DNA from: Sphingobacterium corticibacter
Lineage (GTDB): Bacteria; Bacteroidota; Bacteroidia; Sphingobacteriales; Sphingobacteriaceae
Length of the DNA stretch: 64,000 nucleotides
Assembly (NCBI RefSeq): GCF_003076635.1
Contig: NZ_QDKG01000003.1
Location: forward strand, 186,001-250,000
Direction of reading: 5' to 3'
The notes below the pieces were generated by a model, which saw only the letters and a program-made list of their open reading frames with translations, did no database searches and was not told the DNA's origin. The translations under genes were made by a program, and so were the position numbers. Positions 1 to 64,000 of this stretch are shown here, piece after piece. Each line of letters opens with the position of its first letter. The stretch's first letter is position 1.

Positions 1-2
1 AA

Positions 3-737
3 TTGATTGTTGTGGCTTATCATATTCCATTATTTCTGAATGATAAGTCTTCTACACATTTCCGCTCGGAAGATCGTCAGCGTTTTATGGATCTTTTAGC
101 ACCATTTCCAAATACACTGTCACTTTCTGCACACACGCATTTTCAAACTCAGGTATATTTCCAAAAAGAGGATGGTTGGAAGCGGGAAAAACCACATCAT
201 GAGTACAACGTAGGTACGACCTCGGGCGATTGGTATTCTGGAGAAATGAATGAGCAAGGTGTGCCGGTTTCTACGATGCGAGATGGTACACCAAAAGGAT
301 ACGTTACGCTGACGATTGACAACAACAAGTACGCCTTTGATTATAAGGTAGCGGGTAAACCAGCAACCTATCAGATTGCACTAACAGGAACAGAGAAGGT
401 CGCAGAGGAATTTGTAAGGAGTCATGCTTTGTTCGCTAATTTCTTTGTAGGTCAAGAAACAGATAAGGTAGAATACAGGGTGGATGGCGGCAAATGGAAA
501 GATATGGAGTATGTACAAGAAGCGGATCCAGATTACGCCTTTAAAACACTATCGTACGATCAAGCGAAAGAAGTTATGAAATCAGGTAAAAGACCTTCCA
601 ATGCTGTACCATCAACTCACTTATGGAAAGTGAGGTATCCTAAATTAGCCGTAGGCAAGCATGAGATTGAAGTACGTGCGACCGATATGTTTGGTAAAGA
701 ACATCGCGCAACCAAAACAATTGAAGTAATGCCATAA
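3..737 (+). CDS. Calcineurin-like metallophosphoesterase, C-terminal part (cut by window edge)
   Basis: The reading frame is open from the first bases of the window, so the start and N-terminal half lie outside. What remains begins inside the metallophosphatase core. A 'HIPLF' stretch and 'LSAHTHFQ' (the GHxH-type metal-binding histidines, here SAHTH, about residue 43) are visible. They are followed by a beta-rich C-terminal domain of the kind found in Bacteroidota secreted calcineurin-like phosphoesterases (MetallophosC type), with 'GTTSGDWYSGE' near residue 72. Such proteins are usually periplasmic or lipoproteins and hydrolyse phosphomonoesters or diesters; the substrate here is unknown. 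The gene ends in TAA and is followed by a 12-bp perfect hairpin shared with the convergent gene downstream. The fragment is clear; the exact substrate is not. Confidence 0.85.
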   Translation: MIVVAYHIPLFLNDKSSTHFRSEDRQRFMDLLAPFPNTLSLSAHTHFQTQVYFQKEDGWKREKPHHEYNVGTTSGDWYSGEMNEQGVPVSTMRDGTPKGYVTLTIDNNKYAFDYKVAGKPATYQIALTGTEKVAEEFVRSHALFANFFVGQETDKVEYRVDGGKWKDMEYVQEADPDYAFKTLSYDQAKEVMKSGKRPSNAVPSTHLWKVRYPKLAVGKHEIEVRATDMFGKEHRATKTIEVMP

Positions 738-766
738 ACAGGCTTATTACTTATTGCATTAACGTA

Positions 767-808
767 TATAACTCCACGTATCTAGCTTGCATAGTGCGTG
801 GAGTTATA
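767..808. terminator. Bidirectional hairpin terminator between convergent genes
   Basis: A 12-bp perfect inverted repeat (767-778 TATAACTCCACG against 797-808) separated by 18 nt lies between the phosphoesterase and the convergent GIY-YIG-like gene. Its right part overlaps the last codons of the minus-strand gene. Position and symmetry suggest termination for both directions; a clean U-tract is lacking, so efficiency is uncertain. Confidence 0.55.
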
Positions 809-1102
809 CATAGATACCACCGGCTTTGTCACTGGGTGCAAATTCAACCAGTTTGGATTTTGCCGTCTTACCAAGCGTTCGCGCTGCATACGAGTATAAG
901 TTTGTAGCTCTTTTAATCGATCGACTGCACCACTTTCCGTCGCGTACGTTTCCTCATACACGATTCTCGACAAATTCGTCGTTAGGTTCATCTGCGTTTG
1001 CTGTGCCACACTGATATGATGCAAAACATCCAAAAGATTATTCGTCATAAGCACTTCTAAATATCTTCTGTTGCTATCGGTAAGGATGACTATCTTATAC
1101 AT
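782..1102 (-). CDS. GIY-YIG-like small protein, probably catalytically degenerate
   Basis: The product has 106 residues. The pattern 'MYKIVILTDSNRRYLEVLMTNNL', then 'RIVYEETYATESGAVDRLKELQTYTRMQRERLVRRQNPNW', follows the layout of small GIY-YIG/UPF0213 proteins: first strand, second strand with the x-G-x-T-N-N-L turn, then 'LVYxExF', 'A..RExxLK', 'K..LI...NPxW'. The GIY triad reads KIV, the YIG triad reads YLE, and the usual catalytic Arg and Glu context is altered. It is therefore more likely a nucleic-acid-binding relative than an active nuclease. The gene is divergent from the XRE/S24 regulator at 1220 and shares its 117-bp intergenic region, which suggests joint control. The last codons lie inside a hairpin. 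The family call is by motif only. Confidence 0.6.
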   Translation of the reverse strand: MYKIVILTDSNRRYLEVLMTNNLLDVLHHISVAQQTQMNLTTNLSRIVYEETYATESGAVDRLKELQTYTRMQRERLVRRQNPNWLNLHPVTKPVVSMYNSTHYAS

Positions 1103-1154
1103 ATTGCTATTTTGTTTGTCAATTGGCAGACTCCAATTTGGTAGTCTATCATAT

Positions 1155-1187
1155 TATTACTAATTTTATTGGCACAATATTACTAAT
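1155..1187. promoter_or_regulatory. Tandem TATTACTAAT direct repeats, candidate operators
   Basis: The 10-mer TATTACTAAT occurs at 1155-1164 and again at 1178-1187, start-to-start 23 bp (about two helical turns), between the divergent GIY-YIG-like gene and the XRE/S24 regulator. Repeats of this kind in front of an HTH repressor gene are commonly its own operators. The binding is inferred. Confidence 0.45.
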
Positions 1188-1219
1188 AAATTTAGTCTTT
1201 CAAAAATTTACTAAAAAAA

Positions 1220-1993
1220 ATGTCAAACATATCTACCAATCTCAAATACCTACGCAAGAAGAAAGGTCTTACTCAACAGCAGTTTGCAGATGCGCTAGCC
1301 ATTAAAAGAGCTTCTGTAGGAGCTTATGAAGAGGATCGCGCAGAACCAAAATATGATCTGCTAAAAAAAATAGCAGACTTCTTTGAGCTGACGATGGATG
1401 AGTTGATTGATCAAGTCATTGATGAGCATTGGAAACCTACTGCTCGCGGCAATGCAGCCAACTTGCGTGTCCTGAGCATCACGGTAGATCAACATGATAA
1501 TGAGAATATAGAATTGGTACCCGTCAAAGCAAGCGCAGGCTATATGAATGGCTATGGTGATCCAGAGTATGTGCGCGAATTACCACGCTTCTCTTTACCA
1601 ATGTTCAATCAAGGTACGTATCGCGCTTTTGAGATCAAAGGAGATTCGATGTTGCCCTTGCCAACAGGTAGTATTATTATCGCCGAATACGTGGAAAATT
1701 GGACGGATGTCAAAGTAGGACAGACCTACGTAATCGTTTCTAAATCGGATGGCATTGTGTACAAACGGATCGGTCAAAAATTTAAAGAAGAAAAGGGATT
1801 GCGATTGGTATCTGACAACAAATCGTATGAACCTTACTGGGTAGAATCTGCCGATGTATTGGAAGTATGGAAAGCAAAGGCATTTATTAGTACAGAATTA
1901 CCAGAGCCTAATCCAGAGCCTTCGTTAGAAGCACTGAGTTCTATGATGGCGCAAATGCAGAAAACGATCAATGCTGTAGCCGATAAGAAATAG
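1220..1993 (+). CDS. XRE-family regulator with S24/LexA-like peptidase domain
   Basis: The product has 257 residues. Residues 5-60 form a Cro/C1-type helix-turn-helix ('LRKKKGLTQQQFADALAIKRASVGAYEE'). Residues 100-220 form an S24 (LexA/UmuD/CI) fold: 'GDSMLPLPTG' carries the nucleophile Ser143, and 'GIVYKRI' carries the general-base Lys182. An Ala106-Gly107 pair in 'KASAGY' sits where LexA-type proteins are cut. It is therefore likely a DNA-damage or stress-responsive repressor that can cleave itself. No SOS effector gene (umuC, imuB, dinB) lies nearby. The ATG at 1220 is chosen because the HTH starts at once; no Shine-Dalgarno site is seen. The last ~25 residues are acidic/proline-rich with a short helix. 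Direct repeats upstream are probable operators. Confidence 0.88.
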   Translation: MSNISTNLKYLRKKKGLTQQQFADALAIKRASVGAYEEDRAEPKYDLLKKIADFFELTMDELIDQVIDEHWKPTARGNAANLRVLSITVDQHDNENIELVPVKASAGYMNGYGDPEYVRELPRFSLPMFNQGTYRAFEIKGDSMLPLPTGSIIIAEYVENWTDVKVGQTYVIVSKSDGIVYKRIGQKFKEEKGLRLVSDNKSYEPYWVESADVLEVWKAKAFISTELPEPNPEPSLEALSSMMAQMQKTINAVADKK

Positions 1994-2316
1994 TTTTAGA
2001 TACCCAAAAAGGCGTTTGTCAAAGTATCTGCGTATTCCAGCACCTGGAGCGAAATGGTTTGTAAGAAGTGGTACATAATATCGGGATTGAGTTAATAATT
2101 CGATGTATTATCAGCAATAATAGGAGTACCTATCACGATGTGGTAGGTATTTTAGGTTAATGAGCTTTGCCTATCGGCGAATGGCTATTATTATTCGGCT
2201 AAAAATCCTAACGTTGAATCGATTGAATTTTGCAAAATGAATCGATTCAGATAGTGTCATTTTTACAAATAAGTCGTAATTTAAAGCAGTAATTCGAAAA
2301 ATTGTACTGCGATAAG
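1994..2316 (+). other. Intergenic region before the glycogen block
   Basis: These 323 bp lie between the S24 regulator and the GH31 gene. No ORF or repeat is convincing. The only clear element is the terminator hairpin at 2127-2153; the AT-rich stretch after it must hold the GH31 promoter, but no TAnnTTTG box is evident. Confidence 0.5.
2127..2153 (+). terminator. Rho-independent terminator
   Basis: TACCTATCAC (2127-2136), loop GAT, then GTGGTAGGTA (2140-2149) gives a 10-bp stem with one G-U pair followed directly by TTTT. It ends the transcript of the S24 regulator about 130 nt past its stop. Confidence 0.7.
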
Positions 2317-4782
2317 ATGACAGATATGACGCCCAAAGACGATAAGTTAGAACAGACAAATGCCAATACAAGCCCGGCAGAACTGCAAGAAGAGATACAT
2401 CACGTTAACAATCCGGTATTAGAACTTCCGACTATTGAAAAGAAATACCTTGGTAAAGTCACCGGATTTGTGAAAGAAGGCTCGTCCTTTTATTTTACCG
2501 ATGGCAAAGCCAAAGTCGAAATCAAGCTTTTTTCGGACGAGATCATTCGGGTGCGTTTAGCGCCAGAAGGTGTTTTTTTAGCCGATTTCTCCTATGCAAC
2601 GGTGAACGTATCGAACGGTCCGACATCCTACACAATGGAGGAACGTGAGGATAGTTATCAAATTACTACCGCTCGGACTGCCTGTATCATTCGTAAAGCT
2701 GATTTTCATATCTCTTTTGCCGATACCGAAGGCAAGGTCGTGAATCAAGATGCGAAAGCCATGCATTGGGAAGAAAACTCGGACTTTGGTGGCTATTACG
2801 TGTACTGCACCAAGTCTGCTCCGCAGGACGAAGTGTTTTTTGGATTAGGAGATAAAGCTTCCAATCTCAACCTGCGCGGTCACCGTGTCAAGAACTGGAA
2901 TTCGGATACCTATTCTTACGCATTCAACCAAGATCCACTTTATAAAACCATTCCTTTTTACCTTGGCGTTACCGAAGGTCAATCGTATGGTATTTTCTTC
3001 GACAATACTTTTAAGACTTATTTTGATTTTGCTGCCGAACAAGCAGACCAGACCAGTTTCTGGTCGGAAGGTGGCGAACTACAATATTACTATATACAAG
3101 GACCGCAAATGATTGATGTCGTGCGTCGATATCATCAACTAACCGGTACCCATTATTTGCCGCCGTTATGGGCGATCGGCTATCATCAATGTCGCTGGAG
3201 TTATTATCCAGAAAAAATGGTGCGTGATGTCACTACCGAGTTTCGCAAACGGCAGATTCCTTGTGACGCCATTTATCTGGACATAGATTATATGGATGGT
3301 TATCGCTGTTTTACATGGAATGCCAAATATTTTCCCGATCCGCGTAAGATGATCGCTGATCTCGCCGCCGACGGTTTCAAAACGGTGGTTATGATTGACC
3401 CCGGTATTAAAGTCGACGAGAATTATTGGGTTTTCCAAGAAGGCCAAGCCAACAACTATTTCTGCCGTCGGGGTGATGATTATTTCATGGAAGGATTTGT
3501 ATGGCCAGGCCGCTGTCAGTTTCCAGATTACACCAATCCCGAAGTGCGCGAGTGGTGGGGCGGCTTGTACAAAGGTCTAGTAGAAGATGGTGTCGCCGGT
3601 TTCTGGAATGATATGAATGAGCCTGCCGTCTTTGGCCGTGGCACATTTCCAGACGATGTACGCCATCACTATGATGGCTATCGCGGATCGCACCGCAAAG
3701 CACATAATATCTATGGTATGCAAATGGTTCGCGCCACGTATGATGGGCTGAAAAAGCTTTATCGCGACAAAAGGCCATTCACGATTACTCGTGCTGCGTA
3801 TTCTGGTGTGCAGCGCTATTCTTCGGTGTGGACGGGCGATAATATAGCCACTTGGGAGCACTTACGCATTGGATTGCTGCAGCTACAGCGACTTTCTGTA
3901 TCCGGTCTTTCGTTTTGTGGTACGGATATCGGCGGATTCACAGGAAATCCAGATGGTGAATTATACACACGATGGATGCAGTTTGGTGTATTCTCCCCAT
4001 TTATGCGCGTGCACTCCGCAGGTGACACACGCGATCGCGAGCCATGGAGTTTCGGACCAGAATGGGAAGCCATCTGTAAGAAATTCATTGAACTAAGATA
4101 CCAGCTTTTACCTTATATATACACCGCTTTCTGGCAGCAACACAAATATGGCGACCCAATTTTGCGACCTATTGCCATGCTAGAACAGCACATTCCACAA
4201 AACTTACGACGAGAGGAAGAATTCGCCTTCGGCGATCATATTATAGTTTCTCCTGTGCTCAATCCGGGTCAGAGCAGCAAAACCGTGTATCTACCAGAAG
4301 GTGATTGGTATTATTACTTCGACGATACGGCTTACACTGGTGGTCAGGAGCATCAGGTGGCAACACCTTTAGATGAAATGCCCATCTTCGTACGCGGAGG
4401 AAGCATAATTCCCGAATACCCAATTATGCAATATACCTCTGAAACAAAGATTCCGGTGTTGACTCTTCGTCTGTTCTATGCAGAAGGTCGATTTAACTCA
4501 TATCTATATGATGATCAAGGAGAAACATTCGGCTACGAGAACAAAGAGTACTCCTGGAAACACTTTATAGTAGAAGGAACATCTGACTCCCTAAAAGTTT
4601 CACAATTAGCCGAAGGGCACTACACCTCGTATCATTCGCAGTATAAGATTTACTTAATAGGTCTTTCTGTAGAAGTGTTGGAAATGAAAGTGGATGGCGT
4701 TTTGACGTCCGTAGAGAAAGACGAGCGAGGCAGCTATATCGTAGTGGATCCTGCATTTAAGAAAATAGTTTATCAGGCGTAG
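2317..4782 (+). CDS. GH31 alpha-glucosidase
   Basis: This glycoside hydrolase family 31 enzyme probably releases glucose from alpha-1,4/1,6-glucans or malto-oligosaccharides. From the ATG at 2317 the product has 821 residues. An upstream in-frame TTG at 2302 adds five residues and is less likely. An N-terminal beta-sandwich (about 45-260) is followed by the (beta/alpha)8 barrel. 'FWNDMNEPAVF' gives the nucleophile Asp432, and 'GTDIGGF' gives the acid/base Asp537. 'RVHSAGDTRDREPW' is the usual substrate-binding loop. C-terminal beta-sandwich domains follow from about 640. No signal peptide is seen, so it is probably cytoplasmic. It stands 100 bp upstream of glgB, with a weak hairpin (CATTCC 4794-4799 / GGAATG 4818-4823) between, which places it in glycogen turnover. 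Exact bond specificity cannot be read from the sequence. Confidence 0.92.
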   Translation: MTDMTPKDDKLEQTNANTSPAELQEEIHHVNNPVLELPTIEKKYLGKVTGFVKEGSSFYFTDGKAKVEIKLFSDEIIRVRLAPEGVFLADFSYATVNVSNGPTSYTMEEREDSYQITTARTACIIRKADFHISFADTEGKVVNQDAKAMHWEENSDFGGYYVYCTKSAPQDEVFFGLGDKASNLNLRGHRVKNWNSDTYSYAFNQDPLYKTIPFYLGVTEGQSYGIFFDNTFKTYFDFAAEQADQTSFWSEGGELQYYYIQGPQMIDVVRRYHQLTGTHYLPPLWAIGYHQCRWSYYPEKMVRDVTTEFRKRQIPCDAIYLDIDYMDGYRCFTWNAKYFPDPRKMIADLAADGFKTVVMIDPGIKVDENYWVFQEGQANNYFCRRGDDYFMEGFVWPGRCQFPDYTNPEVREWWGGLYKGLVEDGVAGFWNDMNEPAVFGRGTFPDDVRHHYDGYRGSHRKAHNIYGMQMVRATYDGLKKLYRDKRPFTITRAAYSGVQRYSSVWTGDNIATWEHLRIGLLQLQRLSVSGLSFCGTDIGGFTGNPDGELYTRWMQFGVFSPFMRVHSAGDTRDREPWSFGPEWEAICKKFIELRYQLLPYIYTAFWQQHKYGDPILRPIAMLEQHIPQNLRREEEFAFGDHIIVSPVLNPGQSSKTVYLPEGDWYYYFDDTAYTGGQEHQVATPLDEMPIFVRGGSIIPEYPIMQYTSETKIPVLTLRLFYAEGRFNSYLYDDQGETFGYENKEYSWKHFIVEGTSDSLKVSQLAEGHYTSYHSQYKIYLIGLSVEVLEMKVDGVLTSVEKDERGSYIVVDPAFKKIVYQA

Positions 4783-4882
4783 AACAAACGTTTCATTCCG
4801 ATGTTGATTATCATGTTGGAATGTAGTAAAAAGGCATCCTACGAGAGTATATTTTTAAGCACAAGACGATAAAATTCAAAAT

Positions 4883-6823
4883 ATGGGAGAGCCTGTGGTG
4901 GCATTTAGTTTGTTCACCGACTACGACATTATGTTGTTCCGTTCCGGAAAACACTATAAATTATACGAAAAACTGGGTTCACGCACCGCTCAAGTCGATG
5001 GCGTCCACGGTGTATATTTTGCGGTGTGGGCACCCAACGCTAATTATGTTTCCATCATTGGAGATTTCAACGGCTGGAATTCGGCATCGCACCCGTTGAA
5101 AGTACGCTGGGACGAAAGCGGCATTTGGGAAGGTTTTATCCCTACATTAGAAAACGGTACTGCCTACAAATACCATATTGGGACGTCCAGTGGTGAGCAG
5201 CTGGAAAAAGCCGATCCATTCGCGATCCGCACGGAAGTACCGCCGCGCACCGCTTCCATAGTGGATACCACTTGGTACACCTGGGAAGACAACGATTGGA
5301 TGGGAAAACGCCAAGCACACAATGCTTTGGATAAGCCCATTTCTGTATACGAGATGCATTTAGGCTCCTGGATGCGTGATGCTAATGAACCAGATCGATT
5401 TTTGAATTATCGAGAAATTGCCGCTCGTTTGGTACCTTATATTCAAGAAATGGGTTTCACCCACGTAGAATTTATGCCCGTGATGGAGCATCCGTATTAT
5501 CCGTCTTGGGGCTATCAGATTACAGGTTATTTTGCCTGTTCATCCCGCTATGGAAGTCCACAAGACTTTATGCACCTGATCGAAGCATTGCACCAAGCAG
5601 ATATCGGCGTCATATTAGATTGGGTGCCTTCACATTTTCCAGGTGATGCGCACGGTTTATACAAATTCGACGGTACACACTTATTTGAGCATGCTGATCC
5701 AAAGAAAGGATATCATCCCGATTGGAAATCCTATATCTTCAACTATGGTCGCAATGAAATCAAATCCTTCTTAATTAGCAATGCGTTATTCTGGCTGGAT
5801 CTATATCATGTGGACGGATTGCGTGTCGATGCCGTCGCATCAATGCTATACCTTGATTATTCGCGCAACTATGGTGAATGGGAAACCAATGAATTTGGTG
5901 GAAACGAGAATCTAGAAGCCGTCGCATTTCTAAAAGAATTTAACGAAGCGGTATACACCCATTTTCCCGATGTACAAACCATTGCCGAAGAATCCACTTC
6001 TTGGGCTGGCGTTAGTCGGCCAACCTATCAAGGTGGATTGGGTTTTGGCATGAAATGGATGATGGGCTGGATGCATGATACCTTGAGTTATTTCAAAGAA
6101 GATCCTATCAATCGTAAATACGCACACGATAAGATGACTTTTGCGACAGTATATGGTTTTCATGAGAACTTTATGTTGCCATTTTCGCATGATGAGGTCG
6201 TGTATGGTAAAAAGTCGATGTTATACAAAATGCCCGGTGATGATTGGCAACGCGTGGCCAATCTACGGACTTTGTACTTGTACATGTTTACATTTCTGGG
6301 AACGAAGTTACTTTTCATGGGCGGAGAATTCGGACAAACAGCCGAGTGGAATGTGGATCAATCGTTGGATTGGCATTTACTGGAGTACGCGCCACACCAA
6401 GGTGTCAAAAAGCTAGTGGCTTCACTCAATGCACTCTATAAATCAGAACCCGCATTATACGAAAAAGCATTTAGCCCCGAAGGATTTGAATGGATAGAGA
6501 TGGGCGACCGAGATCAAGGCGTATTTGTTTATCTCCGTAAAGGGCATGATCGGGAGAATGATTTAGTTGTTGTCTTGAATCTAACACCCGTGGTGAGATC
6601 ACAATTCCGTATCGGCGTTCCTCAAGAAGGTATTTGGCAACCTATTTTTAACTCAGACGAGCACGATTATTACGGTAGTGGCATCAGCGCAACAGCATCA
6701 AAATCCGAGAAAATTCATTGGATGCATCGCGATCATTCAATCGCGATAGATTTACCACCATTGGCTGGTGTGGTATATAAGCAAAAGCAGACGAAAACTA
6801 AAAAAGTTAAGCGCATAAACTAA
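4883..6823 (+). CDS. glgB: 1,4-alpha-glucan branching enzyme
   Basis: This enzyme transfers alpha-1,4 segments to alpha-1,6 branch points in glycogen synthesis. The product has 646 residues, a normal length for the shorter GlgB type. An N-terminal CBM48 ('YFAVWAPNANYVSIIGDFNGWN', about residues 45-66) precedes the GH13 barrel. 'GLRVDAVASM' carries the nucleophile Asp316, 'AEEST' carries the acid Glu370, and 'FSHDEVVYGK' carries the third catalytic Asp region. A C-terminal all-beta domain ends in a basic tail. The start ATG 4883 gives the 'FTDYDIMLFRSGKHYKLYEKLGS' opening typical of Bacteroidota GlgB. glgA begins one base after the stop, so translation is probably coupled. Confidence 0.96.
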   Translation: MGEPVVAFSLFTDYDIMLFRSGKHYKLYEKLGSRTAQVDGVHGVYFAVWAPNANYVSIIGDFNGWNSASHPLKVRWDESGIWEGFIPTLENGTAYKYHIGTSSGEQLEKADPFAIRTEVPPRTASIVDTTWYTWEDNDWMGKRQAHNALDKPISVYEMHLGSWMRDANEPDRFLNYREIAARLVPYIQEMGFTHVEFMPVMEHPYYPSWGYQITGYFACSSRYGSPQDFMHLIEALHQADIGVILDWVPSHFPGDAHGLYKFDGTHLFEHADPKKGYHPDWKSYIFNYGRNEIKSFLISNALFWLDLYHVDGLRVDAVASMLYLDYSRNYGEWETNEFGGNENLEAVAFLKEFNEAVYTHFPDVQTIAEESTSWAGVSRPTYQGGLGFGMKWMMGWMHDTLSYFKEDPINRKYAHDKMTFATVYGFHENFMLPFSHDEVVYGKKSMLYKMPGDDWQRVANLRTLYLYMFTFLGTKLLFMGGEFGQTAEWNVDQSLDWHLLEYAPHQGVKKLVASLNALYKSEPALYEKAFSPEGFEWIEMGDRDQGVFVYLRKGHDRENDLVVVLNLTPVVRSQFRIGVPQEGIWQPIFNSDEHDYYGSGISATASKSEKIHWMHRDHSIAIDLPPLAGVVYKQKQTKTKKVKRIN

Positions 6824-6824
6824 G

Positions 6825-8258
6825 ATGATGAAAGTTATCCATTTGAGTGTAGAATGTTATCCTGTGGCAAAAGTGGGAGGATTAGCGGATGTGGTTGGCG
6901 CACTTCCTAAGTACCAACGTACGATGGGCATCGACGCATCTGTCGTCATGCCTTGGTACGATCGACCATTTCTACAAAATCAAGAAACAATCTCTATTGC
7001 TACAGGTAACATTAAGCAAGGTGACGAGCTATTTGATTACGAAGTACTAAAAGAGAAAAATGAAAGTTTGGGGTTTCCGCTGTATTTCATACGGATACCG
7101 GGCAAATTAGATCGTCCAGAAGTATACTGCTACCCAGATGAAGCCGAGCAGTGGATAGCATTTCAACATGCTTTTTTAGATTTTCTGAATAAGCAAGAAG
7201 CGCTTCCAGATGTGGTACATTGTCACGATCATCACGTGGGATTGACGCCTTTTCTGATGCAACATGGTTTAGCGTTTCGCGAACGCTTGGCAGCCATTAC
7301 CACGATATTCACGGTACACAACGGTCAATATCAAGGCTGGATCGATTGGAATAAAAGTCCATTGCTACCAGCGTACGATGATTGGAAATGGGGTTTGCTT
7401 GAGTGGAATGAAGTCATTAATCCGATGGCAGCTGCCATTAAATGTTGCGCGGCATACAACACGGTATCCGAAGGATATTTACAAGAGCTCTTTGAAGAGG
7501 CCAATGGTTTGCAAGACCTATTTAAAATGGAATCGGGCAAGGCCGAAGGTATTGTGAATGGTATTGACGAAACGGTTTGGAATCCAGAAACAGACAGTAG
7601 TTTAGATAAAAACTATGGAGTTAGCACGGTACGATCGGGCAAAAATGCGAATAAGAAATGGTTGGGTAAAGCCTACGGGGTTGATTTTGCGAAGCCGCTT
7701 ATCGTATTTATCGGTCGATTTGCTTTTGAAAAGGGCGCCGACTTACTTCCGGTGATCATAGATGAAATTTTTGCAAACACTGATGAGGATTTTGGTGTAT
7801 TTATATTAGGATCTGGCGATGAGGAAATTAGCGCACAGCTGGAAGCACGGAAATCGCGGTATGAAGGTAGGTTGGCTACATTCTTCGGCTATAATGAGGA
7901 GTTGGCTCACCGAGTGTATGCTGCGGCGGATCTTTTGCTGATGCCATCGCGCGTGGAACCTTGCGGACTAAATCAGCTTTACGCGATGAAATACGGTACG
8001 ATACCGATTGTGCGCAATACAGGTGGTCTTCGCGATACCGTGATGGACGTAGCTACAGAAGGAGGATACGGATTTGTCTTTGATGAAGCGAATCCAACTG
8101 ATGCAGCCAACTGCGTCGTCCGTGCGTTAGATATCCTTCAAGACAAGAAAAAGTTGGATCAGATCCGCAAAAAAATCATGAAGTTAAATTACTCTTGGGA
8201 GCAATCTGCCTTGAAGTACGAAAAATTATACAACCGTTTTGTTGAAGAGAAGTTATGA
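6825..8258 (+). CDS. glgA: Glycogen synthase (ADP-glucose type, GT5)
   Basis: This enzyme adds glucose from ADP-glucose to the non-reducing ends of glycogen. The product has 477 residues. The N-terminal GT5 domain shows 'KVGGLADVVGALPK' (residues 17-30, the KxGGL ADP-glucose loop) and 'HCHDHHVGL' near 130. 'VHNGQYQG' and 'GIVNGIDETVWNP' mark the hinge. The C-terminal GT-B domain has 'FIGRFAFEKGADLL' and 'MPSRVEPCGLNQLYAMKYG' (the E-x7-E-like region). The start is ATG ATG at 6825, one base after glgB. The end overlaps glgC by 4 bp (ATGA), so this is the middle gene of a tight glgBAC operon. Confidence 0.95.
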   Translation: MMKVIHLSVECYPVAKVGGLADVVGALPKYQRTMGIDASVVMPWYDRPFLQNQETISIATGNIKQGDELFDYEVLKEKNESLGFPLYFIRIPGKLDRPEVYCYPDEAEQWIAFQHAFLDFLNKQEALPDVVHCHDHHVGLTPFLMQHGLAFRERLAAITTIFTVHNGQYQGWIDWNKSPLLPAYDDWKWGLLEWNEVINPMAAAIKCCAAYNTVSEGYLQELFEEANGLQDLFKMESGKAEGIVNGIDETVWNPETDSSLDKNYGVSTVRSGKNANKKWLGKAYGVDFAKPLIVFIGRFAFEKGADLLPVIIDEIFANTDEDFGVFILGSGDEEISAQLEARKSRYEGRLATFFGYNEELAHRVYAAADLLLMPSRVEPCGLNQLYAMKYGTIPIVRNTGGLRDTVMDVATEGGYGFVFDEANPTDAANCVVRALDILQDKKKLDQIRKKIMKLNYSWEQSALKYEKLYNRFVEEKL

Positions 8259-9523
8259 TACATAAAGTAGTTTCCATTGTGCTAGGTGGCGGTCGTGGTA
8301 CACGCCTATATCCATTGACAGATCAGCGATCTAAGCCCGCAGTTCCGATTGCCGGTAAGTATCGTTTAGTCGATATTCCCATTTCTAATTGCTTGAGCTC
8401 AGGATTCAATAAGATTTTTGTATTGACGCAGTACAACTCGGCATCGCTTAACAAGCATATCAAGAACACGTTTAACTTCAGCGTATTCAGTACCGGTTTT
8501 GTTGATATTCTTGCAGCAGAGCAGACGAATGAAGGGGATCGTTGGTACGAAGGAACAGCAGATGCCGTACGACGTACACAAAAAAATCTGATCGGAATCG
8601 ATTACGATTACATTCTCGTGCTGTCGGGTGATCAACTATACCAAATGGATTATTCCAAATTGATCGACTTTCACGTCGAGTCTGAAGCAGAAGTAACCTT
8701 AGCTACCATTCCAGTCACGGCCAATGATGCAACAGGCTTTGGTATTTTGAAAGCCAATGAGAAAAATGAAATTGAATCTTTCATCGAAAAACCATCAACC
8801 GATCTGTTGGTTGACTGGGCTTCCGATGTTCCGGAGCATTTGGAGAATGAAGGGCGTAAGTACCTTGCTTCTATGGGTATATATGTTTTCTCAAAAGGCG
8901 TGCTGAAACAATTGCTGGAAGAAAATCCGGGGATGGATTTTGGGAAGCACATCATTCCAGATGCGATCGGAGTGAATCGGGTGATGAGCTATCAGTTCGA
9001 AGATTACTGGACGGATATTGGTACGATCAGCTCATTTTTCGAGGCGAACATTGGATTGACAGATGATATCCCGAAATTCAATTTATTTGATAATCCGGTA
9101 TTCACACGTGCACGTATGTTGCCGCCTTCCAAATTTGGTGGCACAACCGTAGACAACAGTATCGTGGCCGATGGTTGTATTGTACATGCGGACAAAATAA
9201 GCCGATCAGTGATTGGTATTCGTTCACGCATTGGTATTGGTACGGTAATCCGCACCACGTATATGATGGGAGCAGATTATTATGAAAAGCTCGACGATTT
9301 GATTGAGCTATACCACACCCAAGAACCACCTCCGATTGGGGTTGGCGAACGCTGTTATATTGAGAATGCGATCTTGGATAAGAATTGCCGCATTGGCAAT
9401 GATGTCCGCATCAAAGGTGGTGGAAAACTGCAAGATGGGGATTTTGAGAAATATTCCATCGTAGATGGCATCGTGATCATCAAAAAAGGTGTTATTATCG
9501 AAAATGGTTTTACGATAGGATAG
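8255..9523 (+). CDS. glgC: Glucose-1-phosphate adenylyltransferase (ADP-glucose pyrophosphorylase)
   Basis: This enzyme makes ADP-glucose from ATP and glucose-1-phosphate, the committed step of bacterial glycogen synthesis. The product has 422 residues. The nucleotidyltransferase motif 'GGGRGTRLYPLTDQRSKPAVPIAGKYRLVDI' lies at residues 11-41. 'SGDQLYQMDY' is the metal/ATP site near 128, and 'FIEKP' and 'SMGIYVF' follow. A C-terminal left-handed beta-helix (from about 295, 'VDNSIVADGCIVHADKISRSVIGIRSRIGIG') is the regulatory part. The start overlaps the glgA stop. The gene is followed by a strong bidirectional terminator, so it closes the operon. Confidence 0.96.
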   Translation: MIHKVVSIVLGGGRGTRLYPLTDQRSKPAVPIAGKYRLVDIPISNCLSSGFNKIFVLTQYNSASLNKHIKNTFNFSVFSTGFVDILAAEQTNEGDRWYEGTADAVRRTQKNLIGIDYDYILVLSGDQLYQMDYSKLIDFHVESEAEVTLATIPVTANDATGFGILKANEKNEIESFIEKPSTDLLVDWASDVPEHLENEGRKYLASMGIYVFSKGVLKQLLEENPGMDFGKHIIPDAIGVNRVMSYQFEDYWTDIGTISSFFEANIGLTDDIPKFNLFDNPVFTRARMLPPSKFGGTTVDNSIVADGCIVHADKISRSVIGIRSRIGIGTVIRTTYMMGADYYEKLDDLIELYHTQEPPPIGVGERCYIENAILDKNCRIGNDVRIKGGGKLQDGDFEKYSIVDGIVIIKKGVIIENGFTIG

Positions 9524-9532
9524 ATGTCGTAG

Positions 9533-9565
9533 TTTACTCGGATGCTGTATCAGTATCCGAGTAAA
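9533..9565. terminator. Bidirectional terminator between glgC and the HAD gene
   Basis: TTTACTCGGAT (9533-9543) pairs with ATCCGAGTAAA (9555-9565). Inner pairs extend the stem to about 14 bp with a GTATC loop. It is A/T-flanked on both sides and sits between convergent genes. Confidence 0.75.
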
Positions 9566-9591
9566 TTAAATTTGTGCGTTGAATGATCGGA

Positions 9592-10383
9592 CTAGATCAC
9601 TTGATAGTGAACCAAGGCATTCCAGATTCCATCCTCATCCACATGGTCAGTCACATAATCAGCATTTTCTTTTACCGCTGGGTTCGCATTTCCCATAGCA
9701 ACTCCTACACCAGCATATTTTAGCATCTCAATATCATTACCACCATCACCAAAAGCCATCGTTTCGGAGACATCAAGTCCAAAATGGCGGCAAAACGCTT
9801 CTATTCCCACTTTTTTACTTTGTCCGCCCGGATTTACGTCTGCAAAGGTCTCTATCCAACGCGTAGCGATGGAGTTAGGCATAATGTTCGCCATGAATTC
9901 GGCTTCCTTATCGGGATGAATAAATACGTTCACTTGTAAAATGCTGCCCGTATCCAAGGTATCAAAATTCGTAAGTGGCGGAGTTGGAAGATTCACCGCC
10001 TCATACATCATGTCAATTTCCGGCGTAACGTGATGGATGGTTACTTCTTGTTCTGACATCAGCGAGAAGCTCACCGGTGTTTCTTTGCTATACGCAATCA
10101 ATCGCTCTACATCGGTAGGATCCATCGTAGCGCGATGCAAAATAGTATCACTCTCGGCAACGACACAATAACCACCGTTAAAGGTGCTGTAGCCGTCAAA
10201 CCCCAAATGTTTGATATGATCCAGATTATTGATGGAACGACCGGTAGAGACGATTACCTTGATTCCTTTCTTTTTCAACTCTCTTATAGCATCTAAAGTA
10301 GATTGCGGTACAGCATGCGTGTTAAAGCTAATCAAAGTACCATCGATATCGAAGAAAACTGCTTTTATTGTAGGTAAGTGCAT
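9592..10383 (-). CDS. Cof-type HAD-IIB phosphatase
   Basis: This is a haloacid dehalogenase-like sugar-phosphate or flavin-phosphate phosphatase. From the ATG at 10383 ('MHLPTIKAVFFDIDGTL') the product has 263 residues; a GTG five codons upstream is possible but unlikely. Motif I is 'FFDIDGTL' with nucleophile and acid/base Asp (about residues 11 and 13). Motif II is 'VIVSTGRS'. A C2B cap follows in the middle. 'GGQSKKVG' supplies the motif III Lys, and 'AFGDGGNDIEMLKYAGVGVAMGNA' is motif IV. Members dephosphorylate small phosphorylated metabolites; the substrate is not predictable here. It is convergent with glgC and divergent from the methyltransferase gene. Confidence 0.9.
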   Translation of the reverse strand: MHLPTIKAVFFDIDGTLISFNTHAVPQSTLDAIRELKKKGIKVIVSTGRSINNLDHIKHLGFDGYSTFNGGYCVVAESDTILHRATMDPTDVERLIAYSKETPVSFSLMSEQEVTIHHVTPEIDMMYEAVNLPTPPLTNFDTLDTGSILQVNVFIHPDKEAEFMANIMPNSIATRWIETFADVNPGGQSKKVGIEAFCRHFGLDVSETMAFGDGGNDIEMLKYAGVGVAMGNANPAVKENADYVTDHVDEDGIWNALVHYQVI

Positions 10384-10450
10384 ATACAAACATATCACTA
10401 TTTGCGGTCATATCCTACGTGTTAACATAGGAAGAGCCTATAATTAATAG

Positions 10451-10458
10451 TAACTTTG
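10451..10458 (+). promoter_or_regulatory. Bacteroidetes -7 box (TAACTTTG), probably leaderless start
   Basis: TAACTTTG matches the TAnnTTTG consensus and ends 6 nt before the ATG at 10465. The predicted transcription start falls at or next to the start codon. The -33 TTG is not clear. Confidence 0.5.
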
Positions 10459-10464
10459 CCCTAT

Positions 10465-11670
10465 ATGAAATTCATACAGAAGTCGGACGTATTGGAGCTA
10501 CTGAAAAAGCATGTATCTGGTACAGAATTGGTGAAAGCAACGTTAGGAAGTTACAAGGGGGCAGAGGTGGATCTAAAAAATCTGTATCTAAAACCGGTCA
10601 GCATAAAAAACAACTACCAGATATCTTTCACATATCGTTATGCCCGACGCGATATCGTGAAAAACTACGATGTGATTGTAGCCACGGAGATGCTTGTAGC
10701 TTTCTGTGAACAAGAAGAGTTTCATTCTATTTCTTTATTTCTTCAACAAGAAAATATCTTCTTGCAGTGGCATCCTAAGAGAGGATGGAGCTACCGCGTA
10801 GAAGCAGCAGAAAATTGCTGTACGCCTAATCTGGCGCATAACAAACAGAAAGAGCGCAAGATCACGGATACCAAAAGCGCGTACTGGCACGAATTACGAT
10901 TGACCGATACTGATGGAAAAGTATATAAGAATGCGCAGGACAAATGGAAGCAGATCAATCACTATATCGAGATCTTAAGTTCGAGCTTGTCTGAATTGCC
11001 CGAAAGTGAAACCCTCCGCATCGTAGATATGGGAGCAGGCAAAGGTTACCTAACCTTTGCGCTACATGATTATCTCATGCAGCAAACGACTAAAAAGATT
11101 GAAACGGTTGGTGTAGAATTTCGAAAAGATTTGGTCGACCTGTGTAATCAGATTGCTGAAAAGTCAGCCTTAACCGGTTTGCAATTTGTAGAAGGAACGA
11201 TCGAAGCATACCAACCGGCCGTGCCGATGGATATCTTAATTGCATTACATGCCTGTGATACAGCTACTGACGATGCGATATATAAAGGAATTCAACATCA
11301 AGCGAATCTCATCGTTGTAGCACCTTGTTGCCACAAGCAGGTACGGAGAGAGTTAGAACGTGTAAAAGCAAAAAACGAGCTTAATTTTATGACACGGCAC
11401 GGTATCTTTATGGAGCGCCATGCCGAGATGTTGACCGATAGTATTCGTGCTTTGTTGATGGAATACCACGGTTACCAAACCAAGGTGGTCGAGTTCATAT
11501 CCGATGCACATACACCTAAAAATGTGTTGATTGTTGGGCTGCGAAAAAAGGTTAATCCGGCTAGACAAAAAGAGATCCAAGCCAAATTAAGGGAGTTGAA
11601 AACCTTCTTCGGACTTGAATCTCATTATCTGGAGCATCTACTGAAAGCTGCCAATCTGTTGGCTGATTAG
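10465..11670 (+). CDS. Class I SAM-dependent methyltransferase (Methyltransf_32 / GSTCD-like)
   Basis: From the ATG at 10465 the product has 401 residues. An N-terminal domain of about 170 residues holds 'SFTYRYARRDIVKNYD' and 'HNKQKER', conserved in this family. It is followed by a Rossmann methyltransferase domain: 'VDMGAGKGYLTFALHDYL' (motif I, about residue 190), 'GVEFRKDLVDLCN', 'LIALHACDTATDDAIYKGI' and 'VVAPCCHKQVRREL', where the paired Cys/His is typical of the Methyltransf_32 family. The substrate is unknown; tRNA or rRNA modification has been proposed for relatives. The TAACTTTG box 6 nt upstream argues for the ATG over the upstream TTG. The stop overlaps the convergent TonB receptor gene by 4 bp. 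Confidence 0.85.
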   Translation: MKFIQKSDVLELLKKHVSGTELVKATLGSYKGAEVDLKNLYLKPVSIKNNYQISFTYRYARRDIVKNYDVIVATEMLVAFCEQEEFHSISLFLQQENIFLQWHPKRGWSYRVEAAENCCTPNLAHNKQKERKITDTKSAYWHELRLTDTDGKVYKNAQDKWKQINHYIEILSSSLSELPESETLRIVDMGAGKGYLTFALHDYLMQQTTKKIETVGVEFRKDLVDLCNQIAEKSALTGLQFVEGTIEAYQPAVPMDILIALHACDTATDDAIYKGIQHQANLIVVAPCCHKQVRRELERVKAKNELNFMTRHGIFMERHAEMLTDSIRALLMEYHGYQTKVVEFISDAHTPKNVLIVGLRKKVNPARQKEIQAKLRELKTFFGLESHYLEHLLKAANLLAD

Positions 11671-13766
11671 AAGCTTGCGCTTAAGCCGCCGTAGAAATTT
11701 CTAGTAGGTGATGGGTTAAAATATCTTCCGCCAAAGGCGTTGATATCGTTACCCAAACTGTAGGTTTGATTGAGCAGATTATCTCCGCCCACAAACACTT
11801 GTATTTGCCATTCTCGACCGGTCGGAATCTGCCAATGTGCTTTTGCTTGGAGCAGATTATAGCCATTGGCAAAAGCCGTATTTGCATCATTTAATGGAAT
11901 CGATGAAGTATGATTGTGCATAATATTGATTCCTGTGCCATGTGGGAATTGCATATTGAGCGAATTGACTGATATCCAGGTCGGGATAGAGGTGACCTTA
12001 TTGCCACTGTGATCCACATTTTCTCCGCCTTCCAATACGGTATACGTCTGGAATTTATAATCCTGATACGTCAGTGCGGCGGATACATTCATCGCACGAA
12101 TAAAACCTGTTGAACGCGGCGTGATCAGCTGTCCCATCAATAACAACTCAATGCCTCGTTGATTGATGTTTCCAGCATTCACGAAGAACTCTGCACCATT
12201 TTCCCGAAGCTGTCGTACGATTCCTTCTTTCAGTCGATAGTGATAGGCACTTAGATCTACTAACCAACGTCTATTCTTCGTTTCAGCACGAACGCCCACT
12301 TCGTAATTATATCCACCTTCCGCTTGTAGATCAGCATTGATTTGGTTGTCTGACGATCGAACTTCAGCGATGGTCGGTGGTGAATACCCTCTAGATACAG
12401 AAGCCCGTGCCGCGACTTGTGGCGTAAGCAGATAGGAGAGTGCCAATCTTGGCATCCAAGTCGCACCAAAATTAATGTCACCACGGTTATTATCAACGAC
12501 TGGAAATCGCTGCGTAAAACGAATATCATTATAATTCAATCCGATAGATGCTTCAGCGGTCAACTTTTGTAAGATGGTAGCGGCGGCTCTATAGAAGTAG
12601 AAATGTTGACCATTTCGCAAATCATCAAAGCTTTGCGGATCACCTTTCACACCAGCGAGATTATCGAAGTTTTCAATTTTGTACCAACCGGCTTGTGCTT
12701 CCATACCCAGTTGCATCTGCCAACTGATCCAATCATTCTGCTCCGGTGTATATGAAACGTAGGTTCGAAAACCTGCATTGCGCTCATCACGATGCTCGTA
12801 GTTGGTAATAAATGGATTTTGGAAATCTGTAAAACTACCAAATACGGAGGCGCTGTGTAGCCACTGATCACTAATTTTATATTCATGTACTAGACCGGAT
12901 ATCAAGGTTTTATTATAGATTGTGGCCTGTTGATCTTCCGCCCCAGGCATGGTAGCCGTAGCTGGTCGTGCTTGTCGCGGATTTGCATCAAACTGTGCTT
13001 GCGTGAGTCCGCCCGGCGTATTGTACGATAGATCAGAATAGATGGCTAAGAATTTAAGCTTTGCTTTTGGATGATACTGCCATTGATGTGCTGTCTGGAG
13101 ATACAATCTTTTCATGCCAGTATGATCTCGGTAGCCATCAGACCGCATGTATGCTTGATCGAATGAAAATTGATACGTATCGCTCACCTGTTGTCGGTGA
13201 CTCAATTGCTGGTTAAGCGTACCAAATGATCCGCTAGAAAGCAACACTTGTGTGGCGGGATCGAAACTATCAAATCCATAAGGTGATATGCGAACCACAC
13301 CGCCAGAATTTGGGCCAAATAGCGAACCATCTGGTCCTTTAATGATGGTGATTTGCTGCAATCCCACCGGATCTAAACTATTCAAATAACTATTGCCACC
13401 GGCATCTGTTAGTGGAATTTCGTCGATATAAATTTTAGTATTTCGCACGCCGAAAGGAGAACGCAACATACTTCCGCGCAACGCCAAACGATAACTACCA
13501 GGCGAGCGCTCTTCCATGCGTACACCTGGTGTGGTATTGACCGCTGGCAAAATGGTGCCCGGCATTTGTGCCGTCAGCAGATCGCGTGTAATCACTTTCG
13601 CAGACGAGGTATGCGCCAAGAAAGGTTGGCTGCTAAAGTAAGAACGGATTTTCACTGGCGCGATTTCATGCCGCGTACTATCTTGTTCCGTTTGTGCAAA
13701 CAATGGGTTTGCAAGACAGCATAATAGGACAGAGCGCCAAAGATGGATTATAGGAGATTGCATCAT
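11667..13766 (-). CDS. TonB-dependent outer-membrane receptor (siderophore/iron-complex type)
   Basis: The product has 699 residues. The signal peptide 'HLWRSVLLCCLANPLFAQ' is cut near residue 25. The plug domain (about 45-165) has 'LLTAQMPGTILPAVNTTPGVRMEERSPGSYRLALRGS' and 'IKGPDGSLFGPNSGG'. A 22-strand barrel with alternating aromatic strands follows, ending in '...NFYGGLSASF', the C-terminal Phe of outer-membrane proteins. It has no carboxypeptidase-like N-terminal domain, so it is not SusC; it resembles FecA/iron-complex receptors. It is the third gene of a minus-strand operon (desulfhydrase-like enzyme, Omp85 barrel, receptor; gaps 17 and 22 bp). The ligand cannot be read from the sequence. 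Confidence 0.9.
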   Translation of the reverse strand: MMQSPIIHLWRSVLLCCLANPLFAQTEQDSTRHEIAPVKIRSYFSSQPFLAHTSSAKVITRDLLTAQMPGTILPAVNTTPGVRMEERSPGSYRLALRGSMLRSPFGVRNTKIYIDEIPLTDAGGNSYLNSLDPVGLQQITIIKGPDGSLFGPNSGGVVRISPYGFDSFDPATQVLLSSGSFGTLNQQLSHRQQVSDTYQFSFDQAYMRSDGYRDHTGMKRLYLQTAHQWQYHPKAKLKFLAIYSDLSYNTPGGLTQAQFDANPRQARPATATMPGAEDQQATIYNKTLISGLVHEYKISDQWLHSASVFGSFTDFQNPFITNYEHRDERNAGFRTYVSYTPEQNDWISWQMQLGMEAQAGWYKIENFDNLAGVKGDPQSFDDLRNGQHFYFYRAAATILQKLTAEASIGLNYNDIRFTQRFPVVDNNRGDINFGATWMPRLALSYLLTPQVAARASVSRGYSPPTIAEVRSSDNQINADLQAEGGYNYEVGVRAETKNRRWLVDLSAYHYRLKEGIVRQLRENGAEFFVNAGNINQRGIELLLMGQLITPRSTGFIRAMNVSAALTYQDYKFQTYTVLEGGENVDHSGNKVTSIPTWISVNSLNMQFPHGTGINIMHNHTSSIPLNDANTAFANGYNLLQAKAHWQIPTGREWQIQVFVGGDNLLNQTYSLGNDINAFGGRYFNPSPTRNFYGGLSASF

Positions 13767-13788
13767 TAGTTAGTAGTGATCATTAAAA

Positions 13789-15084
13789 TTAAAAGGCTTC
13801 ATTTAAACCTAAGAAGAATCCACGCTGACCAAATCTCCCCATAGCGTAATCAATACACAGATTAGTACGTGTAGTTTTGTTAAATAAGACCCTTAGGCCG
13901 GCTCCACCAGCGGGTTGCCAATACCGGAAAAGTTTGGTTCCCATTTGATCGTTTGCCGTTTGTGCATTTGCAAAAACAACACCGCTCAAAAACCGATTTT
14001 CCAAAATCGGAAAACGGTATTCTAATTCCGTATAATAAAAAGAAAGTCCTTTGAAGTAACCAAATGTATAGCCGCGACCGCTTCTTGCGTACGCGTCTTT
14101 ACCCGTTCCGGGAAGATCCAGATACGGTAAGTAATCATTGCCCAATTTAAAAGATCCTAAGCTCCAAAAAGCCAGCACATGATTCGATTCATCTTTCGAG
14201 AGATTCCAATATTTTCTAAAATCGGTGACCAGCTGATAGGCGCTGTGCTGGCTTCCCATCCAAGTTTGATTGGATCGCAATACTACATCGGCATAGATTC
14301 CCTTATACGCATTGTTGGGATTATCACGCGTCATGTATTGAAAGTTAAGCATTAGGCCATTATTGTTATTCTGCGTATCATCAAAGCCATTCCACTCACT
14401 ATAAATCCGATTGGGTGATATATCTTCCTCATTGTTTACGGAAATACCGCGTTTTAATTCAAAAAAGACACCAGCTCCCACAAACATCCCTGGTAATAAT
14501 TGCTTGTAAAGACGTTCATTGAAGTTGTAAACATTGTAATTATACGTAAATCTAGAACGCTCAGGGTTATTCAAAATCAGTTCATCTGGCGTAGGACTTG
14601 GCAGTGGCCTGCCGATGCCTAAGCCATAATCTAAACCAACCATGCGTGCAATATTGATATTGCCTTTCAGGTTCCACTTATTTTCTGTGGTATAAATGTC
14701 ATGATTGAAGTAACCCACGATAATACCCCGTGTAGTTGCCGATAGTGCGGTCGCAAATACAGACATCGTGGTATTCTCTCGGTCTCCAAAAACGTGACCA
14801 GCAACCATCTTTGCGCCGATCTGCGCCCCAATACTCGGATTATAATTAACATTGGGTAGATAAGCCACACCAGATCTTCGTTTTGGCACATCTGCGGTGT
14901 CTTTACGTGGAAAAATGCTTCGATATGCATCGACAATATCATAGGCATCTTGATCTCCACGAATGGTATCTGCTCTGCTGATCGTATGCAGGGTATCTTG
15001 GGTATTACTCAAGCTATCAGCTTGCGCATACAGCGTTGTAGTAACCAATAAAAAGACAATGAAAGCAAAAAAGCGATTAAGCAT
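13789..15084 (-). CDS. Omp85 (BamA/TamA) superfamily outer-membrane barrel without POTRA domains
   Basis: The product has 431 residues. The signal peptide 'FAFIVFLLVTTTLYAQA' is followed by a low-complexity linker with 'SIFPRKDTADVPKRRSGVAYLPNVNYNPSIGAQIG'. This is the usual opening of Bacteroidota short Omp85/surface-antigen barrels. Sixteen strands can be expected, and the protein ends in 'FFLGLNEAF' with a terminal Phe. 'GRGYTFGYFKGLSFYYTELEYRFPI' is the lid-loop region (the VRGF/Y-type motif is degenerate). At this length there is no room for POTRA repeats, so it is not the essential BamA. It may help place the neighbouring receptor, or may transport something itself. Confidence 0.82.
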   Translation of the reverse strand: MLNRFFAFIVFLLVTTTLYAQADSLSNTQDTLHTISRADTIRGDQDAYDIVDAYRSIFPRKDTADVPKRRSGVAYLPNVNYNPSIGAQIGAKMVAGHVFGDRENTTMSVFATALSATTRGIIVGYFNHDIYTTENKWNLKGNINIARMVGLDYGLGIGRPLPSPTPDELILNNPERSRFTYNYNVYNFNERLYKQLLPGMFVGAGVFFELKRGISVNNEEDISPNRIYSEWNGFDDTQNNNNGLMLNFQYMTRDNPNNAYKGIYADVVLRSNQTWMGSQHSAYQLVTDFRKYWNLSKDESNHVLAFWSLGSFKLGNDYLPYLDLPGTGKDAYARSGRGYTFGYFKGLSFYYTELEYRFPILENRFLSGVVFANAQTANDQMGTKLFRYWQPAGGAGLRVLFNKTTRTNLCIDYAMGRFGQRGFFLGLNEAF

Positions 15085-15101
15085 GATTTCTTTAAAACGA
15101 T

Positions 15102-15986
15102 TTAAAATTTGTCGTACATGCCCAAAAATCCCGTTAGGCCGCCGGTATGAATGATGACTACCTGATCGCCAGGCACAAAGTAATCTTGTTTTACCAGATC
15201 AAACAAAGCATAAAAAGCTTTGCCTGTGTATGTTGGTTCAATCATGATGCCGGTATCTTGTACAAATTCTTTCACAAAAGCACGTAATTCTGCCGTATGC
15301 TTAGCATATCCACCAAAATGATAATCCAAATGAAAGGTAATATTATCTGGATTTACACCAAGTGATTGCACATCACTTTTTAAGAAATCCCCACCTTTTA
15401 GCACCGGAATGCTATGCACCCGTGTTGATAAATTACGCTCGAAAACGCCTGTTGCTAATCCAGCTACCGTAGTTCCAGTACCACTAGCTACAAAAATATG
15501 ATCATATTCCTGAGATAAATCTTGCACAATCTCCGCACATCCCAACAAAGCTTTATCACCAAAACCACCTTCCTCGATATATACAGCATCCTGTGCTAGA
15601 AAGTTTTGATCAAACAGTGTTTTTTTGTCGCGATACGCGGTACGATCCACAAAGTTTAGCTCCATTCCATACAATCTGCACATCGCTAATACTGGATTGT
15701 TGACCATTTCTCCACGTACAAAACCATGTGTTTTAAATCCGAATTTGGCTCCGGCGCAGGCTGTCGCTAATAGGTGATTGGACCAAGCACCGCCGAAAGT
15801 TACCAAGGTGTTTTTATGGTCTTCACGTGCTTGTGCAAGAATATATTTGAGTTTACGCCACTTATTTCCCGAAATAAAAGGATGAATGAGGTCATCCCGT
15901 TTCACCGAGACCTGTACTTTGCGTTCGCGAAGAAGAGGTAGATCAAGTACTTCGACTGGGCTATTGAAATGGAAATCCAAAGACAT
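15102..15986 (-). CDS. D-cysteine desulfhydrase / ACC deaminase-like PLP enzyme
   Basis: This is a fold-type II PLP enzyme of the 1-aminocyclopropane-1-carboxylate deaminase/D-cysteine desulfhydrase family. From the ATG at 15986 ('MSLDFHFNSPVEVLDLP') the product has 294 residues. 'VKRDDLIHPFISGNKWRKLKYIL' carries the PLP lysine near residue 42. 'TFGGAWSNHLLATA' is the phosphate/substrate loop, and 'ASGTGTTVAGLATG' binds the PLP phosphate. 'IEPTYTGKAFYAL' is typical of the family. Most bacterial members lack true ACC deaminase residues and act on D-cysteine or similar amino acids. The gene is first in the operon with the Omp85 barrel and the TonB receptor, and divergent from rluA by 63 bp. Confidence 0.88.
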   Translation of the reverse strand: MSLDFHFNSPVEVLDLPLLRERKVQVSVKRDDLIHPFISGNKWRKLKYILAQAREDHKNTLVTFGGAWSNHLLATACAGAKFGFKTHGFVRGEMVNNPVLAMCRLYGMELNFVDRTAYRDKKTLFDQNFLAQDAVYIEEGGFGDKALLGCAEIVQDLSQEYDHIFVASGTGTTVAGLATGVFERNLSTRVHSIPVLKGGDFLKSDVQSLGVNPDNITFHLDYHFGGYAKHTAELRAFVKEFVQDTGIMIEPTYTGKAFYALFDLVKQDYFVPGDQVVIIHTGGLTGFLGMYDKF

Positions 15987-16037
15987 CAACCAAAGGTACT
16001 ATTTCTTTCTACATCCTTTATATATTCTAAAAATAGG

Positions 16038-16045
16038 TACTTTTG
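16038..16045 (+). promoter_or_regulatory. Bacteroidetes -7 box (TACTTTTG) 4 nt before the RluA start
   Basis: TACTTTTG fits TAnnTTTG and ends 4 nt before the ATG at 16050, which implies a leaderless or near-leaderless mRNA. It also fixes the start choice for the RluA gene. Confidence 0.5.
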
Positions 16046-16049
16046 CAGC

Positions 16050-17081
16050 ATGGTTGATCACTTAGAGGAAGAACACGACGAGCAAGAGCTTTTTGAGCAC
16101 ATCAGAATTGTCACCGACAAAAAACAAAGTCCACTGCGGATAGACAAATTTTTGATGAATCGTGTGGAAAATACGTCACGCAATCGCATTCAAAATGCGA
16201 TTGATGCTGGTTCTGTTCTGGTAAATGATAATTTGGTAAAATCCAATTATAAGGTGAAGCCCTTGGATGTTATTTCTGTGGTGTTCCCAGATCCCCCGCG
16301 AGACACTGAAGTATATCCAGAAAATATTCCTTTGAATATTGTATACGAAGATGATGACGTGCTATTGGTCAATAAAGATCCTGGCATGGTGGTACATCCA
16401 GGTTTCAATAATTATACCGGTACGCTGGTCAACGCGCTTACTTATCATTTGAACCAATTGCCTACGATGCCTGGTAATACGGGCAGACCTGGCTTGGTGC
16501 ATCGTATTGATAAAGACACTTCAGGTTTGTTAGTGATTGCTAAAAATGAATGGGCGATGACCTACTTGGCAAAACAGTTTTTCGAGCACAGTATCGATCG
16601 TAAATATGTCGCGCTGGTGTGGGGAGATATTGAAGAGGATGGTACCATCACTGGATATATTGGTCGTGAACTAAAGGATCGCCGAATCATGACAATGTAC
16701 GATGATCCAGAAAAAGGAAAATGGTCTGTCACACATTACAAAGTATTGGAGCGATTGGGCTATGTGACGTTGATTGAATGCGTGTTAGAAACAGGACGCA
16801 CACATCAAATTCGTACACATTTAAAATCTATCGGCCATCCGCTTTTCAATGATGCTGCTTATGGTGGCGCCAGTATCAGAAAAGGCACTGTATTTGCTAA
16901 GTACAGACAATTTGTAGACAACTGCTTTTCGCTTTTGCCAAGACAGGCGCTACATGCACGGAGTTTAGGATTCGAACATCCGACTTCCAAACAAAAGGTT
17001 GCTTTCGAAGTACCATTGCCAGCAGATTTTCAATCGGCATTGGACAAGTGGCGTGCATACGCCACGACGAAAGAAGAGTAA
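16050..17081 (+). CDS. RluA-family 23S rRNA pseudouridine synthase
   Basis: This enzyme isomerises uridine to pseudouridine in rRNA, like RluC/RluD. From the ATG at 16050 the product has 343 residues. An N-terminal S4 RNA-binding domain ('LRIDKFLMNRVENTSRNRIQNAIDAGSVLVN', residues 31-61) precedes the catalytic domain. 'VLLVNKDPGMVVHPG' is followed by 'GLVHRIDKDTSGLLVIAK' with the catalytic Asp (about residue 155) in HRxD-x-TSG, and by 'LETGRTHQIRTHLKSIGHP'. An in-frame codon at 15969 would extend it into the divergent gene and is rejected in favour of the ATG just behind the TACTTTTG box. It is followed after 22 bp by a class IV aminotransferase. Confidence 0.94.
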   Translation: MVDHLEEEHDEQELFEHIRIVTDKKQSPLRIDKFLMNRVENTSRNRIQNAIDAGSVLVNDNLVKSNYKVKPLDVISVVFPDPPRDTEVYPENIPLNIVYEDDDVLLVNKDPGMVVHPGFNNYTGTLVNALTYHLNQLPTMPGNTGRPGLVHRIDKDTSGLLVIAKNEWAMTYLAKQFFEHSIDRKYVALVWGDIEEDGTITGYIGRELKDRRIMTMYDDPEKGKWSVTHYKVLERLGYVTLIECVLETGRTHQIRTHLKSIGHPLFNDAAYGGASIRKGTVFAKYRQFVDNCFSLLPRQALHARSLGFEHPTSKQKVAFEVPLPADFQSALDKWRAYATTKEE

Positions 17082-17103
17082 GTTTCTATTACATAAAACT
17101 TAT

Positions 17104-17961
17104 ATGCCCATACACTATATAAATTCCAATGGTAGTCTGGTCGCAGAAAATAGCCCGATCCTATCTATAGAAAATCGGGCTTTTCGCTATGGCGACGGTG
17201 TTTTTGAAACCATGCTTTGGCGAGATGGCGACATTCGCTTTCTTACACAACATGTGAAACGATTGCAAGAATCTTTACAGATGCTGCACATCGAAGATCA
17301 CGTACTATACGACGCTTATTTTATTCGCACCAAGACCGAAGAATTGATTCGTAAGAACAATTTAATGGGCAAAGATGTCCGCATCCGTCTTATTGTCTAC
17401 CGTGCTGGCGATGGCCTGTATGCACCCCAAACGAATAAATCAGCATACACTTTGCAAGCGGACCTGTTAACGACGCCAACCAAAGACAAGAAAGTTGGAT
17501 TAATTGTAGGACTTTACGATGAATATAAAAAGGCATACAGTGAATTGTCCAAATTGAAGTCTATCAATGCATTAGTGTACGTGACAGCTGGCTTGTATAA
17601 AAACAAATTTGGCTATGACGATGTACTTTTACTGAACCAGGAAGGATATTTATGCGAATCGTTGACTTCTAATATTTTCGTGTATTATGATAAAACCCTC
17701 TATACACCCGCCATTAGCGAAGGTTGTGTACAGGGCGTAATGCGACAAGTGGTAATGGATATGGCGGCTGAAGAAGGCATTCCTGTAGTGGAAGCGCAAA
17801 TCAGTCCTGATATTATGAAAGAAGCCGATGAGATATTTTGCACCAATGCCGTGCAAGGTATACAGTGGGTGATGGGATACAAGCAAAAACGATATTTCAA
17901 CATGATTGCGAGGGTTTTGCAGGATAAGCTTAAGAGCTTTACGTACGACACTTCATTATAA
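17104..17961 (+). CDS. Class IV aminotransferase (ADC lyase / BCAT-like)
   Basis: This is a fold-type IV PLP enzyme. From the ATG at 17104 ('MPIHYINSNGSLV') the product has 285 residues. 'AFRYGDGVFETMLWRDG' is the conserved opening. 'KLKSINALVYVTAGLYKNKFGYDDVLLLN' carries the PLP lysine. 'CESLTSNIFVY' and 'EGCVQGVMRQVVMD' complete the family signature. Length and motifs fit aminodeoxychorismate lyase (PabC, folate synthesis) better than a full-length IlvE, but a D-amino-acid or branched-chain transaminase cannot be excluded. It probably shares a transcript with the RluA gene 22 bp upstream. Confidence 0.82.
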   Translation: MPIHYINSNGSLVAENSPILSIENRAFRYGDGVFETMLWRDGDIRFLTQHVKRLQESLQMLHIEDHVLYDAYFIRTKTEELIRKNNLMGKDVRIRLIVYRAGDGLYAPQTNKSAYTLQADLLTTPTKDKKVGLIVGLYDEYKKAYSELSKLKSINALVYVTAGLYKNKFGYDDVLLLNQEGYLCESLTSNIFVYYDKTLYTPAISEGCVQGVMRQVVMDMAAEEGIPVVEAQISPDIMKEADEIFCTNAVQGIQWVMGYKQKRYFNMIARVLQDKLKSFTYDTSL

Positions 17962-18072
17962 ATACATCTTGTTAACCCGATATTAAGCCGGTGTTATGGC
18001 TTTTGTCAAAATACGGTTGTATTCGGATAGCTTGATCAGAATTTATTAAATTGGGCATAAAAAAATCACTTT

Positions 18073-19059
18073 ATGAAGATACTGTATGCTGTACAAGGAA
18101 CAGGCAATGGCCACCTGTCTCGAGCCATGGATATTATACCATGCCTCCAGCAGCATGGTGAAGTCGATGTGTTGATCAGTGGCATTCAAGCCGATCTTAC
18201 TTTGCCTTTTGAGGTAAAACACAAGCTCCATGGACTCAGTTTTATCTTTGGCAAGCACGGCGGGGTAGATCTGTGGCGTACTTTTATGAGTTCCACTGTT
18301 CGCAAACTCTCGAAGGAAATCAATAGCCTACCTGTGGATCAGTATGATTTAGTGATTAATGATTTTGAACCTATTTCGGCGTGGGCGTGTCACCTCAAAG
18401 ATATTCCGTGCATCGGTTTGAGCCATCAGATCGGGGCGCTCGATCCATTGAGTCCCAAGCCTGCAGAAACAGATACGCTGGGCAAATTCATCATGAAAAA
18501 TTATGCCCCAGCATCCATTTCTTATGGCTTTCATTTCAAATCCTACTCCAACCGAATTTACACGCCCGTTATTCGTCAATCTGTGCGCGAGTTGGACGTG
18601 ACTGATCGCGGTCATTATACCGTGTATTTGCCATCGTACGATGACGGTCATTTACTTAAGCATTTGTCTCGATTTGAGGATGTTAAGTGGGAGGTGTTCT
18701 CTAAGCACAATAAGAAACCTTTTGTCGTAAAAAACGTACACATCAATCCTATCAATAGCGACGCATTTGTACAAAGCATGGCACATTCTTCTGGCGTATT
18801 ATGCGGCGCTGGTTTTGAGACTCCAGCAGAAGCCTTATATTTGGGCAAAAAATTATTGGTCATTCCCATGAAGAATCAATATGAGCAGCATCTGAATGCC
18901 GCTTCTTTACGAGAGATGGGCGTGCCTGTAATCAAAAGTTTAAAACGAAAATACGAATACGATATCGAGTCTTGGTTGTACAGTAAATCTCGGGTAGCGG
19001 TTGATTACCCAGATAATACCGCGCAGATCATTGCCGATATTATAGAAAAACATAAATAA
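18073..19059 (+). CDS. Glycosyltransferase of the MJ1255/GT28-like family
   Basis: The product has 328 residues. The N-terminal 'MKILYAVQGTGNGHLSRAMDIIPCL' is the glycine-rich loop of MurG-like GT-B enzymes (the GxGxxxR pattern). The C-terminal half has 'SSGVLCGAGFETPAEALYLGKKLLVIPMKNQYEQHLNAASL', the nucleotide-sugar-binding motif of this family. Members are soluble or peripheral transferases acting on lipid or small-molecule acceptors; the acceptor is unknown. It is followed by an FKBP gene after 3 bp, so the two are co-transcribed. No -7 box is clear in the 111-bp upstream region. Confidence 0.85.
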   Translation: MKILYAVQGTGNGHLSRAMDIIPCLQQHGEVDVLISGIQADLTLPFEVKHKLHGLSFIFGKHGGVDLWRTFMSSTVRKLSKEINSLPVDQYDLVINDFEPISAWACHLKDIPCIGLSHQIGALDPLSPKPAETDTLGKFIMKNYAPASISYGFHFKSYSNRIYTPVIRQSVRELDVTDRGHYTVYLPSYDDGHLLKHLSRFEDVKWEVFSKHNKKPFVVKNVHINPINSDAFVQSMAHSSGVLCGAGFETPAEALYLGKKLLVIPMKNQYEQHLNAASLREMGVPVIKSLKRKYEYDIESWLYSKSRVAVDYPDNTAQIIADIIEKHK

Positions 19060-19062
19060 TAC

Positions 19063-19728
19063 ATGAAAATTATTGCTGGAGCCGCCTTTATAGGTTTATT
19101 CGCGCTCAACTCTTCTGCGCAACAATTACAATCAGGTGCCGATTCATTGTCCTACGATTTAGGTCAAGACATTGCTCGTTCTATTAAATCTATTGGTATA
19201 CCTATCAATGCTCAAATTGTCAGCGAGTCACTCTCGAAAGCATTAGCTGGCGAAGCAAGTTTATTCGGAGAACAAGAAGTGCAACAAATTATTCGCCAGC
19301 AATTAATGGCTGCGCAAGAAGCTAAATCTGCTGTATTCAAAGAAGAAAGCGATCGTTTTTTTGCAGAAAATAAAAAACAAGCAGGTGTGGTGGTAGACTC
19401 TTCGGGCATACAATACGTCGTTTTACAACCAGGCACTGGCGAACAACCAACAAAGGAAGACGAAGTAACCGTACATTATATCGGAAAACTACTAGATGGA
19501 TCTACATTTGATAACTCCTATGATCGCGGTGAGCCCATCACTTTCGGTCTGGATGGCGTGATTCCCGGCTGGCAGATTGCGTTGCCATTGATGCAGAAAG
19601 GTTCAAAATACCGTTTTTTTATTCCTTATAATTTAGCGTATGGAGAAGGTGGCGCGGGTAAAATTCCGCCTTTTAGTACGTTGATTTTCGATATTGAATT
19701 GCTAGATATCACGCCGCAAGAAGGCTAG
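19063..19728 (+). CDS. FKBP-type peptidyl-prolyl isomerase (Mip/FklB type)
   Basis: This is a periplasmic folding helper. The product has 221 residues: a signal peptide to 'LFALNSSAQ' (about residue 19), an N-terminal helical dimerisation domain (25-105, 'SYDLGQDIARSIKSIG'), and a C-terminal FKBP domain from about 115. 'EVTVHYIGKLLDGSTFDNSYDRGEPITFGLDGVIPGWQIALPLMQKGSKYRFFIPYNLAYGE' holds the FK506-pocket residues (Tyr, Phe, Asp, Val-Ile-Pro-Gly-Trp). It is transcribed with the glycosyltransferase gene and closed by a terminator hairpin about 40 nt later. Confidence 0.93.
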   Translation: MKIIAGAAFIGLFALNSSAQQLQSGADSLSYDLGQDIARSIKSIGIPINAQIVSESLSKALAGEASLFGEQEVQQIIRQQLMAAQEAKSAVFKEESDRFFAENKKQAGVVVDSSGIQYVVLQPGTGEQPTKEDEVTVHYIGKLLDGSTFDNSYDRGEPITFGLDGVIPGWQIALPLMQKGSKYRFFIPYNLAYGEGGAGKIPPFSTLIFDIELLDITPQEG

Positions 19729-19763
19729 ATATACGCCAAGTTTGGCAAAAAATATGCAACTTT

Positions 19764-19799
19764 AATGTGGTGTTCTTCTAAAAAGTGACCACATTTTTT
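19764..19799 (+). terminator. Rho-independent terminator after the FKBP gene
   Basis: AATGTGGT (19764-19771) and ACCACATT (19788-19795) form an 8-bp stem with a 16-nt loop, followed by a run of T to 19799. Confidence 0.6.
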
Positions 19800-20022
19800 G
19801 TTTTACGACCTTTTTACTACTTCAAACAGTCGTATAGATTCGCTATTAAGAGTTGTCATCTGCGATAAAAATCTAAATTTAGTCTTTGATTCTATGAATA
19901 CCGATGATAAATAGGATGATTTCTTTGACAAACCATTGGAAGTTATTAGTACAAGCCAGACAAATCGTTGAAAAATACCATTATCTAAGTAAAGAGTACC
20001 ACGTTTTGTAGCGATTCTGCCG

Positions 20023-20030
20023 TAACTTTG
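20023..20030 (+). promoter_or_regulatory. Bacteroidetes -7 box (TAACTTTG) 4 nt before the AraC-type gene
   Basis: TAACTTTG lies 4 nt upstream of the ATG at 20035, the same geometry as at 16038 and close to that at 10451. It implies a leaderless transcript. Confidence 0.5.
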
Positions 20031-20034
20031 AGGC

Positions 20035-20910
20035 ATGAACAATGAGATTCCTATTTACAACATTCCAAGTATCGGCGGCTTTCAACACGATGATATTTAT
20101 GTAGGTAGGTTCGGTTCATATTCGCAAACACATCGACATTTACATCATCCACATCGACACAGTTTCTTTCATGTAGTTTTATTCACGGCGGGAAGCGGCA
20201 CGCACTCCATCGATTTCGAACAGTTTGAGGTAAGACCTTGGCAAATTTATTTTATGATTCCTGGTCAAGTCCATAGCTGGAGTTTTGAAGAGCCTGCTGA
20301 TGGCTATGTGCTTAACTTCTCAACAAACTATTTTCAATCGTTTTTATTGTTGTCTGATTACATACAGCGCTTTAGCTTCTTTCAAGGTGTGATCAAGGAT
20401 TCTGTCATACAAATTCCGTTGGATAATCAAGACTCGATCAAAATGGGCTTTGAAAAAGTGCTTCGGATCGGAAACGAGAAAACCAACTTCAGCGAAGATC
20501 ATATTAGAGTGCATCTCTTGGATATGTTTATGCAGATATCAGATATTGCCGTACAAAACTCAGAAAGTTACATTCCAAACTATAACTATCTGCTATTGAA
20601 AAACTTTCAAAGATTAATTGAGTCCCATTTCGCAACGCTACGGCTACCGAAAGATTATGCGCAATTGCTTTACATTACGCCTAATCATCTCAATGCTTTA
20701 TGCAATGATCTATTGGGTATGTCTGCAGGAGAGGTGATCCGCAAACGTGTATTGTTGGAAGCGAAGCGATTATTAGTCAACTTGGATTTATCGATCAGCG
20801 AAATTTCATTGCAACTCAATTTCAGTGACAATTCTTACTTCACCAAATTTTTCAAAAAGTATGAAGAAATAACACCGGATGAGTTTAGAAAAAAGACTTT
20901 TAAAAAATAA
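20035..20910 (+). CDS. AraC-family transcriptional regulator with cupin sensor domain
   Basis: The product has 291 residues. The N-terminal cupin-like AraC_binding domain (residues 25-110, 'HRHLHHPHRHSFFHVVLFTAGSGTHSID...IYFMIPGQVHSW') is unusually rich in His at residues 33-43 and could bind metal or ligand. The C-terminal double HTH (190-285) shows 'SAGEVIRKRVLLEAKRLLVNLDLSISEISLQLNFSDNSYFTKFFKKYEEITPDEFRK', the canonical AraC signature. The ligand is unknown. The next gene, a DUF983 protein, starts 5 nt after the stop and is likely co-transcribed. Confidence 0.9.
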   Translation: MNNEIPIYNIPSIGGFQHDDIYVGRFGSYSQTHRHLHHPHRHSFFHVVLFTAGSGTHSIDFEQFEVRPWQIYFMIPGQVHSWSFEEPADGYVLNFSTNYFQSFLLLSDYIQRFSFFQGVIKDSVIQIPLDNQDSIKMGFEKVLRIGNEKTNFSEDHIRVHLLDMFMQISDIAVQNSESYIPNYNYLLLKNFQRLIESHFATLRLPKDYAQLLYITPNHLNALCNDLLGMSAGEVIRKRVLLEAKRLLVNLDLSISEISLQLNFSDNSYFTKFFKKYEEITPDEFRKKTFKK

Positions 20911-20914
20911 GATC

Positions 20915-21361
20915 ATGGAAAATATAAAAAATAGCGGCAATCCACAGACATTTACAGTCCCGACCGAATTTAACGCAGCGCTGCACGCCAAATGCCCAAA
21001 ATGTAGACGTGGTGATATATTTGCCAATTCTATGTATGGGTTGAAAGCGCAAAAAATGAATGTGAACTGTCCGCATTGTGATTTCAAATTCGAGCGTGAA
21101 CCCGGCTATTTTTATGTCTCTATGTTTGTCAGCTACGCTTTTAATGTGGCACAGATGATTACTATTGCAGTAGCAACCTACATTCTGACAGGAAATCTTG
21201 AAAATGTGTGGTTGTACCTTGTGACGATCTTTATTGGTGTATTTTTGCTTGCTCCATTCAATTACCGATATTCCCGAGTCGTCTTATTATATTGGTTGAG
21301 CCCGGGCTTGCATTATGATCCGGACAAGAGCAGGGACAATCCTTACAAGTATTCTTCATAA
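20915..21361 (+). CDS. DUF983 membrane protein with zinc ribbon
   Basis: From the ATG at 20915 the product has 148 residues. 'AKCPKCRRGDIF' and 'VNCPHCDFKFEREPGYFYVSMFVSYAF' provide two CxxC pairs, the zinc-ribbon-like start of DUF983. Two transmembrane segments follow (about residues 68-90 and 97-118). 'LSPGLHYDPD' at the end is typical. The function of DUF983 is unknown. A start upstream, inside the AraC gene, is rejected because it would overlap the HTH coding region by 32 bp. Confidence 0.88.
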   Translation: MENIKNSGNPQTFTVPTEFNAALHAKCPKCRRGDIFANSMYGLKAQKMNVNCPHCDFKFEREPGYFYVSMFVSYAFNVAQMITIAVATYILTGNLENVWLYLVTIFIGVFLLAPFNYRYSRVVLLYWLSPGLHYDPDKSRDNPYKYSS

Positions 21362-21482
21362 TGGTAAAACGAAATATGCAAACCAACGAAAAAAACATCT
21401 CGCCATGGTGAAATTGTAGCAAATATTAGTTAGATTTAAATGCGGTTTGCCCAAAATCCTTACTGATATACATCTAAACGCA

Positions 21483-22730
21483 ATGAAATCCTATATTCTA
21501 TTCATCAGCTATATTTTCCTTACACTTCCTTCGGTATATGGTAAAATTGGTTTCAGTGAGCCGCGAATATGTAGGGTCTCAGGAATCGTAATAGACCGGC
21601 CTTATAGCACAGAGCTCATTCTCATAAAAGAGGGGGATGATCCAAGATTTCCTTTACAAAATATCTCCGTAAAAAATGGGGCTTTTTCTTTTGAACTAAA
21701 TAGTGAGGAGATCGAGAGTTATGAGTTAGTGTTCGCAGATGAGCTTGCTCAAGGTCTTTCCAAGCCTATCGTATTTTTTGCAGAATCAGGATCCGTTACG
21801 ATGGAACTGTACGCTTTGGAAATACATCGAAAAAATAAACTCAGTGGCACGCCAAATAACAATCAACTCGATCAGTATAATAGACTGATGAATCAGAAAT
21901 TCCCATTTTGGCAGCTAGAAGAAATGATCAATGAGGCTGAGAATCAATTATTATCCCTCCTCGAACCCACAGCTGATTCAGGAAAAAAACCTGTTGAATC
22001 TTCGGATAGGCATACTGATCTAATAGTTTTGCAGAAAATGGAGGTTCTGGATAGTTTGGAAAAAGAATACGAGAATCAGTATGCAGATTATCTAGCTTGG
22101 ATGATCGACAATGTACGCAATAGGAATGATCTGATCGGACTGCGCGATTTAAACAAATTACTAATTCTTGCTGGAAGTAAATCTAAAACCTTTTTAAAAG
22201 TAACGATGGCCGATTTGGAATCCTTGTATTGGAATCAATATCAAGCTAATTATGCCAGCAGTGAGCTTTCGAACCAAATTGACACGTATTTAAAAGCCCA
22301 TAATAGCATCTTTAAAGGAGCTAAATATATTGACTTTGAAGCGCAAGATTTCAATGGTAAAACTTATCGACTATCGGAACTATTAAATGGTAAAGTGACC
22401 ATTGTACACTTTTGGGGATCTTGGTGTTTACCTTGCCGCAAAAAAGGCATCGAATTGATCTCGCTATACGACGATTTTAAAAGCAAAGGTTTAGAAATAG
22501 TAGGTGTCGCACGAGAAAGGTCACTTAATGACGGAATACAAGCGGCCAATCGTGATGGTTATCCTTGGCTTAATCTCATCGAACTGAATGATAAAAATGG
22601 TATCTGGGAAAAGTATAAAATGAGCAATTCGGGTGGTGATATTTTTGTTTTTGATCACGAAGGAAAGATTATGACCTATTCGGTGGATGTCGAAGCTCTG
22701 CGCGCCATGTTGACTACCTATTTGAATTGA
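21483..22730 (+). CDS. TlpA-like thioredoxin-fold protein with N-terminal DUF4369
   Basis: From the ATG at 21483 the product has 415 residues. The signal peptide 'SYILFISYIFLTLPSVYG' is followed by a DUF4369-like beta domain (25-125: 'CRVSGIVID', 'KNGAFSFEL', 'GSVTMEL', 'LSGTPNNNQLDQYN'). A helical linker follows, then a thioredoxin domain (about 275-415) with 'VTIVHFWGSWCLPCRKKG'; WCLPC is the redox pair. Proteins of this layout are periplasmic thiol-disulfide oxidoreductases, common in Bacteroidota. A TTG 36 nt upstream would spoil the signal peptide. Transcription ends at the strong hairpin at 22775-22819. Confidence 0.9.
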   Translation: MKSYILFISYIFLTLPSVYGKIGFSEPRICRVSGIVIDRPYSTELILIKEGDDPRFPLQNISVKNGAFSFELNSEEIESYELVFADELAQGLSKPIVFFAESGSVTMELYALEIHRKNKLSGTPNNNQLDQYNRLMNQKFPFWQLEEMINEAENQLLSLLEPTADSGKKPVESSDRHTDLIVLQKMEVLDSLEKEYENQYADYLAWMIDNVRNRNDLIGLRDLNKLLILAGSKSKTFLKVTMADLESLYWNQYQANYASSELSNQIDTYLKAHNSIFKGAKYIDFEAQDFNGKTYRLSELLNGKVTIVHFWGSWCLPCRKKGIELISLYDDFKSKGLEIVGVARERSLNDGIQAANRDGYPWLNLIELNDKNGIWEKYKMSNSGGDIFVFDHEGKIMTYSVDVEALRAMLTTYLN

Positions 22731-22774
22731 GTTCGTCGAACAAGTTTTAACAAAGCTAAAAGCGGTACTATAAT

Positions 22775-22819
22775 AAACAGCAAATGGCTGAAGTCAAAAA
22801 CTTCAACCATTTGCTGTTT
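22775..22819. terminator. Strong bidirectional terminator
   Basis: A 13-bp perfect stem (22775-22787 AAACAGCAAATGG / 22807-22819) with an inner GAAGT/ACTTC helix and A/T runs on both outer sides. It is shared by the convergent TlpA-like and GH43 genes. Confidence 0.85.
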
Positions 22820-22836
22820 TATCATACGACATTGAA

Positions 22837-24366
22837 TTACAACAAATTACTTATCTTAAAATAATCAAAAATCGCAGGTTCGTCACCACTTCCAGCATGG
22901 ATAAGTCCAGGGCGTACAACACGATCCCAACGTGTAAGCGGTGTCGCATCAACCACTTCTTGATTTATTTTTTTCCAATCTTTACCATCTACACTGGTGA
23001 AGAAATCGCAATAAACTCCACGGCTCACTTCGACTTTCAGAAAGGCTGTATGGCCGTCATTTTTAACTAACACCATTTCTTTCCCATCTTGTACCGATTT
23101 TAATGATATTTCATTGCCTTGTACACTCAGATATATAAGGTTTTTGTGGTCTCCGTAAAGTGTTAGTCCCTTGGACGAGGCGTTTTTATTCGTCACCATG
23201 GTCTCGAAGCTATAATGTGACGTTATTGGCCGCACACACATGACGGTGCCATACTGATTATCTGATGTCGGAATGCCATTCAATTGAAGTTGCTGATCTT
23301 TGATTTCACACTGATTAGTAGCATATGGATAATTCCAAGTCCATTCGGGCTTCAGTTTTTGTCCATCAAAAGAATCTTCAAAATTTTTCGATTGTTGTTT
23401 CTGAGTTGCTTTGCCAATGGCCTGGTTTCTAGCCGCTTCTTTACCAGTTACAAAATATGGCCAACCTTCTTTATTCATCTTTATTTGCTGCAGCATCGGC
23501 TGTCGACCTTGATATACATCGTCGCCAGAAAGATAACCATGGCATAAATAATATAGTTCATCGTCTAATCCTCTAACTCCAGTTCCATGTCCCACCGATA
23601 CATATTCGGTACCACCAACTAAGATTGGATTTCCTTCGTATTTTTCATAAGGACCGGCAAAGTTTTTAGAGCGAGCCACTCTTACATCATAATTACTTTT
23701 TGGACCACAACAATCTCGCGCAGCATAGATTAGGTAATGATAATCGCCTTCCTTGTAATGATATTGACCTTCCATTCCAATACCCTCATCGTCGCGTAAC
23801 ATAGAGAAGGGCTCACCTTCTAAGCGTAAACCGTCAGCGGATAATTTACTTCCTACAATTTCAATATTTCTATCATCTAGCCCGTATGCTTTCCAAGTAA
23901 TATACAATTGTCCATCATCGTCAAAAACAAAGGCGTCAATGGCTTCCTTTCCGTGTTCTATAATGATGCCGTGATCTATGAAAGGACTTTCGGGGGTTTC
24001 CGCGACGGCCACACCGATGCAACTGATACCATCACTACGTCGACGAGCGGTGTAGTAACAATATACTTTTCCATTCAACTCATAAAGCTCTGGCGCCCAA
24101 AACGAGGAAATTGTCCATTCGGGCTGTACCTCGAAGATATGACCGATTTGTGTCCAGTTTACCAAATCCTTGGATTTGAAGTAAGGATAAAAAGGTGCCC
24201 ATTCGGAAGATGTAGCAGTAGCGTAATATGTATCATTCACTCGAATAACGCTAGGATCGGGAAGGTCCCCAGAAATCACTGGATTTCTAAAGCTTTCTTG
24301 CGCCGAGCACGCTCCCAACAGAAGCCATAAGCACAACGATAAGGAGAAATGGTAGATTTTGTTCAT
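22837..24366 (-). CDS. GH43 glycosidase lipoprotein (arabinosidase/xylosidase type)
   Basis: The product has 509 residues. The signal 'SLSLCLWLLLGACS' has a lipobox (LGAC), so the protein is lipid-anchored. A five-bladed GH43 propeller follows (about 25-310): 'SGDLPDPSVIRVNDTYYATATSS' (base Asp), 'AIDAFVFDDDG' (pKa-tuning Asp) and 'GMEGQYHYKEGDYHYLIYAA' (acid Glu). The C-terminal region (330-509) is a beta-sandwich with 'NYPYATNQCEIKDQQLQL', as in GH43 proteins carrying a DUF1349-like module. It probably cleaves arabinofuranosyl or xylosyl side chains. It stands alone, not in a SusCD locus, and has its own terminator. Confidence 0.9.
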   Translation of the reverse strand: MNKIYHFSLSLCLWLLLGACSAQESFRNPVISGDLPDPSVIRVNDTYYATATSSEWAPFYPYFKSKDLVNWTQIGHIFEVQPEWTISSFWAPELYELNGKVYCYYTARRRSDGISCIGVAVAETPESPFIDHGIIIEHGKEAIDAFVFDDDGQLYITWKAYGLDDRNIEIVGSKLSADGLRLEGEPFSMLRDDEGIGMEGQYHYKEGDYHYLIYAARDCCGPKSNYDVRVARSKNFAGPYEKYEGNPILVGGTEYVSVGHGTGVRGLDDELYYLCHGYLSGDDVYQGRQPMLQQIKMNKEGWPYFVTGKEAARNQAIGKATQKQQSKNFEDSFDGQKLKPEWTWNYPYATNQCEIKDQQLQLNGIPTSDNQYGTVMCVRPITSHYSFETMVTNKNASSKGLTLYGDHKNLIYLSVQGNEISLKSVQDGKEMVLVKNDGHTAFLKVEVSRGVYCDFFTSVDGKDWKKINQEVVDATPLTRWDRVVRPGLIHAGSGDEPAIFDYFKISNLL

Positions 24367-24488
24367 AGTTCGATGGTTTACCTTCCTAAAATAGGGGTAT
24401 TATTTAATTTTACCTCGTCTTTCACGGATTTATTACACGAACCATCGTAATTGACACCATACAATGTCTTGATTACTTACTCAGATGG

Positions 24489-24977
24489 CTACAAAAGTCT
24501 TAAAAAGCTTTCAACAACCACATTATGGTACTTTTCTACAGTGGCTTTCTGACTATCATGATCGTCTGTCGTATGCCTATCTAATGCTAAGAAATAGTGA
24601 CACTGCCATTGCTGCGATTTAGTGTCTTGTGCGTTCTTAGTATCGACCCAGGGTGCATATATCCTAAAAGCAAGCTTACCTATTTTGTTCTCAGAGCTTA
24701 AAATTCCTTTGTCTGATAGTACATCACGGGAAAAAACAAAAACACCTCGGTGTAGGTCATTATAGGTCGCGATCAAAACAAAATCATAGCCATCATCTAC
24801 ATGAATAGGGACTATTTTGCCTGTAGTAGCCGATCGATTATACAAAGCAACAAATTGTCCTTCTTTATTCGCTGTAGTTTTAGCTACTCGGAATAGGGTT
24901 CTTTTACCGTCCAATACAAATGAAGCACCACCATATTCTGCATTTTCAACGGTACGTCGAACATCACTTATCGACAA
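24489..24977 (-). pseudogene. MepB-family protein, 5' end lost (start codon missing)
   Basis: The protein matches the MepB family: 'AEYGGASF', 'RTLFRVAKTTANKEGQFVALYNR', 'FVFSRDVLSDKGILS', 'GKLAFRIYAPWVDT' and 'QWQCHYF' are its signature blocks. The only start codon within the frame is a TTG at 24977, which would drop the first family helix. The frame stays open with recognisable homology ('IQLKSFIKEIIRPSG') to about 25020. It then runs without ATG or GTG into antisense S41-protease sequence until a stop at 25080-25082. The original start was probably lost by a rearrangement at about 25020. MepB function is unclear. It may still be translated from TTG or ATT, so expression is uncertain. Confidence 0.65.
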
Positions 24978-25016
24978 GCCAGAAGGCCGAATGATTTCTT
25001 TTATAAAACTCTTTAA

Positions 25017-25232
25017 TTGAATCGGAATATCTCCAACATCAGCACTGGTTTTCCACTCACTGAAGATCTTGGTTTGAACTTAGCCGTGAATTACCCTGCC
25101 GATCGCTCTGGAAGAATTTATTCTGAAAACATTGTTCCAGATATTATCATTACCCGAGGAGATCATTTTGAGGATCTTTCCAAGGATCTTAAAGTACAGA
25201 AAGCCGTTACGTGGTTACGCGATAATAGGTGA
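25017..25232 (+). pseudogene. 3' remnant of an S41 (C-terminal processing) peptidase gene
   Basis: Seventy codons ending in TGA read 'TGFPLTEDLGLNLAVNYPADRSGRIY...NIVPDIIITRGDHFEDLSKDLKVQKAVTWL'. This is the very C-terminal part of S41 tail-specific proteases (the region after the catalytic Ser/Lys, ending with the 'GDxFEDLSKD' block). Everything upstream, including the PDZ-like and catalytic parts, is missing, and a stop codon stands directly before the fragment. It meets the 5'-truncated mepB head to head at about 25020, so one deletion or insertion event can explain both. Confidence 0.7.
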
Positions 25233-25397
25233 TCAATGAATATCTAGACCTCAGAAGCTACGGGTGTCCTGATCATGTGTAGCTGTGATATGACATTCTT
25301 ATCCTATGACAATTTTGAGCTGAAAGGAATTATCTATGTTTGTTATTAGACAGGATTATCTACGATCCATGCTACATAACTTAAAACATGATTTGAA

Positions 25398-25775
25398 ATG
25401 AATCCAAAATTTGAAGCTGGGGTAAATATTGCAATTAAAATTCCGAAAGCAAAATATGATCAAACGGTATCTTTCTATAAGAATATCCTTCAATTAGTTG
25501 TAAGTGAACAACCGATTAATCATAAAACCGTATCTCGAACGCATAAAGTAGAATTTGGACATAATATAATATGGCTGGATTGTGTCGATAATTATACCCA
25601 TTCCGAAACTTGGCTACAACTAACAGTTACTGATGTGGTGCAAACCAAAAGATACCTCGATGACAATTTAATAAACACCTGCGACGAATTAGAAGAATTG
25701 CCTGATAATATGCACTGGATTCAAGATCCAGCAGGTACGGTTTTCCATCTGAAGCAACACACAGAAGATTCATAG
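25398..25775 (+). CDS. VOC (glyoxalase/bleomycin-resistance fold) family protein
   Basis: The product has 125 residues and two beta-alpha-beta-beta-beta units: 'AIKIPKAKYDQTVSFYKNILQLVV' opens the first, and 'WLQLTVTDVVQTKRYLDDNL' opens the second. 'HWIQDPAGTVFHL' is the usual last strand pair with the 'DPxGxxFxL' motif. Metal ligands are not evident, so a substrate cannot be named. The next gene, an NTF2-like protein, starts 46 bp downstream in the same direction, so the two may be co-transcribed. Confidence 0.75.
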   Translation: MNPKFEAGVNIAIKIPKAKYDQTVSFYKNILQLVVSEQPINHKTVSRTHKVEFGHNIIWLDCVDNYTHSETWLQLTVTDVVQTKRYLDDNLINTCDELEELPDNMHWIQDPAGTVFHLKQHTEDS

Positions 25776-25821
25776 TAAATAGAACCTTATAATTGGAACT
25801 GCCATTAAACTAAAATACCAT

Positions 25822-26190
25822 ATGAAAATTACTACTCCAACAGATTGCGATAACTGTCCCGAAAAACGTTTGGTAAAAGACTTTTTAATAGCGTGGCATC
25901 AGGGGCATTGGGATCAAATCAATAATACACTACACACTGATTTTTCCTTTCATTTAGTAGAAAAATCGCAAACACTCTCGAAAGATGATTTGCAATTATA
26001 CTTAAATAGTCAAAAGAAATTAGAGCATCTAAACCTAGAAAAGATCACATCTTCTGGTAATTTCGGCGCCTGCAAAGGACACATGATCCAAGCAAGTAAA
26101 ACTACAAACTTCGCCTATTTCATTGAGTTTAGCTCCGTAGAAAGCAATATCATAAAGTCTATCGTGCAATATAATGTCAATCAAATGTGA
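25822..26190 (+). CDS. NTF2/SnoaL-like small protein
   Basis: The product has 122 residues. 'VKDFLIAWHQGHWDQINNTLHTDFSFHLVEKSQTLSKDDLQLYL' has the helix-helix-strand opening of the NTF2-like fold, followed by strands ending in 'IKSIVQYNV'. The N-terminal 'DCDNCPEKR' carries a CxxC. The function is unknown; proteins of this size are often small-molecule binders or isomerases. It follows the VOC gene closely. Confidence 0.6.
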   Translation: MKITTPTDCDNCPEKRLVKDFLIAWHQGHWDQINNTLHTDFSFHLVEKSQTLSKDDLQLYLNSQKKLEHLNLEKITSSGNFGACKGHMIQASKTTNFAYFIEFSSVESNIIKSIVQYNVNQM

Positions 26191-26317
26191 TTTTAAGCCT
26201 GAAGCAACAGTTCCAAAAGTAATCTAAAACTCATTTATGCACACTTTTATTCTTAAATTAGAAGTGCCCATTTCGGCAAAAAAGTAAATCATAAACGAAT
26301 TTCAATTTTTAGAGCAT

Positions 26318-27172
26318 ATGCTACGAATCACCTATCCAAATCCTAATTGTGAAACTCGCAAGGAGCTTGTTTGGACATCAGCACTTGCGGGAGTTTTAAT
26401 TTACATTCTTTTGTTAATCTATCAACCATTTGGCACCAGCCAATTCAATCACGAATACAAATATGTACTGCTTTTCCCATATGCTTTTATAGCCACTATA
26501 GCATTCTTAGTTGTTGGACTACTGATTCCTAAACAAAAAAAGACATGGACTCTTGGTTTAGAAATCCTTAAAATGACACAAATACTTTTGATCATTTCGC
26601 TGCTGTCATACCTTTACAATACGATCTTTATCAGCAAGATTCCCATGTCTATTGAAAACTATATGTATATGCTCTTATACACATTGGCATTATCTGCTCC
26701 GATATTGATCATTTATCTGTTGGGAAGGTATATTTATCTAAATAATAAAAAAGTTGAAATCATAGGCAGGAGCGAGGTTGTGACAAAAGAGTTTGCATCA
26801 TCCGATCAGGATGATTTAAAACTGTACATTGCCTCTGATTATGCAGTGGATAGTTTAGAAATTAGCTGCAGTGATTTTTTGTATGCCGAATCTGCTGATA
26901 ATTATTGTAAACTCTATTTCTACCAGAACAGCATGTTGCAGCATAAAATGATTAGAATTTCGTTGACCAAATTAATAGAACAGTTGCATGCTGATGGCAT
27001 ACAACAAGTGCATCGTTCATTAGTGGTTAATCTTAACAAAGTCGTCAGTTTTAAAGGAAATAGCGCTGGCTACAAGATTTCGGTCGAAAATGTGGATAAG
27101 CCTCTTCGTGTTTCTAGAAAATATGTTAGTACAACTATCTCATTTCTTAAAAAGTTGAACACTCGTCCCTAA
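26318..27172 (+). CDS. LytTR DNA-binding regulator with membrane-embedded N-terminus
   Basis: The product has 284 residues. Four predicted transmembrane segments (about 22-40, 50-68, 85-108 and 117-140) precede a cytoplasmic LytTR domain (175-280). That domain contains 'CSDFLYAESADNYCKLYF', 'LTKLIEQL...IQQVHRSLVVNLNKV' and 'LRVSRKYV', the usual LytTR signature with the 'hRSxxVN' core. Membrane-bound LytTR proteins of this kind occur in Bacteroidota without a partner kinase and may sense membrane state directly. A CPBP-type membrane protease gene follows after 68 bp and could be its target. Confidence 0.85.
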   Translation: MLRITYPNPNCETRKELVWTSALAGVLIYILLLIYQPFGTSQFNHEYKYVLLFPYAFIATIAFLVVGLLIPKQKKTWTLGLEILKMTQILLIISLLSYLYNTIFISKIPMSIENYMYMLLYTLALSAPILIIYLLGRYIYLNNKKVEIIGRSEVVTKEFASSDQDDLKLYIASDYAVDSLEISCSDFLYAESADNYCKLYFYQNSMLQHKMIRISLTKLIEQLHADGIQQVHRSLVVNLNKVVSFKGNSAGYKISVENVDKPLRVSRKYVSTTISFLKKLNTRP

Positions 27173-27197
27173 AGCTTGCTAGTCGTCCCTTTTGACT

Positions 27198-27242
27198 ATT
27201 TCGTATTGGTCAGGCAGATTACATTTGCCTGAAATACGAAAT
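27198..27242 (+). promoter_or_regulatory. Hairpin that covers the start codon of the CPBP gene
   Basis: ATTTCGTATT (27198-27207) pairs with AATACGAAAT (27233-27242), and CAGGCA (27211-27216) pairs with TGCCTG (27226-27231), leaving a 9-nt loop and a GGT bulge. The outer pairs include the first two bases of the ATG at 27241. It may end the LytTR transcript or limit translation of the CPBP gene. Confidence 0.5.
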
Positions 27243-28017
27243 GAATATGCATAAACGTACCTACTATCTAACCTTTGCTATCGGATTTATTGTTTATTTT
27301 TTAGTCGACAGTACTCTCTTTTCGCTCTGCCAAAAACAAGTTACGATTTGGACACAATCCAAAGCATTAGGACATGTTATTGCTTATAGTATAACTATTA
27401 TTCCGCTATTCCTAACGACAGCTCTGCTGCGGAAAAGCATCCCTGATATACCTAGAAATTTAGGGTTAAATGGCAATCTGCTTCTTGGCGTGTGCTTCGC
27501 TTTTTTATGCACTTTGCCGATGTTGGTCGCTTTTACATTGAAATTTGAACTGACTAGTTTATCTGTTGAAACCATTATTATAAATACCATTTCATCGGCG
27601 TTTTTCGAAGAGCTTATTTATAGAGGTTTTCTATTTGGTATGCTGTATAGATTCACACGCTTAGGTTTTCTACCCGCTATTTTTCTAGGTTCACTGCTTT
27701 TTGGCGTAGCTCACCTCTATCAAAGTACAGATATTACTGAACTGGCTGGAATATTTATGATTACGTTTCTAGGATCTATCTTGTTTGCATGGATTTATAC
27801 TGAATGGAACTTTAACCTTTGGACGGCCATCTTTTTACACTGTTTTATGAATCTATATTGGTTGATTTTTAATGTGGATGACACAGCTTTAGGTGGAGTT
27901 TATGCTAATGTATTTCGGTTTACAACTATTTTTCTTGCTATCGTTGGAACGATCATTTACAAAAAGAAATCTAACATTCCGATGAGTATCGTAAGAAAGG
28001 CATGGTGGCTCAAATAA
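27241..28017 (+). CDS. CPBP-family intramembrane metalloprotease (Rce1/Abi type)
   Basis: The product has 258 residues and about eight transmembrane segments. The three catalytic motifs are visible: 'FFEELIYRGFLFGML' (EExxxR, near residue 122), 'FGVAHLYQ' (FxxxH) and 'FLHCFMNLYW' (HxxxN/F). Family members are prenyl-protein endopeptidases or bacteriocin-immunity-like proteases; the bacterial substrate is unknown. The ATG at 27241 lies inside a hairpin; the second ATG at 27247 is an alternative start. It is paired with the LytTR gene upstream. Confidence 0.9.
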   Translation: MNMHKRTYYLTFAIGFIVYFLVDSTLFSLCQKQVTIWTQSKALGHVIAYSITIIPLFLTTALLRKSIPDIPRNLGLNGNLLLGVCFAFLCTLPMLVAFTLKFELTSLSVETIIINTISSAFFEELIYRGFLFGMLYRFTRLGFLPAIFLGSLLFGVAHLYQSTDITELAGIFMITFLGSILFAWIYTEWNFNLWTAIFLHCFMNLYWLIFNVDDTALGGVYANVFRFTTIFLAIVGTIIYKKKSNIPMSIVRKAWWLK

Positions 28018-28186
28018 GCTCACTGATCAAAGAGTTGCTAAGTGAAATTCAGTAAAGTTCCTAATTAGTGTTAAAAAATACCTTATTATGGTAAAATTTA
28101 TATTTTTTACAATATTATTGTGCTATAAATATAATGGCGATTCTTAAAACGTTGCTGTTGATTTACCACCAAAAGTTGATCTCTGT

Positions 28187-28462
28187 ATGTTTACTCATTT
28201 TATTAGACTTATTGTTTCTATGTGCGCTTACACGATATTTCCAGATCACGTGGCAGCTCAAAATGGGAACGATTCGTATTTTCAAACGAGCGATGAAAGT
28301 CATAGCGATATTATTATGGCAACAGAAAAACAAATGGAGTCATTCCGAGTTAATCAGGTAGACCATATTCTATCAAATCCAAACGAAATTTACGATGCAA
28401 AAGACATCTTTATATCTATCTGCAATTGTTATTATTTTCCTATCGGCCTGCGGTGGCGATAA
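28187..28462 (+). CDS. Small putative exported protein (uncertain)
   Basis: The frame encodes 91 residues. It starts with a signal-like stretch 'FIRLIVSMCAYTIFPDHVAAQ', followed by an acidic hydrophilic segment ('NGNDSYFQTSDESHSD', 'MESFRVNQVDHILSNPNEIYDAKD'). The last 68 bp overlap the lipoprotein gene starting at 28395, and the C-terminal residues look unconstrained. A second overlapping frame begins at 28134, so a frameshifted gene is also possible. No family is recognised. Confidence 0.3.
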   Translation: MFTHFIRLIVSMCAYTIFPDHVAAQNGNDSYFQTSDESHSDIIMATEKQMESFRVNQVDHILSNPNEIYDAKDIFISICNCYYFPIGLRWR

Positions 28463-28979
28463 CTCAAAATCTGTCGAATTAGATAAACGCGAGGCGGCAC
28501 TTTTAGAACGCGAAAAACAGATCGACTCCATTACCAAAGATTATCAAGTTCTTGTACGGATGCGAGATAGTTTGTCGCAAATCAATACGGTTCAACTTGA
28601 CACGATCATCATGAATGCCGCATGGACAGATTCTTTGATTGGAGAATGGGAGAGTAGATTGGTGTGTATATCGACCACTTGTCGTGGTTATGTAATAGGC
28701 GATCAACGCACGGAACATTGGAGTTTTCTTTCAGATAGTACGGGTCTTTATTTAGAAGTTGCAGGAAAGGCAAAGTCTCCAAAAACCTATTTGGCGACAG
28801 CCTCTGCAAATAGAAATGAACTAACCTTGAAAGAACAAGATCGGGAAAGTGCCAGCCCAGCATCTTTATTGTCATTTTCCGAAATAAGCAGCCGACAGCT
28901 ACGTGGACAGAAACGCAATACCGGAGCAGACAATTGCAAACTAGTATTTTCCGTACTTTTAACGCCGAGATCAAAATAA
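28395..28979 (+). CDS. Lipoprotein with coiled-coil segment
   Basis: The product has 194 residues. 'LSAIVIIFLSACGGD' is a signal with a lipobox (LSAC), giving an anchored Cys at about residue 19. Residues 25-75 ('VELDKREAALLEREKQIDSITKDYQVLVRMRDSLSQI') form a short coiled coil. The rest holds 'GEWESRLVCISTTCRGYVIGDQRTEHWSF', which resembles beta-rich lipocalin-like domains that start with a 'GxW' motif. No specific function can be named. The antiporter gene begins 3 bp after the stop, so the two are in one operon. Confidence 0.75.
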   Translation: MQKTSLYLSAIVIIFLSACGGDNSKSVELDKREAALLEREKQIDSITKDYQVLVRMRDSLSQINTVQLDTIIMNAAWTDSLIGEWESRLVCISTTCRGYVIGDQRTEHWSFLSDSTGLYLEVAGKAKSPKTYLATASANRNELTLKEQDRESASPASLLSFSEISSRQLRGQKRNTGADNCKLVFSVLLTPRSK

Positions 28980-28982
28980 AAC

Positions 28983-31106
28983 ATGGTAAACTTAGCTATA
29001 CACGGATTCACTTTGCCGGTAGAAGATCCTATCATCAAGTTTTTAATTGAGTTGGTGATTATTCTCTTTATTCCGATTCTATTAAATAAAATTAAAGTAC
29101 CCCATCTTTTAGGGCTAATTATTGCGGGTGCAATCGTCGGGCCAAATGGGTTCAATATTTTGCTGCGCGACAGCAGCGTTGTGGTAATTGGTACGACGGG
29201 ATTGCTTTATATCATGTTCTTAGCAGGATTAGAAATTGATATGGGCGACTTCAAAAAGAACAAATGGAAAAGTATTACTTTCTCTATTTATACCTTTGCT
29301 GTACCATTTGCTTTAGGACTTTTAGGAGGATATTACATACTCAATTTCTCCTTGTTAACCTCCATTCTCTTCGCTAGTTTATTCAGCTCGCACACGCTCA
29401 TTGTATATCCATTAGTCAGCAGTTTGGGGGTGACAAAGAAAATCTCCGTAAACGTTACCGTCGGCGGTACCATGATTACTGATGTGCTTTCGTTACTAGT
29501 GTTAGCCGTTGTGGTCGGCATGACACAAGGAGAAGTCGGAACGGCATTTTGGGTGCAGCTTACCGTATCCATGATTCTTTTTTCGTTGATCGTACTTTTT
29601 GTATTTCCAATCATTGCTCGTTGGTTTTTCAAAACAATTCACGATAAAATTTCCCAATACATTTTCGTTGTGGTGATTATCTACTTGGGAGCGCTTTTGG
29701 CAGAACTTGCGGGAGTAGAAGCTATCATTGGGGCATTTTTTGCCGGATTGGCTTTGAATCGATTAATTCCGCACACCTCACCGCTGATGAATCGCGTAGA
29801 ATTCGTCGGAAATGCCCTGTTCATACCTTTCTTTTTGATTAGCGTGGGTATGTTAATTGATTTTCGCGCTTTCATTAGTAGCTGGGAAACACTCGGTGTT
29901 GCAGCAGTCATGTTGGTAGCTTCTATTGGTGGTAAATATGCGGCAGCGATCTTAACACAAAAAACTTTCCGCTTTACCAAAGATGAAGGGATGTTGATCT
30001 TTGGTATGAGTTCCGCATCTGCAGCAGCTACGTTGGCAGCAGTACTCGTCGGTTACAATATAATTTTGGGCGAATCACCCAATGGCGAACCTATTCGATT
30101 GCTTAGTGAACATGTACTCAACGGCAGTATTCTACTGATTTTAGTTTCTTGTACCATTTCTTCATTCGTATCGATGTCCAGTGCCCAACGCATTGCGGAA
30201 GCAGAGAATGAGAAAACCGTGTCGGATAGTGATGGACAAGAAGAGAAGATCTTGATGCCCATCAATAATGAAGAGATGACGCAAAAGATGATCAATCTAG
30301 GTCTGCTGATTAAGAATAAAGGCACAAAAGAAGGCGTGTATGTGATGAACGTAATCAACGAGGAAACCAAAGAATCTTCGTTGAAAAATGCGGAAAAGAT
30401 TTTGGATAATGCCGTGAAATTGGGGGCTTCTGCCGACACCTTGATTACGCCAATCAAGCGTTATGATAGCTCGGTCGTATCGGGAATTAATAACGTGATC
30501 AAGGAAAATGAGGTAACAGATTTGATCATCGGATTGCAGAAGGAGCGTGGCTTTACACCCTCATTTATCTATAATTTGTATAATGGATATCTCAAAAATG
30601 AGCATGTCAATCTGATGTTGTATCATGCGATTCAGCCGCTTTCTACTATAAAGAATTATGTCGTCTTGATTCCACCGGGAGCGGATCGTGAACCCGGATT
30701 CTTCTACGCATTACTTCGGATCTGGAATATCGCCAAAAACTCGGGCGCTACTATGCAATTCTATGCCACCGCGGCCATGATTGCTGTGCTACAACGCATT
30801 CTGAAAAAGTCCAATATCGAAGCTGAGATGAGCGAAATAGCGACTTGGGAAGAGGCGCAGCAAAAGGCGGAAGATCTTGGACGCGATCAGGGACTCATTA
30901 TTGTGATGGCCGATCGCAATTTATTTAGCTATGCTTCACAAATGCACGCCGTACCGGATTATTTGAATAGACAGGCGGTGGACAACAACTATATTCTAAT
31001 ATATCCGTTCTCTAAAGAACGCGATATTGCGCAAGAATCGAGATCCGTAAATAATATTAATGATTTTGCCACCATCGGTAAGTTGATATCGAAGGTTTTT
31101 AAATAG
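28983..31106 (+). CDS. CPA2-family cation:proton antiporter (KefB-like) with C-terminal USP-like region
   Basis: The product has 707 residues. About twelve transmembrane segments span residues 15-400: 'LLGLIIAGAIVGPNGFNIL' is the first conserved block, and 'LAELAGVEAIIGAFFAGLALNRLIP' carries the family's Asn/Asp-like core region. The hydrophilic C-terminal half (430-707) holds 'MNVINEET...EKILDNAVKLGA' and resembles universal-stress-protein domains; there is no RCK/TrkA domain. It likely exchanges K+ or Na+ for H+. It is transcribed with the lipoprotein in front and a secreted protein behind (7-bp gap). Confidence 0.9.
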   Translation: MVNLAIHGFTLPVEDPIIKFLIELVIILFIPILLNKIKVPHLLGLIIAGAIVGPNGFNILLRDSSVVVIGTTGLLYIMFLAGLEIDMGDFKKNKWKSITFSIYTFAVPFALGLLGGYYILNFSLLTSILFASLFSSHTLIVYPLVSSLGVTKKISVNVTVGGTMITDVLSLLVLAVVVGMTQGEVGTAFWVQLTVSMILFSLIVLFVFPIIARWFFKTIHDKISQYIFVVVIIYLGALLAELAGVEAIIGAFFAGLALNRLIPHTSPLMNRVEFVGNALFIPFFLISVGMLIDFRAFISSWETLGVAAVMLVASIGGKYAAAILTQKTFRFTKDEGMLIFGMSSASAAATLAAVLVGYNIILGESPNGEPIRLLSEHVLNGSILLILVSCTISSFVSMSSAQRIAEAENEKTVSDSDGQEEKILMPINNEEMTQKMINLGLLIKNKGTKEGVYVMNVINEETKESSLKNAEKILDNAVKLGASADTLITPIKRYDSSVVSGINNVIKENEVTDLIIGLQKERGFTPSFIYNLYNGYLKNEHVNLMLYHAIQPLSTIKNYVVLIPPGADREPGFFYALLRIWNIAKNSGATMQFYATAAMIAVLQRILKKSNIEAEMSEIATWEEAQQKAEDLGRDQGLIIVMADRNLFSYASQMHAVPDYLNRQAVDNNYILIYPFSKERDIAQESRSVNNINDFATIGKLISKVFK

Positions 31107-31113
31107 TTTGAAC

Positions 31114-31827
31114 ATGAATTCTATATCTGTTCCTATTCTAGCAACGTTATTTTTCGCTGTATTACTCAATAATCCGGTTATAGCACAGCAGGGAGAAATT
31201 AATCAAGCGCAACGATCAAACGCGAGCGACTGCAAATGTCCCGAAAATATATATACCAGTTCTGCTCCAAATCAGGTATTTACCTATTCTAATGGGAAGA
31301 AAATAGTAGCTTGCGGTTACGTAATGGATGAGCAGCAACCAGATGTGTTATCCGAATTCGTGCTAGCAGAATGCGAAACTGATACCGTAATCGATTTCTG
31401 GGGTGCTATGACGATTTCTAGATTGGCGTTTAAACAGGATACGTTATTCGTACAGGAGTTATATGAGTTGCCTATCGGTGATGATTTTAAATCGCGCGAA
31501 ATCGTATGGACGATAGAGAAATTTTCCTATAATGGTAGCCAATTAATGCGGGAAAAACGGGTGAATCACGACTTGATATTATATGACGACAATACGATCA
31601 AAAAAGTATTGGAGCGATACAAAGCTGCAGATGATGTTTTAAATGATGATAAAATGCTATTAGCAGATCAATTATTCACCGCTGCATTAAGTGGTCATAC
31701 AAAAGCTAAATCTGCTTTCTTGGGTTTTCATCAGCGTTTCCCAGCATTAAGTGGAGCGTATCTACAACAATATCGTATTTTGACGGAGATGCTTACTGCA
31801 TGGGAAAAAGAAGACGAAGCGCTTTAG
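31114..31827 (+). CDS. Secreted protein of unknown function
   Basis: From the ATG at 31114 the product has 237 residues; a TTG two codons earlier is the alternative. The signal peptide 'VPILATLFFAVLLNNPVIAQ' is clear. The mature part contains four cysteines ('CKCPENIY', 'VACGYV', 'AECETD') and a mixed alpha/beta core ending in helices ('AADDVLNDDKMLLADQLFTAALSGHTKAKSAFLGF'). No family was recognised. It is the last gene of the lipoprotein-antiporter operon and lies 120 bp from tRNA-Ser. Confidence 0.7.
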   Translation: MNSISVPILATLFFAVLLNNPVIAQQGEINQAQRSNASDCKCPENIYTSSAPNQVFTYSNGKKIVACGYVMDEQQPDVLSEFVLAECETDTVIDFWGAMTISRLAFKQDTLFVQELYELPIGDDFKSREIVWTIEKFSYNGSQLMREKRVNHDLILYDDNTIKKVLERYKAADDVLNDDKMLLADQLFTAALSGHTKAKSAFLGFHQRFPALSGAYLQQYRILTEMLTAWEKEDEAL

Positions 31828-31903
31828 ATTACTGTTCTTCTATGAAATTACTTTGAAGAGTATAGAATCTTATTTTTTTACAACTAATAAATCTATTTTC
31901 AGC

Positions 31904-31934
31904 TTGTTTTCAATAGGGATAAATACTATATTTG
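31904..31934 (+). promoter_or_regulatory. Promoter of tRNA-Ser (TTG - 20 bp - TATATTTG)
   Basis: TTG at 31904-31906 and TATATTTG at 31927-31934 are 20 bp apart and match the Bacteroidetes -33/-7 consensus. The tRNA 5' end is 13 bp further on. Confidence 0.75.
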
Positions 31935-31946
31935 CACTCCATTCAC

Positions 31947-32034
31947 GGATAGGTGTCAGAGTGGTTGAATGAGCAGACCTGGAAAGTCTGTATACGGGAT
32001 GACCGTATCGAGGGTTCGAATCCCTCCCTCTCCG
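31947..32034 (+). tRNA. tRNA-Ser(GGA)
   Basis: This class II tRNA has 88 nt. The anticodon stem CAGAC/GTCTG (31974-31978 / 31986-31990) encloses a CTGGAAA loop, giving anticodon GGA at 31981-31983. A long variable arm (ATACGG...CCGTAT) and the T-arm GAGGG-TTCGAAT-CCCTC follow. The acceptor 5' strand GGATAGG faces CCTCTCC, leaving a T4-C69 mismatch; the other six pairs fit. CCA is not encoded: the discriminator G is followed by CAG. The 3' end (ATCCCTCCCTCTCCGCA, 32020-32036) is repeated twice downstream and is the likely attachment core of the island. Confidence 0.93.
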
Positions 32035-32037
32035 CAG

Positions 32038-32071
32038 AAAAAATCCTTTGTCGAAAGACAAGGGATTTTTT
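32038..32071 (+). terminator. Terminator of tRNA-Ser, first copy
   Basis: AAATCCTTTGTC, GAAA loop, GACAAGGGATTT: a 12-bp stem with one G-U pair ending in six T. An identical copy lies in repeat unit 2. Confidence 0.85.
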
Positions 32072-32176
32072 GCATTATAGCCATTCGAACGGAAGCATAG
32101 GGCAGGGTTCGATCCAAAGGAGGTTTACGACTGAGTTTGGGGAATGTGCGCCTAAACCAATCCCTCCCTCTCCGCA

Positions 32177-32210
32177 AAAAAATCCTTTGTCGAAAGACAA
32201 GGGATTTTTT
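32177..32210 (+). terminator. Second copy of the tRNA terminator hairpin
   Basis: Same stem, GAAA loop and T-run as at 32038-32071, located in repeat unit 2. Confidence 0.8.
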
Positions 32211-32314
32211 GCATTATAGCCATTCGAACGGAAGCGTAGGGCAGGGTTCGATCCGAAGGAGGTTTAAGACTGAGTTTGGGGAATGTGCGCCTAAACCAAT
32301 CCCTCCCTCTCCGC

Positions 32315-32355
32315 ATAACAAAGAGCAGCTTCAAGGAGCTGCTCTTTGTTATTTA
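32315..32355 (+). terminator. Hairpin terminator closing the repeat array
   Basis: A 16-bp perfect stem (32315-32330 against 32337-32352) with a 6-nt loop TCAAGG follows the last tRNA-tail copy and is followed by TTT. Confidence 0.75.
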
Positions 32356-32451
32356 AAGGCCTTTTTCTCTTCTTCATTTCAACGTAATTTTAAATAATAT
32401 ACGTTTTTTGGCAGAGTTTTGACAGCCTCTTTTAATTGGATAAAAGCCATT

Positions 32452-35400
32452 TCAAAAATCAAATGATTCGTATTTTATAGTTTGATCCATAAATTCTTTT
32501 AGTCTTTGATGAGCAAATGGTCGTATAATTGTCTCGTATACTGTTTCAACTTCCGTAGATATCATTTTTGAAATTTCGAAAGTCTTTTTTCCAGAAATTC
32601 CGTTGATCGACGCCCCTAATCGCAAGCCCATTTTTTTATCATATAATAAAAGGTATCTATCATGAAAAGGAGATTTTTTACCTTGATTCTGTGCTCTGAT
32701 GAAAGTATTCTCTGGAGGATTATCAAGTGATTCTTCATACCATGCATCTTTATATGAACCTTTGGTAAAGTCCTCGTCTGGTTCTGCCTCTATACTACTT
32801 AAAACCGTAGTTGACGATTTATGACACCATTCGTCTACCTTCTTTAAAAAATGCATATCTCTCTTAGAAAAATATGGATCAACTATATAAATCTCTCTAG
32901 AATCACTATTTTTAACAAAGCTCTTAATAAAAGAGAATGCTTCGTCTTGCATCCCGGGATTAACAATTATACTGTTATTCCCTGTACCGATGTGATAATT
33001 CATTGCGCTAGAATTTTTGTTAGATATATTACAAATCAAGTTATAACATAACCTGCCATTGGCAGTCGCCGAATCATAAAGTGATAAAAGTAAATTGTCT
33101 TTATCGTCAGATTTAATAATATTCTCAATAAAAAACTCATACAAAGGTATTGAAAAGAAAAACGGCATAACTGATGCGGAATGTAGGAAAGAAATAGTTT
33201 CAGCATTATCTCTTGACTTTCTTTTGTCAGAATTAAGTTGTCCTAACAAACTCCAAGCTAGGTTAGATTTTTCACTTCTTTCCTTAATTTTACCAATATT
33301 GGAATAATCCGTTTGAGCCGAGTTTTCAAGATCAAGCTTTTCAAAATGATCATTCGCTGGTTCGGACATTTTTTTCCTTGCAGGGTCTGTATCAAGATTC
33401 GAGATTAATCGCTGAGCTATGTTTTTATCACATCTATAAGCAAGGTCGACAAGCTTTTTGAATGTTGGATATTGCTCGGTATCATCCAATTTATAAATAT
33501 CTCTTTCGACTATCTTTATATATTGATTAAACATTTCGATAGATGATTTAGAAACAAGCTCGAGAGCAGCTTCATACATTGATATTCTTTCTTTTATAGA
33601 TGGGATTTTTTCTATTTCTAAAAAAGCTAACTTATATAATTCGTTTCTCTTCTTTTTATTTGTTTCATATTCAGATCCAATATTAAGAAACACCACAGCT
33701 CTATCAGTAGTATTTTCAATAGCAGGCACCTGATTTTCAATTTCAGATAATTTTTTATTAATTTTTTCTAAGCTTGAATTATTAAAGACTTCTGTACAAG
33801 CTAAAGCACTTAATAAATAACCATCGTGTTTTATTCCCTTATCTTTATTAGGAAGCTTACGTTTGATCAAGTCTGTTAATTTTAAATATAAATCACCTTT
33901 TTGAATACGCGTAAAATTTGTCGGATTCGCTTTAGCTATTCTAGAAAGATTCCTAATGTAATGGTAAATCATAGAATCTGTCTCTGCATACTCTAAAAGT
34001 CCTAAATAATCAATTGCAGTTTGAAAAGTGAAATGAGCTGATCCACCTAATCCGTCATATGGATCTCTTTCATGACAGTTTGTGAGTAATACTGCAAAAA
34101 TAATCGGTAGAATTATCTCTTTTTCCTCAGTATTCATAGAGTTCAAGTATAATTCTAATGTGGCAGGCTGGGATAAGTGGATTGCTGAAGCGACTCGTGT
34201 CAACATTCTGAAAAAATCATCGTGGTTGCAATCCTTCTTATAACTATCCAACGTTGGCAATAATTTTGAACTCACTATTTGCTTCCCAAGATCAGTCTTA
34301 CCCGCTAAAGATAGGCGTACTGATAATTCAGCCCAGAGCATTAGTTGCTCACCTTTAGTAGGCACCTGTGTTATCAATGAAGATATCTTCTGATGGGTTA
34401 GATCATTACGCTTTACGAGGCCAGAAAATATTCTAATGGTTATTCGTATAGATTCGCACAGTAAGCCAAGATGTATCTCATCCTCAAATGTAGTATCCTT
34501 CGATGTACTTTCCGCTAAATCAAAATAATCTTCAGCTAAACATTTCTGATAACCACCTAGCGACGATGCAATTTTGTAGCCCATTTTAATTTTTTTTAAT
34601 GGGTTTTCTATTTTTGAGTAGTGATTTGATAAGAACCTATTGAGTTTTTCTATTAACCCATCATATCGAGGTACGTATTGAGGATTATTTGTTTGAGGCA
34701 TACCTAACAAAATAATACTAATAGATAACACACGACACCTAGCCTCATGATTTCCAATATTATCGATTAATGGCAGTAAATCAATTATAAACTTCTTATT
34801 GTTTTTAGATGTGTCCATCGATTCGTACAAACGAATAAAAACATGTTCTATTGCTTCAGATTTTAAACTTATAGACGATATCTGATTTATGAGATATTCG
34901 ATATCATCATATTGCCAAATTACAAATTCATTATCCAGATAAGATTCCAAACAACACAAATATGCTCTCTCTCTTCTTTTTAAAGTATTAAGCTTAGAAG
35001 AAATGTTAAGTGCAAATCCGAGATCGAATTTTGACAAAATTTGCAATGTAGTTTCAATCTCCTCATACTGATTCGCAATTGATTTTAAAAATACATCCAA
35101 AAGTTTATCCATTTCACTTTTAAGGAAATTTTCATCTAAGAGTATATCATCAAGATTAAGTCTTGGGTTTACTCTCATTTCGCTGTACATCCTTAATAGA
35201 TTAGAGTAGCTTTCTAGCTGTATACATACATCACCCTGATTATCAACAAACGAAATTAGATCTATAGTTCTATTATTTGCTAATTCAACATCCACATTCA
35301 TCAGTGCCTCTACAATAACAATATGAAGCATGACCTTTCCCACAGTTGGTGAATTTATATTGAGCATAAGCTCATCGACTCTCCTAATCATAGATTTAAC

Positions 35401-37410
35401 AAGATCCTCTTTTACAAAAAACTTTAGCGGAAAAACTATATCAAATAATGTTTCTGTAGAAGGTTTGATCGAAGAAGATTCCTGAGCTAATAAGTTTAAT
35501 GTAAAATCCATAATCTCTTTAATATTATAACAAGTGGGATTACCTTTTATCCATTTTCTCATTAGAAAAATACGATCAGAAGCCTTCTCCACTTTTTTAA
35601 TTTCATCGATTATTTCCTCTGGCATTACGTCGCTTATTCCGTAACCGATAGATTTCGCAAATTTGTCCACAAAGGACTCCTTTTTCGCAGAATCGTCTTT
35701 CATGCTAAGCGAGTCTTCATTCTGAATGTCTTGATTTTTATGGGCTATCATACCTATAATCCCCATTAGCCACTCTATTGAGTTATTATCAGATTTAAGA
35801 TTTAGAGCTTTTTCGATCACATTAATCGCTTCATTCGGTAAAAAGTACGCTAGACCAATGGCAACTTCCATCAAATTTTCCCTCAAATAGCTTGCATCTA
35901 CATCAGATAGAAGATCCTTGATTTCGCCAATAATTGCGGAATCCACTTCCTTCTTTTCTATCTTAGAATACTGAACGAAAAAAACAAGCATTTTCAATCT
36001 ATCTTCCTTTAAGACAGAATTCGTTATAATACTTAAAGCATCTTCAGGCCTATCAAGGACAATGTATGACCTAATTTTATTTTTTCTGATATCGCTTGAT
36101 TGTAATCCAGTAAGTACGCTGCGATGAAGCGAAAACCTAAATATTTCACCATAAGCATTTTTTATATTTTTTGCCGCTTTATATCCGTAATTAATTTGTT
36201 TTTTTATGTCAGAAAAGGACTTGCTATTAGAGATGATTAGGTCCAAATTATCTACAGTTAATAATTGCACTATGTTTCCCCATTCATTATTCTTTTGAAA
36301 CAAATTAGGCAAATGAAGAATTGAATTTAAGTCGTCAACTGTTGTATAGAAATTTATAAGCCTACTATTGGTCTCATTCTCAAATTGACCTAATTTATGA
36401 ATTGCAAATTGCCTATATGAGTTTGAAACAAATGTTACGTTATCCTCATTCTTAGTCAAAAATGAAATTTCTCCAATAGCATTCTCGACGTCAACTGGAG
36501 TAACATTTAAGATGCTGGCAATTCTATTTGTGCCTCTTACATTATCGTCGAAAGCAAGAACAGCAATGAGAAAAACCTTAAGAGATTCTAAATTTAAACC
36601 ATCTATATTGGCTCTCTTCCATTCAATATCTAATAAGTCATTTTTTTCGGAGATACTAAAATCTTTAAGAAAATCATCTTTAGATATACCGCTATCAATG
36701 ATCCGCTTTACCTGAGTCAAGCTTTCAGGGTGTCCCTTCCAGGTATCATGAACTTCACGTAGGAAAATTTGAGATTCGGTTGAATCATCTAACTCAAATA
36801 ACTTCTTTGTCTCTGACTCAGTAAATCTTGGGACACGTAGAGATTTTGAGTTTTTTAACCAAGGAATAGGAAGAATTTTTCTTAATTCTTCTAAATTTCC
36901 TGATATCAAAAAATAAAAATTATTAGTATTCCAAGGTAAATTTTGAAGGATGTTTTTGAGTAATTCAAAGTCAGATTTATCTATCTGATCCAGGGCGTCC
37001 AAAATGAAGTATACAGGCTTGTTTTTTCTTCCTGGACTAGTTGTCAAATCAAATGTCAACTTATTAAATACAGATTCATTGATGTCGAATTCCGCGGGCG
37101 CCGCTTCGTTTTTGTTGAAAAAATATAATTGTCTACCGATATCCTCCATTAAATAATCCTGCCTGTATGACGCTCTATAAGAAGGGTTAATAAAAAAACT
37201 TATGGAGTCGAATAAGTGTTTTTGAGCAAATTGTAACATTAGATCTGTCTTACCACCCGCTTCTTTTCCCTCTATTACAACTACTTTACAATCTTTCTCA
37301 AACATGTCCTCTATTTCATTAACGAGATTCATTCTCGGAATTCTATTTTCATCGAAGATATTTTGATAAGAAGGAGAAAAGCTCCTAAGCGTTACGAGTA
37401 CTGATTCCAT
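32452..37410 (-). CDS. Giant STAND/NACHT-like NTPase with C-terminal PLD-like domain
   Basis: The product has 1652 residues, from an ATG at 37410. Residues 25-370 form a STAND-type P-loop NTPase: Walker A 'GKEAGGKT' (48-55), Walker B 'VYFILDALDQI' (133-143), a 'YFLISGN' strand (166-172) and a winged-helix-like segment near 275-340. Residues about 370-1450 are almost wholly helical, with repeated helix pairs, as in TPR/HEAT sensor regions. The C-terminus holds a PLD-like fold: 'IYIVDPYFSKRD' (about 1507), 'FHDRYLLLYD' (His1583, Arg1585, Asp1591; HxK-like with Arg for Lys) and 'LGASINGIS' (Gly1599-Asn1603). Such a layout suggests a sensor-switch-effector defence protein, but with the effector at the C-terminus. 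The gene is AT-rich, alone on its strand, and lies in an island bounded by tRNA-Ser repeats. Function is inferred. Confidence 0.8.
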   Translation of the reverse strand: MESVLVTLRSFSPSYQNIFDENRIPRMNLVNEIEDMFEKDCKVVVIEGKEAGGKTDLMLQFAQKHLFDSISFFINPSYRASYRQDYLMEDIGRQLYFFNKNEAAPAEFDINESVFNKLTFDLTTSPGRKNKPVYFILDALDQIDKSDFELLKNILQNLPWNTNNFYFLISGNLEELRKILPIPWLKNSKSLRVPRFTESETKKLFELDDSTESQIFLREVHDTWKGHPESLTQVKRIIDSGISKDDFLKDFSISEKNDLLDIEWKRANIDGLNLESLKVFLIAVLAFDDNVRGTNRIASILNVTPVDVENAIGEISFLTKNEDNVTFVSNSYRQFAIHKLGQFENETNSRLINFYTTVDDLNSILHLPNLFQKNNEWGNIVQLLTVDNLDLIISNSKSFSDIKKQINYGYKAAKNIKNAYGEIFRFSLHRSVLTGLQSSDIRKNKIRSYIVLDRPEDALSIITNSVLKEDRLKMLVFFVQYSKIEKKEVDSAIIGEIKDLLSDVDASYLRENLMEVAIGLAYFLPNEAINVIEKALNLKSDNNSIEWLMGIIGMIAHKNQDIQNEDSLSMKDDSAKKESFVDKFAKSIGYGISDVMPEEIIDEIKKVEKASDRIFLMRKWIKGNPTCYNIKEIMDFTLNLLAQESSSIKPSTETLFDIVFPLKFFVKEDLVKSMIRRVDELMLNINSPTVGKVMLHIVIVEALMNVDVELANNRTIDLISFVDNQGDVCIQLESYSNLLRMYSEMRVNPRLNLDDILLDENFLKSEMDKLLDVFLKSIANQYEEIETTLQILSKFDLGFALNISSKLNTLKRRERAYLCCLESYLDNEFVIWQYDDIEYLINQISSISLKSEAIEHVFIRLYESMDTSKNNKKFIIDLLPLIDNIGNHEARCRVLSISIILLGMPQTNNPQYVPRYDGLIEKLNRFLSNHYSKIENPLKKIKMGYKIASSLGGYQKCLAEDYFDLAESTSKDTTFEDEIHLGLLCESIRITIRIFSGLVKRNDLTHQKISSLITQVPTKGEQLMLWAELSVRLSLAGKTDLGKQIVSSKLLPTLDSYKKDCNHDDFFRMLTRVASAIHLSQPATLELYLNSMNTEEKEIILPIIFAVLLTNCHERDPYDGLGGSAHFTFQTAIDYLGLLEYAETDSMIYHYIRNLSRIAKANPTNFTRIQKGDLYLKLTDLIKRKLPNKDKGIKHDGYLLSALACTEVFNNSSLEKINKKLSEIENQVPAIENTTDRAVVFLNIGSEYETNKKKRNELYKLAFLEIEKIPSIKERISMYEAALELVSKSSIEMFNQYIKIVERDIYKLDDTEQYPTFKKLVDLAYRCDKNIAQRLISNLDTDPARKKMSEPANDHFEKLDLENSAQTDYSNIGKIKERSEKSNLAWSLLGQLNSDKRKSRDNAETISFLHSASVMPFFFSIPLYEFFIENIIKSDDKDNLLLSLYDSATANGRLCYNLICNISNKNSSAMNYHIGTGNNSIIVNPGMQDEAFSFIKSFVKNSDSREIYIVDPYFSKRDMHFLKKVDEWCHKSSTTVLSSIEAEPDEDFTKGSYKDAWYEESLDNPPENTFIRAQNQGKKSPFHDRYLLLYDKKMGLRLGASINGISGKKTFEISKMISTEVETVYETIIRPFAHQRLKEFMDQTIKYESFDF

Positions 37411-37825
37411 AATTTTAAAAAATTCAATAATAATGTCATAGGTTATTTAAATAGGCAATTTGCGGATATAGATTTTATAATGTAAATCTTGATCTGGCGG
37501 AAATAAAGATAGCTTTATTTCCAAAGTGATAAAGATTAAATATTTTTTTTACCAAAAAGAAGAATTTTCAAAAAAAATAGCACTTGACATTTTCTTGTAA
37601 AGAAATACTTAAACATCAGATAAAAAAAGTATATCTCTTAATAGGAGAAACCATAATATGTAAAATCGCCTATTGGAATTTAGGGAAGCGCAATGCTGTA
37701 AGTCATACAATCAATTGCTAGGAAATTTGAGTAGTCCTGAGTTGTAAAATTATCGTGATTAAAGGATCTAAACCATTATATCTTTTAGTAAAATTGATCT
37801 TTTCATCAGTTTTACTTTATCTTCT
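37411..37825. other. AT-rich intergenic region upstream of the STAND gene
   Basis: These 415 bp contain no convincing ORF and no TAnnTTTG box on the minus strand. The single clear element is the perfect inverted repeat at 37499-37522. The region must hold the promoter of the STAND gene. Confidence 0.5.
37499..37522. promoter_or_regulatory. Perfect inverted repeat upstream of the STAND gene
   Basis: GGAAATAAAG - ATAG - CTTTATTTCC is a 10-bp perfect palindrome with a 4-bp spacer, 89 bp upstream of the STAND start. It could be an operator or part of the 5' leader. Confidence 0.45.
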
Positions 37826-38002
37826 TTAGATTGTTCCTTTTTTTACGGAATCAAAAAATGCTTTATGAATATCAGAAATCTGCTTATTCTGGGTAACAAT
37901 AATCTGCTGCATCATAGTCAACATGTCTTTCAAAACAGACACCTCGCTTTGTAGTGCGGAGATCTGAGTAGATTGATCGATATGTTTGCGATTGCTCTTC
38001 AT
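37826..38002 (-). CDS. Small coiled-coil protein
   Basis: From the ATG at 38002 ('MKSNRKHIDQSTQ') the product has 58 residues. Residues 12-50 ('ISALQSEVSVLKDMLTMMQQIIVTQNKQISDIHKAF') carry a clean heptad pattern, so a short dimeric or trimeric coiled coil is likely. An upstream extension to 38032 begins with an unlikely cysteine-rich stretch and is rejected. It lies between the STAND gene and the structured non-coding segment, on the same strand as the STAND gene. No family is recognised. Confidence 0.45.
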   Translation of the reverse strand: MKSNRKHIDQSTQISALQSEVSVLKDMLTMMQQIIVTQNKQISDIHKAFFDSVKKGTI

Positions 38003-38139
38003 TATGATGATGCAATAATAGCACGATCTCAAACCGACAGCGATTTATATTTTTTTATTTAATCAATGAGATAGTTTAAATGCATTTTACTTAGTATTTA
38101 GATAATAATTATTAATCTGCATTAACCGATTATTGCTCG

Positions 38140-38332
38140 CCGACTGCGAGTTGAGCGATGGTCGCTGAAGAGAAGTGTGCTAGCACGATTCAGCGATATA
38201 TACGAAAGTATACGAAGACCGTTGGTGACATTTTTGAAATGCGAGGAACGAGCTATCGATCAAAAATGATGACAACATCGAAGCCTAAGCGATCTGCAGG
38301 CTAGCCAAACTCCAAAGCGGTTGGATTTTTAA
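38140..38332 (+). ncRNA. Highly structured non-coding segment, candidate small RNA or element end
   Basis: Five inverted repeats follow one another: TCGCTGAA (38162-38169) with TTCAGCGA (38189-38196), enclosing GTGCTAGCAC; TATAC-GAAA-GTATA (38199-38212); CATTTTTGA (38229-38237) with TCAAAAATG (38260-38268); AGCCT (38282-38286) with AGGCT (38298-38302); and CCAA/TTGG (38305-38324) ending in ATTTTT, terminator-like. GGTC (38160-38163) and GACC (38217-38220) could close the first two. The segment is visibly richer in G+C than its flanks and has no open frame of note. No known RNA family was recognised. Confidence 0.5.
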
Positions 38333-38522
38333 TACGATTGTAAGGAGTATAGAAAAGACAGAGGAGTTTTTATGACGTAAAGAGTTGCCATAGCTTTAAC
38401 TATGACAAACTGAAAAGATAAAAATGCCAGTAGTATGAAAATACTATTGGCGTTTTTATTTGTTTGGCGTATCTTAATAGCGGCAATTCGTAAAGGAATG
38501 CCATACTACCTACTGATATAAA
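38333..38522. other. Remaining intergenic region before the AlbA_2 gene
   Basis: This stretch holds the strong terminator at 38420-38457 and a 65-bp leader before the AlbA_2 ATG. No open frame of note is present. Confidence 0.5.
38420..38457 (+). terminator. Long rho-independent terminator
   Basis: A 17-bp stem with two G-U pairs (38420-38436 / 38441-38457), GAAA loop and a final T-run. It ends a transcript coming from the structured segment, since no plus-strand protein gene lies between. Confidence 0.8.
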
Positions 38523-40193
38523 ATGGATTTTAATCGAATATTTGGCTTACTAAAAATAGAGCCTTCAGAAGCGCTAGAAAGTGAAGTAATAGAGTTTAAA
38601 AACTTCAAGGATTCTGCTGCATTGTTTAACTCAAAAGATCTATGTAATGAAATTGTAGCCTTTGCAAATACCTTTGGAGGTCACGTGATAATAGGTGTGA
38701 GAGATAGTTCTGAATTGACATCAACAAATTACGTCGATCAGCTTGTTGGATTTGATAATGTTGACGTGGACGTAACTAAGGAACGTTTATTAGGTAGAAT
38801 CAAGCCCAAAATCAATTTATCAATAACTAGCTTCGAATTTGAGAAGAAAAAATACCTTATTATAAGCGTTCAGAAAAATAAGAATTCGTTAGTAAGCACC
38901 TCTTCAGGGAAAGTCTACGTGCGAGAAGGCAAATCAAGTGTTCCCGCTGAGCCCGACCAAATCCAGACTTTAGTTCATAATTTACAAACCTATGATTGGA
39001 GTAGTCAAGAAATTGATGTGTCAGATTGGTTGTCTCTGATAAATAAAACTGCTTTAGGTGAAGCAAAAAGTGATTTTTGCAGAAGACGGGGTATTCTATT
39101 AGAGCATCTAGATGATGTATCATTTTTTGAGAGTATTGGCGGTACTAAAAACGGAATACTGAATTATTCAGGTCTCTTATTTTTGGGCACATCGGAAGCG
39201 ATAGAGAAATATTTAAGCAATTATGAATATAGGTTCTCATGGAAAACTGCTAATGGCATGTTACTCGTGAATGAAGTTTGGAATGATTGCGTTTGGAACT
39301 CAATTAAAAAAGTGAAGCGACATTTTGAGGAACTTAATAAGACTTTGGATTTTCAATACAAGGCAAATATTTATCATTTTTCACTATTAGACAGTCAAGC
39401 CTTTCATGAAGCATTTTTAAATTCTGTAGTGCATAGAGATTATTCGATAGATGGGATGGTTTCTATAAATTATGCAGGCGATGAGTTAATTATAACTAAT
39501 CCTGGACAATTTTATGGAGGAGTAAATGAGGAAAATATATCATTTCATGAACCAAGACATCGTAATAAAATTTTAGCAAAATTGCTAATGACTTTTGAGT
39601 TAGTTGATAGGGCTGGTATGGGAGTTCTTCGCATTGGATTAAACTCTTTAAAGTATGGTCGTGATTTTCCAGTTTGGAAGCAGAATTTAAATAATGTTGA
39701 AGTCAGAATGCCTTCTGAATACATCAAGCCTGGCATCTTCGTATTAACACAAAATCGACTTAAGGACTGTTCTCTTACAGAACTTCTATTATTGAATAAG
39801 CTTCATGAAGTAGGTTTTGTTAGTATTTCCGAATTAGAACGCGATCTCAAAAAGAAATATCGTGATCCTTGGAAAGAGATTGAGAAGGCATTAAACAATG
39901 AGGATCTAATTAATTACATCGAATTAAAAGCAAATAATCAAAACGTTTTTATTACGACAACGGAAGCTGGTGATATTGCTTTAGACGTTTCGCGAAAATT
40001 TAAAGCGACTACTAATAGTGAAAAGCACGTAAAGCTCTTCAAGCACCTAAAAAAACATAAGTCAGCGAATAACGAGGAGATAAAAAACTTATTGAAATTC
40101 TCAAGAGCAAGTGTGACATCGAATTTTCTTAGCAAATTAGAATACTTAAAAAATACAGGAAAAAGTAGAAGTAGTACTTGGAGCCTTAAATAA
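38523..40193 (+). CDS. Schlafen-type AlbA_2 / GHKL ATP-binding protein
   Basis: The product has 556 residues. The N-terminal AlbA_2 (Schlafen core) domain shows 'ESEVIEFKNFKD' (19-30) and 'LCNEIVAFANTFGGHVIIGVRD' (41-62). A GHKL-like ATPase region follows at about 290-385: 'FHEAFLNSVVHRDYS' (N-box), 'ITNPGQFYGGV', 'RNKILAKLLMTFELVDRAGMGVLRI'. The C-terminal third (about 415-556) has helix-turn-helix-like segments ('VSISELERDL', 'NNEEIKNLLKFSRASVTSNFLSKLEYL'). Proteins of this class are annotated as RNA-binding/ATP-binding regulators, and Schlafen-like AlbA_2 domains recur in defence islands. It lies inside the tRNA-Ser island, opposite in direction to the STAND gene. Role inferred. Confidence 0.82.
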   Translation: MDFNRIFGLLKIEPSEALESEVIEFKNFKDSAALFNSKDLCNEIVAFANTFGGHVIIGVRDSSELTSTNYVDQLVGFDNVDVDVTKERLLGRIKPKINLSITSFEFEKKKYLIISVQKNKNSLVSTSSGKVYVREGKSSVPAEPDQIQTLVHNLQTYDWSSQEIDVSDWLSLINKTALGEAKSDFCRRRGILLEHLDDVSFFESIGGTKNGILNYSGLLFLGTSEAIEKYLSNYEYRFSWKTANGMLLVNEVWNDCVWNSIKKVKRHFEELNKTLDFQYKANIYHFSLLDSQAFHEAFLNSVVHRDYSIDGMVSINYAGDELIITNPGQFYGGVNEENISFHEPRHRNKILAKLLMTFELVDRAGMGVLRIGLNSLKYGRDFPVWKQNLNNVEVRMPSEYIKPGIFVLTQNRLKDCSLTELLLLNKLHEVGFVSISELERDLKKKYRDPWKEIEKALNNEDLINYIELKANNQNVFITTTEAGDIALDVSRKFKATTNSEKHVKLFKHLKKHKSANNEEIKNLLKFSRASVTSNFLSKLEYLKNTGKSRSSTWSLK

Positions 40194-40201
40194 CTTCAAT
40201 A

Positions 40202-40250
40202 TCCCAACATCAAGCAGAAACCGGGGAAGTTTCAAACGATGATGTTGGGA
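40202..40250. terminator. Bidirectional two-step hairpin
   Basis: TCCCAACATCA (40202-40212) pairs perfectly with TGATGTTGGGA (40240-40250); inside, GAAAC (40217-40221) pairs with GTTTC (40229-40233). It lies between the convergent AlbA_2 gene and a small membrane-protein gene. Confidence 0.6.
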
Positions 40251-40254
40251 GTGT

Positions 40255-40431
40255 TTATCTTTTAATAAATCGGTATAAGAATGCAATTGCGATAAATATT
40301 ATCAGCAATACACAGGCAAGTATTAGAAAATAACTCAGAATATAGAATACCATAAGCATTACGATCAGAAAAACTGCAAATGACAATATCCATCTAAAGA
40401 ATTCTCTGATCGGCTTATTTTGATTATTCAT
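40255..40431 (-). CDS. Small two-helix membrane protein
   Basis: From the ATG at 40431 ('MNNQNKPIREFFRW') the product has 58 residues. Residues 14-54 are almost entirely hydrophobic ('ILSFAVFLIVMLMVFYILSYFLILACVLLIIFIAIAFLY'), enough for two transmembrane helices, and the protein ends in basic 'RFIKR'. An extension to 40476 runs into the 63-bp repeat and is rejected. It is the last gene before the outer copy of the repeat. No family is recognised; an accessory pore-like or immunity role is a guess only. Confidence 0.5.
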   Translation of the reverse strand: MNNQNKPIREFFRWILSFAVFLIVMLMVFYILSYFLILACVLLIIFIAIAFLYRFIKR

Positions 40432-40465
40432 ATGCTCCGATCTAGATTTCACCTTCAGGAATCTT

Positions 40466-40528
40466 AACGGAAGCATAGGGCAGGGTTCGATCCGAAGGAG
40501 GTTTAAGGCTGAGTTTGGGGAATGTGCG
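40466..40528 (+). repeat. Distal copy of the 63-bp island repeat
   Basis: It matches 32227-32289 at 61 of 63 positions and 32088-32150 slightly less well, in the same orientation. Beyond 40528 the sequence departs from the unit, before the tRNA-tail copy. With the copies next to tRNA-Ser it brackets 32.3-40.5 kb. Confidence 0.85.
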
Positions 40529-40558
40529 GGTTAAAGCATATATGCCATCTAATAAAAA

Positions 40559-40597
40559 AACCCTCTTAAAAGATGAGCTTTCAAGAGGGTTCATTTT
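40559..40597 (+). terminator. Rho-independent terminator beyond the island
   Basis: AACCCTCTT (40559-40567) and AAGAGGGTT (40583-40591) form a 9-bp stem, followed by CATTTTTG. Confidence 0.65.
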
Positions 40598-41020
40598 TGT
40601 CATTTTGTATCAGTTGATACACCTTTGATACTAACGAATGTTAGTTGTAATTGTAGCGCAAATATAAAATTATTCTTCATCACAGGAAAGACGAAAAAGC
40701 GTAAAGCATGGCTAATTAGCATTAATTTGCTAGTAGCGCACTTGTTCTACCTAACCAGTTTTACAATATTTTACCTCCCATGTAATAATTCCCTCAACCA
40801 ATATTACACACATATTGCCATAGTTTAGATGAGCTATCATATAGTAGATCAATGTGATAGTACAATTTAAAAAAAATCGAGAAACAGAACACACACCAAT
40901 GCGTCTTGGGATTGTTTGAAGGAAGTAACTCATGTCATTCCTGTACTATATTTAATATATAGGCATGTAACGTACACAGATCTAATTCATATTTATTAAC
41001 TTTATCGAAAAACACATAGT
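40598..41020. other. Non-coding region with two small palindromes
   Basis: No gene was found in this stretch. Two neighbouring inverted repeats stand out: TGTATCA-GT-TGATACA (40606-40621) and ACTAAC-GAAT-GTTAGT (40630-40645). They may be binding sites or the outer end of the island. The part near 41000 is AT-rich and holds a weak TAACTTTA box before the patatin gene. Confidence 0.5.
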
Positions 41021-42073
41021 ATGAAGCGGATCTTATCGATCGATGGTGGCGGGATTCGGGGGATAATTCCAGGAATGCTTTTATTATCCATGGAGCAAAG
41101 ATTGCAAGAGAAAACCGGCAATCCCGAAGCACACCTTTCCGAGTATTTCGATTTCTTTGCAGGCACTAGTACTGGAGGTATTCTCACCGCTATCTTGTTA
41201 TGTCCGCATCCTGATGACGCCACTAAGCCGCGCTTTTATGCCAAAGAAGCTTTAGACATTTACTTAAAGTATGGCCCTGCTATATTCTCCACTACACGCT
41301 GGCGTCGTTTTCTTAGCAAGTTTGGCTTCCTGACAGAATTATATGATGCTAAAATTTTAGAGTCTATCTTAGATAAGTACTTTGGTGATGTCAAGTTGAG
41401 CGAACTGCTCAAACCGGCTATCATGACCGCATATAATATCGAATTACGTAAGAATCATATATTTCGACAGCAAAAAGCAATTTCACATGGCGACACGCGT
41501 GATTTCTATATAAAAGATGTTTGTCGCGCGACGGCTGCAGCGCCCACTTTTTTCTCCGTAGCCGAAATCTTCTCCATTGCGGGTACGCGATTCCCCTTAT
41601 TAGACGGTGGTGTATTTGCACATAATCCAGCCCTGAGTGGACTTCTGGAAATGCTTAAAACCTACGATACTTTTAAGATTGACGATGTTCATATTCTGTC
41701 ATTAGGAACTGGTGCAGCCAAAAATGTATACAATTACGAAGACTTTAAAAAGAAATGGGCGATCTCCATTGGCCCCGCTTTGGTAGACATTATGACTAGC
41801 AGTTCCTCCGAAAGCAATGACTTTTTCCTAAGACAATTATTTCGGTCCGTCAAAAAATCACGACAATACACGCGAATAGAACCTGCCAACGTATCCTCGA
41901 TATCCCAAGCAATGGACGATGCGTCTCCCGGAAATATTCAAAAGCTAGTCTCTCTCGCCGATAATGTAATTAGTGATTACGATGAAGTACTGAACAAGGT
42001 AGTAGATGACCTAATAATAGATAAGAAACAGCATAAAGACAATTCTATGTGGAATTTTCTTCGTAGGGATTAG
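41021..42073 (+). CDS. Patatin-like phospholipase
   Basis: The product has 350 residues and has a complete Ser-Asp patatin active site: oxyanion loop 'DGGGIRGIIP' (8-17), nucleophile 'GTSTG' (Ser50) and 'LLDGGVFAHNP' (Asp195). It likely hydrolyses acyl esters of phospholipids. The form resembles cyclic-nucleotide-activated CapV-type effectors as well as ordinary lipases, but no CD-NTase gene is next to it, so a CBASS role is not supported. It starts about 490 bp outside the outer island repeat. No signal peptide is present, so it is cytoplasmic. Confidence 0.9.
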   Translation: MKRILSIDGGGIRGIIPGMLLLSMEQRLQEKTGNPEAHLSEYFDFFAGTSTGGILTAILLCPHPDDATKPRFYAKEALDIYLKYGPAIFSTTRWRRFLSKFGFLTELYDAKILESILDKYFGDVKLSELLKPAIMTAYNIELRKNHIFRQQKAISHGDTRDFYIKDVCRATAAAPTFFSVAEIFSIAGTRFPLLDGGVFAHNPALSGLLEMLKTYDTFKIDDVHILSLGTGAAKNVYNYEDFKKKWAISIGPALVDIMTSSSSESNDFFLRQLFRSVKKSRQYTRIEPANVSSISQAMDDASPGNIQKLVSLADNVISDYDEVLNKVVDDLIIDKKQHKDNSMWNFLRRD

Positions 42074-42196
42074 CGGTGTGCGCGTATCATTTTTTTTATT
42101 TTACCATTTTCAAGTGTGTAAAAATCACACAAAGTACCTATATTAGCCATTGAGATACTCGAAAGTGGTATCCCCTAAAAACAAGAAATAAAAAAA

Positions 42197-43162
42197 ATGT
42201 CTGTAGTGCAATCGGCTGAACGTGTAGTTCTTGGGATAGATATTGGAGGAACCAATACAAAATTTGGATTAGTGAATGATCAAGGTGTAGTGCTTGATAA
42301 AGGATCTATCCGAACCAATATTCATAAAGAAGTAAATGATTTTATTGACGCCTTATATGCGGCGGTAACTCCGTTGTTAGAAAAACATTTGTCGGGGAAA
42401 GCTTTGACAGGTATAGGTGTTGGCGTGCCAAACGGTAATTTCTATACAGGTACGGTAGAGTATGCGCCAAATCTTCCTTGGAAAGGCGTTATTCCATTTG
42501 GAGAATTAATCTCAGCAAAATTTGGTGTTCCCTGCAAAATCACGAATGATGCGAATGCTGCTGCACAAGGCGAGATGTTGTTTGGAGCTGCTCAAGGCAT
42601 GAAAGATTTCATCATGATGACATTAGGGACGGGTGTTGGAAGCGGAATCGTAGCCAATGGCAGTTTGATCTATGGGCATGATGGTTTTGCGGGCGAATTG
42701 GGCCATACCATCGTAAAACCTGGCGGTCGTAAGCATTGGAGCACTGGGTCGGAAGGAAGTTTGGAATCGTATGCTTCCGCAACAGGTATCGCGATCACAG
42801 CTAAAAAAATGCGCGCGGAATTCCCCGAATCTATGCTCAACAATTACCCTGAAGATGCTATCAACTCAAAAACCGTATTTGAATGTGCCTCTCAAGGAGA
42901 CGCTATCGCTATAGAAGTCTTCCGTTATACGGGTCAGAAATTAGGTGAAGCATTGGCCAACTTTGTTATGTTTTCTTCTCCAGAAGCTATTTTATTATTT
43001 GGTGGTGTGATTCGTGCTGGAGATTTTATTTTAAACCCTGCGAAATTGCATATGGAAAGAAATCTATTACCAATTTTCCGCAATAAGGTTAAAATCATAT
43101 TCAGTGGCTTAGATGAGTCCGATGCGGCTATTCTAGGTGCCAGCGCGCTAATTCTGAGCTAA
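42197..43162 (+). CDS. ROK-family sugar kinase (glucokinase-like), zinc motif absent
   Basis: The product has 321 residues. The ATP phosphate loop is 'LGIDIGGTNTKFGLV' (13-27). The catalytic Asp is in 'ITNDANAAAQGE', and a second phosphate loop reads 'MTLGTGVGSGIV'. In most ROK proteins a CxCGxxGC cluster binds zinc after 'GHxxV'. Here the same place reads 'GHTIVKPGGRKHWSTGSEGSLESYASATG' with no cysteine, while the flanking His and 'E(S/T)YAS' are kept. It is most likely a glucokinase feeding glucose-6-phosphate; an N-acetylhexosamine kinase is possible. It is followed by csbD on the same strand, with a separate strong Shine-Dalgarno site. Confidence 0.88.
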   Translation: MSVVQSAERVVLGIDIGGTNTKFGLVNDQGVVLDKGSIRTNIHKEVNDFIDALYAAVTPLLEKHLSGKALTGIGVGVPNGNFYTGTVEYAPNLPWKGVIPFGELISAKFGVPCKITNDANAAAQGEMLFGAAQGMKDFIMMTLGTGVGSGIVANGSLIYGHDGFAGELGHTIVKPGGRKHWSTGSEGSLESYASATGIAITAKKMRAEFPESMLNNYPEDAINSKTVFECASQGDAIAIEVFRYTGQKLGEALANFVMFSSPEAILLFGGVIRAGDFILNPAKLHMERNLLPIFRNKVKIIFSGLDESDAAILGASALILS

Positions 43163-43250
43163 ATCATAATTCACTCAAAAATTTGTGTTTTCAAGCAAAC
43201 ATAATATCAGTGTGCTTGTTGTAATACTAAACAAATTTAAGGAGGATATC

Positions 43251-43436
43251 ATGAGTGAATTAACATGGAAAGGCCGTTGGAACGAGCTTAAAGGAAAAGT
43301 AAAACAACAATATGGTAAACTAACTGATGACGATTTGACTTACGCAGAAGGTAAGGAAGATGAGTTGATCGGCCGTTTGCAAAAAGAAACTGGTAAAACC
43401 AAAGAAGAGGTTGAAACCTGGTTGAACAAACTATAG
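43251..43436 (+). CDS. CsbD-family stress protein
   Basis: The product has 61 residues from the ATG at 43251, preceded by a perfect AAGGAGG (43239-43245), unusual in this window, which fixes the start. 'WKGRWNELKGKVKQQYGKLTDDDLTYAEGKEDELIGRLQKETGKTKEEVETWL' is the complete CsbD domain. Members are small, highly charged, general-stress-induced proteins of unknown mechanism. It is closed by a strong terminator. Confidence 0.93.
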   Translation: MSELTWKGRWNELKGKVKQQYGKLTDDDLTYAEGKEDELIGRLQKETGKTKEEVETWLNKL

Positions 43437-43473
43437 ATTCTGCTTTCCCTGAGCAGGGGACAGGTCAACGTAG

Positions 43474-43508
43474 AAAGTGCGGATTATATGTATAATCCGC
43501 ACTTTTTT
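43474..43508 (+). terminator. Strong rho-independent terminator after csbD
   Basis: A 15-bp perfect stem (43474-43488 AAAGTGCGGATTATA / 43491-43505) with a 2-nt gap in the palindrome centre and TTT after. Confidence 0.88.
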
Positions 43509-43696
43509 ATTATAAGAAACCGTACTAATACAGCCTCTTTAAGCCCAAACCTACATCACATAAATTTGTTATTTAATTTGGAAGGCTGCTTTCGCAAATA
43601 TCAAATACTGATGCAACCTTCTGTACGTTCGTTACCAAGAAGCGATATGGTGATCACAAAGAATGGAAAATAGACAATTTAGCAAGGGAGGTCACG

Positions 43697-44671
43697 ATGC
43701 AACTCACACAAATTAAAGAAACTAAAAACGATATCTTATCGTGTATTGGCCATACGCCACTCGTCCGATTCAATAAACTATTTTTAGAATTGAATGCAAC
43801 AGTATATGGCAAACTAGAAATGCTAAACCCCGGCGGGAGCATCAAAGATCGTACGGCACATAATATCATTCGCCATGCGATGAATCTTGGAAAGATAAAC
43901 GCTAATAGCGTGATTATAGAATCTACCTCTGGTAATATGGGAATTGGTTTGGCACGAATCTGTCATTTCTATGGATTAAAACTATTTTTAGTAACCGATC
44001 CTCACATCAATCCATTAGCAGAGAAGATCTTGCGCACCTTCAACGCAGAGATTGTGAAAGTGTCTACAGATGATGGTACGGGAGGTTATCTTAATTCTAG
44101 ATTGAAAAAGGTCGAAGAGCTACTACAGGCTATTCCAAATAGCTTCTGGCCAGATCAGTACCATAATATGGACAATCCGGCTGCACACGAGCAAACTTTT
44201 AAAGAGATTGTAGAAGATCTCGGGGCGGCACCCGATTACTTATTTATCCCGACCAGTACCTGTGGTACCTTGCGTGGATTTGCAGATGCGATCCAGCAAA
44301 TGGGCGTGCATACGCGCATTGTAGCTGTTGATGCAGAGGGAAGTTTGATTTTCAAAGACAAGCCAAGTCCACGTCTCATTCCAGGAATGGGCGCAAGTCG
44401 CAAATCACACTTCTTAAAACAAGATCACGTACACAATGTCGTACATGTGAGCGATACAGAATGCGTCGCAGGTTGTCATCAACTGCTTGCTCAGGAAAGT
44501 ATTTTGGCGGGTGGATCATCTGGTGCTGTCGTCAAGGCGATCGCTAGCTATCAACAAAAATTCTTGCCCGGACAGCAGATTGTGGCTATTATTCCAGACA
44601 ATGGGGAGCGCTATTTGGATACCATTTATTCAACAGAATGGTTAGAAAAACATGGTCTAAAAAAAGATTAG
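43697..44671 (+). CDS. SbnA-like PLP synthase (O-phosphoserine/glutamate type, 2,3-diaminopropionate pathway)
   Basis: The product has 324 residues of the cysteine-synthase fold type II. 'CIGHTPLVRF', 'LEMLNPGGSIKDRTA' (PLP Lys50) and 'ESTSGNMGIGLA' are shared with CysK. 'PNSFWPDQYHNMDNPAAHEQTFKEI', 'PTSTCGTLRGFADAI', 'LIPGMGASRKSHFLKQD' and 'AGGSSGAVV' with 'PDNGERYLDTIYS' follow the SbnA branch. SbnA condenses O-phospho-L-serine with L-glutamate to ACEGA on the way to 2,3-diaminopropionate. A good AGGGAGG site lies just upstream of the ATG. It is first in a three-gene operon with an FAD/NAD(P) protein and a PLP decarboxylase. No SbnB-type (ornithine cyclodeaminase-like) gene is present. Confidence 0.82.
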   Translation: MQLTQIKETKNDILSCIGHTPLVRFNKLFLELNATVYGKLEMLNPGGSIKDRTAHNIIRHAMNLGKINANSVIIESTSGNMGIGLARICHFYGLKLFLVTDPHINPLAEKILRTFNAEIVKVSTDDGTGGYLNSRLKKVEELLQAIPNSFWPDQYHNMDNPAAHEQTFKEIVEDLGAAPDYLFIPTSTCGTLRGFADAIQQMGVHTRIVAVDAEGSLIFKDKPSPRLIPGMGASRKSHFLKQDHVHNVVHVSDTECVAGCHQLLAQESILAGGSSGAVVKAIASYQQKFLPGQQIVAIIPDNGERYLDTIYSTEWLEKHGLKKD

Positions 44672-44681
44672 GGCGTAGCGT

Positions 44682-46523
44682 ATGATTTGGAAAAAAGAAC
44701 ATCTGTCTGCCGAAGCGAAACAGGCACCGAGCCTTATTAGCCATCTAATTACCAATATTGAGGAGCTCCATAGCCATACAAATCATAAAGACGCGAAACG
44801 TATTGGCATTGTTGGTGGTGGCCCAAAGGGGATGTATGCCTTGGAGCGCTTGCTACATACCGTGCAACAAGAGGCGTATGAAGAGCCTATACATGTTATC
44901 TGGTTTAATGAAAACCCACATTTTGGCAGTGGTAACAATTATTCGGTCTATCAACCTGATGATTTGCTCATTAATTACTGTATCGGCAATATTGATGGAT
45001 GGCTACGTGATGACATCAATGAGCAGGTACGCGAACAGCTTTCTCTACGAGACTGGATCGCCAAATATCAGACAACCGATTCGGAAGTAACTCCTACGGA
45101 TTTTGCTTCGCGCGGGTTAGTTGGTTTTTACTTACAGGATATCTTCATGCAGCTGCAGTCATCCCTGCCTCAGCAGGTCACTATATCGCTTATTGTGGCA
45201 GCTGTGCAAGACGTGTCATACACCAATCAATTCAAGATTTCTTTAGCAAATACCGATGACACTTTGTTAGTAGATTATCTCTTATTGGCAACGGGGCATT
45301 GTTACGAAAATGTTCCACCATTTAAGATCACAGGTGATACGGCGCCATTTGAGTATATGGCTAGCGCTTATCCGGTCAATCGCTTAGATGTTTTACCAAA
45401 AGGACAGTCAGTAGCTGTTATGGGACTCGGACTTACCTTTATAGATATCTGTTTGCAGCTGACCGAAGGGCGAGGTGGTGTTTTTAATGAGTTAGGCGAA
45501 TACATTCCATCTGGCGAAGAGCCTGTTATTTATCCCTTTAGCCGAAGCAATTTACCTATTCAGCCGCGCGGTCCAATATACGGAGATTCGCGTTATGCCG
45601 TTCGTGCATACACGAAGCAAGTATTGCAAACTCTAGTGGATGAAAGATCCGATCGAAAAATTGACTTTCAGCAAGAAGTATTACCAATTATTAATGAAGA
45701 AATACAGTTTGCATACTACAGCACATTACTAGAAACATCTTCCGAAGAAAAAGTAAAACAATATATCAACGGTCTACTTGCTGATGAAATTTTCTCGATA
45801 GATCAGTTATTGTTTCCAGTAATGAAGTCCTTAGGAGACCGACACCAAAGCACTAAAGCTTATCTTGATGAAAGCATCAAAAGGGCAGAGGAGGGCGAGT
45901 TGCATCATCCATACATGGCGGCGACTGCTGTATGGCGCGAACTAACGCCGCAGATTGGTGAGTTATATAACTTTGGTGGATTCACAGCAGAAAGTCACCA
46001 ATATCTAGATAAACAATTGTGGAGTGCATGCTGCCGCACCAGTTTTGGGCCACCAATCGCCAATATGAAAAAGATTAGCGCATTGGCCGAAGCTGGGATT
46101 ATTCAGTTTACGATTCCTCCGCAATCACAGATTAGCTACGATACCGACAAACAAAATTTTGAAATCGGAACAGAAGAAGAGCAATACACTGTATCCTTTC
46201 TGATCGATGGCCGTATTGCGCGCAGCGAAATTGTTCGAAAAAATTCTCCATTGTACGATCGCTTACTTGAACGTGGATTGATCGAGATTTTTGAGAATGG
46301 TACTTACCAGCCAGGTTGCATTGCTATCAAGCAAGATGGTAGAACTACGGCTAAAATTGATAATCAGGAGATTCCGCTTTTCTTCTATGGTACGCCGACA
46401 GAAGGCATATTATTTGATAATGACTCTCTTTCTAGGGTTCGAAACAATTTGGCTAGCCCCTGGGCAGACCGGATTCTACAATTAATCGACACACATGACA
46501 CTTACGCACAGCAAGAAAGATAA
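44682..46523 (+). CDS. FAD-NAD(P)-binding oxidoreductase (NAD_binding_9 type)
   Basis: The product has 613 residues. The N-terminal dinucleotide loop 'RIGIVGGGPKGMYALERLL' (40-58) is the FAD-NAD(P)-binding family signature. 'NYCIGNIDGWLRDD' and 'ATGHCYENVPPF' mark the first half, and a second Rossmann loop 'VAVMGLGLTFIDICLQLTEGRGG' lies near 245. The C-terminal third contains 'TSFGPPIANMKK' and 'FFYGTPTEGILFDND', conserved in this uncharacterised group. It could oxidise the amino-acid product of the SbnA-like enzyme, taking the place of SbnB, but this is inference. It starts 10 bp after the SbnA-like gene; its last 29 bp overlap the decarboxylase gene. Confidence 0.8.
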   Translation: MIWKKEHLSAEAKQAPSLISHLITNIEELHSHTNHKDAKRIGIVGGGPKGMYALERLLHTVQQEAYEEPIHVIWFNENPHFGSGNNYSVYQPDDLLINYCIGNIDGWLRDDINEQVREQLSLRDWIAKYQTTDSEVTPTDFASRGLVGFYLQDIFMQLQSSLPQQVTISLIVAAVQDVSYTNQFKISLANTDDTLLVDYLLLATGHCYENVPPFKITGDTAPFEYMASAYPVNRLDVLPKGQSVAVMGLGLTFIDICLQLTEGRGGVFNELGEYIPSGEEPVIYPFSRSNLPIQPRGPIYGDSRYAVRAYTKQVLQTLVDERSDRKIDFQQEVLPIINEEIQFAYYSTLLETSSEEKVKQYINGLLADEIFSIDQLLFPVMKSLGDRHQSTKAYLDESIKRAEEGELHHPYMAATAVWRELTPQIGELYNFGGFTAESHQYLDKQLWSACCRTSFGPPIANMKKISALAEAGIIQFTIPPQSQISYDTDKQNFEIGTEEEQYTVSFLIDGRIARSEIVRKNSPLYDRLLERGLIEIFENGTYQPGCIAIKQDGRTTAKIDNQEIPLFFYGTPTEGILFDNDSLSRVRNNLASPWADRILQLIDTHDTYAQQER

Positions 46524-47928
46524 TAATCACCTACCGCTTACACCGATCATACACCCATGGATCAAGGGTTTGGTGGCCAATGCATCATTATTACATGATG
46601 CTGTAGCAAAATTTAGTTCGCCACTTAACGTACAATCTTTAGTACCTTTTGAGGAAAATATTCGTGCCTTCAAGTCTATATTCGATAAATACCAGCTAAA
46701 ACACCGTGTTTATTTTGCGCGCAAAGCGAATAAGTGCGTTACCTATACCAAACAGGCCGCAAAACTTGGCGAAGGAGTCGATACCGCTAGTTTTGAAGAG
46801 CTCGCGCAATGTCTGGAAGCAGGCATCAATCCGGCGCAACTAATATCAACCGCTGCCGTAAAAACGCAGCGATTGATGGAATTGGCGGTAGACAACCATG
46901 TGACGATCATCATCGATAATCTGGATGAACTTGCTTTGTTGGAAAAGGTCACCGAAAGTACGGGCAAGCAGGCCAACATTAGCCTGCGTGTAGGTGGTTT
47001 TACGATGGATGACCGTACATTGCACACACGATTTGGTTTCTCCATTTCGCATGCTCAAAAGTTGATATTGGAGAACTTAGCGCATCACCCGATGCTTAAC
47101 TACGTGGGTTTACATTTCCATCTGAATGGCTATTCCATTCCAGAACGTGCCGCCGCTATCGGACAATGTATCCAGCTCATTGATTTGCTCGCAGCGCAAA
47201 ACGTGAAAACTTTCCACTTGGATATTGGCGGTGGTTATCTCGTAAATTATTTGTCAGATCGCTCAGAATGGGAAAACTTTCATACCGAGCTCAAGCGCGC
47301 CCTACTAAATAAGCGCTCTGAATTGACGTATCGTAATGATCCTTTAGGAATCGTGAAGATCGAAGATACGCTACATGGCGAAGCCAAAGTGTATCCGTAC
47401 TACAATGAAGTGCACAAAGAAGGATTTTTAGAAAGTGTATTGGCGAGTAACGTACAAGGATATGACCAGCCCATCCATCAGTTGTTGCGAGATCGCGAGA
47501 TTGAAATGCGTATCGAACCAGGAAGATCACTTTTGGATCAGACGGGTATCACCGTAGCGCGCGTAGCATTTCGCAAACATGATTCTGATGGAAACCTACT
47601 AATCGGATTGGAGATGAATCGTACTCAGATGAAGAGTTCTAGCGCCGATTTTCTATTAGATCCGATTCATCTGCCGCAGAATTCAATCGACTCTTACGAT
47701 GGTGAACAAGAAACCTTTGGTTATTTGGTAGGTGCTTATTGTTTGGAACAAGAATTTATTCTACTCCGCAAAATCAAGTTTCAAGCGATGCCAGTCGTAG
47801 GGGATCTACTAGTTTTTGTGAATACCGCCGGCTATATGATGCATTTCTTCGAATCGCAAGCGCATCAATTTGCACTAGCAGAGAATGTGTTTTACGAGGA
47901 AAATGAGAGGTTTAGCTTAGATAGTTGA
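46495..47928 (+). CDS. Y4yA-type fold-III PLP decarboxylase
   Basis: The product has 477 residues. It is an alanine-racemase-fold (type III) PLP enzyme of the diaminopimelate/ornithine decarboxylase group. 'YFARKANKCVTY' carries PLP Lys77. 'GVDTASFEELAQCLEAGI' and 'HFHLNGYS' line the cofactor pocket, 'FHLDIGGGYLVNY' binds the PLP phosphate, and 'RIEPGRSLLDQTG' follows. 'FVNTAGYMMHFFESQAHQF' is near the end. The set fits the Y4yA-like branch known from rhizobial plasmids, whose substrate is unknown. Decarboxylation of an ACEGA- or diaminopropionate-derived amino acid would fit the neighbours. The start overlaps the upstream gene by 29 bp, so translation is probably coupled. Confidence 0.85.
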   Translation: MTLTHSKKDNNHLPLTPIIHPWIKGLVANASLLHDAVAKFSSPLNVQSLVPFEENIRAFKSIFDKYQLKHRVYFARKANKCVTYTKQAAKLGEGVDTASFEELAQCLEAGINPAQLISTAAVKTQRLMELAVDNHVTIIIDNLDELALLEKVTESTGKQANISLRVGGFTMDDRTLHTRFGFSISHAQKLILENLAHHPMLNYVGLHFHLNGYSIPERAAAIGQCIQLIDLLAAQNVKTFHLDIGGGYLVNYLSDRSEWENFHTELKRALLNKRSELTYRNDPLGIVKIEDTLHGEAKVYPYYNEVHKEGFLESVLASNVQGYDQPIHQLLRDREIEMRIEPGRSLLDQTGITVARVAFRKHDSDGNLLIGLEMNRTQMKSSSADFLLDPIHLPQNSIDSYDGEQETFGYLVGAYCLEQEFILLRKIKFQAMPVVGDLLVFVNTAGYMMHFFESQAHQFALAENVFYEENERFSLDS

Positions 47929-47930
47929 TC

Positions 47931-48219
47931 GGCTTCGCAAAGACGATACCTTCGTCATTATGAGGAGGCACGACATCCCCGTCATTACGAGGAGGTACGA
48001 CGAAGTAATCTTCATTATTGTATAACACCTAGCATGGCAATAGATTGCCGCAGCCTCGTTCCTCAGCTTCGCAAAGACGATATCCCCATCATTACGAGGA
48101 GGCACGACGAAGTAATCTCCCTTGTAGAATAATGTGAAGAATGATACGAGATTGCCGCAGCCTCGTTCCTCGGCTTCGCAAAGACGTTGATTTAGTCATT
48201 TACGAGGATGAACGACGAA
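47931..48219. repeat. REP-like mosaic repeat cluster A
   Basis: About three related units fill the space between two genes. Each is built of a left arm (consensus GTCATTACGAGGAGGCACGA), a short unique loop and a right arm (GCCGCAGCCTCGTTCCTCGG ... CTTCGCAAAGAC) that is its imperfect reverse complement. The best-preserved copies lie at about 47980-48077 and 48087-48186. The same family occurs at 60152-60468. Confidence 0.8.
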
Positions 48220-48264
48220 CGCCCAAGGCAGCTCCGAAGGAAACCATTCTAGTACGACACAAAG

Positions 48265-48663
48265 CTACTTTCTATCGACTAATTTTTCCAATCGATCGAT
48301 CATTTCCTGTTGCTGATGGAGCATCCGCTCGTACAGTTCCACAATTTTATCCAATGGATTAAATTGTGGAGGCTGATAAGTGGAATGGCTAATATGTTCT
48401 CGCGTCGCAAAGGTATTCGTAATGATCTCAAGAGCCGATTCATCATCCAGATTTTGAATAGCCTCCGTAGGAACTTTCAAAATCAGCGCTACCTGACTGA
48501 CAGTTTCCAACGTAATAGTCTCTTTTTGTTCTAAAATAGAAACCTTCTTTTGATTCCACTCTTCGCCCAACGCAACTGCCAAGGCATCTTGCTTGATACC
48601 CAACATTTCGCGAAAACGCTTAATATTCCTGCCTTGATGTACATTCTTTACTTGATAACTCAT
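48265..48663 (-). CDS. XRE-family HTH regulator with C-terminal coiled coil
   Basis: From the ATG at 48663 ('MSYQVKNVHQGRNIKRFREMLG') the product has 132 residues; a longer start is rejected because the extra 20 residues are hydrophobic and unlike the family. The HTH (residues 10-70) reads 'IKRFREMLGIKQDALAVALGEEWNQKKVSILEQKETITLETVSQVALIL'. The C-terminal helix 'LDKIVELYERMLHQQQEMIDRLEKLV' is a likely dimerising coiled coil. It is divergent from the SymE-like gene; an inverted repeat at 48687-48704 lies just upstream of its start and may be its operator. Confidence 0.82.
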   Translation of the reverse strand: MSYQVKNVHQGRNIKRFREMLGIKQDALAVALGEEWNQKKVSILEQKETITLETVSQVALILKVPTEAIQNLDDESALEIITNTFATREHISHSTYQPPQFNPLDKIVELYERMLHQQQEMIDRLEKLVDRK

Positions 48664-48686
48664 AAAATATCTTCTCTTAGGTAGAG

Positions 48687-48704
48687 TATTGCTAAACAGC
48701 AATA
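48687..48704. promoter_or_regulatory. Inverted repeat, candidate operator of the XRE/SymE pair
   Basis: TATTGCT-AAAC-AGCAATA is a 7-bp perfect palindrome 24 bp upstream of the XRE start, in the shared intergenic region. Binding by the XRE protein is inferred. Confidence 0.45.
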
Positions 48705-48835
48705 ATTGTATGAATGTAACCAAATAGCCTTCTAAATTATACGCCTATCGGCATAATATATTCTCAAATGTAGTTGGATAGCTATTAAAATACCTTTTAA
48801 TTAGTCAGCATACATACCTATGTAATCTACTATAT

Positions 48836-49042
48836 ATGAAGAGCTCCAAAGATAGCGTCCATACAAGAAAACTTACCGTAAGTCGAAAATACGTTGCAAG
48901 CCAATTACGAAATGGACGTTATGATCCTAAAATCTTGATCGCTGGCCAATGGCTTTCCTCGTGCGGCTTTAATCCGGGGCATAAAATTGTATTAAAAGTT
49001 TCTCACCAAAAGATTGTGATTGAACAAGATAATAACCTGTAA
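48836..49042 (+). CDS. SymE-like toxin-fold protein
   Basis: The product has 68 residues. 'TRKLTVSRKYVASQLRNGRYDPKILIAGQWLSSCGFNPGHKIVLKVSHQKIVIEQ' follows the SymE (AbrB-superfamily) pattern: 'RxLTV...Y', 'P.I.L.G.WL..AGF..G....V.V....IVI'. In E. coli SymE is an SOS-induced, RNA-associated toxin controlled by an antisense RNA. Here the neighbour is an XRE regulator encoded divergently, and no antisense RNA promoter could be recognised. It is probably a SymE-type toxin or a plain AbrB-like binder. Confidence 0.72.
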   Translation: MKSSKDSVHTRKLTVSRKYVASQLRNGRYDPKILIAGQWLSSCGFNPGHKIVLKVSHQKIVIEQDNNL

Positions 49043-49150
49043 CTTCACTATCCTCAATGAGTTGCATACATTTAATACATAATTAATAAATTCCCTCGTC
49101 AAATCATTAAACTAAAGGGTTGAAAATAGAGTCGAAAAGAGAAATCGATT

Positions 49151-49798
49151 ATGATGAAAAAACTCGCGCTAATCCTATTTCTCGCAGGTATAAATTGGGG
49201 ACTATTTGCCCAAAGACAGGCAATAGATATCGATATATTTGGAGACCTAACGTATCGAAGCAATGACGGTGGTTATAGGGCAACATTAAAGAAAAACATC
49301 TTTGACGATCTCGTATTTAAGGATAATCAACGCAACGAAATCACCTACGAAAAGAAATACCTAGTGAATCAGTATCCTGGTATTCTATCCAATAACAATC
49401 AGAAACGTACGATATTTCTAGACTTGATCCGTGAGAATCGTAGGAGTGAAGATTACAAAGCCAAATACAAAATTGATATACTCGACAGACTTATTATTGA
49501 AGACAATCAAGGGTATAAACTAGAAGAGAAAAAGGATATTTTCGGTTCTATAGAGCGAAACGAGACCATCAACGGTCAGAACATACGCGTTCGCAGAACC
49601 TTCGGTGATGCATATGAATATACTAAGGGCTTAGATAGAGCTACATTAAAAAAGGGCATTGCCAACAAGCGCATTTATGAAGATAGCTTTGGCAATAAAC
49701 TTGAATTTGCAGCAGAAACTTGGAAGCGATTGGTAGACCGATACGACTCCGAAGAAGATGCGTTTATTTTTTTAATAGATCAGTACTTCGTTCAGTAA
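49151..49798 (+). CDS. Secreted repetitive beta-protein of unknown function
   Basis: The product has 215 residues. The signal peptide 'LALILFLAGINWGLFAQ' is followed by about six imperfect repeats of 25-35 residues around 'D(I/L)(F/L)(G/D)xLx(Y/F/I)(R/K/E)(S/D)N(D/Q)', for example 'IDIFGDLTYRSNDGG', 'KNIFDDLVFKDNQRNE', 'IDILDRLIIEDNQGY' and 'KDIFGSIERNETING'. This is a beta-turn-rich solenoid-like pattern. No known domain was recognised. It is likely exported to the periplasm or surface. It is closed by a strong terminator. Confidence 0.75.
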   Translation: MMKKLALILFLAGINWGLFAQRQAIDIDIFGDLTYRSNDGGYRATLKKNIFDDLVFKDNQRNEITYEKKYLVNQYPGILSNNNQKRTIFLDLIRENRRSEDYKAKYKIDILDRLIIEDNQGYKLEEKKDIFGSIERNETINGQNIRVRRTFGDAYEYTKGLDRATLKKGIANKRIYEDSFGNKLEFAAETWKRLVDRYDSEEDAFIFLIDQYFVQ

Positions 49799-49854
49799 CT
49801 AAGTAGGTATGGGTATTTGAAAGAGCCGAAGCAGCATCGACGCCCCATAAAAAG

Positions 49855-49896
49855 TACAAAAGGCAGATTGTTCAATAACATAATCTGCCTTTTGTA
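49855..49896. terminator. Strong bidirectional terminator
   Basis: A 15-bp perfect stem (49855-49869 / 49882-49896, core ACAAAAGGCAGATT) with a 12-nt loop lies between the repetitive secreted protein gene and the convergent gdhA. Confidence 0.85.
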
Positions 49897-49916
49897 GTAA
49901 AATGGTTTTTAATTTG

Positions 49917-51251
49917 CTAAACAGCGCCCTGATCCATCATTGCACCAGCGACTTTGATAAATCCGCCGATATTTGCTCCTTTTAAATAGTTGGGGATACT
50001 CGTTTTGCTATCCCCGTATTGGATACAGGTTTCATGAATATTTTGCATGATCTGCTTAAGTCGTTCGTCGACCTCTTCGCGTGACCAAGATTGACCGATC
50101 GAATTTTGTGACATTTCTAAACCAGAAACCGCCACGCCGCCGGCATTGGCCGCTTTTGCTGGCCCAAATAACACGTCATTTTCTTTAAACAAATGAATCG
50201 CTTTGGTCGTAGATGGCATATTAGCACCTTCTGCCACCAATATACATCCTGATTTTATTAAGCGCTCAGCATCTTCGCCATCTAGCTCGTTTTGCGTAGC
50301 ACAAGGAAGCGCAATGTCGCAGGCGAATTGCCAAGGCTTCTCGTCCGCATGAAAAGTAGCCGATGGATATTTGGAGGTGTATTTTTCCAATTCGCGGCCC
50401 AATGTAGCAATATGGGCTAATTTTTCAGCGTCAAAACCGTCTTTATCATGCAGCGTTCCCGAACTATTAGATAGCGTAATTACTTTGGCACCTAATTCGA
50501 TAGATTTTTCTGCGGCATATTGCGCGACGTTGCCGGCACCTGAGATACACACAACTAGTCCGCTAATATCTTTTTTCTGATGCGAAAGCATCTCTTGTAC
50601 AAAATACAAAAGACCATAACCCGTTGCTTCCGGACGAATGTAAGAACCACCCCAAGCCGTATCTTTACCCGTCAGTACACCTGTGAAATGATTGCGCAAA
50701 CGCTTGTACTGACCGAAAAGAAAACCAATCTCACGGCCGCCAACACCAATATCACCAGCAGGTACATCCGTATCCGAGCCGATATGTCGGTGCAGCTCTG
50801 TCATGAAGCTTTGGCAAAAACGCATAATCTCATTGTCCGATTTTCCCTTCGGGTTAAAATCAGAACCGCCCTTGCCGCCGCCCAGTGGCAATCCAGTCAA
50901 GCTATTTTTGAAAACCTGCTCAAACGCCAGAAACTTCAATATACTGAGATTAACCGTCGGGGAGAAGCGCAAGCCGCCTTTGTATGGGCCAATAGCACTG
51001 TTCATCTGTACACGATACCCACGGTTTACTTGTACTTGGTGATTATCATCCAACCACACCACACGAAAACTAACCACGCGTTCGGGTTCTGTAATACGTT
51101 CTACAATTTTCGCCTGCAACCAATCTTGGTGATTTTCTTGCATATAAGGGATCACGTCTTCCATGACCTCATCCACTGCTTGTAAAAATTCTGGCTGGTG
51201 TTGATTTCGTTCCGCAATGCTTTGAAGCATGCTTTCGTAAGTTTCTATCAT
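49917..51251 (-). CDS. gdhA: Glutamate dehydrogenase (NADP-type)
   Basis: This enzyme forms glutamate from 2-oxoglutarate and ammonia. The product has 444 residues, the usual length of hexameric GDH. 'GPYKGGLRFSP' and 'PLGGGKGGSDFNPKGKSD' carry the substrate lysines. 'DVPAGDIGVGGREIGFLFGQYKRLRN' follows, and the dinucleotide fold shows 'CISGAGNVAQYAAEKSIELGAKVITLS' (GxGNVA). 'VAEGANMP' and 'GPAKAANAGGVAVSGLEMSQNS' are also present. The pattern fits NADPH-using, ammonium-assimilating enzymes. It stands alone, divergent from the ECF sigma factor gene. Confidence 0.96.
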   Translation of the reverse strand: MIETYESMLQSIAERNQHQPEFLQAVDEVMEDVIPYMQENHQDWLQAKIVERITEPERVVSFRVVWLDDNHQVQVNRGYRVQMNSAIGPYKGGLRFSPTVNLSILKFLAFEQVFKNSLTGLPLGGGKGGSDFNPKGKSDNEIMRFCQSFMTELHRHIGSDTDVPAGDIGVGGREIGFLFGQYKRLRNHFTGVLTGKDTAWGGSYIRPEATGYGLLYFVQEMLSHQKKDISGLVVCISGAGNVAQYAAEKSIELGAKVITLSNSSGTLHDKDGFDAEKLAHIATLGRELEKYTSKYPSATFHADEKPWQFACDIALPCATQNELDGEDAERLIKSGCILVAEGANMPSTTKAIHLFKENDVLFGPAKAANAGGVAVSGLEMSQNSIGQSWSREEVDERLKQIMQNIHETCIQYGDSKTSIPNYLKGANIGGFIKVAGAMMDQGAV

Positions 51252-51581
51252 CTATAACTTTATTTCTATGTTTTTGATTTGTACGGGAGTGTACACATAG
51301 CATCATAACAATATGCTATATGCAAATTAAGATTTATTCGATAAAAACCGCAAGGATTATCGGTATTAATTTCAAATTTTTAAATAGTTTCACAGCACAT
51401 CTGCCAAAATTTTATTTTCTACCTAATAAAGGCGTAGTAAAGAAAAAATTTAGGGAGAAGGATGTCGTGAGCTACTTTCTTTTTTAATAATTTGATAACA
51501 TAAGCAGCGGATGATCGCCCATCGTTTTTAGATATTTTTGTCCAAAATTCCCAACCCATTAGGGATTTTAGACACATCGGT
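51252..51581. other. Divergent control region between gdhA and the ECF sigma gene
   Basis: These 330 bp have no ORF. They contain a TATTTTTG -7-like box at 51533-51540 for the sigma gene and a weak ATAGCA...TGCTAT inverted repeat at 51297-51319 on the gdhA side. No riboswitch was recognised. Confidence 0.5.
51533..51540 (+). promoter_or_regulatory. TAnnTTTG -7-like box for the sigma gene
   Basis: TATTTTTG lies 41 nt upstream of the ATG at 51582. No TTG at the right -33 distance is visible. Confidence 0.4.
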
Positions 51582-52178
51582 ATGAAAAGCGATTACCTAG
51601 AACAACAAGATGTACAACAACTGGTGTTAGGCGATGTAAGCGCCTTCAACCGTTTGTACGCGCATTACCACAAGCAGGTACACGCGAATATTTTGAAGTT
51701 GGTGCATTCGCCAGAACTGGCCAGTGAGTTGCTCCAAGATGTATTCGTATCCCTCTGGCAGAATCGTTTTAAGTTCGAATCCCGAGAATCCGTTGGCGGT
51801 TGGCTCTTTGTGGTGAGCTATAACAAATCCTTGAATAGCATTCGCCAGAAACTCAAAGAAACCGTCGAGTACGTAGCCGACTATCCACATCTGGCCATCA
51901 TGGCCGATAGCGCCAACGACGATGAAGAACTCAACCGACAGCTAGCACTCATCGATGACGCTATTGAAATACTTCCTGCCCGCAAAAAAGAAGTATTTAA
52001 GCTGTGTCGCTACGAAGGTCGCTCCAAGGCAGATGTCGCAGCCCTGTTGGGCATCAGCCAGCAATCGGTGTCCGACTACCTGAAACAATCCAACAAAGCT
52101 ATCAAGATGCACGTCATGCAGCACTATACATCCTATGTTCCAGAGGTAGTCTTACTGTTCTTTCTGTTGCAATTTTAA
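51582..52178 (+). CDS. ECF sigma factor (Bacteroidetes SusCD-associated type)
   Basis: The product has 198 residues. Region 2 is 'AFNRLYAHYHKQVHANILKLVHSPELASELLQDVFVSLWQNR' (15-65). Region 4 is 'LPARKKEVFKLCRYEGRSKADVAALLGISQQSVSDYLKQSNKAIK' (130-180), with its HTH. The C-terminal tail is hydrophobic ('VPEVVLLFFLLQF'), as in the Bacteroides expansion family. It is held by the FecR-type anti-sigma factor encoded next and drives the SusC/SusD operon when released. Confidence 0.93.
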   Translation: MKSDYLEQQDVQQLVLGDVSAFNRLYAHYHKQVHANILKLVHSPELASELLQDVFVSLWQNRFKFESRESVGGWLFVVSYNKSLNSIRQKLKETVEYVADYPHLAIMADSANDDEELNRQLALIDDAIEILPARKKEVFKLCRYEGRSKADVAALLGISQQSVSDYLKQSNKAIKMHVMQHYTSYVPEVVLLFFLLQF

Positions 52179-52256
52179 ATATTCACTTTACAATTTGTTC
52201 ATCATTACTTAACCTAAATAGGCATCCCCAAAGGGGCAACGTTGGTGTATTTACTC

Positions 52257-53366
52257 ATGATGAAACACCAGATTGGAAAACGTATTACTGCTTTATGGAA
52301 AGGACTGTTGAGCCAGAGAGAGAAAGAAAATCTATTAGCAGATCTAGAGATACACGAAAGTGATCTGAAAAGTGATCTGAAGAAATCTTTTACCGAGGAT
52401 AAGGAGCAAGAACAGGTCAATCTGCTATCCGATCCGGAATATGATGCCATATTGCGCCAAGTACATGCTAAGATTGATGTGCAAGAGCAGAAACCGCGTC
52501 GCATCTTCCAGCCATGGGCAGCTGCCGCAGCTATTTTGCTGCTAATTGGCGCCGCGGGAGTGATCTTCAACTATCAAAATCTGAAAGAGCCAAGTGCTTC
52601 ATTCGCACAAGCGAATGCCCAACCAACAGATACGATCACCGTACGCAATACCACGTCACAGGATCGCATCGCCCGTCTTAAAGATGGTTCTGTGGTCACC
52701 TTATCCGCCGGTGCACAGCTCGCCTACGCTCGTCACTACGGTGAGTCAGATCGCGTACTTCATTTGCAAGGCAAGGCCACATTTGAGGTGGCACACGATA
52801 CGGCTCGTCCATTCGTCGTGTGGACAGATAAGTACAGTACGACCGCATTGGGTACGGTCTTTATGATCGATGCCACATCGAAGCAACAAATTGATATCGC
52901 GCTCTTATCGGGCGAAATCGTGGTGAAGAAAGCAGCTCAAGCTGGTCGCGCCATGGCAGATCAATACCTAGCAGCTGGGGATAAGTTATCCATCGATCGC
53001 CAAAATGAAAGGTTTGTATTCATCCCAGCAAAGCAAATAAAGCCTACCAGTATACCACCAACAGTAGCACCAGAAGTCATACCCGTAGAACCCACCTTGG
53101 AATTTGCTGATGCACCACTACAATCGGTTTTTGAAACCATTGCGGTACGTAAACAAGTCCAAATTAGCACAACAGACTTAGATCTCGACGGATTGACATT
53201 TACTGGTGAGTTTCTAGAATCAGAGTCCGCTGCCGCAATGATTCGGGTGATCTGCCAGATGAACAATTTACACTGCGAAGAAACAACAAATGGCTTGATC
53301 ATCAGTCATAAAAATCTTATAAATCAAACAGTTCCTACCGAAATAAAAAACCAAACAACAAATTAA
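52257..53366 (+). CDS. FecR-type anti-sigma factor with DUF4974
   Basis: From the ATG at 52257 the product has 369 residues. A cytoplasmic N-terminal segment (1-80) binds the sigma factor, and one transmembrane helix follows ('AAAAAILLLIGAAGVIF', about 86-102). The periplasmic FecR domain shows 'RLKDGSVVTLSAGAQLAYARHY', 'GKATFEVAHDTARPFVVWTDKYSTTALGTVF' and 'LLSGEIVVKK'. The C-terminal DUF4974 (STN-like) reads 'LEFADAPLQSVFETIAVRKQVQI...GEFLESESAAAMIRVICQMNNLHCE'. It senses the state of the SusC-type receptor. SusC starts 3 bp after the stop, so sigma, FecR, SusC and SusD sit in one array. Confidence 0.92.
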   Translation: MMKHQIGKRITALWKGLLSQREKENLLADLEIHESDLKSDLKKSFTEDKEQEQVNLLSDPEYDAILRQVHAKIDVQEQKPRRIFQPWAAAAAILLLIGAAGVIFNYQNLKEPSASFAQANAQPTDTITVRNTTSQDRIARLKDGSVVTLSAGAQLAYARHYGESDRVLHLQGKATFEVAHDTARPFVVWTDKYSTTALGTVFMIDATSKQQIDIALLSGEIVVKKAAQAGRAMADQYLAAGDKLSIDRQNERFVFIPAKQIKPTSIPPTVAPEVIPVEPTLEFADAPLQSVFETIAVRKQVQISTTDLDLDGLTFTGEFLESESAAAMIRVICQMNNLHCEETTNGLIISHKNLINQTVPTEIKNQTTN

Positions 53367-53369
53367 TAG

Positions 53370-56300
53370 ATGAAAAAGAGAAGCATTTTTAGAAATGTTC
53401 GGCTAGCTATGAGTGGAGTTGCATTCTTCCTCGCTGCCAATGCTTGGGCACAATCTACCGGCCAACTACGCGGTACGATTATGGACAATACGGGCACGTA
53501 CATTCCAGGCGCCAATGTGCAACTGGTAGACGCCAGCGGAAAAGCCGTGGCTCAGGTATCTACCGATGCCAAAGGTATGTTCGTCTTGGAAGGCGTGAAC
53601 GCTACAACGCAATACCGCATTCGCGTGAGTATGGTGGGCTACCAATCGTATGAGATGGCGACCAAAGCGTTGAATGCAGGCGAGAGCAGCTCTATGTTGA
53701 TCCGTTTAGAGCAACAACAATCCGAATTGGATGAGATTGTCGTGGTTGGTTACGGTCAGCAGCGTCGTGGTGATTTGACCACAGCCGTAAGTTCTTTGCC
53801 CAACGTTGCCGCTCAAGTCAATCGTCCGCTCAGCAATATCGCGGATATGATGCAGGGCAATGTGGCGGGTCTTACCGTCATGTCGCCAGGAGGTGATCCC
53901 AGCGCCAATCCAAAAGTAATGGTGCGGGGTATGGGTACGCTAAATGCAGAGGAGCCATTGTATGTAGTTGATGGAATGCCATATTACGGCGGCCCGATCA
54001 ACCCGAATGATATTGAGAAAGTAGATATCTTAAAAGATGCGGCTGCTGCCGCAATTTATGGTGCGCAAGCATCTTCTGGTGTGATCGTGATTACCACGAA
54101 AAGTGGTAAATCTGGTGCGCCAAGATTGAATGTAGATCTTTACCGCGGCTGGCAAACAGCAAGCAACCTACCAACAGCGCTCAACGCAGAACAGTATTCG
54201 CAAGCCTACAATCAAGCATATGCTACTAGCGGCTTGAACTTGCAAGCGGGGCACGATGCGCAGCAAAACCCTTGGGGACAAGTAACGCGTACTAACTGGA
54301 TGGACGAAATCTTCCAAACCGGAAATATCTTAAATGCCAATGCGCAGATCTCTGGTGGTGGCGAAAAGTCTACGTATAGCAGCTCATTCGGTTACCACGA
54401 TCGCGAAGGGATGTTGCTAAACACCGGTTACAAGCGTTTTGCGTACCGTTTGAAATCCGAGTTCCAGTTGCATGATCGCGTCACCGTAGGACAAAACTTC
54501 TACGTGAACCAAACCACGACACGTGGTACAAACACGACCAGTAGCTATAGCGGTGCTATTATCAATGCGATTTATATGAATCCTGCCGCACCGGTTTATG
54601 ATGAAGCAGGCAACTTCCACGGGACCGTACCAAGCGATTTGTCTGGTTTCTCTAGTATCTATGGTGACACCTACAATCCAGTAGCCTTGTTATTGCGACC
54701 TACGGTCAATAACCCAACCTTAAACCTGAACGGAAATGCTTTCGTGAAAGTGGATATCCTAGATGGATTGACCTTCAAATCCAACTTTGGATTGAACATG
54801 AGACGCTATTCGTTGAAACGTTTTGATCCAAAAATTCCAGAAATCGGGCGGGCTAACTTAAATAACTATTTGACGCACGAAGAATCCAAAGAAGACCGTT
54901 GGATCTGGGATCAGCAGTTGAACTACACCAAAAGCTTTGGTGATCACAACTTAGATGTGGTAGCGGTATATTCTGCGCAGAAAACGCGTTACGAGCAGTT
55001 CTACGTACAAGGAATGGGCTTTGAGCGTGAGGATGATTGGTATCAGTACATCGGTAACGCTGCATCATTGCCAACATTGCCTACCAGTGCCGTTTGGGAA
55101 GATGCCCTGACTTCGGCCATTGCGCGTGTAAACTACAACTATGCCAACCGCTATTTCATCGGAGCTAGTATTCGTAAAGATCGCACCTCTCGTTTGTCGT
55201 CGCAAAATCGCTCAGATGTATTCCCATCTGTATCGGGTGCGTGGAAAATCTCTTCCGAACCTTTCTTCAACAGTTCCATCATCAATGACTTAAAAGTGAG
55301 AGCATCATGGGGACAGATTGGTAACATTCAATCGGTAGATCGCTATGCGTTCAACATTCCATTGTCTACAGGTACGCTGACGCCAATAGGAGCAGATGGG
55401 CAGTTGGTTCGTCACTTTGCGGTGAACAAGCAATTTAATCCAAACTTGTTGTGGGAGACTTCCCAATCATTCGACATTGGTCTAGATATGACCATCATGG
55501 ATAAGATTACCGTAGCAGCTGATTACTACGAAAAGAAAACCTTGGGTATGGTATACACCAATGATGCCAATCCACATGCTGGTTTCGCTCAAGGACCAAC
55601 TTCTAACATTGGTGATATCTTAAACAAAGGATTTGAAGGATCGGTGCGTTATAACGATACTTTTGGTGAATGGCGCGTAGGCATGCAAACCAACATTAGT
55701 GTCAACACCAACAAAGTGCTGAACCTCGATGGTTACTTCAACGACTTTATCCAGCATGGTGATAATGTGCGTGGTGTGGTCTTGCCATACCGCTCTACAC
55801 CGGGACAGCGTTTGTATTCTTACTACTTGATCCCAAGTGCCGGTATCTTTAATTCACAAGCCGAAGTAGATGCACATGCCGTGAATGGTCAGCTGATTCA
55901 GCCGCAGGCTCGCCCAGGCGATCTACGTTTTGTAGATACCAACGGTGATGGACGTATCAACGATGATGATCGCGTATACATGGGCAGCGCTATTCCTAAG
56001 TTCACCTATGGTTTCTCTTTCAACGTAGATTACAAGCGTTTTGATTTGAACGTGTTGACTTACGGTGTATCGGGCTCGAAGATTTTCAACGGATATAAAT
56101 ATACCGCGTACAATGCAGCCTCAAACGGTTACAACTTAGATAGCCGTGTGTTAGGTGCTTGGACACCACAAAATACCAATAGCGATATTCCAATTCTTTC
56201 CCGTCAGGATCCGAACAATAACTTCGGTACAGCATCCGACTGGTACTTAGAAAGTGGCGATTACTTCCGTATCAAAAACATCACGCTAGGTTATACCTTG

Positions 56301-56462
56301 CCATTAGGCAAATTCCAATCGCGCGTGTACATCGCGGCGGAAAATCCATTCACATTTACCTCGTATACGGGTATCGATCCAGAAGTAGGCAGCGTAGGAT
56401 TGGATGTGGCTAACTACCCATTAGCGAAAACCTACACCGTTGGATTAAATGTTAACTTTTAA
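53370..56462 (+). CDS. SusC/RagA-type TonB-linked outer-membrane transporter
   Basis: The product has 1030 residues. The signal peptide is 'SGVAFFLAANAWAQ'. The carboxypeptidase-like regulatory domain ('GQLRGTIMDNTGTYIPGANVQLVDASGKAV', about 30-115) is followed by the TonB-box-like 'LDEIVVVGYGQQRRGDLTTAVSSL'. The plug has 'LYVVDGMPY' and 'DIEKVDILKDAAAAAIYGAQASSGVIVITTK', the SusC signature. A barrel of about 22 strands ends in 'YTVGLNVNF'. There is no N-terminal STN domain, so signalling to FecR must use another contact. It pairs with the SusD lipoprotein to import an oligomeric substrate. Confidence 0.95.
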   Translation: MKKRSIFRNVRLAMSGVAFFLAANAWAQSTGQLRGTIMDNTGTYIPGANVQLVDASGKAVAQVSTDAKGMFVLEGVNATTQYRIRVSMVGYQSYEMATKALNAGESSSMLIRLEQQQSELDEIVVVGYGQQRRGDLTTAVSSLPNVAAQVNRPLSNIADMMQGNVAGLTVMSPGGDPSANPKVMVRGMGTLNAEEPLYVVDGMPYYGGPINPNDIEKVDILKDAAAAAIYGAQASSGVIVITTKSGKSGAPRLNVDLYRGWQTASNLPTALNAEQYSQAYNQAYATSGLNLQAGHDAQQNPWGQVTRTNWMDEIFQTGNILNANAQISGGGEKSTYSSSFGYHDREGMLLNTGYKRFAYRLKSEFQLHDRVTVGQNFYVNQTTTRGTNTTSSYSGAIINAIYMNPAAPVYDEAGNFHGTVPSDLSGFSSIYGDTYNPVALLLRPTVNNPTLNLNGNAFVKVDILDGLTFKSNFGLNMRRYSLKRFDPKIPEIGRANLNNYLTHEESKEDRWIWDQQLNYTKSFGDHNLDVVAVYSAQKTRYEQFYVQGMGFEREDDWYQYIGNAASLPTLPTSAVWEDALTSAIARVNYNYANRYFIGASIRKDRTSRLSSQNRSDVFPSVSGAWKISSEPFFNSSIINDLKVRASWGQIGNIQSVDRYAFNIPLSTGTLTPIGADGQLVRHFAVNKQFNPNLLWETSQSFDIGLDMTIMDKITVAADYYEKKTLGMVYTNDANPHAGFAQGPTSNIGDILNKGFEGSVRYNDTFGEWRVGMQTNISVNTNKVLNLDGYFNDFIQHGDNVRGVVLPYRSTPGQRLYSYYLIPSAGIFNSQAEVDAHAVNGQLIQPQARPGDLRFVDTNGDGRINDDDRVYMGSAIPKFTYGFSFNVDYKRFDLNVLTYGVSGSKIFNGYKYTAYNAASNGYNLDSRVLGAWTPQNTNSDIPILSRQDPNNNFGTASDWYLESGDYFRIKNITLGYTLPLGKFQSRVYIAAENPFTFTSYTGIDPEVGSVGLDVANYPLAKTYTVGLNVNF

Positions 56463-56480
56463 CCTGTAGAATTACTCATC

Positions 56481-58049
56481 ATGTCATTAAAAATGAATAA
56501 ATATATCGTGTTGGCCTTACTAAGCATGGGCCCTACCGCGCAGTCTTGTTCGACTGACTTTACCGATCTTACCCCAGAAGGTACGATCACCGATGCCAAT
56601 TATTGGAAAACAGAAGCAGACGCTATCTTTGCTTCGAATGGATTGTACGAGCACTTTACCGACGACGCTATGTTTGGCCGCGGATTATTCTGGTACGTCA
56701 ATGCGTCAGACGATATGGTCACTGGACGTACCGATGCGGGTTCGGCTGCTGTGCGCAACTTCACGGCCAATGGTAACGAAAGCCGTGTGAATGCCATGTA
56801 CAAGAAGTTTTACCAAATCATCCAACGGGCCAATACCATTATCAGTAAAGTGCCTGCGATGGAGATTCAAGAAGCGACCAAACAGCGCGTATTAGGCGAA
56901 GCTTACTTCATGCGTGGCTACGCTTACTTCTATTTAGCGCAATACTATGGCGATCAGCGTGCTGGGATTCCGATCGTGACCGAAGAAAACATGCTAGAGA
57001 CTCGTTTTGAGCGTCCGGCACACGTGAGCGAAAACCTCGCTATGATCGAAGCAGATCTTTTGCGTGCCGCAGAGATGTTGCCATTAGTTACTACCTATGG
57101 ATCAAGTGATTTGGGTCGCGCGAGTAAAGATGCGGCTTATGCGTATTTGGCCAAAGCCAATGTGCAATGGGCACGTTACGATGTAGCGAAATGGGCTGAA
57201 GTAGCGAAATACTGTGATCTAGTCACCAACTCAGGTTCTGGTCGCAAACTGATTGATACCGACAATCCTAAGGAAGATTTTGCTAGTGTTTTCTATATCG
57301 CTAATAATTACTCTTCAGAGTACATCTTCTCGGTCGTGTCCAACAAGGTGCGCGGTTCCATCTTGCCAGCAGTCTTGTTTGAAAACACCGGCTATGGTCT
57401 GTACAATGGTTGGGGATATTTTCACCCTACATTAGAATTGTACAATTCTTTTGAAGCTGGAGATGAGCGCAAGAAAGCCACTATTTTGGAGTTCAATGAC
57501 ACGTACACGCTATTTGGTGCGGAGCGCAAATATTATTCATCCAATTCACAAACTGGTTTTCAGTTCAAGAAATACATGGAGCCATTTCGATATCCTATTT
57601 CCCAGCATTTGAATCCGAATGGCGATTACCCGACCTCGGATCTAAATGTTCCTTTGGTACGCTACGCGGATATTTTGTTGATGAAATCGGAAGCTCAAAT
57701 TATGCAAGGGCAGAATGGCGATGCAGGCATTAACCTCGTACGCAATCGTGCTGGTTTAGCGGCCATCACCGGCGCAACAATGGTCGATTTGAAACGCGAA
57801 CGCCGCTCGGAGTTTGCCGGAGAATATACCGACCGTCACTCTGATCTAGTACGTTGGGGCGATGCGCAAGCCGCATATGCTAAGCCCGCAACAGGCAGAC
57901 AGCACGTGACCAAGACTGATCCAGCATCTACTTTCACCACGATCACCGTGTGGCCGGCACGTAACTACAATCCTGCTGTGCACCACGTGTGGCCAATTCC
58001 GCCGCAAGATGTGAGCAATGCAGGCATTGCACAAAATGAAGGCTGGTAA
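56481..58049 (+). CDS. SusD/RagB nutrient-binding lipoprotein
   Basis: The product has 522 residues; the ATG at 56493 ('MNKYIVLALLSMGP') may be the true start. A lipobox lies at 'TAQSC', so the protein is surface-anchored next to SusC. The helical SusD fold is recognised from 'DLTPEGTITDANYWKTEADAIFASNGLYE', 'QRVLGEAYFMRGYAYFYLAQYYGD' (the TPR-like core) and the C-terminal 'LVRNRAGLAAITGA', 'RRSEFAGEYTDRHSDLVRWG' and 'HHVWPIPPQDVSNA'. The ligand is unknown. The gene behind encodes a diesterase-phosphatase fusion, which hints at a phosphorylated substrate. Confidence 0.95.
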   Translation: MSLKMNKYIVLALLSMGPTAQSCSTDFTDLTPEGTITDANYWKTEADAIFASNGLYEHFTDDAMFGRGLFWYVNASDDMVTGRTDAGSAAVRNFTANGNESRVNAMYKKFYQIIQRANTIISKVPAMEIQEATKQRVLGEAYFMRGYAYFYLAQYYGDQRAGIPIVTEENMLETRFERPAHVSENLAMIEADLLRAAEMLPLVTTYGSSDLGRASKDAAYAYLAKANVQWARYDVAKWAEVAKYCDLVTNSGSGRKLIDTDNPKEDFASVFYIANNYSSEYIFSVVSNKVRGSILPAVLFENTGYGLYNGWGYFHPTLELYNSFEAGDERKKATILEFNDTYTLFGAERKYYSSNSQTGFQFKKYMEPFRYPISQHLNPNGDYPTSDLNVPLVRYADILLMKSEAQIMQGQNGDAGINLVRNRAGLAAITGATMVDLKRERRSEFAGEYTDRHSDLVRWGDAQAAYAKPATGRQHVTKTDPASTFTTITVWPARNYNPAVHHVWPIPPQDVSNAGIAQNEGW

Positions 58050-58137
58050 ACAAAATTAGAATCAATAACTTTAAGCTATGCAAACCCGAAAGTTTTACGA
58101 CGTATCGGGTGCGCATAGCTTTTTAAGAATAATACAC

Positions 58138-60054
58138 ATGAGGAAGAATTTTTTGTGGATTGCATTAAGTTGGATTGCGGTAGGTAGTCAACAGCAGTTG
58201 GTGGCGCAAGAAGCGCCCGATATGCGCCAACGCTTCGAGCAATTGATGTTTGCGGATAAAGCCGCTGGGCCGTTAACGGTGTATGGCCACAGTCATAATG
58301 ATTATGAGCAAGCCATCCCATTCTTGACGGCGTATCATGCCGGGATGGAATCCATCGAGGTGGATCTTTACTTGCGTAAGGATAGCCTGTATGCGGCGCA
58401 CGACAAAGAAGATATTCAAGTAGGGCGTACACTGGAGCAATTGTATCTGCAACCCTTGGCAGCATTATACCGCGCCAATAACAATCATCCATTCGCCGAT
58501 GCGAACAAAAATCTACAGCTCTTATTAGATTTCAAAGAAGATTACCAGCGATTGATGCCTGCATTGATCAAGCTATTGCAGCAGTACGACTTTATGTTCG
58601 ACAATCATAAATCGGCGCATCCAGTACGTGTGGTAATTAGTGGCAATATGCCGTCAGCAGAATTATTCTCTCAGTTTCCATCTTGGATCTTGTTTGATGG
58701 TCGACCAAACGTAGACTACACCGAAGCGCAGCGTCAGCATTTGGGGATGATTAGTCAAGATTTGAAGGCTTACAGCCAATGGAATGGCAAAGCTGTTCCG
58801 CCAAAAGCCGAAATGCAAAAGATCATGGAAGATGCGCAACGTGCCAAAGCGTGGGGCATTTCTTTTCGCCTGTGGGGTACAGCAGATAATGTGAATACCT
58901 GGCTGGTACTGGAGAAAATGGGTGTGAGTTGGCTCAATACTGATCATCCAGCGAAGCTGAAAGTATACCTAGACGAGTTGAATGCTTCCCGTTTTCAGCT
59001 TGACAAGCCGTACGAGGTGTATACGCCCAACTACAAAAGTGATGGTACCAACAAAGAAATTCGCAATGTGATTTTGCTCATTGGCGATGGGATGGGATTA
59101 GGCCATCTGCAAACGGCTATAATTGCCAATCGTGGCCAATCCAATATCCACCATATGCGTCATATTGGATTTTCATCGACTACGTCGTATAGCCCAAGCA
59201 ATACCGACTCCGGCGCCGGCGGCACGGCCATCGCGACAGGAACTAAAACCTATAATGGCTACCTGAGCGTAGATACCAACGGAACTGCCTTGCCCGCTAT
59301 TCCAGATCGGATCAGAAGTTTGGGCATGCGTTCCGGAATTATTTCTACCGGCGATGTTTCGGATGCCACACCGGCCTCTTTTTATGCCAAAAATCCCGAT
59401 CGCAATGCTTCGGAAGCCATTTCGCGTACGCTTTTGACGAATGCAACGGTAGATCTATTGATCGGCGGTACGCCCGAACCTTATCGCCTTAAACAGTCGT
59501 ACGAACAATTCAAAAACGAGCTGACCAAAAACGGATTTAGCTTGGTAAATAGTGTGGCGGATTATCAGCAATCCGACGCCGAAAAGATCATTACCTTTTT
59601 GCCAGACTCACTCACACGCCCCGTAAAAGAGGGCAGAGGTGCTGTGCTGTCGCAATTGTTGAACCTCACGATCAATAAACTAGACAAGCGCGACAAAGGT
59701 TTCTTTATCATGGCCGAAAGTGCGCAGATCGACTATGGCGGTCATGCCCGTGATTTGACGTATGTAGCGACCGAAACATTGGATTTCGATCAAGCCGTAG
59801 GAGAGGCCTTGCGCTTCGCGGATGCCGATGGCCATACCTTGGTTTTGGTGACGGCCGACCATGAAACTGGTGCGTTGAGTTTACTGGATGCCGATGCCGC
59901 AACAGGTAGCATTCAAGGAAACTTCGCCTCCAACGATCATAGCAGTATGCTCGTACCCGTGATGGCGTACGGCCCCGGCGCGCAGTCGTTTATTGGTTTC
60001 TATGAGAACACGGAGATATTTCATCGCTTGATGAAATTGTTGGAGAAGCAGTAA
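58138..60054 (+). CDS. Fused glycerophosphodiesterase-like / alkaline phosphatase, exported
   Basis: From the ATG at 58138 the product has 638 residues. The signal peptide is 'LWIALSWIAVGSQQQLVAQ'. The first domain (about 40-300) is a PI-PLC/GDPD-type barrel: 'VYGHSHNDYEQAIPFLTAYHAGMESIEVDLYLRKDSLYAAHD' holds the His, Glu-x-Asp and His sites. The second (about 315-638) is an alkaline phosphatase: 'VILLIGDGMGLGHL' (metal Asp), 'NTDSGAGGTAIATGTKT' (phosphoserine nucleophile), 'AESAQIDYGGHA' and 'TADHETGALS' (metal His). One protein could thus cleave a phosphodiester and then free the phosphate. A start at 58078 is rejected because it would precede the signal peptide with 20 extra residues. It follows susD by 88 bp. 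Confidence 0.9.
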   Translation: MRKNFLWIALSWIAVGSQQQLVAQEAPDMRQRFEQLMFADKAAGPLTVYGHSHNDYEQAIPFLTAYHAGMESIEVDLYLRKDSLYAAHDKEDIQVGRTLEQLYLQPLAALYRANNNHPFADANKNLQLLLDFKEDYQRLMPALIKLLQQYDFMFDNHKSAHPVRVVISGNMPSAELFSQFPSWILFDGRPNVDYTEAQRQHLGMISQDLKAYSQWNGKAVPPKAEMQKIMEDAQRAKAWGISFRLWGTADNVNTWLVLEKMGVSWLNTDHPAKLKVYLDELNASRFQLDKPYEVYTPNYKSDGTNKEIRNVILLIGDGMGLGHLQTAIIANRGQSNIHHMRHIGFSSTTSYSPSNTDSGAGGTAIATGTKTYNGYLSVDTNGTALPAIPDRIRSLGMRSGIISTGDVSDATPASFYAKNPDRNASEAISRTLLTNATVDLLIGGTPEPYRLKQSYEQFKNELTKNGFSLVNSVADYQQSDAEKIITFLPDSLTRPVKEGRGAVLSQLLNLTINKLDKRDKGFFIMAESAQIDYGGHARDLTYVATETLDFDQAVGEALRFADADGHTLVLVTADHETGALSLLDADAATGSIQGNFASNDHSSMLVPVMAYGPGAQSFIGFYENTEIFHRLMKLLEKQ

Positions 60055-60076
60055 TAATAGGCTTTTTTTAATATGC

Positions 60077-60120
60077 CAAAGGTTGCCCGTTTGTATCATG
60101 GGCAACCTTTGATGTTTTTT
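60077..60120 (+). terminator. Strong rho-independent terminator of the sus locus
   Basis: CAAAGGTTGCCC (60077-60088) and GGGCAACCTTTG (60100-60111) form a 12-bp perfect stem, followed by ATGTTTTTT. Confidence 0.88.
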
Positions 60121-60151
60121 GGGGCTTCATTAACCTTATTAACTAAAGGAA

Positions 60152-60468
60152 ACGTCATTGCGAAGCCGAGGCACGAGGCTGCGGCAATCTATCGAGCTTA
60201 TTAACCCTATCAACTCTCTCAACCTTATTAACTAAAAAACGAAGCTACGGCAATCTCTGATTTGTTTCCATTAAGTGGTTGAGATTACGTCGTCGTGTCA
60301 CCTCGCAATGACGAAGAGAAGTAAGCGAGAATCTTACAAAACCACGTCATTGCGAAGCCGAGGCACGAGGCTGCGGCAATCTTAAAACTATGTTGTGTCG
60401 CAGGTTTAAATGTTTGTTGTCTATGATCCACTTTTAGATTGCGTCGTCGTACCTCCTCGCAATGACGG
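60152..60468. repeat. REP-like mosaic repeat cluster B
   Basis: Two units of the same family as cluster A: arms CGTCATTGCGAAGCCGAGG ... GGCTGCGGCAATC at 60152-60190 and 60344-60382, with reverse-complement arms ending CCTCGCAATGACG near 60301-60313 and 60454-60467. These fill most of the non-coding space between the sus locus and the convergent GH32 gene; the remaining bases to 60695 show no gene. Confidence 0.8.
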
Positions 60469-60695
60469 TGTGGAGGTAAGCCAAGACCGTCCATTGATCG
60501 GCATCTCCTTAACCTTAGATAGGCATGTATCTCTCGTTTGTAGGTATAGTTGTGATATAGTATCAATACAGTACCAATACGTAAAATGCCTATGTGAGTT
60601 ACACTAACGATACAGAAAAGGTTAAGCAATGGTGAATCAATCCTGACTCAATGGCCCAGCAATCCCCTATAACTTACCCCAAAAAAGTGATGTAT
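60469..60695. other. Unassigned spacer beyond repeat cluster B
   Basis: No gene, hairpin or repeat of note was seen in this stretch, which ends at the stop codon of the convergent GH32 gene. Confidence 0.4.
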
Positions 60696-62336
60696 TTACT
60701 TCCAAATAGATTCCGCTTCAAATACCTCTAGGTTAGTCACATCAATATTATTTCCCCAGAAATGGAAACCTTCCGTATTCTTACGATCTGGTTTGCGCTC
60801 CATGGAGTACGAATATCGACCGCCATCGATGAACACCTCGATAGACGTATTGTCGATAAAGATATCCGCTGTTAGCTCCATACTCGTCATATCTTCGGGC
60901 GAATAGAAAACCCCATTGATCGTATTATGGTTCATGTCGTACCCGATGATGCGCTGTCCGAACAAGTTAAATCCCGCATCCGTCGCATGCGATAGCTTAA
61001 ACGTGGTTTTGATGCGTAGTTGCTTGGCATCATAAAAGGATTTCAGCTTTTCATTGGCTTGATCAGATTTGAGATTAGACCATTGTTGTACGGGAGTAAA
61101 TAGGCTTTCGACTTCCTTGACAGGCTGGCTGAACAGGCGAACTCCATTATTAGTCTTCTTCAGCGTTAGCTCCGTGGGCAAAAGAAACATGCCATTGAAT
61201 GGCATGTCCGGATGCGCTACGCGCCCCCAACCAATCTGAATTCTACGGCCATCGCTTTCTGGAATATTGGAAAAGGTTTGCGCCGCGTAAATAGTTCCCG
61301 TTCCCAATTGATGCTTGCCGCTTTCCGGCGTAAATGTTTTGCCATCAAACGAACCAATCATATACGTGTTGGATGCACCGTACATTACCCATTTTTTATT
61401 GTTTTCATCCCCATCGATCGGCAATTCAAACAATTCCGGACATTCCCAAAAACCCGTGGTATGGCTTTCGTATTTCCAATCTTTCAGATTGGTAGAGGTG
61501 TAAATGGATTGACCATCACGCTCATTCAACACCATCACCCAGTGATTGCTCGGTGCGTACCAGATTATTTTTGGATCCCGGGTGTCGCGGCTATTCCATT
61601 TCTCCTTACTATCAATGACGGGATTGTTGGCATATTTCGTCCAAGTACGTCCATTGTCCAAGCTATACGCCATACATTGCACTTGTCTTTCGCCCGTTTC
61701 TGCTGTGTAAGATGCCACCATCGCAGGCTTTCCATCTTTTCCAAATCCAGAAGTATTATCATAATCAATCACGGCCGAACCCGAAAACATCGTGCCCACT
61801 TTGTCAGGATGCAATGCTACGGGCAGTTCCTCCCAATGCACTAGATCTTTGCTCACCGCATGTCCCCAAGACATGTTTTCCCATTCTTTCTCGTATGGAT
61901 TATGCTGATAGAAGAGGTGGTATTCGCCCTCGTAAAATATCAGCCCATTTGGATCATTGACCCAACCACGTTTTGTGGTGTAATGAAATTGTGGCCGGTT
62001 AACTTCTTGATAGATGGAATCTTGTCCTGCGATCTTATCATCCTGATAAATTTGGCTAAGCGCACTTTCGTCCCCATCGTAACTCAAGGTAATTGTTTTG
62101 CCTTGGTAGGCCGATACATCTGTGAAAACCCAATATTCTGGATCTCCATTCGCTAGGCGGATATTGAACTTCCGATCCTCCTGACCATCGACCAACATCT
62201 TCATAACTTGCCGATCAACTTGCTGCGATATGGGGAAATTAATATAGCGTTTGGTCACTTTGATTTTGATGTCGGCTGCCTGCACGGAAAGTGCAAGACA
62301 CAGGAAGGCAAGGGTACTGGAGGCTAGTTTATTCAT
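60696..62336 (-). CDS. GH32 fructan/sucrose hydrolase, exported
   Basis: From the ATG at 62336 ('MNKLASSTLAFLCLALSVQA', a clean signal peptide) the product has 546 residues. An N-terminal beta domain (about 25-110, DUF4980-like) precedes the five-bladed propeller. 'GWVNDPNGLIFYEGEYHLFYQHNP' holds the nucleophile Asp. 'SRDTRDPKIIWY' is the RDP motif, and 'FWECPELF' holds the acid Glu. A C-terminal beta-sandwich (about 400-546) ends with 'LTADIFIDNTSIEVFIDGGRYSYS'. It cleaves beta-fructosides (levan, inulin or sucrose). No SusCD pair of its own lies in the window. Confidence 0.94.
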   Translation of the reverse strand: MNKLASSTLAFLCLALSVQAADIKIKVTKRYINFPISQQVDRQVMKMLVDGQEDRKFNIRLANGDPEYWVFTDVSAYQGKTITLSYDGDESALSQIYQDDKIAGQDSIYQEVNRPQFHYTTKRGWVNDPNGLIFYEGEYHLFYQHNPYEKEWENMSWGHAVSKDLVHWEELPVALHPDKVGTMFSGSAVIDYDNTSGFGKDGKPAMVASYTAETGERQVQCMAYSLDNGRTWTKYANNPVIDSKEKWNSRDTRDPKIIWYAPSNHWVMVLNERDGQSIYTSTNLKDWKYESHTTGFWECPELFELPIDGDENNKKWVMYGASNTYMIGSFDGKTFTPESGKHQLGTGTIYAAQTFSNIPESDGRRIQIGWGRVAHPDMPFNGMFLLPTELTLKKTNNGVRLFSQPVKEVESLFTPVQQWSNLKSDQANEKLKSFYDAKQLRIKTTFKLSHATDAGFNLFGQRIIGYDMNHNTINGVFYSPEDMTSMELTADIFIDNTSIEVFIDGGRYSYSMERKPDRKNTEGFHFWGNNIDVTNLEVFEAESIWK

Positions 62337-62734
62337 AAGGATAGCGTTCGTCACGAAAGGGTTTATGTACGTATTTATCAAAACTGCACATTTTCAGGAA
62401 AGTTACCTATCATAATCGTCTCAATTTCGTGCAATATTCTATCAACCTACATACGGATCATCCAGTTTTTACTAATACTAGTCGTATGCTTTGGCATGAA
62501 AGAACCCCTGTAAGAAATATATTTATTTCTATATTAAATTGTTTTTTGTTTTTGAAAGAATAATTATTAACTTAGGTGAAGCTTGAGAGGATGTAATACG
62601 CTAGCCATAAGGGTATTGCTGTTACCACATACTGAACTTAGCGCGAAACTGAATAATGCAGCGGGGTAGCTGATCGTTGGTAAGCACACACACTATTAAT
62701 TCAAATTAGTACGCCATTATTAAAATTAGATACG
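62337..62734. other. Long leader region upstream of the encapsulin gene
   Basis: These 398 bp hold the divergent promoters of the GH32 and encapsulin genes. The part at 62570-62700 is less AT-rich than the rest and could form an RNA fold. It was compared by eye with SAM, TPP and cobalamin riboswitch cores without a match. No ORF of note is present. Confidence 0.4.
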
Positions 62735-63661
62735 ATGAGTGAACAATCAAAACAAGGGCAAACTGCATTAGGTGATGTAGCAGCAAGGCATTTAGCTATC
62801 GCTACCAGAACCGCTCCGCAATTAGAAAGCATTTCGCCGAGATGGCTAGTGCATCTGTTGGAATGGATTCCGGTCGAATCAGGCGTGTTTCGCCTCAATA
62901 AAGTGGTGGGCGAAGATAGCATCGAAGTGGATTGCTCCCGCAGGGATGAAAGCATCCTGCCACATACACATGTGGATTATGATGAGAATCCCCGAGAATA
63001 CAACCTCAGCGCGGTAAATACCTTGGTCGATGTGCATACACGCGTTTCAGACTTATACAGCAAACCGTACAATCAGATCAGCGAACAGCTCCGTCTTACG
63101 ATCGAAAAAATCAAAGAACGCCAAGAAAGTGAGTTAATAAACAACAAAGATTATGGTATTTTGAGCAATGTAGCGACCAAGCAGATTGTCAAGACCAGAG
63201 CGGGGGCGCCCACGCCCGACGATTTAGATGAGTTGCTGACCAAAGTATGGAAGCAACCCGGCTTTTTCTTATTGCATCCATTGGCTATCGCTGCTTTTGG
63301 TAGAGAATGTACGCGCCGTGGTGTGCCGCCGCCGACAGTTTCTTTGTTTGGCTCGCAGTTTCTGACTTGGCGTGGCGTGCCACTCATTCCAAGTGATAAG
63401 GTGCCCATTGTGAAAGGCAAAACTAAAGTGATCCTCATTAGAACGGGCGAATCGCGACAAGGTATTGTGGGGTTATTTCAGCCCAATTTGCCGGGCGAGC
63501 TGATCAGAGGATTGTCGGTCAAGTTTACTGGGATCAATGATAAGGCGATTGCTACGTATTTAATATCCCTGTATTGCTCTTTGGTGATTTTGGTGGATGA
63601 TGCGGTGGCGGTGTTAGAGAATGTAGATATCACCAACTACCACGAATACAATTATAAATAG
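62735..63661 (+). CDS. Family 2A encapsulin shell protein (SrpI-like)
   Basis: The product has 308 residues and forms an HK97-fold protein nanocompartment. The sequence follows SrpI over its full length: 'LGDVAARHLAIATRTAPQL', 'ISPRWLVHLLEWIPVESGVFRLN', 'HTHVDYDENPREYNLSAVNTLVDVHTRVSDLYS', 'QLRLTIEKIKERQESELINN' (E-loop/spine helix), 'TPDDLDELLTKVWKQPGFFLLHPLAIAAFGRECTRRGVPPP', 'GVPLIPSDKVPI', 'TGESRQGIVGLFQPNLPGE' and 'FTGINDKAIATYLISLYCSLVILVDDAVAVL'. This branch encloses a cysteine desulfurase and is tied to sulfur limitation. The next gene is the matching cargo. No cyclic-nucleotide-binding insert is present, so it is 2A rather than 2B. Confidence 0.95.
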   Translation: MSEQSKQGQTALGDVAARHLAIATRTAPQLESISPRWLVHLLEWIPVESGVFRLNKVVGEDSIEVDCSRRDESILPHTHVDYDENPREYNLSAVNTLVDVHTRVSDLYSKPYNQISEQLRLTIEKIKERQESELINNKDYGILSNVATKQIVKTRAGAPTPDDLDELLTKVWKQPGFFLLHPLAIAAFGRECTRRGVPPPTVSLFGSQFLTWRGVPLIPSDKVPIVKGKTKVILIRTGESRQGIVGLFQPNLPGELIRGLSVKFTGINDKAIATYLISLYCSLVILVDDAVAVLENVDITNYHEYNYK

Positions 63662-63692
63662 CACTGATGGCGTTAATAAATCGTAAATACAT

Positions 63693-64000
63693 ATGGCTAA
63701 CTCTCCAAGTGATTTCGAAAAATTCTTAACTGCCGAAGCAAATAGGTACTTCAATGAGCTACCAACTGGTTCTCCGAAAAACGGGATGCCTGATGTAAAA
63801 GCGCCGGAGGTACTGCTACAGTCGCATGATGAAAAGCTGATTAACGTGAGCGATATCTCTGAGCCATTGCAGGCAAGACCAAGTCCGGAAACGATACAAT
63901 GGACTAGTGATTTCGAAGATGTCGCGAATCAAGTGAATCCGACTGCTGGTGCAACGACGCATCATAGACCATCGTATGTAGGCCATGGAAATACGGGACT
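63693..64000 (+). CDS. Encapsulin-associated cysteine desulfurase, N-terminal cargo-loading part (cut by window edge)
   Basis: An open frame of 102 codons runs from the ATG at 63693 to the end of the window without a stop. It reads 'SDFEKFLTAEANRYFNELPTGSP', then a low-complexity, Pro/Ser/Thr-rich stretch with 'DISEPLQARPSPETIQ' and 'HHRPSYVGHGNTG'. Known family 2A cargo desulfurases carry just such a long disordered N-terminal domain in front of the SufS-like PLP core, used for packing into the shell. The core itself lies beyond the window. It follows the shell gene by 31 bp, the usual arrangement. Confidence 0.75.
   Translation, partial: MANSPSDFEKFLTAEANRYFNELPTGSPKNGMPDVKAPEVLLQSHDEKLINVSDISEPLQARPSPETIQWTSDFEDVANQVNPTAGATTHHRPSYVGHGNTG

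Follow-up and report, generated by a model that had tools for sequence, protein, structure and literature searches.

A three-gene cassette joining SbnA-type and Y4yA-type PLP enzymes to an N-hydroxylase-like flavoprotein in Sphingobacterium corticibacter and other bacteria

Three adjoining genes of Sphingobacterium corticibacter, encoding an SbnA-type synthase, a flavin-dependent monooxygenase-like protein and a Y4yA-type decarboxylase, probably form a biosynthetic cassette that is complete in itself and builds one small molecule. In our judgement the odds are even that an SbnA step, an N-oxygenation and a decarboxylation together yield an ethylenediamine-type amino acid with an oxygenated nitrogen, which would more probably serve as a stress metabolite inside the cell than as a metallophore. 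The genes lie on the forward strand of a 64,000-nucleotide stretch of contig NZ_QDKG01000003.1 (hereafter the window), part of a 3.9-Mb genome that is 99.6% complete. The SbnA-type fold II PLP synthase gene (43697..44671, 324 aa; TIGR03945 and SbnA PDB matches) is followed by the gene for the FAD/NADPH-dependent monooxygenase-like protein, with a predicted class-B N-hydroxylase fold of the FzmM/CreE type (44682..46523, 613 aa; PF13454, 8CP2 profile and Foldseek), and then by the gene for the Y4yA-type fold-III PLP decarboxylase (46495..47928, 477 aa; Orn_Arg_deC_N). All three open reading frames are intact, with a gap of 10 bp between the first two and an overlap of 29 bp between the second and third, and our reading of them agrees with the coordinates and spacings given in the original prediction.

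The trio is conserved as a unit well beyond this genome. A scan of genome contigs with the FAD protein alone as query yielded 80 loci, 73 of which carry all three genes in the order SbnA-FAD-Y4yA on one strand (in two of the 73, one gene is truncated where the contig stops), so the arrangement is not a product of chance. Two of the seven exceptions (L101 and L141) are cut by contig ends, and in L090, L091, L093, L120 and L145 the FAD gene is present without Y4yA; some Sphingobacterium species (L090, L091, L093 and G004) keep the FAD gene with neither SbnA nor Y4yA. Mirror-tree distance correlations among the three proteins are 0.86, 0.83 and 0.87, with none of 999 permutations as high, and median gaps across trio loci, taken from first-start reading frames, are -4 and -11 bp. 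The claim that the three genes act together is thus upheld by conserved order and correlated divergence, and the worry attached to it, that they might not be conserved together, was examined and finds no support in these loci. SbnA and FAD are moreover fused into single reading frames of 936-957 aa at seven loci (L112, L115, L119, L125, L129, L131 and L135), suggesting at least two fusion events, in Gracilimonas (Balneolota) and in a group of Flavobacteriaceae.

By our count the hosts span at least five phyla, with representatives in Bacteroidota, Balneolota, Chloroflexota, Alphaproteobacteria and Actinomycetota, and the trio is plasmid-borne in Sulfitobacter and Tsukamurella. The FAD protein of S. 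chungjuense is 81% identical to that of the window. A full Y4yA match was found in 10 of 37 genomes of the genus, with a remnant in one more (G013), and the FAD protein in 10 of the 395 genomes sampled from the phylum, which makes the trio a patchy, accessory unit. A literature search for this trio found no paper.

The product of the first gene passes the SbnA equivalog model TIGR03945 with 391.7 bits (cut-off 349.95), while its scores of about 215-223 bits with cysteine synthase models fall under the cut-offs of those models. So wide a margin in favour of SbnA speaks against the other refuting possibility named in the original prediction, an enzyme confined to making cysteine. Its best PDB matches are the SbnA crystal structures 5d84-5d87 (E 8e-79). 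The PLP lysine, K50, is kept in all 65 operon homologues, as are R135 and Y155, and S187 is kept in 63 of the 65; the last three are counterparts of SbnA R132, Y152 and S185, which the SbnA structure work of 2016 reportedly found to be essential for O-phosphoserine recognition. TIGR03945 scores among the operon homologues run from 391 to 425 bits, with the actinobacterial proteins slightly under the cut-off. The model score and the O-phosphoserine residues bear out the earlier placement of this gene in the SbnA branch, and the predicted reaction of the enzyme couples O-phosphoserine with an amino acid through the amino group of the latter. It shares with SbnA of staphyloferrin B biosynthesis the equivalog family by the NCBI cut-off, the O-phosphoserine residues and the PLP lysine. 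Unlike the staphyloferrin B system, however, the genome has no SbnB partner (OCD family, PF02423) anywhere, nor NIS synthetases or siderophore genes; the operon homologues are 46-72% identical to one another, and their partners form a clade of their own.

The second gene had been described as an FAD/NAD(P) protein, and a match to PF13454 (NAD_binding_9) agrees with this. A search with the single protein sequence found 8CP2 at E 2e-29, and a profile of the operon FAD homologues aligned with 8CP2 over its full length (residues 4-569, E 2.4e-72). Foldseek comparison of an AlphaFold2 model (pLDDT 92.6) likewise gave 8CP2, with TM scores of 0.77/0.79 for this predicted structure (0.75-0.79 for 8CP2 and 8CP5 together), whereas the next solved folds, those of SidA, PvdA, FMOs and BVMOs, reached about 0.46 or less over the query. 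On profile and modelled fold, the FAD protein is assigned to the relatives of N-hydroxylating monooxygenases, with FzmM as the closest solved relative. On its fold we reject an SbnB-like enzyme or a simple dehydrogenase, and the suggestion that the FAD protein simply stands in for SbnB is not supported.

8CP2 is an L-aspartate N-hydroxylase, and in class-B monooxygenases its N62, on flavin C4a, is either retained or exchanged for a similar residue (PMC10404684). Residue equivalences were counted along the HMM alignment, and conservation over 80 aligned sequences. N62 aligns with N98 of the FAD protein, which is present in 80/80, and W51 with Y87. R13 aligns with K49, whose conservation in the scanned loci holds by construction, because the scan pattern contained GPKG; N98 and the remaining residues are unaffected by that pattern. 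The anion-site residue R266 corresponds to R296 (Arg in 73 and Lys in 7 of the 80), and R409 to R419, conserved in only 57 of 80. The aspartate-site residues R412, N413 and R416 are replaced by T422, P423 and G426, a loss of three aspartate-binding residues. Since the protein retains the part that activates oxygen but has lost the aspartate pocket, we infer an N-oxygenase for a different amine; the protein appears N-hydroxylase-like, yet the missing pocket residues keep us from classing it as an aspartate N-hydroxylase. In sum of likeness, the FAD protein and the L-aspartate N-hydroxylases FzmM/CreE (8CP2, 8CP5) have full-length homology, a three-domain fold, FAD and NADPH sites, the flavin-facing Asn and the first anion-site Arg in common. 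They differ in that identity is 22%, the three pocket residues are gone and R13 is Lys, and in that the FAD gene adjoins SbnA and Y4yA partners instead of a CreD-type lyase. No CreD/FzmL-type lyase was found in the window or conserved beside the trio, there being no conserved extra enzyme across the loci.

The third gene, which the original prediction had named a Y4yA-type decarboxylase, warrants that name: its Pfam family is Orn_Arg_deC_N, and its product is 42-43% identical to Sulfitobacter proteins that RefSeq calls 'Y4yA family PLP-dependent enzyme'. Identity to Y4yA of Sinorhizobium NGR234 is 28-30%. The PLP lysine K77, H209, the GGG and EPGR motifs, C416 and E418 (Cys-x-Glu) and Y447 are invariant in 65/65 homologues, and by these residues the protein is identified as a fold-III PLP decarboxylase with its catalytic set complete. 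NGR234 y4yA and its kin share with it the decarboxylase family, the catalytic residues and an adjoining SbnA/CysK-like gene, but they form a separate clade, and the NGR234 type occurs with an opine dehydrogenase, IucA/IucC and an MFS gene. A literature search on the chemistry or activity of Y4yA decarboxylases found no paper.

From these assignments we propose the following chemistry. The SbnA-type enzyme, as its family implies, would eliminate the phosphate of O-phospho-L-serine and add the amino group of an L-amino acid, possibly glutamate by analogy with SbnA, to give an N-(2-amino-2-carboxyethyl)-amino acid. The FAD/NADPH enzyme, judging by its fold and conserved catalytic residue, would oxygenate a nitrogen of this product, and the Y4yA-type enzyme, given its family and intact catalytic residues, would decarboxylate the alpha-amino acid end that stems from serine. 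The last two steps could occur in either order, although the SbnA-FAD fusions favour an FAD enzyme acting next to SbnA, and the outcome would be an N-oxygenated ethylenediamine-type amino acid. Class-B folds also take in enzymes that carry out no N-hydroxylation, an observation that counts against the oxygenation step.

We also compared the trio with related clusters, since the original prediction had tentatively linked it to a metallophore. Homologues of Y4yA occur in Sinorhizobium NGR234 with an SbnA-like gene, IucA/IucC, MFS and opine dehydrogenase genes; in Aureimonas (pAU20b) with an SbnA-like gene, OCD, MATE and iron ABC genes; and in Mycobacterium avium pMAH135 with an SbnA-like gene, OCD and MATE. 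These clusters resemble those for rhizobactin and EDDS, the latter type being exemplified by the Amycolatopsis aes genes. Like the trio, EDDS-type clusters (Amycolatopsis aes, M. avium pMAH135, Aureimonas pAU20b) combine an SbnA/CysK-like enzyme with a Y4yA-type decarboxylase, a pair that implies an ethylenediamine core. They have an OCD-type enzyme, however, in the place of the FAD monooxygenase that is present in all trio loci, and they include a MATE exporter and metal uptake genes that are missing from the window. The Y4yA enzymes of the metallophore-like clusters form a clade separate from that of the trio with support of 99/99, in a tree whose branches are long and whose outside members are few. 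With TIGR03945 the SbnA-like proteins that accompany them reach 235-239 bits, far short of the SbnA cut-off, and they carry other residues at the position of Y152 or of S185.

Within the genome, domain searches found no IucA/IucC (PF04183), OCD/SbnB (PF02423) or NRPS condensation (PF00668) domain, so that the absence of NIS synthetases and NRPSs noted earlier for the vicinity extends, together with that of SbnB, to the whole assembly. Across the loci compared, no exporter, receptor or transporter is conserved with the trio, and no regulator or reductive-amination enzyme stands beside it. Given these absences from the genome and from the conserved neighbourhood, a metallophore reading of the trio is not supported; what stands of that claim is that Y4yA relatives elsewhere belong to aminopolycarboxylate metallophore-like clusters. 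The neighbourhood comparison that had been proposed in order to look for transport or siderophore genes found none conserved, and the recurrent neighbours were stress genes instead. Taken as a whole, the original prediction was right that the cluster is real and unusual, and named two of its three enzymes correctly, but its SbnB replacement and its metallophore found no support.

No further gene accompanies the trio in a majority of the loci, and most trio loci are without a nearby stress gene. The neighbours that do recur are a long KatE-type catalase, a stress-type SDR, a topoisomerase IB, an alpha-amylase family protein and a response regulator, and further MscL, MscS, YetF and YtxH/DUF2383. 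The 710-aa recurrent neighbour that had been considered as a TonB receptor is the KatE-type catalase. The 50 trio genomes hold 35 long catalases, ten of which lie inside the trio locus of roughly 17.7 kb (10/50 genomes) against 0.13 expected. Over about seven independent arrangements this association, which was noticed after the fact, has P 1e-10, or 6e-8 when corrected for about 630 gene families. The csbD family has 6 of its 65 copies near the trio (6/50 genomes; 0.24 expected), a link that, corrected on independent arrangements alone, reaches 0.07 and does not survive. The frequent stress-gene neighbours suggest that the trio helps cells to survive stress and not to capture iron; because most loci have no such neighbour, the link is a lead and not proof. 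A stress metabolite is nonetheless more likely than a secreted metallophore, because exporter, receptor and assembly enzymes are absent and general-stress genes often adjoin.

Several other readings of the trio have to be weighed against this one. The FAD enzyme might take over the task of SbnB by oxidatively cleaving the secondary amine of ACEGA to L-2,3-diaminopropionate and 2-oxoglutarate, either in the manner of an amine oxidase or via a nitrone formed by N-oxygenation and then hydrolysed, after which Y4yA would decarboxylate diaminopropionate or a derivative. The FAD gene does occupy the place that SbnB, an OCD-family enzyme or an opine dehydrogenase takes beside related SbnA/Y4yA pairs, the genome has no OCD/SbnB homologue, and the fusions set FAD directly after SbnA. 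We nevertheless regard this route as unlikely: the fold and the catalytic Asn mark an N-oxygenating monooxygenase and not an amine dehydrogenase or oxidase, and genes that would use diaminopropionate (NRPS or NIS synthetase) are neither conserved beside the trio nor present in the genome. An aminopolycarboxylate metallophore of the EDDS/rhizobactin kind, in which an N-(2-aminoethyl)-amino acid made by SbnA and Y4yA would be turned by the FAD enzyme into a finished chelator, secreted or recycled, draws on the Y4yA homologues of the NGR234, Aureimonas and M. avium clusters, whose contents match the rhizobactin and EDDS structures. It becomes distinctly unlikely in view of the separate clade of those decarboxylases, the low scores and altered residues of their SbnA-like partners, the stress-gene neighbours and a trio that comes with no exporter, receptor, regulator or reductive-amination enzyme.

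We give little credence to a supply of nitrite or N-oxide, by which the FAD enzyme would act on a free amino acid in the manner of CreE/FzmM and the N-oxidised amine would be the nucleophile for the SbnA-type enzyme, yielding a nitroso- or hydroxylamine-containing product. The fold shared with the enzymes of the aspartate-nitrosuccinate route speaks for it, as do alanosine clusters, where diaminopropionate has been discussed alongside CreE/CreD homologues (PMC11705231). Against it, the CreD/FzmL-like lyase is not conserved with the trio, and the aspartate-site residues of 8CP2 are exchanged in the FAD protein. Ordinary cysteine and lysine metabolism, with the outer two genes as an extra cysteine synthase and an extra diaminopimelate decarboxylase beside an unrelated flavoprotein, would account for the distant similarity to CysK and LysA. 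It is hardly credible, given that the scores fall far under the cut-offs for CysK and LysA, that the genome has further PALP and LysA-like genes elsewhere, and that the three-gene linkage is conserved over five phyla, with fusions.

Returning to an N-oxygenating cassette, we tentatively suggest a broader possibility. The product of the trio may belong to a class of N-oxygenated amino acid, of ethylenediamine or beta-aminoalanine type, that has yet to be described, and may serve within the cell as a stress metabolite, with three unrelated redox enzymes (OCD, opine dehydrogenase and FAD N-oxygenase) exchanged in an SbnA-decarboxylase framework to give different products. If true, three genes in at least five phyla would encode an undescribed route in which O-phosphoserine is used to form a C-N bond, a flavoenzyme oxygenates nitrogen and a PLP enzyme decarboxylates. 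An SbnA-decarboxylase framework used with interchangeable redox enzymes would also mean that automatic pipelines labelling such genes 'siderophore biosynthesis SbnA' are misleading. From the association with catalase and other general-stress genes follows a concrete and testable prediction, a new stress metabolite.

In the window itself, a csbD-family general-stress gene (43251..43436, forward strand, 61 aa; PF05532, 67.8 bits) lies directly upstream of the trio and is the sole copy in the genome. Alignment with L070 and L071 showed the same csbD flank in these two nearest relatives. An Rfam scan near the operon gave no riboswitch or other RNA element at gathering scores, and a promoter scan around it returned as many matches as shuffled sequence. 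Between csbD and the trio, we read on the forward strand a terminator-like hairpin, AAAGTGCGGATTATA-TG-TATAATCCGCACTTT followed by a T run (43474..43509), which a consensus scan with a loop limit of 3-8 had missed. The hairpin is kept in the three relatives, and this conservation suggests that csbD and the trio are transcribed separately rather than co-transcribed.

The recurrent pairing of the trio with a long KatE-type catalase takes an identical layout, with equal spacing, in Sphingobacterium rhinopitheci and Kaistella haifensis (loci L074 and L075), which suggests that the arrangement has been transferred between families. Immediately 5' of the trio, at window 43251-43436, lies a csbD-family general-stress gene that is the sole copy in the genome and whose placement is kept in both closest relatives. 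The 3' side is directly followed by a tandem repeat (window 47924-48215) with a 107-nt unit, copies 82% alike and the core GAGGAGGYACGACGAAGTAATC; a third copy lies inverted at window 60437-60458. This repeat looks like a REP-type element.

The trio is not always complete. Several Sphingobacterium genomes (L090, L091, L093 and L066) retain the FAD gene without those for SbnA and Y4yA, and in L066 both the motif lysine (now GPFG) and the flavin-facing asparagine (N98 to H) are altered. Genome G013 holds a decayed trio (L050 8918-9490), in which the FAD gene survives as a remnant matching query residues 399-510, and Y4yA as a fragment of 48 residues.

SbnA-like and Y4yA genes also occur together in other settings. 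Sinorhizobium fredii NGR234 pNGR234a (L035 9001-15618) carries ParB-like, Y4yA, SbnA-like, opine dehydrogenase, IucA/IucC and MFS genes within a type III secretion region, a set that we take to be the one expected for rhizobactin. The SbnA-like, OCD, Y4yA and MATE genes on the Mycobacterium avium plasmid pMAH135 (L040 6274-11765) form an EDDS-like cluster.

Elsewhere in the window, a patatin-like phospholipase gene (41021-42073) matches PADLOC phospholipase effectors (E 2e-61). On its 5' side are a gene for an AlbA-type protein of 556 aa (38523-40193) and a 1652-aa ORF (32452-37410) whose product begins with a P-loop-like segment and resembles PLD in its C-terminal part, possibly constituting a small defence region.
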